Positions 1 through 64,000 of a DNA stretch of 64,000 nucleotides are shown piece after piece. The notes below the pieces were generated by a model. The model had not been told where the DNA came from, ran no database searches, and saw only the letters and a program-made list of their open reading frames with translations. The position numbers were made by a program, and so were the translations under genes. This DNA is from Cinnamomum chago (Eukaryota > Streptophyta > Magnoliopsida > Laurales > Lauraceae): positions 63,025,501 to 63,089,500 of the forward strand of contig CP142458.1 of the NCBI GenBank assembly GCA_038049695.1, in the 5' to 3' direction. Numbering within the stretch: position 1 is the stretch's first letter; each line of letters begins with the position of its first letter.

Positions 1-651
1 GGGACTCCATTCCATTTAGGACATGTTCCTATGCGCGACAAGCGCGTGCAGAGAGAGAGAGAGAAAGTGGTTGAGATTAGAGCTACCTCTTTTTGTTGAA
101 GACTAGTGGTTTAGAGTGGTTCTCTTAATGCTATATCTTACGTGTTACCTTCTGCTGTGATTTTTTTAGAAATTCTAATTCTGCTTGAATGAGATTAAAG
201 AATTTTAATCTTCAATTAATTAACTATTTTTTCATCATGTTGGGCGAACGGCCAATGTTTTTACATGATTTTTAGATAAGCAAGGAGTGGATAGGTCTTC
301 TAATTAATTTCATTGCTTTCACTATGTAATCTGTTTTATTGGTATAATGCTTTTATACCATATAATGCCCCTTTTTATGTGGGGGTGCTTCTTTGCAATC
401 CTTTTTCTTCCATTAATATATTTCATCATTACCAATAGAAAAAAAAGATGTTATTCTCACTGAGCATATATATGTAAATAATTAGAGATTACAAAACTGA
501 ATGGCCTACTCAGTTGGCCAAATTCACAAGAAAAGAGGACTGATATAAACATTTGTTGTGATTCCTCTCATGTGGAAACTGGGTTTTATGAATATAACTA
601 CACTTTACAACCATAACAAATCACTTGATAATTGTAACCTATTAATAAGAC
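1..651. other. 3' flank of PG-A1
   Basis: AT-rich DNA downstream of PG-A1, with a short GA microsatellite near 51-64. No coding region or transposon was recognised. No canonical AATAAA was found close after the stop codon on the minus strand. The same stretch recurs at 31634-32285 and 63275-63926. Confidence 0.5.
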
Positions 652-2819
652 TTAAGGACAGGGTGGAGGAACTTGGGTCCCGGTGTAGAGAGCTTTGATA
701 TTGTCACACTTCGATGTGAGTGGCGCTGCACCTTTGCTTGGTGTTATATTAATGTCCTGGAGCTTGACGTTTTTGCATGGCAAGCCCTTGCTACAAAGGA
801 GTGTTACACCGACTTCAGATGCAGATGTCCCTTGGATGTTTTTGAAGGTGACATCGCTGATCTGCACTTTAGAAGGTACCTGCATGTTGCAATTGAAGGA
901 AAGGACATAAATTAAGTTGAAAATTGAAAATGTCACTGACCCACGATAGGTCTACAACATATGAATGAGTTCTATATATATCGAAATTCCATGGGAGTGG
1001 CTCATCTTACTAACTTAGAGAACAAGGAGAAGAAGAAGGAGAAAAAAATGTTTACTCTCTTCATACATCATTTGCACAGGCGCCACTAGGACAGTATTCC
1101 TGATCGATGATGATTGGATTGTTGACATTTTTGAAGGTGATGTTCTCGAAGGTTACGTTGGACACAGAGCTGGCCGAGGGAGAGTTGCCCCATGACTTGA
1201 TCCTAATACCATTCAAGGTGTCTGAGATGGTGCTGTCACTAATGATGAGTCCAGTCACATCCTTCTCACCTGGGTACTTTCCTAAGCTCCCCACACTGTT
1301 ATTTTTTTTTTATAACAAACCAATCATAAGACCAAACAACAACAACAATTACAACAAGCACGCAATCAGTCAGCAATGCCTAGGCAACAAAGCAAAGGTA
1401 CGTGTCATATCCTTTTGCTTGATTATTGAGTATAAAAGTACAATATCCCATTTTAATTTATAATTATAAGCTATAGCATAGAAGAGATGGAGAAGAAAAA
1501 CGCGCCTTATTCCATGGCCTGGTCCACAAGTTACTTTACTGATATGTACATTAGTGAGGCCCTGTCCGAGTGAGATGCAGTCGTCGCCGGTTCCAATTGT
1601 AGCACCCTCGATGGTCACATCGGAGCAACGTTCCACATGCATTCCATCAGTGTTGGGACTGTCGCCGGGGTTGGTGACTTTGAAATTTACAGCTTTGAAG
1701 TTCGTGCATTCGACGACACCAAAGTTGAAGTTCTTGCTATTGAGCGATGTTATGCCATCGATGACAGTGTTGGTCATAGATATGAACTTCAAGTTCTGTG
1801 GAGTAGACACAATAAAATTATTGACACTTGATGCAAGATTAAGATTTTGTAGGCACCCACCTCCTCCAATTTATTTCTAATAGAGAATTGGATGTATTTA
1901 TTATTACTACTTACAGTTGGAAGAAGCTTGCACTTTTCATTCTTTTGGCAATCGTTTAAGTGCCAAATAGAAGCTCCTTGCCCATCAAAAACTCCAGTTC
2001 CAGTGATGGTCAACCCATCTATCGATCCAAAATATACCCAATCTCCACTTGGAAACTTGTTCAGGTCGGTCTCCGCCAGCAGATGACCCTGTAAATTACA
2101 AATAAAGATTGCCAAGATTAATCTTTATGTAAAGTAAGTCTAGTAATAAATAGTGTGACACTTAAACCATGGATGATATTCTCACTGGAAATCACTAAAA
2201 ATAAAAAAATACAGAGTTTCAACAGATGTACTCTCACATCCAATTTCATGGTGATTGATGGTACGCCTTTGCAAGGGCCTGTGAATTTAAGAGGGCCCAT
2301 CCAATAATCGCCTTTTGGTACTATAATTGTAGCTGGTCCGCTGGACCCACATGCCGCTGTCCATGCATCTTGAAAGGCCTGCTCACCAACAAAATTAAGT
2401 GTCAGACATATAAAATGAAATGAGATTTTTTTGTGGGGGGAGAGGCCCCAGCCTTCTGGTAAGGAAAGTAGACCTCGGGTGAGGCGAGGGAGATCTTGGT
2501 TGAGGGAAGGTGACACTTAGATAAGAACCGACACCTCTCACAACTGGGGTAAAAGGTCGTTCTTGAGATAATATTTAACTAGTACAATACAAGTCTAGTA
2601 CAAAATCTTGTGTGTTTTTGTCCCTTTGCGATTGAAGAATTGTCCACTGAAATAAAATAAATAAATAAATATTCTTTATTGTAATCAAACTAAACCAACC
2701 TTGGCATCATCTGTCTTCCCATCAGCTTTTGCCCCATGATCCATAATGTTGAATTCCCCACACAGGGCAACTCCAATGAAACAACAGATAAAGGATAGGA
2801 AGAAGCAATGCTTCATCAT
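652..2819 (-). CDS. Exopolygalacturonase-like GH28 gene, copy A1
   Basis: Six exons join to a 393-residue protein: 2819-2700, 2378-2238, 2088-1915, 1795-1506, 1295-1067, 879-652. Phases agree at every junction. The family hydrolyses galacturonic acid links of pectin in the cell wall. Residues 1-21 form a signal peptide. The four GH28 motifs are present: NTD at 193-195, GTGDDC with DD at 216-217, CGPGHG with H239, and RIK at 273-275. Several N-x-T sites suggest glycosylation. Length and the FNIMDHGAKADG start fit the plant exopolygalacturonase clade, often pollen-expressed. The start is the first of two adjacent ATGs; a TATA box lies about 80 bases upstream. Introns are GT-AG except intron 4 (1505-1296), whose donor reads AAG|GCGCGT. 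This GC donor could splice poorly; retention would end the protein before the RIK motif. Exo rather than endo activity is inferred from family resemblance. Confidence 0.9.
1296..1505 (-). other. PG-A1 intron 4 with GC-AG splice sites
   Basis: On the minus strand exon 4 ends in ATAAG followed by GCGCGT, and the intron ends in AACAG before TGTGGGG. Joining at these points restores the conserved GHGISVGSLG segment. PG-A2 and both PG-B copies have GT at this donor, so the GC is derived in unit 1. GC-AG introns are a known minor class, so splicing may continue. Read through, the frame continues for a few dozen codons to a stop. Confidence 0.85.
2421..2569 (-). mobile_element. SINE-like retroposon in intron 1 of PG-A1
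   Basis: An insert of 137 bp (2427-2563) is flanked by the 6-bp direct repeat TGAGAT at 2421-2426 and 2564-2569. Read on the minus strand it ends in a short A run, as a retroposed element would. The matching intron of PG-B lacks it, so it arrived after the A/B duplication and before the unit duplication. I do not see clear polymerase III boxes, so family assignment is open; it could be a truncated SINE. Confidence 0.6.
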
Positions 2820-3690
2820 CTTTAATTTTTTTTAAATATCTTTTTCTTATTTTTATTTGAATAGATATTTATTGTAAGATGGGTGCTGGAGTTATGAATT
2901 TATAGGACTTCAATCTGAAATGGCCATTTGGTTATCCTTAATTGTAGCAACTCTCTGTCAACTATACCATTCATTTAATACCATAAGCACCTCTAAATGT
3001 GCTCCGGAGAATGGTCAACCCCCGTTTCACGCATAACTGCATGCCTATTTTGACAAAAGCAAATAGCACAACATGGTATCTAATACAAGCTTTATACAGC
3101 CACGTATTACCGTAGCAAAAGAGCAAAAGCTTAACAACATCCACTCCATTTCTTTGAATTGAATGGTTAATGAGTTTACTCACACTTGGTCATGCGAAAC
3201 TACAGGTCAGTTCCATCTTTGCCGGCAATCAACCCAACGTACTACATTTTCTAAGCTGAATTTTTAGGAATCGAATAGGGCCAGCTATTCTTGAGAAGAA
3301 GAGCTTCAAAGAATGACCAGGAATTCACCCGGCCCACACTAGAAATCATCCACTAAAGATGCTCTCTCACACACACACACTCTCTCTCTCTCTCTCAACC
3401 GTATTCATACAACTAACAGACAAGTCAAAAAACAGGCCATCTATTCAAGTCAAAATTAAAGGATGAAAATACATAGAGGAGCCATCAAATAGTCTGCCTT
3501 TAATAAGAAATGGTTACCTAGTTACCTAGTTACTGTTGTTAAGTTGTGTTGCTGTGGGGTTTGAAAACATGGAACAAATAAATAGATGGTTCAATGACGC
3601 TTTCCTTGAGAAGTTTTTCCGCCACCCACTTGGCGGGACCAATTCAACAATGGGTTACCAAGTGGAATGCCTGTAAGATACAATGAAGTT
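2820..3690 (-). promoter_or_regulatory. PG-A1 upstream region with TATA box
   Basis: On the minus strand the motif CCTATAAATTC (TATAAATT at 2904-2897) lies about 80 bases before the first ATG, giving a predicted leader of about 50 bases. The upstream DNA to about 3690 is recognisably similar to the DNA upstream of PG-B (18830-19700), including blocks around the TATA box and near 3600-3690. The ancestral gene duplication therefore carried this promoter region. A mixed AC/TC microsatellite lies at about 3368-3398. Confidence 0.65.
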
Positions 3691-4807
3691 TTAACTAAAG
3701 TAGATGTTATAATCTGCATTTCCTGGCCCAAAAAATCAACCTTGACCCAATACCAAAGTCCAACCAAAATGCAAATATGTCATTACAGTTGAAATTTTTT
3801 TTGGAAGAGTTTCAGAAAGGCCTTAAACAGGACTTTTAAGGTTTGGACATAACTATGTTAAGTAGTTAATAATTAACCTTAACTACCGCTAAGCTCATAT
3901 GCTCCAACCTGGCTTGCGTAATGAGGGACGGGGCAGCCCGGGTTTGGCCTCATAAAGTGCAGAATAAATGCCATTTCATTATAGTTCAATCTCCAAGCCC
4001 AAGAAGTTGCAAAAGACCCCCCACAATTTTGAAGAAAAATCTAAATGTCCTCACAATCATTAAAAAAAAAAAAAAAACTTGTTGAACTATATATCCCAAA
4101 ATCTTATGCATAAAAGAAATGTGTCTTGTGGACTTTACTTCTTTGTTTATTTATTTTTTATTATTATTATTATTTCTCTTGGGTAAAGAGATTGTCTAAC
4201 ATTTGTTTTATTTTCTCTTTTGGGTTTGTTTTGTTTGTTACCAGCCAAGGGAGTTGGGACCCATTAGAGGCCCCATCCCTCTGAAATAATATCGGCCCTC
4301 ATGTTAAGAAGTTCCACCCCTGCATTAAGGAATCCCATCCTCCGATAATAAGGTGAGTAAGCGCAGTTCCCAATCAACTAGGAAACCCCTTGTTCTCCAT
4401 GTCTTGTGGACTTGAACTTTCACTTATTAATAATATTAATAAGTCTCATTAAGTACCATTAGTTGTAGCTTTGAATTAATAACTATTACGAAAATATTGG
4501 AAAAATTATCACATATTAAATTTCTTAGCTTTTGGTTTATATAAAGCAAGCATTATTTTAGGCCATTTATCTATATCCTACTATCATGAATGCTCTAAAG
4601 GAAAACACAGTCATGTAGGAAGCAATCACACTTTTATATTATGAAGGTAAACCCATGGAAGGCACCCCTGTAATATCATTGCCTCAATAAATATCTTTCA
4701 TACGTCCATTAAGCGCCGAGCTTAGCCTCTCCTTATACATTGTAGGTCCAAGCACTACTTCTAATCCAAGAGATGAAAATATAAATTTACTACATGCGAA
4801 TGGATTT
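3691..4807. other. Intergenic, no gene recognised
   Basis: AT-rich DNA with a poly-A run near 4062 and a TTTA/TTA microsatellite near 4142-4175. A more GC-rich stretch at about 4240-4390 resembles repetitive plant DNA but could not be classed. No open frame shows a recognised domain. The counterpart in unit 2 is about 35340-36462. Confidence 0.4.
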
Positions 4808-5240
4808 TTGACAATTGTCCTAGATGGCTTTTGTGTTTTAGAAGTGTCGCATGATTGTTTCATTATTAATGCAATTAAAAATATCTTTCTTGATATAAGT
4901 GGCCAAGCAATCGTTCATGAACTCATCTCTAATTCTATTACACAGTTGATTATTATTGACATATAGAGCAAAAACGCCCTCTCAACGGTGGTGGTAGCAA
5001 CTATTAAGATTAATGCCAATGTCATGATAAACTAAACTAATGAATACAAAATATAATTTTGTATCTCGACTATATCTTTATATCAAGGTCATAATTTCAT
5101 TTACTTTTGAGAACTCATTACCGGAATGCATATCAATAATGTAAGTCTCAAGCTAATTATCAAGTGCCATAACATCCATTATAGAAAATTCAATTGGATA
5201 AAACTGAGAGTTGGACACATATTTCTTGCCAAAGTGATGA
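4808..5240 (-). pseudogene. hAT transposase C-terminal (dimerisation domain) remnant
   Basis: Minus-strand translation gives LALILIVATTTVERAF, then after a one-base frame change YVNNNQLCNRIRDEFMNDCL, ATYIKKDIFNCINNETIM and RHF. This is the hAT dimerisation block as found in plant TTF-type/MYM-like hAT proteins (V-ER-FS-M, NRM-DE--ND-L--YIE). Upstream on the same strand, to about 5240, is a weaker match around FYPIEFSIMDVMALDN. At least two stops and one frameshift are present, so this is a dead plain DNA transposon. The rest is missing: a Ty3 LTR begins at 5296, suggesting the retroelement inserted into or beside it. Confidence 0.7.
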
Positions 5241-5295
5241 AGAATGAATCACTTGGATTTGAGCATACTATGCAAAGAATCCACTCAATGTTTAT

Positions 5296-8200
5296 TGTCA
5301 TGCCCCCGACCCGAGATCCAACAATCTCGCAAGGATATCAAGGCGCGACACACATTCTCATTGGGTTTCAGTCAACCAACTCAGTATATTTATTCCCAAA
5401 GCGAGAGTTCCAACAGGATTTCACATGTTGGGTGATACAAACCATCAAAAATTGGGGTACATTTAATTTTTGCGGAAGCTTGTGTAACATTCATAACCTA
5501 TATAATATACATGAGGTATGGTATCTAAATCGCATCTATCCATAGCATATTTAAAACAATATTAGAGAGCATAAAAAAGTCCATCAGATAGTTTAAGTTT
5601 AATTTTGAAGTTCAGAGAAATAGAAAGAAGTAGTGGAAGCGGTTTGACTAAAGTTTACATCCCAAGGTCAAATAAAATAAAACAAAAATGGCCATCCCGG
5701 CCAACGGTGAGGGATGGGTCATGATGATGAGAACTTTGCATTCCAGTGTCTAAAAGACATCATTTGGAGTCCACTCGGCTAACTATTGAGGTGTCTCCTC
5801 AACCTCCTCAATCTCTGGGGCATTGGCGTCTAGGTCCTCACCTGTAACGCCAAGTGTAGCATCATTGTACATAACGGTCAAAGAAAAATAAAAAAATATA
5901 TAAAATCATAACATAAGCTATCAAATGAATAATAAGACGTAACGAACGATCTTGTGAGGTCTGTAAGAGGGAACTAGGTATAAATAATGCATGAGTAAGC
6001 ATGAAACAATGTGAATTATAAGTGACATGGCTAACATGATATCCTAACAAATTGGCACATCCACATGAGATATATTATCTAAATTCAACCATTAGATATG
6101 GGTTAAATAAAGAGCATGAAACATAACATAGCATAGTGGTACCGCTAGGAGGTATAGGGTCCACAAAACTCCATTGTGGACCTGGAGCACCGATAAACTC
6201 CCATAACACAACCTAGACTGCAACTAGTCCATAAAGTGTACTAAATCCACACTCAGCGAGGTCCGACTAAGATAGGATCAACCTAAGTGGTGTTGACTTA
6301 AGGAAATGAGATGTACTTGTCATTGAATGTGAAGCATGTTATAACATAAGCATGAACATGACCGTAAGGTGTAACATGATAAAGGCATAAAGAGCATAAA
6401 GGAACACTTGAAACGTAGCACATAGCAAAGTATAAAGTGAAATACATGGCAACATGGAAGCATGGGTCAGTTCATGCGAATACAAGAAATGTAAATCAAA
6501 TGCATGCATAAGATGTCATTTGACGAGTCAAGGTTGAACAATGAGCCAACTCTAGGGTTTAGGAATGCCCGTTGGCATCACCGCCCAACTCTGTGTAGTA
6601 TTAGGGCCCTCCGATGTCTCTAGACTACATTAATGATAGCGTTACACAAGTTTACAAACATCGAATTGCCTTAGGGTAACACCTTTATCTTAGTGTACAT
6701 AAATATTAAAGTACCAGCTTTCTTGTAGGTATTTTTTAGCTCATACATCACCTACATTGGTCTAGGTTCCACTAGGCCTTTATTAGGGTCCAAGGCTTCC
6801 ATTGCTAGCTGTCCAAACAAGGTCCAAAACAACCTGAAAATCCTAGGTTCTCGGGGTTGCCTAGCAGTTGACCGCGATTTCTCACAGTTGCTCCATGGTT
6901 GGCACATAGTCGACCGTGGGGTCTCTCACGGTTAGTCGGCTCGCGATTAGCCATAAAGGGACTTACGGCTAGCTGCGGGCTAACCGCAGTTGATTTTTCT
7001 AGAAAAATCTAGGTATTGGAAAAGCAATCAAAATTGCACCATGTGTTTGCGGTCGACTGTGAAAGGAAATATTCTACGATCGACCGTGGGCGACATAATT
7101 CAAACTTCTGAAAAGTGAATTTTTTCTGTTTTATGGGAAATGTCTTCCTTACTTAACGTACACTTCAGAAGTCTATTATTTCATATCATGAGGGCTTCCA
7201 AACTACAAATAAACTGTAGAATCACATACATTTAGGAATCCATATAAATATTTAGCAAAACTCAGTCTACAACCATACCATTGAGCTACAAGGGTAAATC
7301 TAGCATAAGAATCATGGATGGAATCATGAATAAACATTGCATGCATGCATATAAAGATGTTTAACTAGCCTTAGATGATGCACGGCCCTTTTTCCTTGAA
7401 ATCAAAACTATAGGGCACCTTGACAAGCTTCAAACTAAAAAGACCCCCAAATATGTAACTCTACAAAGCACCCTGCAATGGTGAATGAATAAAATGGAAG
7501 AGAACGAGCTTGCACGCAACATATTTGAGCTCAAATGACTAGTTCCAAACATGAAAAAGCAATAGGAAGAGATTATCTTACCAATAGTGCAAGTGGTGAT
7601 GAAATAGGAAGAAGTAGAACTTGGAGAAGACAATGTTAGTGAAGATGGAGACTTAAAAATCCAGCGTGCAAAGCTTCACCAACGGAATTAGAAGTAAGTA
7701 GAACAGAAGGGAAAGGAAGCTTCAACAGAAATAAGGAAGGTTTTAGTTGAAAACTTCCTGAGATTTGTAGGCAATAACTGAATTAGGTAATATTAAATTA
7801 GGACTTTTTGGCTACAAATGGGTCAAGATGGGTCCCACCAGTTCGAGTCAAAACACGGAAATCGATGAACACAACGTGCTCTACTTAATCATCTAAATTT
7901 CTGTAAAAATTGACATCACACACATTGTCACCCATAAAGCCAAATTTACAAAAAGGTCCTCAAACTACCTAGGCATTGTCAAAACCTAACTAATCTACCT
8001 ATCCAGCCACATAAACATCCAAAATAACACATTAAGCATCGAATTAAAACTAAATATTAGACACTAAACATGCTAAAGAAGGTGTGGATACTTCTTTAAC
8101 ACCCTCTCATTTAACTCCAAGTGGCCTTCTTCAGATTATGATGCTCCCATAGAATATTCACCCATTTGATAGTCGGGTATGCAAGACTTGCTCCTTGACA

Positions 8201-10303
8201 TCTATCACGCACACTGCTTTCTTGATGTAGGCGGCATCTGGCTTAATCTCTAATGGCTTATACTTGATGACATGCGATGGATTTGCAATAAACTTCCTCA
8301 TCATTGATACGTGGAAGACATCGTACACTGCAGTCTGCTGCTAAGTCTAGAAGTTGAGTCTATCTATAGGCCAAATCTCCGACTCTGTTGCGAGTCTCGG
8401 AAGATCCAATGTAACAAGGGGAAATTTTCCTTTCTACTTGAACCGAATAGTGCCTTTCATAGGTGAAACCTTCAAAAAGACCGTATCCCCAATTTGAAAT
8501 TTAAGATCACTTCGTCGATTATCTTTATAGCTCTTCTTCCTACTGTGGGCCAGTTTCAACCTTTTTTTTCCCTAGCTTTACTCTGTCACTTGTCTCTCCA
8601 ATAATAGTAGGCCCATTGAAACTTTTCACACCAAATTCTTCTTAGCAAACTACTGCCTTGTACCTCCTACCATAGAGAGCCTCAAACGGTGTCATCCTAA
8701 TACTCTCGTGAACTTCTTCTCAGCAAATTACTGCCTTGTACCTCCTACCATAGAGAGCCTCAAACGGTGTCATCCTAATACTTGCGTGAAAGTTGTTATT
8801 GTATGCGAACTCATACAACGCCAAATGTCGATCCCACTCTATCTTAAAGTGTAACACAGAAGCTCCAAGCATGTCCTTAAGAGTCTGGATCGTCCTCTTT
8901 GATTGCTCGTCGGTCTGCGGATGATATGTTGTGCTAAAACTCAACTTCCTTCCCATGGCCTCCTGAAAAGTCACCTAAAAATACGAAACAAAGCGGTTAT
9001 CTTTGTTTGACACTATAGAAACTGGGATACCATGTAGTTTGACAATTTCCTGAATAAACATTTTCGTCATCTTATCCATCTTGGTCCCTGTCCTAAAAGG
9101 AATAAAGTGTCCAGACTTAGTCAATTTGTCAACTATCGCCCAAATATAATTATCGTGCTTCCTCGTCTCTGGCAAAACGGACACAGAATTCATTATAATA
9201 TGCTCACATTTTCAATTAAGAATATTCAATGGCTTCAAAAGTCATAGGGGCTTCTTCTATTCTGCTTTGATCCTCTACCATGTCATGCACCTAGAAACAA
9301 GCCTAGTGATTTCTTTATTCATATTGTTCCACCAAAATATGCCCCTCATGTTCCGGTACATCTTAGGACTCCGGGGATGCATAGAATACCGTGTATGATG
9401 CGCCTTTAACTTTATCTAATTCTACAAATCTTCAACATTGGGCATACACAATCTGTCCCAAAAATACAAGACTCCATCTACTATTCCAAAATCTGGCCTC
9501 TCTACAAGCCTTTACGGACTCTAGCCAACTTGGGTCCTGGAACTGTCTATCTTTAATCTATTGCATCAGAACTGGCTCGAACATTGACATACCGGCTAGC
9601 ATCACCTTGCCATTAACAAATTCAATCTCCACATCCAAGGCCCTAAACTTCTCAATTAAATCCCATTCACCACGCAAACAAGCCAACGTGACTAACTTCC
9701 GACTAAGTGCATTTGCCGCCACATTGCTTTTACCCGAAAAATACCGTATCGAGAAATCGTAGTCAGCTATAAGTTCCATCCAACTATGTTGCCTCATATT
9801 CATCTCCTTTTGAGAAAAGAGGTACTGCAAACTTCTATGATCAGAGGGATCCTCAAACCTCTCTCCATAGAGATAACGTTTCCAATGCTTTAGGGAAAAA
9901 ACGGCCGCTACTTGCTCCAAACCGTGTTTGTCAAAGTTTTTCCCATGAATCTTCAGCTGCCTAGACCCATAAGTCACTGCCTTGTCATCCTCCAACTCAA
10001 CCTTCAAAGTGTCAGTAAAGATAACAAATCCGCTCTTAGTTAGTATGGTCAACACTGTGGCTGTAGTAAGCTTCTTCATAAGCAATTCAAAACTATCCTC
10101 TCACTCTTGGGTCCAAGCAAAAGAAACGTTCTTCCTAGTCAGCTTAGTCAACAGAGTTGATATCTTCGAGAATCCTTCAGACAAATCTTATATAATATCC
10201 ACCCAAACCTAGAAAACTTCTGATCCCTATCGCATTCTTTGGGCTTTGCCAATTCACTATAACCTCTATCTTCAATGGAACAACCGCTAGGCCATCTTTA
10301 GAT
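5296..10303 (-). mobile_element. Ty3/gypsy fossil with one long LTR, unit 1
   Basis: A broken chromoviral-type Ty3 element in minus orientation. Parts in element order: the end of reverse transcriptase and RNase H (about 10300-9558), integrase core (about 9193-8720, with HPQTDEQSKRTIQT-like and EALYGRR motifs), an integrase C-terminal/chromodomain-like tail (about 8520-8110), a purine-rich tract next to 8102, then a 3' LTR at 8101-5296. Read on the minus strand the LTR starts TGTTAAAG and ends GGGCATGACA. The 5' part and 5' LTR are absent, so no target duplication can be read. It carries many breaks. It clearly predates the unit duplication. Confidence 0.85.
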
Positions 10304-10856
10304 ATTTTTTATTTTTATTTTATACTTTTGCCGACGAAAAAAAATGTCGGTAAAATTATTTTTATTCTTAAAAAAATGCTATATTTGTTTTTTCAATATA
10401 TTTTTCCTGTAAACCTGTTTATACACCTTTATCAAAAAATAAACCTGCTCGTGTACCTATATTCAATATAAAAAATGCATGCAAAGAAAAGTTACTAAAT
10501 AAACAAACAACCATCACCATGTTTCATCAAATCGTTTATCTCATTAAACAAATATTACAATCAATAATGATATAGTTACATATAAATGTCCAATATACAT
10601 ATACAAATAAACTAAAAAGAATAAAACAGCCCCAGAAATCTGCAACCGACCCCAAAGCGTCCATCAATCTGCAATGACAAAAATAACATTAGAATCTTTC
10701 AATGAATTAAATTATAAATGAAAGATAAACATGTATATATATATAAATCTTTTCTTAAGTTTTTCGGCGGCCTATTTTCTAGCCTAAGTATTGAGAATCA
10801 TGCGGTTTTTGTGTTTAATTCGTTAACCCGAAGTCCGATTCACTAATCGTCAATTC
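10304..10856. other. Unclassified repeat-like junction between Ty3 and hAT remnants
   Basis: AT-rich DNA separating the truncated Ty3 element from the hAT transposase remnant. A small inverted repeat, GCCGAC and GTCGGT around an A-rich loop near 10330, resembles subterminal sequence of CACTA elements. This is only suggestive. No coding region was recognised. Confidence 0.3.
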
Positions 10857-13137
10857 CTATAAGTTACTTTGGCCTTGAACAAGGTACCCGTGTCGGTTTC
10901 TGATTTTTCCGAGGGCCGTTTCCCATTTCGGACCCCCAGCGGGCCATTTTCGAGAATCATTTGTAGAACAATTATCTAATATCAAACATGATAATTTATT
11001 CTCAATTTTCCAATTAAGTATACTTAGAGTAATATTGTCATCTAGCATTTGGTCAGTGTGGTGAGGATCAACATGATGAAAGTTAATTATACGCGATCTA
11101 AGAACCCAATCAGAGTCAATATAATGTGCTGTAATAGCCATATAACATAAATGCTGGTTCAATGTCCACATATCTACTGTGAGAGCAATCCTGCTACTGA
11201 GATCCTTGAATCCTTTAAAGATCTCATTCTTTTTTTTCATTGTACATTTCCATACAATCTGCCTTCACAGTGTTACGTGATACAATCTTGAATTCGGGTC
11301 GTAGAGTCGCACAGAACTCTAAAAAGCCTTGTAGTTCAACAACATTAAAAGGAAAATCATGTAAAAACAACATTTTTGCAAGGGCTTCTCGACTCTTTTT
11401 TTGTTCAAATTTAAAAACACCAACACCGGTTTTTGTTTGAGCATCAGTCCTTAAAGTTTGTTGTTGTTTTTACTTATCAATGCTTGGTTTCATAAGACAC
11501 GATTTCAAGTGTCTATGCAGGTGTGAAGTTCCATCCTCAGGTCTACTGACTAGAAGTTTCTTGCAATATTTGCACACCGCTTTAACTTTAGGGACATCCT
11601 TACTATAAACTTTCACAGACACTTCTGTTTTTTGAAAGTGTTCCCAAACCACTGACTTGAGCCTTCTTGCATTAGTCTCATTTGAAATTACTTCATCATT
11701 GGGAGAGGGGATGGGAGGCACTTGCTCATTACCGCCACCACCCATATCATCATCAATGGGGATGGGGACATGTGCAGGAATGAGAATGTTACTAGCACTA
11801 CTAGAAGGCGTACCAGCAGACATATTTACTGAAATATCAAAAGAAACAAAAACAAGAACACCACTACTCTCTGTCCAGTTTTTCATGGGCAGTCCCTTGT
11901 TGCACTAGAGGACTATGCTGTCCGGGATTTCAACAGAGAGATGAATGATGAGTTTTTCAACATTGATGTGTTTTAAGTGTAAATGAATATTTCATATGTT
12001 GTGAATGAAGTCAAATGTAGGGCATTAACCTTCAGATTGATTTGAACCCAGAGAAAAAAAGGGGGAAAAAAAGAAAAAAAAAGGTGATGTTTTTTTCGTG
12101 TGTAAACTTGGAAGTTTACATTGCAATTGTTTAGAGTGGTGATGACGTATATGATAGGAGGAATCTCTGATACAAACAAATCCACTGGTAGCCTACCTTT
12201 GAAACCCATCACAGCACAAATGTAACTGATCAAAGTAAAAAATACAAACACAAACACAAAGACACATGTCACGCATCTATAGAAAAGGAAAACAAAGAAA
12301 CAAAAGAAATAGAAAATCTGATAGGGAAAATGAAAAGGAGATACATTCACAGGAAATCAAAAAGGGGCAAAAAGAAAAACAAAGAAAATCTAATTGATTC
12401 AGATTTTCATTGCTCAACCATGCAATCACAAATTAAGAGAAGTAAAAAAGGTAACAAATTTACCTTGAGCGGTATCTATGAGACGTTAGCCCGTGAGTAG
12501 AAATATTGAGCATTGACTGAGAGATAGAAAAAGGAAGAGGGAGAAGAAGAAAGATAGAAACAGAGAATAGGGGAGATGTACCGAGGGTGACGGTGAGAGA
12601 GGGCAGAGGGCGACGACTGGGTGAGGGAGGAAAAAAAAGAGGGATAGGGAGAGAGGCGACGGTGCGAGAGGGGCCGCCGGCATCGTCAGCGTGCGTACGT
12701 CGTGCGACGGTGAGAGGGCTTGCTGTGACGACGAGAGTAGAGAACCATGACCGAGAGCAGAGAGCTGAAGAGGCAGAGAGCTAAGAACGATTGAGTGTGG
12801 GATTTTTTAGGGTTCCCCATTACATCGTCTTGTAAAAGAGATGGAGGGCGCAATTATAAGAATGCCCCTCCTAACTAGCCGTTTTTTGGCTGTTAGTGAG
12901 GGGCAGTTTAGGTAATATAAATTTTTTATCAAAATTAACTTGGAGCGGGCCGGGCCGGGCCTGAACGGGTTGGGCATCCTCTGCCCAGTCCCAGTCCCAT
13001 TTTGGCCGGGCTTTAAAATTATTGACCAAGCTCATCCCACTGGGCTCAAATTTTTTTATAAAGCCTGGTATTTTCGGGGTTGGGACGGGCCGAGCCGGGC
13101 TTTCTACTCGTTTCAACCCGTCCCATTGACAGGCCTA
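10857..13137 (-). mobile_element. hAT (Ac-like) transposon remnant with BED finger, unit 1
   Basis: A minus-strand transposase begins near 11886. Its first 138 codons hold a BED zinc finger (VWEHFQKT, CKYCKK, HLHRHLKSC). After an in-frame TAA comes QQQTLRTDAQTKTGVGVFKF and a central region. A frame change at an A8 homopolymer near 11240 follows, then the RICESLEEPER-like block RIALTVDMWTLNQHLCYMAI to LILDNCSTND. The C-terminal dimerisation part is missing. The 5' terminus lies at about 13137: read on the minus strand it starts TAGGCCTGTCAATGGG, followed by GGGCCGGGCC-rich subterminal DNA (12940-13120), typical of plant hAT ends. The other terminus and 8-bp target duplications were not found. 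A GA-rich leader covers about 12490-12780. Confidence 0.8.
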
Positions 13138-16128
13138 CTTACAATGAAATAAGGGATCCACTTGAGTTGCCTATTATACAAAGTAGAGTTCTTGTTCCAC
13201 TTAATGATTATCAAGAGGAACAAAAACCACAAAAAAATCCCATCAATGAGGCATTCCCTGAACAAAATAATGATCCACTTCAAAATACACAACAAAGCAT
13301 CAATGAACCCGATCCGGAGATATTGAGAAGGTCAACTCGAATGAGAAAACCTGCTATTCCGGATGACTATGTAGTGTATTTGGAAGAATCTGGTCTTGGC
13401 ATTAAAGAAGATCCTAAGACGTTTAAGGAAGCCATTGAAAATGAGAATTTCGATAAATGGTTTGAGGCCATGAAGGATGAGTTAGAATCAATGGCCACAG
13501 ATGAAGTTTGGGATATCGTTGAACTACCCAAGGGTTCCAAGGTCGTTGGCTGTAAATGAGTCTTTAAGACCAAAAGGGATTCCAAAGGGAAAGTTGAACG
13601 GTTCAAAACCCGACTCGTGGCCAAAGGTTTTACTCAGAGAGAAGGTATAGAATATCATGAAACCTAATCTCCGGTGTCTAAAAATGACTCATTTAGAATT
13701 GTCATGACAATTGTAGCTCATTTCAACTTAGAGTTACAACAAATGGACGTCAAAACAACGTTTTTAAATGGAGATCTAGATGAAAAAGTGTATATGGAAC
13801 AACCTGAAGGTTTCATGAAAGAGAATGAAAATAAACTAGTTTGTAAATTAAAGAAATCGACATATGGTTTTAAATAGTCTTCCAAACAATGGTATTTAAA
13901 GTTCAATCGCATTATTACATCTTTTGGTTTTACCAAAAATATCGTTGATCATTGTATATATCTCAAAGTTAGTGGGAGCCGATTTATGATTTTAGTCCTA
14001 TATGTTGATGATATTTTATTGGCTAGTAATGATCTTGGAATGATTTACGAAACTAAGGAATATCTTAAGAACAATTTTGAAATGAAAGATATGGGTTAAG
14101 CGACATTTGTAATAGGAATCGAGATTTATCGAGATAGATCTCGAGGATTACTTGGGTTATCACAGGAAGCCTATATTAAAAATGTACTTAAGAGATTTCG
14201 TATGGAAGGGTGTAAGGCACAAAATGTACCTATGACAAAAGGTGACAAGTTTAGTAATGAACAATGTCCAAGAAATGAAATTGAAAGGAAACAAATGGAA
14301 ACGTGTCCTTATGCAGCTACAATCGGATGTTTTATGTATGCACAAACATGCACTAGACCCGATATCAGTTTTGTAGTTGGCATGCTTAGTAGATATCAAA
14401 GTGATCCGGGAATGGCACATTGGGTAGGAGTCAAGAAAGTTTTGCGATACCTTAGTGGCACAAGAAATTACATGCTCTCTTACAGAAGGTTCGATCACTT
14501 AGAAGTGGTCGGTTATTCGGATGCTGACTTCGCTGGTTGCCTCGATACAAGAAAGTCGACTTCAGGATACATCTTCCTGTTAGTTGGCGGGGCAATTTCA
14601 TGGAGAAGTGCAAAGCAAACTTTAGTGACTCCATCCACATTTGATGCTGAATACGTGGCATGCTTTGAAACCATGGGTCACGCTTTATGGATGCATGATT
14701 TTATCTCGGGACTACGTGTTATGGACACCATTTCTGAGCCCTTGAAGATTTATGGTGATAATGACGCTGCAAGAAGATTTGCTCAGAATGACAAGGTTTC
14801 CAGTAAATCAAAATTTCTGGAAGTAAAATACCTTGTACTAAAAAAAAGGTACGATATCGGTTAGTGTCTGTCGTTGGGATCCCGACAAGCCTCGTGATAA
14901 TAGATCCTTTGACAAAGGCATTGGCGTCAAAGGACTACAAAGAGCATGTTAGAAATATGGGCTTGATTGAATTGCTTTGTTAAAGATATGTAAAGACACT
15001 GTCATATTTATCACCGAAATAAGATTTCATATTTTCTTACTTTATTGAAATTATTGTCACATGTGATTGAAGTGTATAAAGTGAGAAAATTAAAGAAAAA
15101 TGGCATTATTGTACCCAATAAATAGGATTGCCATGAAAATCATCCTATTTTACCCTTATTAAGGATTGTGTTAAGTTAGAATATTAGTGAATTAATTATG
15201 GAAGGAAGCACGTCGTTCAAGACATGTTAACCGCCATAGTTCTCATTGGCAAATTGATTTAATTACAAATTAAAGATTGACATAAAGGTTGAGATGACAA
15301 TTGTTATTTTAAAATGGTGATCACCAGCCAAAGTCCTTTTTTTTTAAACTTAGTTTTTCGATTATATTTTAAAATTCTTTTGTGGTCATATGGACCAAGT
15401 GGGAGAATGTTGGACCGAATGTTATGGCCTATATGACCATACATAAAGGATCGGTTATCCCTCATTTGAATTTCTTTAAATTGATTAATGTTTTCCTTTT
15501 GTAACTGTCATCTATGTTAATTTGAAGGTTAAAAGCTATTTATTCTCTTCTTGATGGAATGAGAGATTTAGGGCCTATGAAAAGCAACCCGGGTTGAGAT
15601 GGCAATTGTTATTTTAAAGTGGTGATCACCAGTCAAAGTCTTTTTTTTTTTAAAGTTCGTGTTTCGATTATATTTTAAAATTCTTTTGTGGTCATATGGA
15701 CCAAGTGGGAGAATGTTGGACCCAATGTTATGACCCATATGACCATACATAAAGGATCGGTTATCCCTCATTTGAATTTCTTTAAATTGATTTAAGTTTT
15801 CCTTTCATAACTGTCATCTATGTTAATTTGAGGGTTAAAAGTTATTTATTCTCTTCTTGATGGAAGGAGAGATTTAGGGTCTATAAAAAGCAACCCAGGT
15901 AACTTTCTCAGCAACGATTGTTTTCTCTGCATCCATCACTTACCGGAGAAGAAAAGAAAAGGCACAAAAGAGTTGTGATTTCCCATTGAAGACCAACCTT
16001 CTGTTGGATCAAAGTCTGAAGATGGAACAATCAGGTACCATTTTACTTTTCTACTGGTTTAGATTAAATGTTTACAGTATTATTGGATTGATTCCAGAGA
16101 GGGTTTATAAACCTAAGATTTTCTAACA
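13138..16128 (+). mobile_element. Ty1/copia fossil, 3' half with 3' LTR, unit 1
   Basis: A broken copia element starting abruptly beside the hAT terminus. It holds the linker and reverse transcriptase (about 13140-14160; RRSTRMRKP, DVKTTFLNGDL, YVDDILLAS motifs), then RNase H (about 14500-14960; SDADFAGCLDTRKSTSGY, DAEYVA). A purine-rich tract AGTGGGAGAA precedes the 3' LTR at 15714-16128, which starts TGTTGGA and ends TCTAACA and is 415 bp. The boundary region is tandemly duplicated (15288-15592 and 15593-15897), so a second LTR start lies at 15408. Gag, protease, integrase and the 5' LTR are absent. Several breaks are present. Confidence 0.88.
15288..15897 (+). repeat. Two tandem 305-bp repeats at copia 3' LTR boundary
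   Basis: The block beginning GTTGAGATG and running through the purine-rich tract and the first part of the LTR occurs twice in direct orientation with period 305. The copies differ at several positions, so the duplication is older than the unit duplication. The same arrangement is at 46929-47538 in unit 2. It gives the element two potential 3' LTR starts, at 15408 and 15714. Confidence 0.85.
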
Positions 16129-16803
16129 AATGACTCACACCATTGTCGCGCAATTGGGTTGGGCTCCTATCACATTGTAATCCTTATGACAGCTTGTAAA
16201 CCTATGAGCCATCCTTAGACAGGTTTTGGTGACAACGATTTTCACTTAAGAGCCTTCATTTGGAACTAATTAAGTACATTGGCCCCATCATTAACAAGTT
16301 TGTAACAATTAATGAGTTATTTGACCCTAACCCAAAACAAACCTCATGAATTCACACAGGGTGGCATTTTTTACCTAAGCCCAAAATAACCCAAACTTGG
16401 CCTTGCCTTACCTCGAATGTCAAAAATATTCACCACCAGTATCCAACTCTTCCGATCAAACAATTCTGCAAACCATGATGAGACAGAGAGAGAATGATTT
16501 TGTTAAATAAAATAATAGAGAGTTCACTTCATTCAATGAACATTTGTAAATCAAGATCACAAAGGTCTCTTAGAATAAATAAAAACAAGCCTAATATGTA
16601 CAGTCTTCATTTGAGTAGATTATTATGGTCCAAAAGAAACCCAACATTCTATAGATATGGAAGAAGATGGTCTAATGCATAAGGTAGAGGAGACGGTTGA
16701 TTGGAAACCAAAGCCAATTGACCTTTTTTTCGTAAATAACTACGGCCAGTAATTGTATTGTTTCAGAGACATTCTCTTTTTTTTTTTGTTAAGTTTTAGA
16801 AAA
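16129..16803. other. Intergenic between copia LTR and PG-B1
   Basis: Unique-looking AT-rich DNA downstream of PG-B1. No coding domain, RNA gene or transposon end was recognised. Unit 2 counterpart is about 47770-48446, which has a longer GA microsatellite near 48121. Confidence 0.4.
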
Positions 16804-18826
16804 TTATTGAGTGCAGGGTGGTGGAACTTGGGTGCCACTATAGAGAGCTTTGATATTGACGCACATGGCTGTAACTGGAGGTCCACCATTTTCTTTTTTG
16901 ATATTAATGTCCTGGAGCTGGACATTCTTGCATGGGAAACTCGAGCTGCAGCAAAGGGTAACTGCAACATTTGACGCAGAAGTCCCTTGGTTATGTTCTT
17001 GAAAGTGATATCACTGATCTTCACTTTAGAAGGTACCTGCATGTTGTAATTGAAGGAAATGAGAGATTTAAGGGTCTTTTTGTTTCATAAGAGAAAAGAT
17101 CAATACGTCATTATAGGTCTACAACACACACACACACACACACAAATCCATGGGAGTGGGTGCTGTGACTAACATAGAGAACAAAGAAGAAAAAAAAAGT
17201 TTAGTCTCTTCAAACCTCATTTGCACAAGAGCCACTAGGACAGTATTGCTGATCAACGATGATTGGATTGTAGACATTTTTAAAGGTGATGTTCTCAAAG
17301 GTTATGTTGGATTGTGAGCTGGCCGAGGGAGAATTGGCCCATGACTTGATCCTAATACCATTCAGGGTGTCAAAGATGCTGGTGTCTTTAATAATAAGTC
17401 CAGTCACATCCTTTTCGTCTGCGTACTTTCCTAAGCTCCCCACACTGTTATTTTTAAGTAAGAAACCACTCATAACCAAACAACAACAATTACAACAAGC
17501 AATCAATCACTAATGCCCAGGAAACAAAGCAAAGGCCACATTCTTTTGCATACTAAGTGTAAAGCAATATCCCATTCTATTTGTAATTATAAGCTATAAC
17601 AAAGAAGAGAGAGAGAGAGAGAGAAGAAAAATGCACCTTATTCCATGGCCTGGTCCACAAGTTACTTTACTGATATGTACATTAGTGAGGCCCTGTCCGA
17701 GGGAGATGCAGTCATCGCCGGTTCCAATCTGAGCACTCTAGATGGTCACAGCGGAGCAACGCTCCACATGCATTCCATCAGTGTTGGGACTGTCGCCGCC
17801 GGGGTTGGTGACTTTGAAATTTATAGCTTTGAAGTTCTTGCTATTGAGGGATGTTATGCCATCAATGACAGTATTGGTCATAGACATAAACTTGAGGTTC
17901 TGTGGAGTATGCACAATAAAATTATTGACACTAGATGCAAGATTCAGATTTTTTAGGAAACCACCTCCTTCAATTTATTTGTACCAGAGAATTGGATATA
18001 TTATTATTACTCACAATTGGGAAGAAGCTTCCACTTTTCATTCTGTTGGCAATCGTTTAAGTGCCAAATAGCAGCTCCTTGACCATCAAAAACTCCAGTT
18101 CCAGTGATGGTCAATCCATCTATCCATCCAAAATAAATCCAATCTCCACTAGGAACCTTGTTCAGTTCGGTCTCCGCCAACAGATGACCCTATCAAATAC
18201 AAATAAAGATTGACATTCTGTATGTAAGTCTACAAATAATTAGTGTGACACTTAAACCATGGATAAGATTCACCGTGCTTCAGGAGCATCCCACAAAAAT
18301 GACAAATGTTTGCTCACTGTACACTACGTATCCAAAAAAAAAAAAACAAAGAGTTCAAGCAGAACAACTCTAACAACCAATTTCATGGTTATAGATGGTA
18401 CGCCTTTGCATGAGCCTGTGAATTTAAGTGAGCCCATCCAGTAATCACCTTTTAGCACTATAATTGTAGCTGGTCCAATGGACCCACACGCTGCGGTCTG
18501 TGTGTCCTGAATCCACAAAATATAAACACCATCATGCACATGTTAGACATATACAATGAAATGAGAGACGGTCTTTAACAAGTACGATGCAAGTCCAGCC
18601 CAATTAGTTCAAAATCTAGGCCTCATTGTTCATATTTTTGCCCTTATATTATAGAATTATGATTGAAAAATTGTCTAAACATCGTTATAATCAAACTAAA
18701 CAAACCTTGGCATCGTCTGTATTCCCATCGGCTTTTGCCCCATGATCCATAATGTTGAATTCCCCACACAGGCGAACTCCAATTAAACAACAGATAAAAG
18801 GATAGGAAGAAGCTCTTCTTCATCAT
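16804..18826 (-). pseudogene. Exopolygalacturonase-like pseudogene, copy B1
   Basis: Older paralogue of PG-A with the same six-exon layout: 18826-18706, 18506-18375, 18189-18015, 17899-17637, 17444-17216, 17036-16804. Lesions seen directly: a one-base insertion in exon 1 after the signal-peptide codons (121 versus 120 bp), a weak intron-2 donor (GTTAGA), one extra base at the end of exon 3 (175 versus 174), an in-frame TAG in exon 4 at 17740-17738 where PG-A has GAG, and a two-base insertion early in exon 6. Exon 4 also lost 30 bp in frame between direct repeats of GAACTTCAA, and exon 2 lost three codons at its acceptor. The NTDG, GDDC, GHGI and RIK codons survive. All the frame-disrupting lesions are shared with PG-B2, so it was dead before the unit duplicated. 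Confidence 0.92.
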
Positions 18827-18829
18827 CTT

Positions 18830-19700
18830 AATTTATTTTTATTTTTTTGGTTTTTTTTAATATTTTTCTATTTTTTTATTTGAATAAATATTTAATGTAA
18901 GATGGGTGCTGGAGTAATGAATTTATAGGACTTCAAACTAAAATGGTCATTTGGTCATCCTTAATTGTAACAACTCTCTCTCTCAACTTACCATTCATTT
19001 TAAACCATAAGCACCTCTAAATATGCTCACCAGAGTGGTCACCCTCACTTTTAACGCACAACAGCTTATTTTGACACAAGGAAAGAGTACCAGATAGTAA
19101 CTTATACACTGCTACTTTTAATAAGCTTTCCTTTTATATGTTGCCAGTGGAAATGGACTATTCCATTAGCTTTATACAACCATGTATTATGTTTATAGAA
19201 GCGAAAGAATAAAAGCTTAAGAACATCCAATACCTTACTTTCATTTGAATGGTTAATGAGTTTCCTCACACAGGGACATTCGAATGTACAGGTCTGTTCC
19301 AGGTTTGCCCAGAACCTACCCAGCCTACTCGGGTTGCACCTTATCAATGCTGAATTCTTGGGAATCAAATACGCGCGCCATATGTCTTTCAAAGAAATCT
19401 AGAACTCTCAAATAATAGAATTCCAAGTAGTTTTAAATGTTGCTTTAAGTATCAAATGGGCTTAAATTAGAGCAAAGGATGAAAATTCATAGAAGGGTCA
19501 TCAAATGGGCTTCACTTTATTAGGAAATGGCTACCTAGCCACCGTAGTGCTGGAGTTGGATCTGTAAAAAGATAGAACAAATAGATGCTTCAAGGCACAT
19601 TACAATGATGCTTTCCCTAAGATGTTTTCTGCCACCCACTTGGTGAGAGCGGGTTAGTTATGGGTTAACAGATGAACTACCTCCTAGATACAATGAGGCC
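18830..19700 (-). promoter_or_regulatory. PG-B1 upstream region with TATA box
   Basis: The TATAAATT motif at 18927-18920 sits about 95 bases before the ATG, in a block closely resembling that of PG-A. Similarity to the PG-A upstream DNA continues, with gaps, to about 19700. The TATA motif is intact although the gene is not, so transcription of a non-coding RNA is possible; that is inference. Confidence 0.55.
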
Positions 19701-19860
19701 CTTCCAAAATTGATTTTGACCTGTTTAAAACCCAATTGGGTAATTCATTAATTTCATTTGAAATGACCATTGGGGAATGCCATTAATTTCATTTTAGAAC
19801 AACATTCAGTTTATCTTTTTGGAGTTTGGACAAAAGCTGAGTCAAGGACTTGATTGAATT

Positions 19861-20050
19861 AGCTAGAAACTCAGGTGTATTAGGAGATTTGATGCTGCAA
19901 TTTAATTGATCTGGCTAGACATTTGAGGTATAACTAAGATGATGCTAGAAATTGTTCTTCTGGTTAGACACTTGGGGTTTAGTTGAATTGATGCTGAAAG
20001 GAGGACTGGCTACATACTCATGGGTACTAGCTGAGTTGATGTTGTTAGTC
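19861..20050. repeat. Degenerate minisatellite, four repeats of 45-50 bp
   Basis: Four head-to-tail degenerate units start near 19861, 19911, 19960 and 20006. Each begins with a GGCTAGA-like or CTGGTTAGACA-like block and ends with TGATGCTG or a variant. They are diverged from each other but the set is conserved in unit 2 at 51500-51689. No reading frame is conserved across the units. Confidence 0.6.
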
Positions 20051-20057
20051 ATTTAAA

Positions 20058-20184
20058 CTCTGGCAATGCTTGAGAATGGCTCCTACCCGAGTGGTAAGTA
20101 CTGGCAGTTCTCACCTAACTTTTCAGGGTTCGAACCTTAGATATGCCACTTTTTCCTGCAAAAAAACTCTAGCAATACTTGAAA
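20058..20184 (+). mobile_element. Short tRNA-related SINE with target duplication
   Basis: A 91-bp insert (20076-20166) ending in a short A run is flanked by imperfect 18-bp direct repeats at 20058-20075 and 20167-20184 that differ at three positions. Inside are a box-A-like ACCCGAGTGGTAAG and a box B, GGTTCGAACC, the arrangement of a polymerase III promoter in tRNA-derived SINEs. There is almost no body beyond the tRNA-like head. Unit 2 copy: 51697-51822. Confidence 0.72.
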
Positions 20185-20451
20185 AATGAGAGGTATGTGT
20201 AGATACCTTATTTCGGCACCCTCATAATCTAGATTCGTATATCGTCTACTGATGCCCCAGCTTTACCCCAATTGGACCACTTTACGAAATTAAGTTATTC
20301 CACCTTTAAAAGCGAAGGTATTTTGGACAAAAGCCCAAAATTCACGGCATTTGATTCCTAATTGGATTTTTAGTTGTTTAGCCAACTCAAGGCTAAACAT
20401 CATTAGTTGTTTAGCCAACTCAAGACTAAATTAGGTTATTCCACCTTTAGC

Positions 20452-22589
20452 TTCTCTTCTTCCTGACATCATTTCCCTTCATCATGTTGCTTTCTTAAAG
20501 CGAAGGAAAATTCAATATCACATTGCTCTGGCGCATGAGTTGACCCAGAAATTTCAAAAGGGCGTCAAAGGTAAAGGCGTTTGTCTGAAGCTAGACATTT
20601 CGAAAGCTTTTGACAAACTAGATTGGGCTTTTCTGTTTAAGGTGCTAGAGTTTTTTGGCTTTAGCAAGGCGTGGATCTCCCTCATCCAAGAATGCGTGTA
20701 CTCTCCAAAGGGCTCCATTCTCATCAACAGGGAGCCTACAGGCTATTTAAATTCGGTAGTGGTTTAAGGCCGGGGGATCCTCTATCCCCTTACTTCTTCA
20801 TCCTAGTGGAAGAAATTCTAAGTCTGAACATTACAAATCTTGTTTCCCATAATCAAGTCGTCCCAATCTAAAGAGCTCTAGCTTCCCCCTCTATATGCCA
20901 CCTAATGTTTGCAGATGACATCCTTCTCTTTTTTCAAGCGTTCCCCCAGAGTGTTAGAGTTATTTAGAGAGTGTTGAAAGCGTATCAAATGGCAGCGGGA
21001 CAACATTTCAGTCTCTCCAAAAGTAAGATTCTCTTTGACAATAGCAGGCAGTCATTCAAATCAAGGATCTCGAGATCCTTACGCATTTCCCAGGCTATAT
21101 TTCTGGTCAAATATTTGGGAGTTCCCCTCTTCATAGGCAGCCTAAAAGCTAGATACTTTGAAAGTATGAAGGATTCCTTCAGGAAAAGGCTAGCTGGTTG
21201 GAAAAGTAATACGCTTTCTTTTGTGGGAAGGGTTATTTTGGTGAAGCATGTGCTCCAAAGCCTTCCTATTCACACCTTGCTGGTTATCCCTATTCTGAAC
21301 TCGATTTGCAGATTCATGGAAAAATGGATGAGGAACTTCCTTTGGTCTGGAGGATCTTTTCCAACTAAGAGAAGCCTTCTCAACTGGAAAACAGTTTGTC
21401 TTCCAAAATCAGAAGGAGGTCTTGGCTTTCGTCGCTTAAAGGACTTGATCTTGGCAAGCTTGGTCGGGTTAGGTTGGACAGCCTTCTCTTCATCTTCTCT
21501 GTGGGCTTCCTGCTTTAAAGCTAAGTATTTCAAAGGTTTCTCTCCCTGGCATCTAGGAGCATTAATCTCTGGTTCTTGCATTTGGAGGCAAATAAAGAGT
21601 AGGTCCCACTTCTTGTTTCAAAATAGCCACTGGTTTCTGGGTGAAGGAAAAATCATAAGTTTTTGGCATGACAAATGGCATCGTCCTCTTTCTTTGGCGG
21701 AGAAGTTCCCTGATATCCTTTTTCCCTGGAATGAATCTGTGCATGATATCTTCTCCAACCCTCAGTGGCTCTCAAGTTCTACTTGTCCCCAGCCGGTGAT
21801 CTTTGCCTCCTCCACTCTTTTGGCGAATTTCTACCTCTCCAATATCCGTGATAAGCTGATCTGGATGAGCTCAAATCCCAACCATCTCCCTTTCTTCGTT
21901 GCTTGGGAATCCATTAGAGCTAGGAGCTTTCCTAGAGTCTGGTCTAACTTTGCTTGGAACAGTCTCCTTAAGCCCTCCATTGCTTGTGTTTGCCTGGAAA
22001 TTGTTCCATAACAAACTTCCAACCAACTCTTGGGCCCAATCAATTGGAGTGCAGCTGGTGTCTTCGCGCTACCTATGCGGTATCCACCAAGAGACTTCTT
22101 ACAATATGTTCTTCCTCTGCCCTTTTGCCTTGAACTTCTGGGCCTGGTTAGAAGCTAAAGGCAACATCTTCTCTACTCCTTTTTACTCTGCTGCTGCCAG
22201 ATGGAGATCTTTTTTAGCCAACTCTTGTTACAAAGCAAAAAAGGGCCTGGGAGCTCTCTTCTTAGTGGGGCCATCTTCAGCATATGGAAGGTCAGAAACT
22301 GGGCAATTTTCAACAATTTGAAGCCTTTCCTTGACACTGCAATCATCTTCTTCTTGGCTGAAGCACCCATATCTCTTGGTAAAATGTCTTCTTCCTTTAA
22401 GAGCTCCTCCCTAGCTAGAAGCCTTCTTTCCTCTATGTAATCAGCCATCTCCTAACATGCATGAGATAGCTTGTGCCCTGTTTTCTTTTGGTCTTCTTGT
22501 TTCTTGTTTTGCTTTCTTTTTGTTCTTTCTTCCTTCCCTTAATAATTCAATTTGCAACTTAGCAAAAAAAAAAAAAAGAAAAAGAAAAA
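20452..22589 (+). mobile_element. LINE (L1 type), 5'-truncated, unit 1
   Basis: A plant L1-type LINE lacking ORF1, the endonuclease and the N-terminal reverse transcriptase. Recognisable parts: the first palm motif around KLDISKAFDKLDW (about 20585), GLRPGDPLSPYFFIL (about 20764), the FADDILLFF active-site motif (about 20908), the thumb/RNase-H-like region in a 346-codon frame (20971-22011; KYLGVPLF, GWKSNTLSFVGRVILV), and a zinc-binding reverse-transcriptase tail (about 21970-22150). Stops after 20767 and before 20971 and a one-base insertion near 21986, absent in unit 2, break the frame. It ends in an A-rich tail at 22564-22589. No target duplication was found. Confidence 0.88.
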
Positions 22590-23400
22590 GGCCATCCAAC
22601 ACTATAAATAAGGTCCCCTCTCGACCCTAAGCATCAGTCAGTCACAATAAAGGATAGACTGAAGAAAGTCAAAGAAGAAAGCAAGGGATCGAGCTAAAGC
22701 TACAGATTCATGGCATCTAGTTGCCTTCATTCCTTTCTTTAGTTCATCTTTAATGATAGTTAGATTCATTTATCAACATGTTTGTTTTCATCTTGTTCAT
22801 TCTGATCTGATTCATTTATCGTAGGCATAATTTTTTCTAGTTCTTCTTACATCCTTTTCATTTAGTTTAGATATTTCATTTAGTTTATCAAAATCTCTTT
22901 TGTGGGACCTAAGTGATTTTTGGTACAAGATGCGTTCCGCGACATGCATGCCGCTTCCCTTTTAAAGATTGCATTGATGAGAGATAGCTTGGCCCCATTG
23001 CTAGGTAACCTTGGCAACTTGTTCCTCACATCTTTAATCTAAACTAGCCATCAAACCCTTCTATTTTTATTTTTGTGCTTTCATAGTACTGCTCGTGTTT
23101 TTAAATTCATCTCATATTAACTTTTTGCATTTTGTCTTTAAATTGAGCGTATCCTTCTTTTGCCAAAGGACTCAAAGTGGCTATCCAGTGAATGGATTTG
23201 ATCACCTTCAATCGAATATAGGCACCAACCCTTTTCCTTTTATTTTCTTTAATTTTTGGTGGATTTTACGGGGAAAAACCTTTTAGATGTTCCGTGCACG
23301 ACAAAGACCCCAAAAGATCTTTACAAACTGTAAAGGCCCTTGCGTCATTTTTTTCCCTTTAGCTTAGGGTCGACGCTTAAATGCATATTCATTAGGTTTT
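22590..23400. other. Intergenic with TATA-like motif
   Basis: Directly after the LINE tail, ACTATAAATAAGG near 22600 resembles a TATA box, with a purine-rich stretch after it that could be a leader. No protein or element was recognised downstream. It may be part of a retroelement LTR. Unit 2 counterpart: 54223-55030. Confidence 0.3.
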
Positions 23401-23432
23401 ATTCTCGACATTTATTACAATATTATTCTTAG

Positions 23433-23562
23433 TTGAGCATCGATATCGATGTCTACCATAGGTTTGTGGCTCAATTGAGTGTTGATATGGATGCTCATTA
23501 CAATATTATTCTCAGTTGACAGTACATGTTTGTGGTTAAGTTGAGCATCAATATCGATGCTC
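23433..23562. repeat. Three spaced palindromic repeats with ATCGATATCGAT core
   Basis: Three degenerate copies of a GTTGAGCATCRATATCGATG-like block start near 23433, 23474 and 23540. The first contains the perfect 14-bp palindrome CATCGATATCGATG (23438-23451). The third is a 20-bp near-palindrome with 7-bp arms, GAGCATC and GATGCTC (23543-23562). Linkers share a TTTGTGG block. Unit 2 copy: about 55065-55194. Confidence 0.65.
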
Positions 23563-25128
23563 GTGTCTTCTTCTTGCCCTCCTTCCTCCTCTTTATCCAT
23601 CTCCTCACCCCATTTCTCACCCAACTCATCATCCTCAACACCTCCGCCATCCTCAACGCCGTCAAACACCAATCTTCATCTCTTTCATTTCATCCCATAT
23701 CTTTATTCTAGTTAAACTGACACATACATCTTCTTCCTCCAAGACCATAATCCTTCTTCCCCGCCGTCTCTATTGTCATTTCATCTTTCTTCTCACGATC
23801 TAACCCCATCAAGCCTATCTTAAAAAACTGGCCTTAACACAGGCTTAGGTCCCAATAAGCAGTTCCTCTATTAGATTTCTAAACCAAGGATTAAACTAGT
23901 AAGTAACCCTAATTCCAATGAAAAGCAACAAACCCCACAATAAGAAGAAGACACGATGTATACGTGGAAAATCCTACTCGAAAAAAAAACTACGGGCCTT
24001 ACCGTCTAAGCCAACAGACAACCAAGCACTAATTGAAACCGGAAGTTACAAGAAAACTCATAACCTTTTTCCAATTGCAATTCAACCCAAGGACTGCGTA
24101 TTCTTGCCGACGCCTTGTCGTGAACCTTCACCGTGCTTGACATCAACACCTTGAATGCGTCTTCAAGGTGGATCTACTTCGGATGAGTAGACGGAAGAAG
24201 AACCCAAACTTGATCTTTAGCACAGCAACAAATAGCTCTGGATGATGTTGGATCTCTCACAGGCTTCTCTAGGGTTTAGAACGTGAGAGAGGTAAGCATT
24301 TGATTGCAAGATCACTTTATATAGGCCAATGGCCATTCAAATAGAATTAAGATAGTGAGTTTGGCTCAAATTCGGAAACTTTTCTGAAAGTTTGCGCACT
24401 TCTGGAGCTGACTTAGGTTGCTCAAGCTCGCTCGAGCGACCAGATGGCTTCCTCGAGTGAACACTCATTCTGCCCTGGGGGTGGTTTTGCATGTCTTTAG
24501 AGTTTTTTCCAACTGTACTCCTAATCGTCTTCAACTTGTATCTTTATGCTTCGATTTCAATGACAATTGCAGCAGTCCATAACTGAAAAAAAGAAACTTA
24601 CAACTCTATATGGACTAGAGTTTTGTTCAAACCCCAATGAATTAGCTAACTAAAACCTAACAATCCCTCCCATTTGGCAATTCATGAACAAAACTTCCTA
24701 AATACAAAATATTCTAAAGAAACCTAGAAGTAAACCCAATACAAACAAGGAAGATGATTTTAAAAAAAAAACTTTGGACTTCAATCTTCAATCCCTGTAG
24801 AAAAAAAACTTGCACGACAAACTCTAGCAACAACAAGTGCATAAATCACAGAAATAAAATAGTAAAACTATTCTCCCCCTTTCTTGTTTAGGAACTGGCA
24901 AAAGAACACTAAAGCAAAGTACCTAAACATTAGCATTAGTATTAGCTTGAGATAATGAGAGTACTACCATAGGACAGATAGTAGCATAGAAAACTTGAAA
25001 GTCTAAAACTAGAACATAAGTAGTAGTAGAACAACAACACATAGCCTGGCAATTAGCATAAAAGTGAACATAAGTAAACCCAGATCAAAGGTTACGAAGC
25101 TGCTCAAACTTGGAGGATAATCGCTCAC

Positions 25129-26160
25129 TCAAGCGTGAATACTGAAACGTTGTAAGCGGGCGCATCTGATTAAATCCTTCGGCCATTTTGTTCTCAAGAT
25201 TTTCAATCTAAATAGATTGATCAGAAATGACAGCCTCAACATCACTGAGCCTATGAAGTATAGAAGACTCCCCCTGAACATATGAGTCGTCACTATCACT
25301 ACCATCATCAGAAGCACTTGCAGCTTCACGACGCGGAGCGCGAGGTCTCGTGTGAGCTTAGGAGAGCTTTAAGGTAGTGGCACTGATAGTTTTCTTGGGT
25401 CGAATTGACTCTTCGTATGGATATGCCTGACATCCTTTCTCAATTAGGAGTCCACAAATGAGTACACCGAAAGGCAAAGAAAGACGATTGTGACCTTCAT
25501 AAATCTTAATCATGGCATCGAACATGGTCTTTGGAAAATCGACCGAAAGATCCATCCCAATGGCACAGAGAAGATATGCTTGCAGATAGTTCAGGTCAGA
25601 AGTATGAACACAGGGTCTAATGTTTTGACTCACAAAGATATTAAGAAGGCGATAGTCATCCGTAAGCTCATGCTGATATAGCAAATCTCCAACCTACTCA
25701 CTAGGTTCACCAATAAGTTCAGTAGAAACATCATCTGGAAACTTAATCGCATTTTTAGGATCAAGGAAAGGATAGTAAGGGTTTGGGGGACGCTTCACCT
25801 TGATAAGCTTTGCAATTAAACCTGGAGTGATAGTCACAACTATTCCACGCACAAAATATTTGAAGCTGTCAGCCGTAACATCATATATATTGCAATAAAA
25901 TTCACGCACCCAATCCTTAAAAACATCGCTTTCCATTCCATTCAAGACTTGGAGATGACAAGCCATGACCAATGATGGGCATTTGATCTGATCAATCCCC
26001 TAACAGTAACAGTCCTTTCCAGCACAACTGAACGGGTTTTGAACTTGGCAAACAGTTCAGCACATTGGGCATTTGGGAAACATTCCTCATTATAGGAAGA
26101 TCAAGTGGCTGAGTGCTTACCTCGAGACTTCTTGGGAGCCTCAGAGAACTGCGGAGCCAT
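25129..26160 (-). pseudogene. Gag-like/plant transposon protein remnant in LTR element
   Basis: Minus-strand frames inside the non-autonomous element. A start at about 26160 reads MAPQFSEAPKKSRG, then segments around VREFYCNIYD, YFVRGIVVTITPGLIAKLI and YLQAYLLCAIGMDL. The layout (a charged N-terminus, a REFY block, a VRG block, then helical segments) recalls the putative plant transposon protein domain found in many plant LTR elements. It belongs to the retroelement, is broken, and is not a host gene. The assignment rests on general resemblance. Confidence 0.5.
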
Positions 26161-27364
26161 AGAGACAAAAAGAACCAACAAAATTATTCAAACTTCGTTA
26201 AGACATTCCATCAAACACTTGGTGAGCAGAAAAAGTCATAGCATTGAAGGTTGAACCAATGCTCCGGAATAGTCTTGAAAGATGAGTACAAGAGTCTCAA
26301 GATACTTACCCATGATTGTAACAGCTACACACCAAATATAGAACAATTCTCCACATTATTAGTCACCCAATATAGAACAAAACAACCAATTCTCCACAAT
26401 ATCTCAATAATCACAACCTTCAAAAGCGTTGCCACAAAATCCTAATACCAAACCATCTCGAAGAAAATCCAAATCCAAATCCAATTCCACAAAAAATTAA
26501 TTGAGAAAAAGTTGAATGCAAGAAATCCATAAATAAATTTAGGAGAAGAATGTGCACAAACCTTTTTCTGGACTATGTTTTCTAAGCCGCCACAGGAGGA
26601 AATTCTGCAGAACTCCGATGCAGTGACGCCATTAAAAATGGCACTGATCGCATTGTTGTTGTAGTTTGAGGCCTATTTTTCCTCCTTTGTCCATTGAGCT
26701 TTCAGTTTGAGAAACGTTCGATCGTCTGCAACAACTGTCGGTCTGGTATAGCCATCTTCAACGCAATCCTAGACTTTCATCATCGATGGATCTGAGGAAG
26801 GCAGTCATTCTGACCTTCCAATATGTATTGTTGGATCCATCGAGCAAAGAAGGGTTTGTGGTAGAGGTACCCTCTTTCTTGAATTTCATATCAAGGTTCT
26901 GATCCACCAATTCTTTATATAGATGATCGATTCACACAGAAGAGTAGTGTGACCTGCTCTGATACCACTTGAAGGTTTGAGACCCTTGTAGGGTTAATTA
27001 GGTTCCTGATCAGATCTATGATATGTAGTTCAAGAAGAACGAAACAACCACACAAGAAACCAATAGTCACACCAAAAGAGACACATGATATACGTGAAAA
27101 TCCCGATCACAGGAAAAAAAACATGGATCCTTGAACCGAGTCCAGGGAAACAATCAAGCACTACGAACTAGAATATTAAAAACGAGCAATTGCAATCCTT
27201 CCCCAGCTGGATCTCCACCTCAGGACTGTAAAACCTCTTGCCTACCACTCGCCGTTCACCTTCAGCCATGCTTGAATCACCGTCTGCGGTTACGAAGTCA
27301 CTTCGAGACGCAAACGAGAAGGAGGAATGAAGAACAAATCTCTCAAGGATGAAACTTCAGCACA

Positions 27365-30131
27365 TCAATTGTCACGCCCAAAAAAAGAAACAGGGTCATG
27401 CGTGAAATTGGGGCAATTAAAAATTTTCTAACGTTAAAAAAATGCAACCCGGCCCCAATCAATCATATCTCATTCGGATCAAAGACCGCTGTGAGTTGTA
27501 GACATTTTCTCAAATATATATATAACAATTAGCGGAAACTTCATAAATGCAAGTGGTATATTAAAGATGTATAATTTAAAAGCAAATACTGAATATCATA
27601 TTTAGAAATCAAGTTTGAGACTATTAACAAAATATTAGTTAAAAAAATAAGTATGCCATACTAAAACTAGGCCTAATAAAAAAGATAATAAAACCAAAAG
27701 ATGAAACTAATCAGATATAGCATGAAGGCTCTCGTGTATGGGGTCGATACGACTATACAATGTCGTTCGTACTGTACTCAAGGAAGTCATTAGGCTGATC
27801 TGCCTCAACCTCTTCTGTCGCCTCCTCTTCCTCGGGGTAGAAAGACTCGGTACCTATGCGTCAAGAGTATAGCATCATCAAACACAACGGTTGGTAAGCA
27901 GATAGATATATAAATGGCCAAAGATATGCAGTACTAAAGGGAGTAAATGATAAACAAGATCATATGCAATGCATAGCAGTCTAATCGTAAGAAACGCATA
28001 ACATTTGAATCATAAACAAACTATCAAAGTAGGCGGTCCACATATGTTAATTACCACGGGATAGTATCACTGCCCTCCCTTACTCATATTGAGTTGTGGT
28101 GGAGATATCAATAAATTGGGATCAAAACCCGGTATTCAATAACAATAACAATCATCTCTTGGGTTATGTGGCTTGGTCTCCGTGGGCTCTGGCCCAATCT
28201 TACATCGAGGCTATAAATTCAAGTCCTCACATAGGTGGTGCCCCAGCTGTGTTGAACGTTAACAACTGAGTGGTGCCTGACAAAAAGAATCCTAAATGAA
28301 CATCGGTGAGGGGCTAGGCTTTCTTGTGCGAACAAGATTCAACAACATTAGAGAAACTACTTTATTCCAAATCAAATCAAACTTTAAACAAGCTTCAATA
28401 GTAGTTCTCTTCAAGTCTTACAATCAAAGCCGCTAGCCTCAACACTTTAAACAGACCTCAGAATGGACGGAACACCAAAAGGGATCCTAAGTCCATCATC
28501 TAAGTTCTCAATGTGATCCCCAAACAAAGTAAAGTAAACAAAACTAATGAACATGTTCGTTACATGTAGACAAGTACTAGACGGTACAATCCAGAATCAA
28601 AAGCGATAGATAATCCAATCTTAAGTACAATGTTAATCCTGAAGCATCTTACAACCTACTCAATCAACGAAAAGGGTTAGGGTTCACGATAACCGGTCGA
28701 GCAATCTTCGTGCATAGATTTAAAGAAGGATATTCCGTTGTCCCGTACCGTTTAACATTGAATTCAGTTAAGTCCGGATACAACCGAATTAACCGTGAAG
28801 AATGTCGGCTCAAACATCCTCATAATAAGTCAAATGAGTCCATAAAAGGGGTAACCAAGTTCCACCTAAGTCCATCCAAAAATAGGGTGAAAATCCATTC
28901 CAAGAAGAAATTCATAGTTGTCTCGGTCGACGTGGCCCTTGGTCGGACGACCCCATACACAGGGAGCCCGATCGACCTGAGGAGGTTAGGTTTACCTCTC
29001 CCATGCATTCCTGACCGACCGAGACCTTGGCCGGTCAACTGGCAGTTGTAAATGAAAAAGGGTCATAGTGTTTTGGTCAGGTTCCAGAGAACCTAACCCT
29101 GTGTGGCCAGTCGACCGAGATATTTGGCCGGTCGACCGCATGCATTGCGGAAATAGAGTCCAGGTTCTGTTTTTGCAGTGAAATGGGTCATTCCCTTATC
29201 TCCTTCCTTAAACCTGATTAGCAGTTCAATCAATTGTAAAAACAATCTAACCTCATCCCACAAATCTACCTTATCAAGTCATTAACATCCAAATCCATTT
29301 CATTAGGCTAACAAACCTAATTATCGTGTTTTTAAATCCCTAAATCACCAAATGAGCAACTAACATCTAAATCATGATTTCTCCCATACAAATCTAGGAA
29401 GACAAACATATCAAGCATAAATATAAATATTTACGAGCCTTAGATGAAGAGCTTCACCAAAACCAAGAAGAAATTTGGGGAAAAACCCTTTTTTGAGCTC
29501 AAAGAGGAGAAAACAACTCTCAAACTCAAATCACTCCTACAAATGCATGCCAAAGGTTGAGGTGAGTCTTACTAATCCATTCCTAACTAACAAAGAAGAA
29601 GTAAAGATAGTCTACAAGCATTAGGAGCTTACATTTGAATGGGTTGTGAACGAAAAGCTTAGAAAATTGAATGGGTTGGGTCTTGGAAGCTTGATGAAGA
29701 AGATCGGAGGCTTGGTCGTCGACACCGGAGCTCCGATGGCCATCGACAGTGAGAAGGCAGTGAAGGGGGCTACGCCTTTGGAGAAGGCACAATGAAAGAA
29801 GAAAGGGATGAATGAAATAAGATAAGAAGGATGGCTATAGTTATTAGGTTAGGATAAATGAGTATTTTAAGTTTAGTCCTTGGATCCACAAATGATGATT
29901 TTCGGGCCTCTTTGACGCGTTAGAATCGAAACGCGACTGAAGACTAATGTTCGTGAAATGTCGAGACATACCCAATGCGTCGAAACTCACAAAAACTCAT
30001 AATCTCATAAAAACCCTTGAAAACTTTCCAAATTGCAAATCACCCCCCTATTCTACCCAAACGCACTTACTAACTAATCATGTAATTAATTATAATTAAT
30101 TGAAGATTAAAGGACGAGATGTTACATCAAT
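27365..30131 (-). mobile_element. Solo LTR (Ty3-like) with TCAAT target duplications, unit 1
   Basis: A 2757-bp LTR (27370-30126) starts TGTCACGCCC and ends GATGTTACA on the plus strand; in minus orientation this is the usual TGTAAC to GGGCGTGACA form. It is flanked by identical 5-bp repeats TCAAT at 27365-27369 and 30127-30131. No internal coding region or second LTR is present, so it is a solo LTR left by recombination. It sits within the right LTR of the non-autonomous element. It shares blocks with the Ty3 LTR at 5296-8101, so the two are related subfamilies. Confidence 0.85.
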
Positions 30132-30821
30132 GAAGGAAGAACTTTAGAGAAGAATCATGAACTCTCTCTCAGATCTGCATTTGGCTTTTTTTGTATCTGA
30201 GAGCATAGGGCAATGGTAGAGAGTCCATATATATACCTCCTTTTATTTTAGGGTTATTGCCCATAATAGTACACCATCTGTTCTAATAGGACTAAAGGTC
30301 TATTCAAACGCCTATGACTTCAGTTGGAACTTCTTGCGCATCATCCATTCAAAACGCCCATGACTTTTGTTCAAACGCAGGAACTCTTGGATTTTTTGCT
30401 ACGAGGGTTGAAGGAATCAGTTCAAATGAGGATGACGTCCGTTCGAACATGAGGCCTCTTTGGTTTCTTGGCTTGAGAGAGAGAGCACAGATCCGTTCGA
30501 AACGAAGATGAAATTCGTTCGAACGTGAGGGCTTGCTATTTTGAGGCTTGAACAAGATCTCCAGGTCCGTTTGGACGAGTATGAGGGCCTTCGAACGTTG
30601 AGCCTCCCAGGTATTTTTGCTTGATGCTTGAATAAAATCCATTTGAACTTGTGTTCGAACATGCGCTCTTGAGCTTTCTTGGAATTTCGAAAGCTCTTGC
30701 AAACTAATTTTCTTCTTGAAGAATGATTTTGTTGTCCATTCCAGAAAAGAAGAAAATGCATATTGCAATCCCAAGTTTTGTCCAATCCCATGAATATGCC
30801 AGCACACTAAAAAACCTTACA

Positions 30822-31633
30822 TCCTAGATTTTCCATTGATGAGTACATAGTGCCCAAGATGAGATTGATGCCTTGAGTGCGTCGACATTAAAATCCCATC
30901 TAATTGCGTCAAAAACTTTCTGGATATCAACATTGATACGCATACTAGGAGGGCCTTTTATACTGAGTTTCCATGTTACAAGATTTGGACCAAGACTTTG
31001 AGTCATATTGGATAATCAATGGCGAAATAAGTAAGATAATTATCTAATAAACATATGAAAATGCTGGCCCTTTGACCACGGTCATTCAATTATCTATTTT
31101 TAACTTTGCAGACAAACGTCCAAGTTCCAAAGTATTCATGGAACAAGTTTCTCATAAAAAGATGCCCTATAATCTAACCACATCTATGTTTGTTAATATT
31201 CTGTTCTACACATTCCAAATAGGCCTTCATTCATATGACTGAGTGAAGGGATGAATCAATCCTTAGCTCTATCGGTTAAGGATTTGGCTAGGGGGTGCAT
31301 TTGGGTGTGTGAGTAAAGAATGCACTTGTTGCTTGCTAACTAGAATAATGGTTTGAGTATTACATGATGATTTTCGATGTATTCTGGGGTTGCAAAGTGT
31401 GTAATGTAGTAAGTTAGTAAACGTAGGAGCCCGGATTTCCTCTTAAGAGAAGCAATGATAGTCATCAATAATTTATTAACAAGTTTGCCGCATTTCTTTA
31501 TCATTAACAATGATAGAAGAAAAGAAAATCCATTAATTCTTTTTAAAATGTATCAACTTAATTTAAATAAAAAGGAATTAAAAACCTATGTATGAAAAAA
31601 TAGCAAGCATTATATATAAAAAATTGTACATCA
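30822..31633. other. Intergenic to end of unit 1
   Basis: AT-rich DNA with no recognised gene or element. A tRNA-box-A-like stretch occurs near 31260 (TAGCTCTATCGGTTAAGG), but no box B follows. It continues without a break into unit 2. Counterpart: 62463-63274. Confidence 0.4.
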
Positions 31634-32285
31634 GGGACTCCATTCCATTTAGGACATGTTCCTATGCGCGACAAGCGCGTGCAGAGAGAGAGAGAGAAAG
31701 TGGTTGAGATTAGAGCTACCTCTTTTTGTTGAAGACTAGTGGTTTAGAGTGGTTCTCTTAATGCTATATCTTACGTGTTACCTTCTGCTGTGATTTTTTT
31801 AGAAATTCTAATTCTGCTTGAATGAGATTAAAGAATTTTAATCTTCAATTAATTAGCTATTTTTTCATCATGTTGGGCGAACGGCCAATGTTTTTACATG
31901 ATTTTTAGATAAGCAAGGAGTGGATAGGTCTTCTAATTAATTTCATTGCTTTCACTATGTAATCTGTTTTATTGGTATAATGCTTTTATACCATATAATG
32001 CCCCTTTTTATGTGGGGGTGCTTCTTTGCAATCCTTTTTCTTCCATTAATATATTTCATCATTACCAATAGAAAAAAAAAGATGTTATTCTCACTGAGCA
32101 TATATATGTAAATAATTAGAGATTACAAAACTGAATGGCCTACTCAGTTGGCCAAATTCACAAGAAAAGAGGACTGATATAAACATTTGTTGCGATTCCT
32201 CTCATGTGGAAACTGGGTTTTATGAATATAACTACACTTTACAACCATAACAAATCACTTGATAATTGTAACCTATTAATAAGAC

Positions 32286-34451
32286 TTAAGGACAGGGTGG
32301 AGGAACTTGGGTCCCGGTGTAGAGAGCTTTGATATTGTCACACTTCGATGTGAGTGGCGCTGAACCTTTGCTTGGTGTTATATTAATGTCCTGGAGCTTG
32401 ACGTTCTTGCATGGCAAGCCCTTGCTACAAAGGAGTGTTACACCGACTTCAGATGCAGATGTCCCTTGGATGTTTTTGAAGGTGACATCGCTGATCTGCA
32501 CTTTAGAAGGTACCTGCATGTTGCAATTGAAGGAAAGGACATAAATTAAGTTGAAAATTGAAAATGTCACTGACCCACGATAGGTCTACAACATATGAAT
32601 GAGTTCTATATATATCGAAATTCCATGGGAGTGGCTCATCTTACTAACTTAGAGAACAAGGAGAAGAAGAAGGAGAAAAAAATGTTTACTCTCTTCATAC
32701 ATCATTTGCACAGGCGCCACCAGGACAGTATTCCTGATCGATGATGATTGGATTGTTGACATTTTTGAAGGTGATGTTCTCGAAGGTTACGTTGGACACA
32801 GAGCTGGCCGAGGGAGAGTTGCCCCATGACTTGATCCTAATACCATTCAAGGTGTCCGAGATGGTGCTGTCACTAATGATGAGTCCAGTCACATCCTTCT
32901 CACCTGGGTACTTTCCTAAGCTCCCCACACTGTTTTTTTTTTTTATAACAAACCAATCATAAGACCAAACAACAACAACAATTACAACAAGCACGCAATC
33001 AGTCAGCAATGCCTAGGCAACAAAGCAAAGGTACGTGTCATATCCTTTTGCTTGATTATTGAGTATAAAAGTACAATATCCCATTTTAATTTATAATTAT
33101 AAGCTATAGCATAGAAGAGATGGAGAAGAAAAACGCACCTTATTCCATGGCCTGGTCCACAAGTTACTTTACTGATGTGTACATTAGTGAGGCCCTGTCC
33201 GAGTGAGATGCAGTCGTCGCCGGTTCCAATTGTAGCACCCTCGATGGTCACATCGGAGCAACGTTCCACATGCATTCCATCAGTGTTGGGACTGTCTCCG
33301 GGGTTGGTGACTTTGAAATTTACAGCTTTGAAGTTCGTGCATTCGACGACACCAAAGTTGAAGTTCTTGCTATTGAGCGATGTTATGCCATCGATGACAG
33401 TGTTGGTCATAGATATGAACTTCAAGTTCTGTGGAGTAGACACAATAATATTATTGACACTTGATGCAAGATTAAGATTTTGTAGGCACCCACCTCCTCC
33501 AATTTATTTCTAATTGAGAATTGGATGTATTTATTATTACTACTTACAGTTGGAAGAAGCTTGCACTTTTCATTCTTTTGGCAATCGTTTAAGTGCCAAA
33601 TAGAAGCTCCTTGCCCATCAAAAACTCCAGTTCCAGTGATGGTCAACCCATCTATCGATCCAAAATATACCCAATCTCCACTTGGAAACTTGTTCAGGTC
33701 GGTCTCCGCCAGCAAATGACCCTGTAAATTACAAATAAAGATTGCCAAGATTAATCTTTATGTAAAGTAAGTCTAGTAATAAATAGTGTGACACTTAAAC
33801 CATGGATGATATTCTCACTGGAAATCACTAAAAATAAAAAAATACAGAGTTTCAACAGATGTACTCTCACATCCAATTTCATGGTGATTGATGGTACGCC
33901 TTTGCAAGGGCCTGTGAATTTAAGAGGGCCCATCCAATAATCGCCTTTTGGTACTATAATTGTAGCTGGTCCGCTGGACCCACATGCCGCTGTCCATGCA
34001 TCTTGAAAGGCCTGCTCACCAACAAAATTAAGTGTCAGACATATAAAATGAAATGAGATTTTTTTGTGGGGGGAGAGGCCCCAGCCTTCTGGTAAGGAAA
34101 GTAGACCTCGGGTGAGGCGAGGGAGATCTTGGGTGAGGGAAGGTGACACTTAGATAAGAACCGACACCTCTCACAACTGGGGTAAAAGGTCGTTCTTGAG
34201 ATAATATTAACTAGTACAATACAAGTCTAGTACAAAATCTTGTGTATTTTTGTCCCTTTGCGATTGAAGAATTGTCCACTGAAATAAAATAAATAAATAA
34301 ATATTCTTTATTGTAATCAAACTAAACCAACCTTGGCATCATCTGTCTTCCCATCAGCTTTTGCCCCATGATCCATAATGTTGAATTCCCCACACAGGGC
34401 AACTCCAATGAAACAACAGATAAAGGATAGGAAGAAGCAATGCTTCATCAT
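32286..34451 (-). CDS. Exopolygalacturonase-like GH28 gene, copy A2
   Basis: Exons 34451-34332, 34011-33871, 33721-33548, 33428-33139, 32929-32701 and 32513-32286 give a 393-residue protein. It differs from copy A1 by only two residues: Ala to Ser in the PSKGAAPL segment of exon 6 and Ser to Gly in the YCPSGAC segment of exon 5. The signal peptide and all four GH28 motifs (NTD, GDDC, GHG, RIK) are intact. Every intron is GT-AG, including intron 4, whose donor is AAG|GTGCGT. Five further coding differences from A1 are silent. This is the copy most likely to be fully functional. The leader contains a run of 22 A directly before the start codon, absent in A1. Secreted pectin hydrolysis is inferred from the family. 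Confidence 0.92.
34054..34202 (-). mobile_element. SINE-like retroposon in intron 1 of PG-A2
   Basis: Same insert as in PG-A1: 34060-34196 with the TGAGAT direct repeat at 34054-34059 and 34197-34202. Its presence in both units shows it predates the tandem duplication. Confidence 0.6.
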
Positions 34452-35335
34452 CTTTTTTTTTTTTTTTTTTTTTTAATATCTTTTTCTTATTTTTATTTGA
34501 ATAGATATTTATTGTAAGATGGGTGCTGGAGTTATGAATTTATAGGACTTCAATCTGAAATGGCCATTTGGTTATCCTTAATTGTAGCAACTCTCTGTCA
34601 ACTATACCATTCATTTAATACCATAAGCACCTCTAAATGTGCTCCGGAGAATGGTCAACCCCCGTTTCACGCATAACTGCATGCCTATTTTGACAAAAGC
34701 AAATAGCACAACATGGTATCTAATACAAGCTTTATACAGCCACGTATTACCGTAGCAAAAGAGCAAAAGCTTAACAACATCCACTCCATTTCTTTGAATT
34801 GAATGGTTAATGAGTTTACTCACACTTGGTCATGCGAAACTACAGGTCAGTTCCATCTTTGCCGGCAATCAACCCAACGTACTACATTTTCTAAGCTGAA
34901 TTTTTAGGAATCGAATAGGGCCAACTATTCTTGAGAAGAAGAGCTTCAAAGAATGACCAGGAATACACCCGGCCCACACTAGAAATCATCCACTAAAGAT
35001 GCTCTCTCTCACACACACACTCTCTCTCTCTCTCTCTCTCTCTCAACCGTATTCATACAACTAACAGACAAGTCAAAAAACAGGCCATCTATTCAAGTCA
35101 AAATTAAAGGATGAAAATACATAGAGGAGCCATCAAATAGTCTGCCTTTAATAAGAAATGGTTACCTAGTTACCTAGTTACTGTTGTTAAGTTGTGTTGC
35201 TGTGGTGTTTGAAAACATGGAACAAATAAATAGATGGTTCAATGACGCTTTCCTTGAGAAGTTTTTCCGCCACCCACTTGGCGGGACCAATTCAACAATG
35301 GGTTACCAAGTGGAATGCCTGTAAGATACAATGAA
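34452..35335 (-). promoter_or_regulatory. PG-A2 upstream region with TATA box and poly-A leader
   Basis: TATAAATT lies at 34544-34537, about 90 bases before the ATG. The plus-strand T22 run at 34453-34474 would be A22 in the mRNA leader, directly upstream of the start codon; in unit 1 the same place has shorter runs broken by T. An expanded AC/TC microsatellite lies at about 35005-35044. Confidence 0.6.
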
Positions 35336-36462
35336 GTTTAACTAAAGTAGATGTTATAATCTGCATTTCCTGGCCCAAAAAATCAACCTTGACCCAATAC
35401 CAAAGTCCAACCAAAATGCAAATATGTCATTGCAGTTGAATATTTTATTGGAAGAGATTCAGAAAGGCCTTAAACATAACCATTTGGACTTTTAAGGTTT
35501 GGACATAACTATGTTAAGTAGTTAATAATTAACCTTAACTACCGCTAAGCTCATATGCTCCAACCTGGCTTGCGTAATGAGGGACGGGGCAGCCCGGGTT
35601 TGGCCTCATAAAGTGCAGAATAAATGCCATTTCATTATAGTTCAATCTCCAAGCCCAAGAAGTTGCAAAAGACCCCCCACAATTTTGAAGAAAAATCTAA
35701 ATGTCCTCACAATCATTAAAAAAAAAAAAAAACTTGTTGAACTATATATCCCAAAATCTTATGCATAAAAGAAATGTGTCTTGTGGACTTTACTTCTTTG
35801 TTTATTTATTTATTATTATTATTATTATTTCTCTTGGGTAAAGAGATTGTCTAACATTTGTTTTATTTTCTCTTTTGGGTTTGTTTTGTTTGTTACCAGC
35901 CAAGGGAGTTGGGACCCATTAGAGGCCCCATCCCTCTGAAATAATATCGGCCCTCATGTTAAGAAGTTCCACCCCTGCATTAAGGAATCCCATCCTCCGA
36001 TAATAAGGTGAGTAAGCGCAGTTCCCAATCAACTAGGAAACCCCTTGTTCTCCATGTCTTGTGGACTTGAACTTTCACTTATTAATAATATTAATAAGTC
36101 TCATTAAGTGCCATTAGTTGTAGCTTTGAATTAATAACTATTACGAAAATATTCGAAAAATTATCACATATTAAATTTCTTAGCTTTTGGTTTATATAAA
36201 GCAAGCATTATTTTAGGCCATTTATCTATATCCTACTATCATGAATGCTCTAAAGGAAAACACAGTCATGTAGGAAGCAATCACATTTTTATATTATGAA
36301 GGTAAACCCATGGAAGGCACCCCTGTAATATCATTGCCTCAATAAATATCTTTCATACGTCCATTAAACGCCAAGCTTAGCCTCTCCTTATACATTGTAG
36401 GTCCAAGCACTACTTCTAATCCAAGAGATGAAAATATAAATTTACTACATGCGAATGGATTT

Positions 36463-36895
36463 TTGACAATTGTCCTAGATGGCTTTTGTGTTTTAGAAGT
36501 GTCGCATGATTGTTTCATTATTAATGCAATTAAAAATATCTTTCTTGATATAAGTGGCCAAGCAATCGTTCATGAACTCATCTCTAATTCTATTACACAG
36601 TTGATTATTATTGACATATAGAGCAAAAACGCCCTCTCAACGGTGGTGGTAGCAACTATTAAGATTAATGCCAATGTCATGATAAACTAAACTAATGAAT
36701 ACAAAATATAATTTTGTATCTCGACTATATCTTTATATCAAGGTCATAATTTCATTTACTTTTGAGAACTCATTACCGGAATGCATATCAATAATGTAAG
36801 TCTCAAGCTAATTATCAAGTGCCATAACATCCATTATAGAAAATTCAATTGGATAAAACTGAGAGTTGGACACATATTTCTTGCCAAAGTGATGA
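36463..36895 (-). pseudogene. hAT dimerisation-domain remnant, unit 2
   Basis: Counterpart of 4808-5240, with the same VERAF and NRIRDEFMNDCL blocks and the same breaks. It lies just left of the Ty3 LTR start at 36951. Confidence 0.68.
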
Positions 36896-36950
36896 AGAAT
36901 GAATCACTTGGATTTGAGCATACTATGCAAAGAATCCACTCAATGTTTAT

Positions 36951-39900
36951 TGTCATGCCCCCGACCCGAGATCCAACAATCTCGCAAGGATATCAAGGCG
37001 CGACACACATTCTCATTGGGTTTCAGTCAACCAACTCAGTATATTTATTCCCAAAGCGAGAGTTCCCACAGGATTTCACATGTTGGGTGATACAAACCAT
37101 CAAAAATTGGGGTACATTTAATTTTTGCGGAAGCTTGTGTAACATTCATAACCTATATAATATACATGAGGTATGGTATCTAAATCGCATCTATCCATAG
37201 CATATTTAAAAAAATATTAGAGAGCATAAAAAAGTCCATCAGATAGTTTAAGTTTAATTTTGAAGTTCAGAGAAATAGAAAGAAGTAGTGGAAGCGGTTT
37301 GACTAAAGTTTACATCCCAAGGTCAAATAAAATAAAACAAAAATGGCCATCCCGGCCAACGGTGAGGGATGGGTCATGATGATGAGAACTTTGCATTCCA
37401 GTGTCTAAAAGACATCATTTGGAGTCCACTCGGCTAACTATTGAGGTGTCTCCTCAACCTCCTCAATCTCTGGGGCATTGGCGTCTAGGTCCTCACCTGT
37501 AACGCCAAGTGTAGCATCATTGTACATAACGGTCAAAGCAAAATAAAAAAAAATATAAAATCATAACATAAGCTATCAAATGAATAATAAGACGTAACGA
37601 ACGATCTTGTGAGGTCTGTAAGAGGGAACTAGGTATAAATAATGCATGAGTAAGCATGAAACAATGTGAATTATAAGTGACATGGCTAACATGATATCCT
37701 AACAAATTGGCACATCCACATGAGATATATTATCTAAATTCAACCATTAGATATGGGTTAAATAAAGAGCATGAAACATAACATAGCATAGTGGTACCGC
37801 TAGGAGGTATAGGGTCCACAAAACTCCATTGTGGACCTGGAGCACCGATAAACTCCCATAACACAACCTAGACTGCAACTAGTCCATAAAGTGTACTAAA
37901 TCCACACTCAGCGAGGTCCGACTAAGATAGGATCAAGCTAAGTGGTGTTGACTTAAGGAAATGAGATGTACTTGTCATTGAATGTGAAGCATGTTCATAA
38001 CATAAGCATGAACATGATAAAGGCATTAAGAGCATAAAGGAACACTTGAAACGTAGCACATAGCAAAGTATAAAGTGAAATACATGGCAACATGGAAGCA
38101 TGGGTCAGTTCATGCGAATACAAGAAACGTAAATCAAATGCATGCATAAGATGTCATTTGACGAGTCAAGGTTGAACAATGAGCCAACTCTAGGGTTTAG
38201 GAATGCCCGTTGGCATCACCGCCCAACTCTGTGTAGTATTAGGGCCCTCCGATGTCTCTAGACTACATTAATGATAGCGTTACACAAGTTTACAAACATC
38301 GAATTGCCTTAGGGTAACACCTTTATCTTAGTGTACATAAATATTAAAGTACCAGCTTTCTTGTAGGTATTTTTTAGCTCATACATCACCTACATTGGTC
38401 TAGGTTCCACTAGGCCTTTATTTGGGTCCAAGGCTTCCATTGCTAGCTGTCCAAACAAGGTCCAAAACAACCTGAAAATCCTAGGTTCTCGGGGTTGCCT
38501 AGCAGTTGACCGCGATTTCTCACAGTTGCTCCATGATTGGCACATAGTCGACCGTGGGGTCTCTCACGGTTAGTCGGCTCGCGATTAGCCATAAAGGGAC
38601 TTACGGCTAGTTGCGGGCTAACCGCAGTTGATTTTTCTAGAAAAATCTAGGTATTGGAAAAGCAATCAAAATTGCACCATGTGTTTGCGGTCGACTGTGA
38701 AAGGAAATATTCTACGATCGACCGTGGGCGACATAATTCAAACTTCTGAAAAGTGAATTTTTTCTGTTTTATGGGAAATGTCTTCCTTACTTAACGTACA
38801 CTTCAGAAGTCTATTATTTCATATCATGAGGGCTTCCAAACTACAAATAAACTGTAGAATCACATACATTTAGGAATCCATATAAATATTTAGCAAAACT
38901 CAGTCTACAACCATACCATTGAGCTACAAGGGTAAATCTAGCATAAGAATCATGGATGGAATCATGAATAAACATTGCATGCATGCATATAAAGATGTTT
39001 AACTAGCCTTAGATGATGCACGGCCCTTTTTCCTTGAAATCAAAACTATAGGGCACCTTGACAAGCTTCAAACTAAAAAGACCCCCAAATATGTAACTCT
39101 ACAAAGCACCCTGCAATGGTGAATGAATAAAATGGAAGAGAACGAGCTTGCACGCAACATATTTGAGCTCAAATGACTAGTTCCAAACATGAAAAAGCAA
39201 TAGGAAGAGATTATCTTACCAATAGTGCAAGTGGTGATGAAATAGGAAGAAGTAGAACTTGGAGAAGACAATGTTAGTGAAGATGGAGACTTAAAAATCC
39301 AGCGTGCAAAGCTTCACCAACGGAATTAGAAGTAAGTAGAACAGAAGGGAAAGGAAGCTTCAACAGAAATAAGGAAGGTTTTAGTTGAAAACTTCCTGAG
39401 ATTTGTAGGCAATAACTGAATTAGGTAATATTAAATTAGGACTTTTTGGCTACAAATGGGTCAAGATGGGTCCCACCAGTTCGAGTCAAAACACGGAAAT
39501 CGATGAACACAACGTGCTCTACTTAATCATCTAAATTTCTGTAAAAATTGACATCACACACATTGTCACCCATAAAGCCAAATTTACAAAAAGGTCCTCA
39601 AACTACCTAGGCATTGTCAAAACCTAACTAATCTACCTATCCAGCCACATAAACATCCAAAATAACACATTAAGCATCGAATTAAAACTAAATATTAGAC
39701 ACTAAACATGCTAAAGAAGGTGTGGATACTTCTTTAACACCCTCTCATTTAACTCCAAGTGGCCTCCTTCAGATTATGATGCTCCCATAGAATATTCACC
39801 CATTTGATAGTCGGGTATGCAAGACTTGCTCCTTGACATCTATCACGCACACTGCTTTCTCGATGTAGGCGGCATCTGGCTTAATCTCTAATGGCTTATA

Positions 39901-41945
39901 CTTGATGACATGCGATGGATTTGCAATAAACTTCCTCATCATTGATACGTGGAAGACATCGTACACTGCAGTCTGCTGCTAAGTCTAGAAGTTGAGTCTA
40001 TCTATAGGCCAAATCTCCGACTCTGTTGCGAGTCTCGGAAGATCCAATGTAACAAGGGGAAATTTTCCTTTCTACTTGAACCGAATAGTGCCTTTCATAG
40101 GTGAAACCTTCAAAAAGACCGTATCCCCAATTTGAAATTTAAGATCACTTCGTTGATTATCTTTATAGCTCTTCTTCCTACTGTGGGCCAGTTTCAACCT
40201 TTTTTTTCCCTAGCTTTACTCTGTCACTTGTCTCTCCAATAATAGTAGGCCCATTGAAACTTCTCACACCAAATTCTTCTTAGCAAACTACTGCCTTGTA
40301 CCTCCTACCATAGAGAGCCTCAAACGGTGTCATCCTAATACTCTCGTGAACTTCTTCTCAGCAAATTACTGCCTTGTACCTCCTACCATAGAGAGCCTCA
40401 AACGGTGTCATCCTAATACTTGCGTGAAAGTTGTTATTGTATGCGAACTCATACAACGCCAAATGTCGATCCCACTCTATCTTAAAGTGTAACACAGAAG
40501 CTCCAAGCATGTCCTCAAGAGTCTGGATCGTCCTCTTTGATTGCTCGTCGGTCTGCGGATGATATGTTGTGCTAAAACTCAACTTCCTTCCCATGGCCTC
40601 CTGAAAAGTCACCTAAAAATACGAAACAAAGCGGTTATCTTTGTTTGACACTATAGAAACTGGGATACCATGTAGTTTGACAATTTCCTGAATAAACATT
40701 TTCGTCATCTTATCCATCTTGGTCCCTGTCCTAAAAGGAATAAAGTGTCCAGACTTAGTCAATTTGTCAACTATCGCCCAAATATAATTATCGTGCTTCC
40801 TCGTCTCTGGCAAAACGGACACAGAATTCATTATAATATGCTCGCATTTTCAATTAAGAATATTCAATGGCTTCAAAAGTCATAGGGGCTTCTTCTATTC
40901 TGCTTTGATCCTCTACCATGTCATGCACCTAGAAACAAGCCTAGTGATTTCTTTATTCATATTGTTCCACCAAAATATGCCCCTCATGTTCCGGTACATC
41001 TTAGGACTCCGGGGATGCATAGAATACCGTGTATGATGTGCCTTTAACTTTATCTAATTCTACAAATCTTCAACATTGGGCATACACAATCTGTCCCAAA
41101 AATACAAGACTCCATCTACTATTCCAAAATCTGGCCTCTCTACAAGCCTTTACGGACTCTAGCCAACTTGGGTCCTGGAACAGTCTATCTTTAATCTATT
41201 GCATCAGAACTGCCTCGAACATTGACATGCCGGCTAGCATCACCTTGCCATTAACAAATTCAATCTCCACATCCAAGGCCCTAAACTTCTCAATTAAATC
41301 CCATTCACCACGCAAACAAGCCAACGTGACTAACTTCCGACTAAGTGCATTTGCCGCCACATTGCTTTTACCCGAAAAATACCGTATCGAGAAATCGTAG
41401 TCAGCTATAAGTTCCATCCAACAATGTTGCCTCATATTCATCTCCTTTTGAGAAAAGAGGTACTGCAAACTTCTATGATCAGAGGGATCCTCAAACCTCT
41501 CTCCATAGAGATAACGTTTCCAATGCTTTAGGGAAAAAACGGCCGCTACTTGCTCCAAACCGTGTTTGTCAAAGTTTTTCCCATGAATCTTCAGCTGCCT
41601 AGACCCATAAGTCACTGCCTTGTCATCCTCCAACTCAACCTTCAAAGTGTCAGTAAAGTTAACAAATCCGCTTTTAGTTAGTATGGTCAACACTGTGGGT
41701 GTAGTAAGCTTCTTCATAAGCAATTCAAAACTATCCTCTCACTCTTGGGTCCAAGCAAAAGAAACGTTCTTCCTAGTCAGCTTAGTCAACAGAGTTGATA
41801 TCTTCGAGAATCCTTCAGACAAATCTTATATAATATCCACCCAAACCTAGAAAACTTCTGATCCCTATCGCATTCTTTGGGCTTTGCCAATTCACTATAA
41901 CCTCTATCTTCAATGGAACAACCGCTAGGCCATCTTTAGATATTT
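36951..41945 (-). mobile_element. Ty3/gypsy fossil with one long LTR, unit 2
   Basis: Counterpart of 5296-10303: 3' LTR at 36951-39739 (2789 bp), integrase at about 40358-40831, RNase H and the end of reverse transcriptase at about 41196-41940. Same truncation and broken state, with a few private differences. Confidence 0.85.
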
Positions 41946-42495
41946 TTTTTTTTATTTTATACTATTGCCGACGAAAAAAAATGTTGGTAAAATTATTTTT
42001 ATTCTTAAAAAAATGCTATATTTTATTTTTTTCAATATGTTTTTCCTGTAAACCTGTTTATACACCTGTATCAAAAAATAAACCTGCTCGTGTACCTATA
42101 TTCAATATAAAAAATGCATGCAAAGAAAAGTTGCTAAATAAACAAACAACCATCGCCATGTTTCATCAAATCGTTTATCTCATTAAACAAATATTACAAT
42201 CAATAATGATATAGTTACATATAAATGTCCAATATACATATACAAATAAACTAAAAAGAATAAAACAGCCCCAGAAATCTGCAACCGACCCCAAAGCGTC
42301 CATCAATCTGCAATGACAAAAATAACATTAGAATCTTTCAATGAATTAAATTATAAATGAAAGATAAACATGTATATATATATAAATCTTTTCTTAAGTT
42401 TTTCGGCGGCCTGTTTTCTAGCCTAAGTATTGAGAATCATGCGGTTTTTGTGTTTAATTCGTTAACCCGAAGTCCGATTCACTAATCGTCAATTC

Positions 42496-44778
42496 TTATA
42501 AGTTACTTTGGCCTTGAACAAGGTACCCGTGTCGGTTTCTGATTTTTTCGAGGGCCGTTTCCCATTTCGGACCCCCAGCGGGCCGTTTTCGAGAATCATT
42601 TGTAGAACAATTATCTAATATCAAACATGATAATTTATTCTCAATTTTCCAATTAAGTATACTTAGAGTAATATTGTCATCTAGCATTTGGTCAGTGTGG
42701 TGAGGATCAACATGATGAAAGTTAATTATACGCGATCTAAGAACCCAATCAGAGTCAATATAATGTGCTGTAATAGCCATATAACATAAATGCTGGTTCG
42801 ATGTCCACATATCTACTGTGAGAGCAATCCTGCTACTGAGATCCTTGAATTCTTTAAAGATCTCATTCTTTTTTTTTCATTGTACATTTCCATACAATCT
42901 GCCTTCACAGTGTTACGTGATACAATCTTGAATTCGGGTCGTAGAGTCGCACAGAACTCTAAAAAACCTTGTAGTTCAACAACATCAAAAGGAAAATCAT
43001 GTAAAAACAACATTTTTGCAAGGGCTTCTCGACTCTTTTTTTGTTCAAATTTAAAAACACCAACACCGGTTTTTGTTTGAGCATCAGTCCTTAAAGTTTG
43101 TTGTTGTTTTTACTTATCAATGCTTGGTTTCATAAGACACGATTTCAAGTGTCTATGCAGGTGTGAAGTTCCATCCTCAGGTCTACTGACTAGAAGTTTC
43201 TTGCAATATTTGCACACCGCTTTAACTTTAGGGACATCCTTACTATAAACTTTCACAGACACTTCTGTTTTTTGAAAGTGTTCCCAAACCATTGATTTGA
43301 GCCTTCTTGCATTAGTCTCATTTGAAATTACTTCATCATTGGGAGAGGGGATGGGAGGCACTTGCTCATTACCGCCACCACCCATATCATCATCAATGAG
43401 GATGGGGACATGTGCAGGAATGAGAATGCTACTAGCACTACTAGAAGGCGTACCAGCAGACATATTTACTGAAATATCAAAAGAAACAAAAACAAGAACA
43501 CCACTACTCTCTGTCCAGTTTTTCATGGGCAGTCCCTTGTTGCACTAGAGGACTATGATGTCCGGGATTTCAACAGAGAGATGAATGTTGAGTTTTTCAA
43601 CATTGATGTGTTTTAAGTGTAAATGAATATTTCATATGTTGTGAATGAAGTCAAATGTAGGGAATTAACCTTCAGATTGATTCGAACCCAGAGAAAAAAA
43701 GGGGGAAAAAAATAGAAAAAAAAAGGTGATGTTTTTTTCGTGTGTAAACTTGGAAGTTTACATTGCAATTGTTTAGAGTGGTGATGACGTATATGATAGG
43801 AGGAATCTCTGATACAAACAAATCCACTGGTAGCCTACCTTTGAAACCCATCACAGCACAAATGTAACTGATCAAAGTAAAAAATACAAACACAAACACA
43901 AAGACACATGTCACGCATCTATAGAAAAGGAAAACAAAGAAACAAAAGAAATAGAAAATCTGATAGGGAAAATGAAAAGGAGATACATTCACAGGAAATC
44001 AAAAAGGGGCAAAACGAAAAACAAAGAAAATCTAATTGATTCAGATTTTCATTGCTCAACCATGCAATCACAAATTAAGAGAAGTAAAAAAGGTAACAAA
44101 TTTACCTTGAGCGGTATCTATGAGACGTTAGCCCGTGAGTAGAAATGTTGAGCATTGACTGAGAGATAGAAAAAGGAAGAGGGAGAAGAAGAAAGATAGA
44201 AACAGAGAATAGGGGAGATGTACCGAGGGTGACGGTGAGAGAGGGCAGAGGGCGACGACTGGGTGAGGGAGGAAAAAAAAGAGGATAGGGAGAGAGGCGA
44301 CGGTGCGAGAGGGGCCGCCGGCATCGTCAGCGTGCGTACGTCGTGCGACGGTGAGAGGGCTTGCTGTGACGACGAGAGTAGAGAACCATGACCGAGAGCA
44401 GAGAGCTGAAGAGGCAGAGAGCTAAGAACGATTGAGTGTGGGATTTTTTAGGGTTCCCCATTACATCGTCTTATAAAAGAGATGGAGGGCGCAATTATAA
44501 GAATGCCCCTCCTAACTAGTCGTTTTTTGGCTGTTAGTGAGGGGCAGTTTAGGTAATATAAATTTTTTATCAAAATTAACTTGGAGCGGGCCGGGCCGGG
44601 CCTGAACGGGTTGGGCATCCTCTGCCCAGTCCCAGTCCCATTTTGGCCGGGCTTTAAAATTATTGACCAAGCTCATCCCACTGGGCTCAAATTTTTTTAT
44701 AAAGCCTGGTATTTTCGGGGTTGGGACGGGCCGAGCCGGGCTTTCTATTCGTTTCAACCCGTCCCATTGACAGGCCTA
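42496..44778 (-). mobile_element. hAT (Ac-like) transposon remnant with BED finger, unit 2
   Basis: Counterpart of 10857-13137. The BED-finger frame is 43526-43110, the central region 43083-42813, and the RICESLEEPER-like block 42810-42496. The homopolymer near 42880 has nine A on the coding strand, against eight in unit 1, so the frame relation of the central parts differs between units; neither is in frame. Unit 2 reads MWTSNQ where unit 1 reads MWTLNQ. The terminus with TAGGCCTGTCAATGGG (minus strand) is at 44778. Confidence 0.8.
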
Positions 44779-47769
44779 CTTACAATGAAATAAGGGATCC
44801 ACTTGAGTTGCCTATTATACAAAGTAGAGTTCTTGTTCCACTTAATGATTATCAAGAGGAACAAAAACCACAAAAAAATCCCATCAATGAGGCATTCCCT
44901 GAACAAAATAATGATCCACTTCAAAATACACAACAAAGCATCAATGAACCCGATCCGGAGATATTGAGAAGGTCAACTCGAATGAGAAAACCTGCTATTC
45001 CGGATGACTATGTAGTGTATTTGGAAGAATCTGGTCTTGGCATTAAAGAAGATCCTAAGACGTTTAAGGAAGCCATTGAAAATGAGAATTTCGATAAATG
45101 GTTTGAGGCCATGAAGGATGAGTTAGAATCAATGGCCACAGATGAAGTTTGGGATATCGTTGAACTACCCAAGGGTTCCAAGGTCGTTGGCTGTAAATGA
45201 GTCTTTAAGACCAAAAGGGATTCCAAAGGGAAAGTTGAACGGTTCAAAACCCGACTCGTGGCCAAAGGTTTTACTCAGAGAGAAGGTATAGAATATCATG
45301 AAACCTAATTCCGGTGTCTAAAAATGACTCATTTAGAATTGTCATGACAATTGTAGCTCATTTCAACTTAGAGTTACAACAAATGGACGTCAAAACAACG
45401 TTTTTAAATGGAGATCTAGATGAAAAAGTGTATATGGAACAACCTGAAGGTTTCATGAAAGAGAATGAAAATAAACTAGTTTGTAAATTAAAGAAATCGA
45501 CATATGGTTTTAAATAGGCTTCCAAACAATGGTATTTAAAGTTCAATCGCATTATTACATCTTTTGGTTTTACCAAAAATATCATTGATCATTGTATATA
45601 TCTCAAAGTTAGTGGGAGCCGATTTATGATTTTAGTCCTATATGTTGATGATATTTTATTGGCTAGTAATGATCTTGGAATGATTTACGAAACTAAGGAA
45701 TATCTTAAGAACAATTTTGAAATGAAAGATATGGGTTAAGCGACATTTGTAATAGGAATCGAGATTTATCGAGATAGATCTCGAGGATTACTTGGGTTAT
45801 CACAGGAAGCCTATATTAAAAATGTACTTAAGAGATTTCGTATGGAAGGGTGTAAGGCACAAAATGTACCTATGACAAAAGGTGACAAGTTTAGTAATGA
45901 ACAATGTCCAAGAAATGAAATTGAAAGGAAACAAATGGAAACGTGTCCTTATGCAGCTACAATCGGATGTTTTATGTATGCACAAACATGCACTAGACCC
46001 GATATCAGTTTTGTAGTTGGCATGCTTAGTAGATATCAAAGTGATCCGGGAATGGCACATTGGGTAGGAGTCAAGAAAGTTTTGCGATACCTTAGTGGCA
46101 CAAGAAATTACATGCTCTCTTACAGAAGGTTCGATCACTTAGAAGTGGTCGGTTATTCGGATGCTGACTTCGCTGGTTGCCTCGATACAAGAAAGTCGAC
46201 TTCAGGATACATCTTCCTGTTAGTTGGCGGGGCAATTTCATGGAGAAGTGCAAAGCAAACTTTAGTGACTCCATCCACATTTGATGCTGAATACGTGGCA
46301 TGCTTTGAAACCATGGGTCACGCTTTATGGATGCATGATTTTATCTCGGGACTACGTGTTATGGACACCATTTCTGAGCCCTTGAAGATTTATGGTGATA
46401 ATGACGCTGCAAGAAGATTTGCTCAGAATGACAAGGTTTCCAGTAAATCAAAATTTCTGGAAGTAAAATACCTTGTACTAAAAGAAAAGGTACGATATCG
46501 GTTAGTGTCTGTCGTTGGGATCCCGACAAGCCTCGTGATAACAGATCCTTTGACAAAGGCATTGGCGTCAAAGGACTACAAAGAGCATGTTAGAAATATG
46601 GGCTTGATTGAATTGCTTTGTTAAAGATATGTAAAGACACTGTCATATTTATCACCGAAATAAGATTTCATATTTTCTTACTTTATTGAAATTATTGTCA
46701 CATGTGATTGAAGTGTATAAAGTGAGAAAATTAAAGAAAAATGGCATTATTGTACCCAATAAATAGGATTGCCATGAAAATCATCCTATTTTACCCTTAT
46801 TAAGGATTGTGTTAAGTTAGAATATTAGTGAATTAATTATGGAAGGAAGCACGTCGTTCAAGACATGTTAACCGCCATAGTTCTCATTGGCAAACTGATT
46901 TAATTACAAATTAAAGATTGACATAAAGGTTGAGATGACAATTGTTATTTTAAAATGGTGATCACCAGCCAAAGTCCTTTTTTTTTAAACTTAGTTTTTC
47001 GATTATATTTTAAAATTCTTTTGTGGTCATATGGACCAAGTGGGAGAATGTTGGATCGAATGTTATGGCCCATATGACCATACATAAAGGATCGGTTATC
47101 CCTCATTTGAATTTCTTTAAATTGATTAATGTTTTCCTTTTGTAACGGTCATCTATGTTAATTTGAAGGTTAAAAGCTATTTATTCTCTTCTTGATGGAA
47201 TGAGAGATTTAGGGCCTATGAAAAGCAACCCGGGTTGAGATGGCAATTGTTATTTTAAAGTGGTGATCACCAGTCAAAGTCTTTTTTTTTTTAAAGTTCG
47301 TGTTTCGTTTATATTTTAAAATTCTTTTGTGGTCATATGGACCAAGTGGGAGAATGTTGGACCCAATGTTATGACCCATATGACCATACATAAAGGATCG
47401 GTTATCCCTCATTTGAATTTCTTTAAATTGATTTAAGTTTTCCTTTCGTAACTGTCATCTATGTTAATTTGAGGGTTAAAAGTTATTTATTCTCTTCTTG
47501 ATGGAAGGAGAGATTTAGGGTCTATAAAAAGCAACCCAGGTAACTTTCTCAGCAACGATTGTTTTCTCTGCATCCATCACTTACCGGAGAAGAAAAGAAA
47601 AGGCACAAAAGAGTTGTGATTTCCCATTGAAGACCAACCTTCTGTTGGATCAAAGTCTGAAGATGGAACAATCAGGTACCATTTTACTTTTCTACTGGTT
47701 TATATTAAATGTTTACAGTATTATTGGATTGATTCCAGAGAGGGTTTATAAACCTAAGATTTTCTAACA
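44779..47769 (+). mobile_element. Ty1/copia fossil, 3' half with 3' LTR, unit 2
   Basis: Counterpart of 13138-16128: reverse transcriptase, RNase H (to about 46624), duplicated boundary (46929-47538) and 3' LTR 47355-47769 (415 bp, TGTTGGA to TCTAACA). It is broken. Its RNase H region is open further than in unit 1. Confidence 0.88.
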
Positions 47770-48446
47770 AATGACTCACACCATTGTCGCGCAATTGGGT
47801 TGGGCTCCTATCACATTGTAATCCTTATGACAGCTTGTAAACCTATGAGCCATCCTTAGACAGGTTTTGGTGACAACGATTTTCACTTAAGAGCCTTCAT
47901 TTGGAACTAATTAAGTACATTGGCCCCATCATTAACAAGTTTGTAACAATTAATGAGTTATTTGACCCTAACCCAAAACAAACCTCATGAATTCACACAG
48001 GGTGGCATTTTTTACCTAAGCCCAAAATAAACCAAACTTGGCCCTGCCTTACCCCGAATGTCAAAAATATTCACCACCAGTATCCAACTCTTCCGATCAA
48101 ACAATTCTGCAAACCATGATGAGAGAGAGAGAGAGAATGATTTTGTTAAATAAAATAATAGAGAGTTCACTTCATTCAATGAACATTTGTAAATCAAGAT
48201 CACAAAGGTCTCTTAGAATAAATAAAAACAAGCCTAATATGTACAGTCTTCATTTGAGTAGATTATTATGGTCCAAAAGAAACCCAACATTCTATAGATA
48301 TGGAAGAAGATGGTCTAATGCATAAGGTAGAGGAGACGGTTGATTGGAAACCAAAGCCAATTGACCTTTTTTTCGTAAATAACTACGGCTAGTAATTGTA
48401 TTGTTTCAGAGACATTCTTTTTTTTTTTTTGTTAAGTTTTAGAAAA

Positions 48447-50463
48447 TTATTGAGTGCAGGGTGGTGGAACTTGGGTGCCACTATAGAGAGCTTTGATATT
48501 GACACACATGGCTGTAACTGGAGGTCCACCATTTTCTTTTTTGATATTAATGTCCTGGAGCTGGACATTCTTGCATGGGAAACTCGAGCTGCAGCAAAGG
48601 GTAACTGCAACATTTGACGCAGAAGTCCCTTGGATATGTTCTTGAAGGTGATATCACTGATCTTCACTTTAGAAGGTACCTGCATGTTGTAATTGAAGGA
48701 AATGAGAGATTTAAGGGTCTTTTTGTTTCATAAGAGAAAAGATCAATACGTCATTATAGGTCTACAACACACACACACACACAAATCCATGGGAGTGGGT
48801 GCTGTGACTAACTTAGAGAACAAAGAAGAAAAAAAAAGTTTTGTCTCTTCAAACCTCATTTGCACAAGAGCCACTAGGACAGTATTGCTCATCGACGATG
48901 ATTGGATTGTAGACATTTTTGAAGGTGATGTTCTCAAAGGTTATGTTGGATTGTGAGCTGGCCGAGGGAGAATTGGCCCATGACTTGATCCTAATACCAT
49001 TCAGGGTGTCAGAGATGCTGGTGTCTTTAATAATAAGTCCAGTCACATCCTTTTCGTCTGCGTACTTTCCTAAGCTCCCCACACTGTTATTTTTAAGTAA
49101 GAAACCACTCATAACCAAACAACAACAATTACAACAAGCAATCAATCACTAATGCCTAGGAAACAAAGCAAAGGTCACATTCTTTTGCATACTAAGTGTA
49201 AAGCAATATCCCATTCTATTTGTAATTATAAGCTATAACAAAGAAGAGAGAGAGAGAGAGAAGAAAAATGCACCTTATTCCATGGCCTGGTCCACAAGTT
49301 GCTTTATTGATATGTACATTAGTGAGGCCCTGTCCGAGGGAGATGCAGTCATCGCCGGTTCCAATCTGAGCACTCTAGATGGTCACATCGGAGCAACGCT
49401 CCACATGCATTCCATCAGTGTTGGGACTGTCGCCGCTGGGGTTGGTGACTTTGAAATTTATAGCTTTGAAGTTCTTGCTATTGAGGGATGTTATGCCATC
49501 AATGACAGTATTGGTCATAGACATAAACTTGAAGTTCTGTGGAGTATGCACAATAAAATTATTGACACTAGATGCAAGATTCAGATTTTTTAGGAAACCA
49601 CCTCCTTCAATTTATTTGTACCAGAGAATTGGATATATTATTATTACTCACAATTGGGAAGAAGCTTGCACTTTTCATTCTGTTGGCAATCGTTTAAGTG
49701 CCAAATAGCAGCTCCTTGACCATCAAAAACTCCAGTTCCAGTGATGGTCAATCCATCTATCCATCCAAAATAAATCCAATCTCCACTAGGAACCTTGTTC
49801 CGTTCGGTTTCCGCCAACAGATGACCCTATCAAATACAAATAAAGATTGACATTCTGTATGTAAATCTACAAATAATTAGTGTGACACTTAAACCATGGA
49901 TAAGATTCACCGTGCTTCAGGAGCATCCCACAAAAATGACAAATGTTTGCTCACTGTACACTACGTATCCAAAAAAAAAAAAACAAAGAGTTCAAGCAGA
50001 ACAACTCTAACAACCAATTTCATGGTTATAGATGGTACGCCTTTGCATGGGCCTGTGAATTTAAGTGAGCCCATCCAGTAATCACCTTTTAGCACTATAA
50101 TTGTAGCTGGTCCAATGGACCCACACGCTGCGGTCTGTGTGTCCTGAATCCACAAAATATAAACACCATCATGCACATGTTAGACATATACAATGAAATG
50201 AGAGACGGTCTTTAACAAGTACGATGCAAGTCCAGCCCAATTAGTTCAAAATCTAGGCCTCATTGTTCATATTTTTGCCCTTATATTATAGAATTATGAT
50301 TGAAAAATTGTCTAAACATCGTTATAATCAAACTAAACAAACCTTGGCATCGTCTATATTCCCATCGGCTTTTGCCCCATGATCCATAATGTTGAATTCC
50401 CCACACAGGCGAACTCCAATTAAACAACAGATAAAAGGATAGGAAGAAGCTCTTCTTCATCAT
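48447..50463 (-). pseudogene. Exopolygalacturonase-like pseudogene, copy B2
   Basis: Exon remnants at 50463-50343, 50143-50012, 49826-49652, 49536-49274, 49083-48855 and 48679-48447. It shares all frame-disrupting lesions with PG-B1: the exon-1 insertion, the exon-3 extra base, the exon-4 TAG at 49377-49375, the two-base exon-6 insertion and the 30-bp deletion. By hand count it differs from PG-B1 at about 17 of 1153 positions, more than twice the A1/A2 rate, as expected without selection. The TATA box at 50565-50558 is intact. Confidence 0.92.
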
Positions 50464-51499
50464 CTTAATTTATTTTTATTTTTTTGGTTTTTTTTAATAT
50501 TTTTCTATTTTTTTTATTTGAATAAATATTTAATGTAAGATGGGTGCTGGAGTAATGAATTTATAGGACTTCAAACTAAAATGGTCATTTGGTCATCCTT
50601 AATTGTAACAACTCTCTCTCTCTCAACTTACCATTCATTTTAAACCATAAGCACCTCTAAATATGCTCACCAGAGTGGTCACCCTCACTTTTAACGCACA
50701 ACAGCTTATTTTGACACAAGGAAAGAGTACCAGATAGTAACTTATACACTGCTACTTTTAATAAGCTTTCCTTTTATTTGTTGCCAGTGGAAATGGACTA
50801 TTCCATTAGCTTTATACAACCATGTATTATGTTTATAGAAGCGAAAGAATAAAAGCTTAAGAACATCCAATACCTTACTTTGATTTGAATGGTTAATGAG
50901 TTTCCTCACACAGGGACATTCGAATGTACAGGTCTGTTCCAGGTTTGCCCAGAACCTACCCAGCCTACTCGGGTTGCACCTTATCAATGCTGAATTCTAG
51001 GGAATCAAATACGCGCGCCATATGTCTTTCAAAAAATCTAGAACTCTCAAATAATAGAATTCCAAGTAGTTTTAAATGTTGCTTTAAGTCTCAAATGGGC
51101 TTAAATTAGAGCAAAGGATGAAAATTCATAGAAGGGTCATCAAATGGGCTTCACTTTATTAGGAAATGGCTACCTAGCCACCGTAGTGGTGGAGTTGGAT
51201 CTGTAAAAAGATAGAACAAATAGATGCTTCAAGGCACATTACAATGATGCTTTCCCTAAGATGTTTTCTGCCACCCACTTGGTGAGAGCGGGTTAGTTAT
51301 GGGTTAACAGATGAACTACCTCCTAGATACAATGAGGCCCTTCCAAAATTGATTTTGACCTGTTTAAAACCCAATTGGGTAATTCATTAATTTCATTTGA
51401 AATGACCATTGGGGAATGCCATTAATTTCATTTTAGAACAACATTCAGTTTATCTGTTTGGAGTTTGGACAAAAGCTGAGTCAAGGACTTGATTGAATT

Positions 51500-51689
51500 A
51501 GCTAGAAACTCAGGTGTATTAGGAGATTTGATGCTGCAATTTAATTGATCTGGCTAGACATTTGAGGTATAACTAAGATGATGCTAGAAATTGTTCTTCT
51601 GGTTAGACACTTGGGGTTTAGTTGAATTGATGCTGAAAGGAGGACTGGCTACATACTCATGGGTACTAGCTGAGTTGATGTTGTTAGTC
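51500..51689. repeat. Degenerate minisatellite, unit 2
   Basis: Counterpart of the four 45-50 bp repeats at 19861-20050, nearly identical between units. Confidence 0.58.
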
Positions 51690-51696
51690 ATTTAAA

Positions 51697-51822
51697 CTCT
51701 GGCAATGCTTGAGAACGGCTCCTACCCGAGTGGTAAGTACTGGCAGTTCTCACCTAACTTTTCAGGGTTCGAACCTTAGATATGCCACTTTTTCCTGCAA
51801 AAAACTCTAGCAATACTTGAAA
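51697..51822 (+). mobile_element. Short tRNA-related SINE, unit 2
   Basis: Counterpart of 20058-20184: the 90-bp insert 51715-51804 with box-A-like and GGTTCGAACC box B, and the same imperfect 18-bp flanking repeats. The A tail is one base shorter. Confidence 0.7.
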
Positions 51823-52089
51823 AATGAGAGGTATGTGTAGATACCTTATTTCGGCACCCTCATAATCTAGATTCGTATATCATCTACTGATGCCCCAGCT
51901 TTACCCCAATTGGACCACTTTACGAAATTAAGTTATTCCACCTTTAAAAGCGAAGGTATTTTGGACAAAAGCCCAAAATTCATGGCATTTGATTCCTAAT
52001 TGGATTTTTAGTTGTTTAGCCAACTCAAGGCTAAACGTCATTAGTTGTTTAGCCAACTCAAGACTAAATTAGGTTATTCCACCTTTAGC

Positions 52090-54222
52090 TTCTCTTCTTC
52101 CTGACATCATTTCCCTTCATCATGTTGCTTTCTTAAAGTGAAGGAAAATTCAATATCACATTGCTCTGGCGCATGAGTTGACCCAGAAATTTCAAAAGGG
52201 CGTCAAAGGTAAAGGCGTTTGTCTGAAGCTAGACACTTCGAAAGCTTTTGACAAACTAGATTGGGCTTTTCTGTTTAAGGTGCTAGAGTTTTTTGGCTTT
52301 AGCAAGGCGTGGATCTCCCTCATCCAAGAATGCGTGTACTCTCCAAAGGGCTCCATTCTCATCAACAGGGAGCCTACAGGCTATTTAAATTGGGTAGTGG
52401 TTTAAGGCCGGGGGATCCTCTATCCCCTTACTTCTTCATCCTAGCGGAAGAAATTCTAAGTCTGAACATTGCAAATCTTGTTTCCCATAATCAAGTCGTC
52501 CCAATCTAAAGAGCTCCAGCTTCCCCCTCTATATGCCACCTAATGTTTGCAGATGACATCCTTCTCTTTTTTCAAGCGTTCCCCCAGAGTATTAGAGTTA
52601 TTTAGAGAGTGTTGAAAGCGTATCAAATGGCAGCGGGACAACATTTCAATCTCTCCAAAAGTAAGATTCTCTTTGATAATAGCAGGCAGTCATTCAAATC
52701 AAGGATCTCGAGATCCTTACGTATTTCCCAGGCTATATTTCTAGTCAAATATTTGGGAGTTCCCCTCTTCATAGGCAGCCTAAAAGCTAGATACTTTGAA
52801 AGTATGAAGGATTCCTTCAGGAAAAGGCTAGCTGGTTGGAAAAGTAATACGCTTTCTTTTGTGGGAAGGGTTATTTTGGTGAAGCATGTGCTCCAAAGCC
52901 TTCCTATTCACACCTTGCTGGTTATCCCTATTCTGAACTCGATTTGCAGATTCATGGAAAAATGGATGAGGAACTTCCTTTGGTCTGGAGGATCTTTTCC
53001 AACTAAGAGAAGCCTTCTCAACTGGAAAACAGTTTGTCTTCCAAAATCAGAAGGAGGTCTTGGCTTTCGTCGCTTAAAGGACTTGATCTTGGCAAGCTTG
53101 GTCGGGTTAGGTTGGACAGCCTTCTCTTCATCTTCTTTGTGGGCTTCCTTCTTTAAAGCTAAGTATTTCAAAGGTTTCTCTCCCTGGCATCTAGGAGCAT
53201 TAATCTCTGGTTCTTGCATTTGGAGGCAAATAAAGAGTAGGTCCCACTTCTTGTTTCAAAATAGCCACTGGTTTCTGGGTGAAGGAAAAATCATAAGTTT
53301 TTGGCATGACAAATGGCATGGTCCTCTTTCTTTGGCGGAGAAGTTCCCTGTTATCCTTTTTCCCTGGAATGAATCTGTGCATGATATCTTCTCCAACCCT
53401 CAGTGGCTCTCAAGTTCTACTTATCCCTAGCCGGTGATCTTTGCCTCCTCCACTCTTTTGGCGGATTTCTACCTCTCCAATATCCCTGATAAGCTGATCT
53501 GGATGAGCTCAAATCCCAACCATCTCCCTTTCTTCGTTGCTTGGGAATCCATTAGAGCTAGGAGCTTTCCTAGAGTTTGGTCTAACTTTGCTTGGAACAG
53601 TCTCCTTAAGCCCTCCATTGCTTGTTTTGCCTGGAAATTGTTCCATAACAAACTTCCAACCAACTCTTGGGCCCAATCAATCGGAGTGCAGCTGGTGTCT
53701 TCGCGCTACCTATGCGGTATCCACCAAGAGACTTCTTACAATATGTTCTTCCTCTGCCCTTTTGCCTTGAACTTCTGGGCCTGGTTAGAAGCTAAAGGCA
53801 ACATCTTCTCTACTCCTTCTTACTCTGCTGCTGCCAGATGGAGATCTTTTTTAGCCAACTCTTGTTACAAAGAAAAAAAGGGCCTGGGAGCTCTCTTCTT
53901 AGTGGGGCCATCTTCAGCTTATGGAAGGTCAGAAACTGGGCAATTTTCAACAATTTGAAGCCTTTCCTTGACACTGCAATCATCTTCTTCTTGGCTGAAG
54001 CTCCCATATCTCTTGGTAAAATGTCTTCTTCCTTTAAGAGCTCCTCCCTAAAAGCCTTTTTTCCTCTATGTAATCAGCCATCTCCTAACATGCATGAGAT
54101 AGCTTGTGCCCTGTTTTCTTTTGGTCTTCTTGTTTCTTGTTTTGCTTTCTTTTTGTTCTTTCTTCCTTCCCTTAATAATTCAATTTGCAACTTAGCAAAA
54201 AAAAAAAAAGAAAAAGAAAAAG
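52090..54222 (+). mobile_element. LINE (L1 type), 5'-truncated, unit 2
   Basis: Counterpart of 20452-22589. Here a TAG near 53428, where unit 1 has CAG, ends the thumb-region frame. The one-base insertion present in unit 1 is absent, so the zinc-binding tail reads on in frame (PSIACFAWKLFHNKLPTNSW). The two copies have thus gained different lesions since duplicating. A-rich tail at about 54197-54222. Confidence 0.87.
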
Positions 54223-55460
54223 GCCATCCAACACTATAAATAAGGTCCCCTCTCGACCCTAAGCATCAGTCAGTCACAATAAAGGATAGACTGAAGAAAG
54301 TCAAAGAAGAAAGCAAGGGATCGAGCTAAAGCTACAGATTCATGGCATCTAGTTGCCTTCATTCCTTTCTTTAGTTCATCTTTAATGATAGTTAGATTCA
54401 TTTATCAACATGTTTGTTTTCATCTTGTTCATTCTGATCTGATTCATTTATCGTAGGCATAATTTTTTCTAGTTCTTCTTACATCCTTTTCATTTAGTTT
54501 AGATATTTCATTTAGTTTATCAAAATCTCTTTTGTGGGACCTAAGTAATTTTTGGTACAAGATGCGTTCCGCGACATGCATGCCGCTTCCCTTTTAAAGA
54601 TTGCATTGATGAGAGATAGCTTGGCCCCATTGCTAGGTAACCTTGGCAACTTGTTCCTCACATCTTTAATCTAAACTAGCCATCAAACCCTTCTATTTTT
54701 ATTTTTGTGCTTTCATAGTACTGCTCGTGTTTTTAAATTCATCTCATATTAACTTTTTGCATTTTTTCTTTAAATTGAGCGTATCCTTCTTTTGCCAAAG
54801 GACTCAAAGTGGCTATCCAGGGAATGGATTTGATCACCTTCAATCGAATATAGGCACCAACCCTTTTCCTTTTATTTTCTTTAATTTTTTGTGGATTTTA
54901 CGGGGAAAAACCTTTTAGATGTTCCGTGCACGACAAAGACCCCAAAAGATCTTTACAAACTGTAAAGGCCCTTGTGTCATTTTTTTCCCTTTAGCTTAGG
55001 GTCGACGCTTAAATGCATATTCATTAGGTTTTATTCTCGACATTTATTACAATATTATTCTTAGTTGAGCATCGATATCGACGTCTACCATAGGTTTGTG
55101 GCTCAATTGAGTGTTGATATGGATGCTCATTACAATATTATTCTCAGTTGACAGTACATGTTTGTGGTTAAGTTGAGCATCAATATCGATGCTCGTGTCT
55201 TCTTCTTGCCCTCCTTCCTCCTCTTTATCCATCTCCTCACCCCATTTCTCACCCAACTCATCATCCTCAACACCTCCGCCATCCTCAACGCCGTCAAACA
55301 CCAATCTTCATCTCTTTCATTTCATCCCATATCTTTATTCTAGTTAAACTGACACATACATCTTCTTCCTCCAAGACCATAATCCTTCTTCCCCGCCGTC
55401 TCTATTGTCATTTCATCTTTCTTCTCACGATCTAACCCCATCAAGCCTATCTTAAAAAAC

Positions 55461-58400
55461 TGGCCTTAACACAGGCTTAGGTCCCAATAAGCAGTTCCTC
55501 TATTAGATTTCTAAACCAATGATTAAACTAGTAAGTAACCCTAATTCCAATGAAAAGCAACAAACCCCACAATAAGAAGAAGACACGATGTATACGTGGA
55601 AAATCCTACTCGAAAAAAAAACTACGGGCCTTACCGTCTAAGCCAACAGACAACCAAGCACTAATTGAAACCGGAAGTTACAAGAAAACTCATAACCTTT
55701 TTCCAATTGCAATTCAACCCAAGGACTGCGTATTCTTGCCGACGCCTTGTCGTGAACCTTCACCGTGCTTGACATCAACACCTTGAATGCGTCTTCAAGG
55801 TGGATCTACTTCGGATGAGTAGACGGAAGAAGAACCCAAACTTGATCTTTAGCACAGCAACAAATAGCTCTGGATGATGTTGGATCTCTCACAGGCTTCT
55901 CTAGGGTTTAGAACGTGAGAGAGGTAAGCATTTGATTGCAAGATCACTTTATATAGGCCAATGGCCATTCAAATAGAATTAAGATAGTGAGTTTGGCTCA
56001 AATTCGGAAACTTTTCTGAAAGTTTGCGCACTTCTGGAGCTGACTTAGGTTGCTCAAGCTCGCTCGAGCGACCAGATGGCTTCCTCGAGTGAACACTCAT
56101 TCTGCCCTGGGGGTGGTTTTGCATGTCTTTAGAGTTTTTTCCAACTGTACTCCTAATCGTCTTCAACTTGTATCTTTATGCTTCGATTTCAATGACAATT
56201 GCAGCAGTCCATAACTGAAAAAAAGAAACTTACAACTCTATATGGACTAGAGTTTTGTTCAAACCCCAATGAATTAGCTAACTAAAACCTAACAATCCCT
56301 CCCATTTGGCAATTCATGAACAAAACTTCCTAAATACAAAATATTCTAAAGAAACCTAGAAGTAAACCCAATACAAACAAGGAAGATGATTTTAAAAAAA
56401 AAAACTTTGGACTTCAATCTTCAATCCCTGTAGAAAAAAAACTTGCACGACAAACTCTAGCAACAACAAGTGCATAAATCACAGAAATAAAATAGTAAAA
56501 CTATTCTCCCCCTTTCTTGTTTAGGAACTGGCAAAAGAACACTAAAGCAAAGTACCTAAACATTAGCATTAGTATTAGCTTGAGATAATGAGAGTACTAC
56601 CATAGGACAAATAGTAGCATAGAAAACTTGAAAGTCTAAAACTAGAACATAAGTAGTAGTAGAACAACAACACATAGCCTGGCAATTAGCATAAAAGTGA
56701 ACATAAGTAAACCCAGATCAAAGGTTACGAAGCTGCTCAAACTTGGAGGATAATCGCTCACTCTAGCGTGAATACTGAAACGTTGTAAGCGGGCGCATCT
56801 GATTAAATCCTTCGGCCATTTTGTTCTCAAGATTTTCAATCTAAATAGATTGATCAGAAATGACAGCCTCAACATCACTGGGCCTATGAAGTATAGAAGA
56901 CTCCCCCTGAACATATGAGTCGTCACTATCACTACCATCATCAGAAGCACCTGCAGCTTCACGACGCGGAGCGCGAGGTCTCGTGTGAGCTTAGGAGAGT
57001 TTCAAGGTAGTGGCACTGATAGTTTTCTTGGGTCGAATTGACTCTTCGTATGGATATGCCTGACATCCTTTCTCAATTAGGAGTCCACAAATGAGTACAC
57101 CGAAAGGCAAAGAAAGACGATCGTGACCTTCATAAATCTTAATCATGGCATCGAACATGGTCTTTGGAAAATCGACCGGAAGATCCATCCCAATGGCACA
57201 GAGAAGATATGCTTGCAGATAGTTCAGGTCAGAAGTATGAACACAGGGTCTAATGTTATGACTCACAAAGATATTAAGAAGGCGATAGTCATCCGTAAGC
57301 TCATGCTGATATAGCAAATCTCCAACCTACTCACTAGGTTCACCAATAAGTTCAGTAGAAACATCATCTGGAAACTTAATCGCATTTTTAGGATCAAGGA
57401 AAGGATAGTAAGGGTTTGGGGGACGCTTCACCTTGATAAGCTTTGCAATTAAACCTGGAGTGATAGTCACAACTATTCCACGCACAAAATATTTGAAGCT
57501 GTCAGCCGTAACATCATATATATTGCAATAAAATTCACGCACCCAATCCTTAAAAACATCGCTTTCCATTCCATTCAAGACTTGGAGATGACAAGCCATG
57601 ACCAATGATGGGCATTTGATCTGATCAATCCCCTAACAGTAACAGTCCTTTCCAGCACAACTGAACGGGTTTTGAACTTGGCAAACAGTTCAGCACATTG
57701 GGCATTTGGGAAACATTCCTCATTATAGGAAGATCAAGTGGCTGAGTGCTTACCTCGAGACTTCTTGGGAGCCTCAGAGAACTGCGGAGCCATAGAGACA
57801 AAAAGAACCAACAAAATGATTCAAACTTCGTTAAGACATTCCATCAAACACTTGGTGAGCAGAAAAAGTCATAGCATTGAAGGTTGAACCAATGCTCCGG
57901 AATAGTCTTGAAAGATGAGTACAAGAGTCTCAAGATACTTACCCATGATTGTAACAGCTACACACCAAATATAGAACAATTCTCCACATTATTAGTCACC
58001 CAATATAGAACAAAACAACCAATTCTCCACAATATCTCAATAATCACAACCTTCAAAAGCGTTGCCACAAAATCCTAATACCAAACCATCTCGAAGAAAA
58101 TCCAAATCCAAATCCAATTCCACAAAAAATTAACTGAGAAAAAGTTGAATGCAAGAAATCCATAAATAAATTTAGGAGAAGAATGTGCACATACCTTTTT
58201 CTGGACTATGTTTTCTAAGCCGTGGCATAGGAGGAAATTATGCAAAACTCCGATGCAGTGACGCCATTAAAAATGGCACTGATCGCATTGTTGTTGTAGT
58301 TTGAGGCCTATTTTTCCTCCTTTGTCCATTGAGCTTTCAGTTTGAGAAACGTTCGATCGTCTGCAACAACTGTCGGTCTGGTATAGCCATCTTCAACGCA

Positions 58401-61400
58401 ATCCTAGACTTTCATCATCGATGGATCTGAGGAAGGCAGTCATTCTGACCTTCCAATATGTATTGTTGGATCCCTCGAGCAAAGAAGGGTTTGTGGTAGA
58501 GGTACCCTCTTTCTTGATTTTCATATCAAGGTTCTGATCCACCGATTCTTTATATAGATGATCGATTCACACAGAAGAGTAGTGTGACCTGCTCTGATAC
58601 CACTTGAAGGTTTGAGACCCTTGTAGGGTTAATTAGGTTCCTGATCAGATCTATGATATGTAGTTCAAGAAGAACGAAACAACCACACAAGAAACCAATA
58701 GTCACACCAAAAGAGACACATGATATACGTGAAAATCCCGATCACAGGAAAAAAAACATGGATCCTTGAACCGAGTCCAGGGAAACAATCAAGCACTACG
58801 AACTAGAATATTAAAAACGAGCAATTGCAATCCTTCCCCAGCTGGATCTCAACCTCAGGACTGTAAAACCTCTTGCCTACCACTCACCGTTCACCTTCAG
58901 CCATGCTTGAATCACCGTCTGCGGTTACGAAGTCACTTCGAGACGCAAACGAGAAGGAGGAATGAAGAACAAATCTCTCAAGGATGAAGCTTCAGCACAT
59001 CAATTGTCACGCCCAAAAAAAGAAACAGGGTCATGCGTGAAATTGGGGCAATTAAAAATTTTCTAACGTTAATAAAATGCAACCCGGCCCCAATCAATCA
59101 TATCTCATTCGGATCAAAGACCGCTGTGAGTTGTAGACATTTTCTCAAATATATATATATATATAACAATTAGCGGAAACTTCATAAATGCAAGTGGTAT
59201 ATTAAAGATGTATAATTTAAAAGCAAATACTGAATATCATATTTAGAAATCAACTTTGAGACTATTAACAAAATATTAGTTAAAAAAATAAGTATGCCAT
59301 ACTAAAACTAGGCCTAATAAAAAAGATAATAAAACCAAAAGATGAAACTAATCAGATATAGCATGAAGGCTCTCGTGTATGGGGTCGATACGACTATACA
59401 ATGTCGTTCGTACAGTACTCAAGGAAGTCATTAGGCTGATCTGCCTCAACCTCTTTTGTCGCCTCCTCTTCCTCGGGGTAGAAAGACTCGGTACCTATGC
59501 ATCAAGAGTATAGCATCATCAAACACAACGGTTGGTAAGCAGATAGATATATAAATGGCCAAAGATATGCAGTACTAAAGGGAGTAAATGATAAACAAGA
59601 TCATATGCAATGCATAGCAGTCTAATCGTAAGAAACGCATAGCATTTGAATCATAAACAAACTATCAAAGTAGGCGGTCCACATATGTTAATTACCACGG
59701 GATAGTATCACTGCCCTCCCTTACTCATATTGAGTTGTGGTGGAGATATCAATAAATTGGGATCAAAACCCGATATTCAATAACAATAACAATCATCTCT
59801 TGGGTTATGTGGCTTGGTCTCCGTGGGCTCTGGCCCAATCTTACATCGAGGCTATAAATTCAAGTCCTCACATAGGTGGTGCCCCAGCTGTGTTGAACGT
59901 TAACAACTGAGTGGTGCCTGACAAAAAGAATCCTAAATGAACATCGGTGAGGGGCTAGGCTTTCTTGTGCGAACAAGATTCAACAACATTAGAGAAACTA
60001 CTTTATTCCAAATCAAGTCAAACTTTAAACAAGCTTCAATAGTAGTTCTCTTCAAGTCTTACAATCAAAGCCGCTAGCCTCAACACTTTAAACAGACCTC
60101 AGAATGGACGGAACACCAAAAGGGATCCTAAGTCCATCATCTAAGTTCTCAATGTGATCCCCAAACAAAGTAAACAAAACAAAACTAATGAACATGTTCG
60201 TGACATGTAGACAAGTACTAGACGGTACAATCCAGAATCAAAAGCGATAGATAATCCAATCTTAAGTACAATGTTAATCTTGAAGCATCTTACAACCTAC
60301 TCAATCAACGAAAAGGGTTAGGGTTCACGATAACCGGTCGAACAATCTTCGTGCATAGATTTAAAGAAGGATATCCCGTTGTCCCGTACCGTTTAACATT
60401 GAATTCAGTTAAGTCCGGATACAACCGAATTAACCGTGAAGAATGTCGGCTCAAACATCCTCACAATAAGTCAAATGAGTCCATAAAAGGGGTAACCAAG
60501 TTCCACCTAAGTCCATCCAAAAATAGGGTGAAAATCCATTCCAAGAAGAAATTCATAGTTGTCTCGGTCGACGTGGCCCTTGGTCGGACGACCCCATACA
60601 CAGCGAGCCCGATCGACCTGAGGAGGTTAGGTTTACCTCTCCCATGCATTCCTGACCGACCGAGACCTTGGCCGGTCAGCTGGCAGTTGTAAATGAAAAA
60701 GGGTCATAGTGTTTTGGTCAGGTTCCAGAGAACCTAACCCTGTGTGGCCAGTCGACCGAGATATTTGGCCGGTCGACCGCATGCATTGCGGAAATAGAGT
60801 CCAGGTTCTGTTTTTGCAGTGAAATGGGTCATTCCCTTATCTCCTTCCTTAAACCTGATTAGCAGTTCAATCAATTGTAAAAACAATCTAACCTCATCCC
60901 ACAAATCTACCTTATCAAGTCATTAACATCCAAATCCATTTCATTAGGCTAACAAACCTAATTATCGTGTTTTTAAATCCCTAAATCACCAAATGAGCAA
61001 CTAACATCTAAATCATGATTTCTCCCATACAAATCAAGGAAGACAAACATATCAAGCATAAATATAAATATTTACGAGCCTTAGATGAAGAGCTTCACCA
61101 AAACCAAGAAGAAATTTGGGGAAAAACCCTTTTTTGAGCTCAAAGAGGAGAAAACAACTCTCAAACTCAAATCACTCCTACAAATGCATGTCAAAGGTTG
61201 AGGTGAGTCTTACTAATCCATTCCTAACTAACAAAGAAGAAGTAAAGATAGTCTACAAGCATTAGGAGCTTACATTTGAATGGGTTGTGAACGAAAATCT
61301 TAGAAAATTGAATGGGTTGGGTCTTGGAAGCTTGATGAAGAAGATCGGAGGCTTGGTCGTCGACACCGGAGCTCCGATGGCCATCGACAGTGAGAAGGCA

Positions 61401-62462
61401 GTGAAGGGGGCTACGCCTTTGGAGAAGGCACAATGAAAAAAGAAAGGGAGGAATGAAATAAGATAAGAAGGATGGCTATAGTTATTAGGTTAGGATAAAT
61501 GAGTATTTTAAGTTTAGTCCTTGGATCCACAAATGATGATTTTCGGGCCTCTTTGACGCGTTAGAATCGAAACGCGACTGAAGACTAATGTTCGTGAAAT
61601 GTCGAGACATACCCGATGCGTCCAAACTCACAAAAACTCATAATCTCATAAAAACCCTTGAAAACTTTCCAAATTGCAAATCACCCCCCTATTCTACCCA
61701 AACGCACTTACTAACTAATCATGTAATTAATTATAATTAATTGAAGATTAAAGGACGAGATGTTACATCAATGAAGGAAGAACTTTAGAGAAGAATCATG
61801 AACTCTCTCTCAGATCTGCGTTTGGCTTTTTTTGTATCTGAGAGCACAGGGCAATGGTAGAGAGTCCATATATATACCTCCTTTTATTTTAGGGTTATTG
61901 CCCAGAATAGTACACCATCTGTTCTAATAGGACTAAAGGTCTATTCAAACGCCTATGACTTCAGTTGGAACTTCTTGCGCATCATCCATTCAAAACACCC
62001 ATGACTTTTGTTCAAAAGCACGAACTCTTGGATTTTTGGCTACGAGGGTTGAAGGAATCAGTTCAAATGAGGATGACGTCCGTTCGAACATGAGGCCTCT
62101 TTGGTTTCTTGGCTTGAGAGAGAGAGCACAGATCCGTTCGAAACGAAGATGAAATTCGTTCGAACGTGAGGGCTTGCTATTTTGAGGCTTGAACAAGATC
62201 TCCAGGTCCGTTTGGACGAGTATGAGGGCCTTCGAACGTTGAGCCTCCCAGGTATTTTTGCTTGATGCTTGAATAAAATCCATTTGAACTTGTGTTCGAA
62301 CATGCGCTCTTGAGCTTTCTTGGAATTTCGAAAGCTCTTGCAAACTAATTTTCTTCTTGAAGAATGATTTTGTTGTCCATTCCAGAAAAGAAGAAAATGC
62401 ATAATGCAATCCCAAGTTTTGTCCAATCCCATGAATATGGCAGCACACTAAAAAACCTTACA
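55461..62462 (-). mobile_element. Non-autonomous LTR retroelement, unit 2
   Basis: Counterpart of 23829-30821. 5' LTR 62462-58605 (interrupted by the solo LTR), initiator-Met primer-binding site 58602-58591, gag-like frames about 57800-56642, purine-rich tract just right of 56294, 3' LTR 56294 to about 55461. Confidence 0.63.
59000..61772 (-). mobile_element. Solo LTR (Ty3-like) with TCAAT target duplications, unit 2
   Basis: Counterpart of 27365-30131: LTR 59005-61767 (2763 bp) with TCAAT at 59000-59004 and 61768-61772. It is longer than in unit 1 through a longer AT dinucleotide run near 59150. Confidence 0.84.
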
Positions 62463-63274
62463 TCCTAGATTTTCCATTGATGAGTACATAGTGCCCAAGA
62501 TGAGATTGATGCCTTGAGTGCGTCGACATTAAAATCCCATCTACTTGCGTCAAAAGCTTTCTGGATATCAACATTGATACGCATACTAGGAGGGCCTTTT
62601 ATACTGAGTTTCCATGTTACAAGATTTGGACCAAGACTTTGAGTCATATTGGATAATCAATGGCGAAATAAGTAAGATAATTATCTAATAAACATATGAA
62701 AATGCTGGCCCTTTGACCACGGTCATTCAATTATCTATTTTTAACTTTGCAGACAAACGTCCAAGTTCCAAAGTATTCATGGAACAAGTTTCTCATAAAA
62801 AGCTGCCCTATAATCTAACCACATCTATGTTTGTTAATATTCTGTTCTACACATTCCAAATAGGCCTTCATTCATATGACTGAGTGAAGGGATGAATCAA
62901 TCCTTAGCTCTATCGGTTAAGGATTTGGCTAGGGGGTGCATTTGGGTGTGTGAGTAAAGAATGCACTTGTTGCTTGCTAACTAGAATAATGGTTTGAGTA
63001 TTACATGATGATTTTCGATGTATTCTGGGGTTGCAAAGTGTGTAATGTAGTAAGTTAGTAAACGTAGGAGCCCGGATTTCCTCTTAAGAGAAGCAATGAT
63101 AGTCATCAATAATTTATTAACAAGTTTGCCGCATTTCTTTATCATTAACAATGATAGAAGAAAAGAAAATCCATTAATTCTTTTTAAAATGTATCAACTT
63201 AATTTAAATAAAAAGGAATTAAAAACCTATGTATGAAAAAATAGCAAGCATTATATATAAAAAATTGTACATCA

Positions 63275-64000
63275 GGGACTCCATTCCATTTAGGACATGT
63301 TCCTATGCGCGACAAGCGCGTGCAGAGAGAGAGAGAGAGAAAGTGGTTGAGATTAGAGCTACCTCTTTTTGTTGAAGACTAGTGGTTTAGAGTGGTTCTC
63401 TTAATGCTATATCTTACGTGTTACCTTCTGCTGTGATTTTTTTAGAAATTCTAATTCTGCTTGAATGAGATTAAAGAATTTTAATCTTCAATTAATTAAC
63501 TATTTTTTCATCATGTTGGGCGAACGGCCAATGTTTTACATGATTTTTAGATAAGCAAGGAGTGGATAGGTCTTCTAATTAATTTCATTGCTTTCACTAT
63601 GTAATCTGTTTTATTGGTATAATGCTTTTATACCATATAATGCCCCTTTTTATGTGGGGGTGCTTCTTTGCAATCCTTTTTCTTCCATTAATATATTTCA
63701 TCATTACCAATAGAAAAAAAAGATGTTATTCTCACTGAGCATATATATGTAAATAATTAGAGATTACAAAACTGAATGGCCTACTCAGTTGGCCAAATTC
63801 ACAAGAAAATAGGACTGATATAAACATTTGTTGCGATTCCTCTCATGTGGAAACTGGGTTTTATGAATATAACTACACTTTACAACCATAACAAATCACT
63901 TGATAATTGTAACCTATTAATAAGACTTAAGGACAGGGTGGAGGAACTTGGGTCCCGGTGTAGAGAGCTTTGATATTGTCACACTTCGATGTGAGTGGCG
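63275..64000. repeat. Tandem segmental duplication, unit 3 (cut by window end)
   Basis: The first 726 bases of a third copy, aligning to positions 1-725 of unit 1 with a few changes: one extra GA dinucleotide, one fewer T in a T run, and single substitutions. Some variant sites match unit 1 and others match unit 2. It shows the array continues rightwards beyond the window. Confidence 0.95.
63927..64000 (-). CDS. Exopolygalacturonase-like gene, copy A3 (3' end only)
   Basis: The last part of exon 6 of a third PG-A copy, with the stop codon at 63929-63927. It encodes the C-terminus CDNIKALYTGTQVPPPCP, identical to A1 and A2. The rest lies beyond the window, so its state is unknown. Confidence 0.85.
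   Translation of the reverse strand, partial: PLTSKCDNIKALYTGTQVPPPCP

Follow-up and report, generated by a model that had tools for sequence, protein, structure and literature searches.

Intron 4 of PG-A1, a gene in a large array of tandem polygalacturonase copies, begins with GC at a boundary where the other copies read begin with GT. The sequence leads us to predict, with a probability of about 0.6, that splicing of this intron is impaired but leaky as the result of a young T-to-C change in a redundant array. A recent substitution would have turned a GT-AG intron into a GC-AG intron, most likely lowering its splicing without abolishing it. The window, i.e., the whole stretch of DNA that was analysed, is 64,000 nucleotides long and corresponds to C8:63025501-63089500 of the assembly; the genome searched comprises 1.06 Gb in 14 contigs.

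PG-A1 and the GC donor of intron 4

The features under study are listed below in window coordinates. All are on the minus strand.

652..2819, minus strand: PG-A1, a GH28 polygalacturonase gene with six exons encoding 393 aa (intact-frame spliced model and Pfam PF00295)
2819-2700, 2378-2238, 2088-1915, 1795-1506, 1295-1067 and 879-652, minus strand: the exons of PG-A1 in the spliced model
1506..1795, minus strand: exon 4 of PG-A1, whose 3' end holds the GHGI codons and the AG of a split codon (spliced model)
1504..1505, minus strand: GC donor dinucleotide of intron 4, in which C replaces T at +2 (position 1504; G on the plus strand) (spliced model and copy comparison)
1296..1505, minus strand: intron 4 of PG-A1, GC...AG, 210 bp, 68% A+T, with an A-rich 3' end (spliced model)
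1067..1295, minus strand: exon 5 of PG-A1, which holds the RIK motif and would stay untranslated if intron 4 were retained (spliced model and junction reading)
33137..33138, minus strand: GT donor of intron 4 in PG-A2 (L012) (junction read)
17635..17636, minus strand: GT donor of intron 4 in the disabled copy PG-B1 (L037) (junction read)
49272..49273, minus strand: GT donor of intron 4 in the disabled copy PG-B2 (L032) (junction read)
17200-17930 and 48850-49570, minus strand: matched stretches of the disabled copies PG-B1 and PG-B2, respectively (block search)

Profile and active-site motifs agree that the predicted product of PG-A1 is a GH28 polygalacturonase. The PF00295 profile matches residues 50-380 with an E value of 2.2e-97 and so covers the mature protein. 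Among solved structures, the protein matches the plant polygalacturonase ADPG2 and two chains named 'pectin lyase-like' (E about 1e-81). The spliced protein contains SPNTDG, GDDC, GPGHGI and RIK, corresponding to the NTD, DD, GHG and RIK motifs, which we take to be the active-site motifs of GH28 polygalacturonases.

In the spliced model, intron 4 has the borders AAG/GCGCGT at the donor and TAACAG/TG at the acceptor. The preliminary description had placed a GC donor directly after the GHGI codons of PG-A1 and GT donors in PG-A2, PG-B1 and PG-B2, and our reading of the four junctions agrees with it to the base. It had also reported that the PG-A1 and PG-A2 proteins differ at two residues, and these are S312G and A369S. 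The intron starts with GC, ends with AG and has a boundary backed by its paralogues, since all 30 other array copies with a readable junction have GT...AG at the same place. Compared with the AGgcaag donor consensus, which is a tendency of the GC-AG class and no strict rule, the PG-A1 site keeps the AG and the G at +5 and lacks the A at both +3 and +4.

Distribution of the GC donor

Searching the genome with the exon 4-intron 4-exon 5 block of PG-A1 revealed an array on C8, at about 62.74-63.42 Mb; for families of this size the search gives minimum copy numbers. Junctions were read at all 30 array loci from the block search and at two further partial places. Of the 31 copies in which the junction could be read, 17 A-type and 14 B-type, only one has the GC donor, and it is A-type; the 32nd copy, L040, is broken and has no readable junction. 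An exact pattern search of the whole genome, allowing C or T at +2, likewise returned 17 A-type junctions, one with GC and 16 with GT. Outside the array, C1 and C5 hold related polygalacturonase loci in which this intron is present, and the five examined all carry GT (GTGCAA, GTACAT or GTGCAT), three of these being apparently copies of one another. Because these five loci have GT, the C at +2 of PG-A1 is derived and GT is ancestral. In the more distant genes L001 and L002, intron 4 is absent and the sequence runs on.

We also considered that GC might be common to other copies, as the Pfam scan gave PG-A1 and the copies at 62971586 and 63168182 the same open-frame length of 269. Junction reading ruled this out: all three share the 210-bp intron and only PG-A1 has GC. 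Since intron 4 contains in-frame stops, the equal length is presumably an effect of the scan joining matches.

As for the layout of the region, the window contains a tandem pair of units, each about 31.6 kb long, that are 98.9% identical and lie within the larger array. The array holds about 32 polygalacturonase copies in about 0.7 Mb and two types, A (mostly intact) and B (disabled), with five of the A copies, at 63.27-63.42 Mb, in inverted orientation. The A-type copy L014 (C8:62881853-62885611) has the B-type donor form GTGCAT, the other close GT-bearing A copies having GTGCGT. Between the polygalacturonase genes there are open frames at 9558-10085, 13080-14864 and 20971-22011, with similar ones about 31.6 kb further on, which we presume to be fragments of LTR and non-LTR retroelements.

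Predicted strength of the GC donor

Base pairing with U1 was expressed as a simple home-made count, not the output of a trained predictor, which is 14 for the PG-A1 site and 16 for its GT form. The PG-A1 donor has mismatches to U1 at -3, +2 and +4 and a wobble at +3. A rough duplex calculation, in which the register was not fixed, gave -3.0 kcal/mol for the GC site vs -6.3 kcal/mol for the GT form. Experience with human genes points in the same direction. Among human +2T>C donor changes that were tested, about 15-18% yield any wild-type transcript (PMC8375439). Human +2T>C donors that still splice are said to keep an AGgcaa core and to have arisen from strong GT sites (PMC12805630), and the PG-A1 site reads AGgcgc.

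The same numbers leave room for an ordinary, working U2-type GC-AG intron, with PG-A1 spliced normally or nearly so and the change silent. We consider this possible but rather unlikely. Introns of the GC-AG class are a regular minority in plants, accounting for 1.488% of splice-site pairs in one survey (PMC7072748), or 1.2% in a plant survey validated by RNA-seq (PMC6310983). The PG-A1 site keeps the AAG exon end, +5G and +6T. Its pairing count equals or exceeds those of the PG-A1 donors of introns 2 (13), 3 (14) and 5 (12), that of intron 1 being 16, and these comparisons speak against impairment, as does the possibility that plants behave differently from the human genes tested. It also exceeds the count of 13 for GTGCAT, the donor form found in the B copies and in L014 of the A type, and in the duplex calculation the natural GT donor of intron 5 is weaker still (-1.9). 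Furthermore, PG-A1 has no private amino-acid change. Against normal splicing, +3G and +4C stand in place of the AA usual in working GC donors, as described for human genes (PMC12805630), and no compensating private change is found beside the donor. In the plant survey, overall usage of GC-AG sites was below that of GT-AG sites (PMC6310983). A full-text literature search for plant GT-to-GC donor changes gave no apt precedent, and printed cases may exist.

Rescue through a cryptic donor was considered and rejected. Between 1300 and 1800, no scored GT site does better than the GC site, and use of the tying sites at 1401 and 1320 or of the next-best site at 1534 would shift the frame in each case.

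Consequences of intron retention

With impaired but leaky splicing, part of the PG-A1 transcripts would keep intron 4. If it is retained, the reading frame continues for 45 codons past GHGI to a TGA; the product would have 286 aa and lack the part encoded by exons 5 and 6. The expectation in the preliminary description that retention would truncate the protein before RIK therefore holds, and in-frame read-through of the 210-bp intron can be dismissed because of its in-frame stops. The stop lies 303 bases upstream of the end of exon 5. An mRNA with a stop so far before an exon junction is expected to undergo nonsense-mediated decay, and decay of the intron-4-retaining transcript is expected for this reason. 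Unspliced transcripts would thus either be degraded or be translated into an inactive 286-aa fragment.

Age of the change and chance expectation

Among the 17 A copies, PG-A1 has only four private substitutions in 3200 aligned bases, which suggests that the donor change is young. One is in intron 1, one in exon 3 (window position 2082), one in exon 4 (1544) and one is the donor change itself; both exonic changes are synonymous, as follows from the identity of the PG-A1 protein to that of the A copy L011. By number of differences, the nearest copies are L010 (15 in 3187), followed by L011 (19 in 3187) and L012, which is PG-A2 (19 in 3191). In the 761-bp block around intron 4, L010 differs from PG-A1 at three bases, the donor included.

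These private substitutions also bear on the explanation that the C at 1504 is a base-call or assembly error in a repeated region, or that the site is heterozygous and C is one of its alleles, which we regard as improbable. In the comparisons made, array units show 96.6-99.1% identity over stretches of 2.5-38 kb, so that reads could be misplaced. However, the three further private substitutions in PG-A1, two of them synonymous exonic changes, are as expected for a real copy that was assembled separately.

How readily such a change could arise was estimated from the 11 close A copies L009-L019, the set leaving out L020-L025 as more distant or poorly aligned in the flanks. These copies have 93 private substitutions in total. 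With 20 obligate splice bases in the 3200 aligned and random placement assumed, 0.025 hits on splice bases are expected for PG-A1 alone and 0.58 for the 11 copies, with a probability of 0.44 for one or more. Judged across the array, a single splice-base change is not beyond chance and fits neutral variation. A regulated PG-A1, in which the copy-specific GC donor makes one array member splicing-controlled and intron 4 retention, varying by tissue or pollen stage, sets the dose or yields a 286-aa product in pollen, is very improbable: GC donors do occur in alternatively spliced introns of other organisms, but here GC is in no other copy read, is very young and is explained by random change.

Within the 11 close copies, variation is found at 1 of 20 splice bases, 54 of 966 other intron bases, 31 of 262 synonymous and 11 of 917 nonsynonymous sites. 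The resulting pN of 0.012 and pS of 0.118 (pN/pS about 0.1) indicate strong protein constraint on the A copies as a set. Under that constraint, a harmful donor change is expected to be purged in time unless it is buffered. Because the set is constrained and PG-A1 lacks private amino-acid changes, this copy does not look decayed. Synonymous variation in these copies is about twofold that of introns (0.118 vs 0.056); possible causes are gene conversion and mutation of methylated CpG.

Redundancy among the array copies

Where the junction could be read, 16 of the 17 A-type copies have an intact spliced frame. One of them, L020, looked broken at first and proved intact when read to its own stop. 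The 17th, L025 (C8:63274132-63277885), has a broken frame and an intron 1 acceptor changed from CAG to CAA, so the A clade contains another splice change besides that of PG-A1. The copy L011 encodes a protein identical to that of PG-A1 and has a GT donor at intron 4; its gene spans the right end of the window, with the stop at window position 63927 and intron 4 outside.

The B-type copies are in a different state. Both PG-B1 and PG-B2 have an in-frame TAG and a 27-bp loss in exon 4, and their frame is broken in exon 6. None of the 14 B-type copies has an intact frame under the A-type exon model, the only model through which they were read, with four (L026, L029, L032 and L037) also read by tblastn. 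The GT donors of PG-B1 and PG-B2, which had been put forward as a functional contrast to PG-A1, therefore deserve little weight, and since both copies are disabled they tell just the ancestral state.

The suggestion that the donor base could make PG-A1 and PG-A2 functionally different in a way that matters is not supported as put. A functional gap between the two would matter little, because L011 encodes the exact PG-A1 protein in a gene with a GT donor and the frame is intact in 15 other A copies. PG-A1 would then be silenced in part, with the other intact A copies, 15 in number, as a buffer, and a phenotype would not be expected. Were all copies expressed alike, losing the output of PG-A1 would remove about one part in about sixteen. 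Taken alone, the PG-A1 donor matters little, since it is probably just a single weak allele among redundant copies. Most likely the change is unremarkable birth-and-death variation in such an array and marks either the onset of decay or a GC-AG intron that is tolerated. The close copies do offer a natural test of how plants splice a donor changed from GT to GC, with L011 giving the identical protein from a GT donor and L010 differing at just three of 761 bp.

Comparison with known systems

Like the U2-type GC-AG introns of plants, intron 4 of PG-A1 has GC at its 5' end, AG at its 3' end and a recognisable donor with an AAG exon end. It differs from them at +3/+4, where AA is typical and PG-A1 has GC, and in that its splicing is a prediction. 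With human +2T>C (GT>GC) donor variants it shares a single T-to-C change at +2 of a former GT donor. Those that still splice have the AGgcaa core in a human gene, whereas PG-A1 has neither that core nor a human background. The setting resembles tandem plant GH28 polygalacturonase genes under birth-and-death evolution, as GH28 membership, tandem duplication and the coexistence of intact and disabled copies are all found here; the array described here has its roughly 32 copies in one block of about 0.7 Mb.
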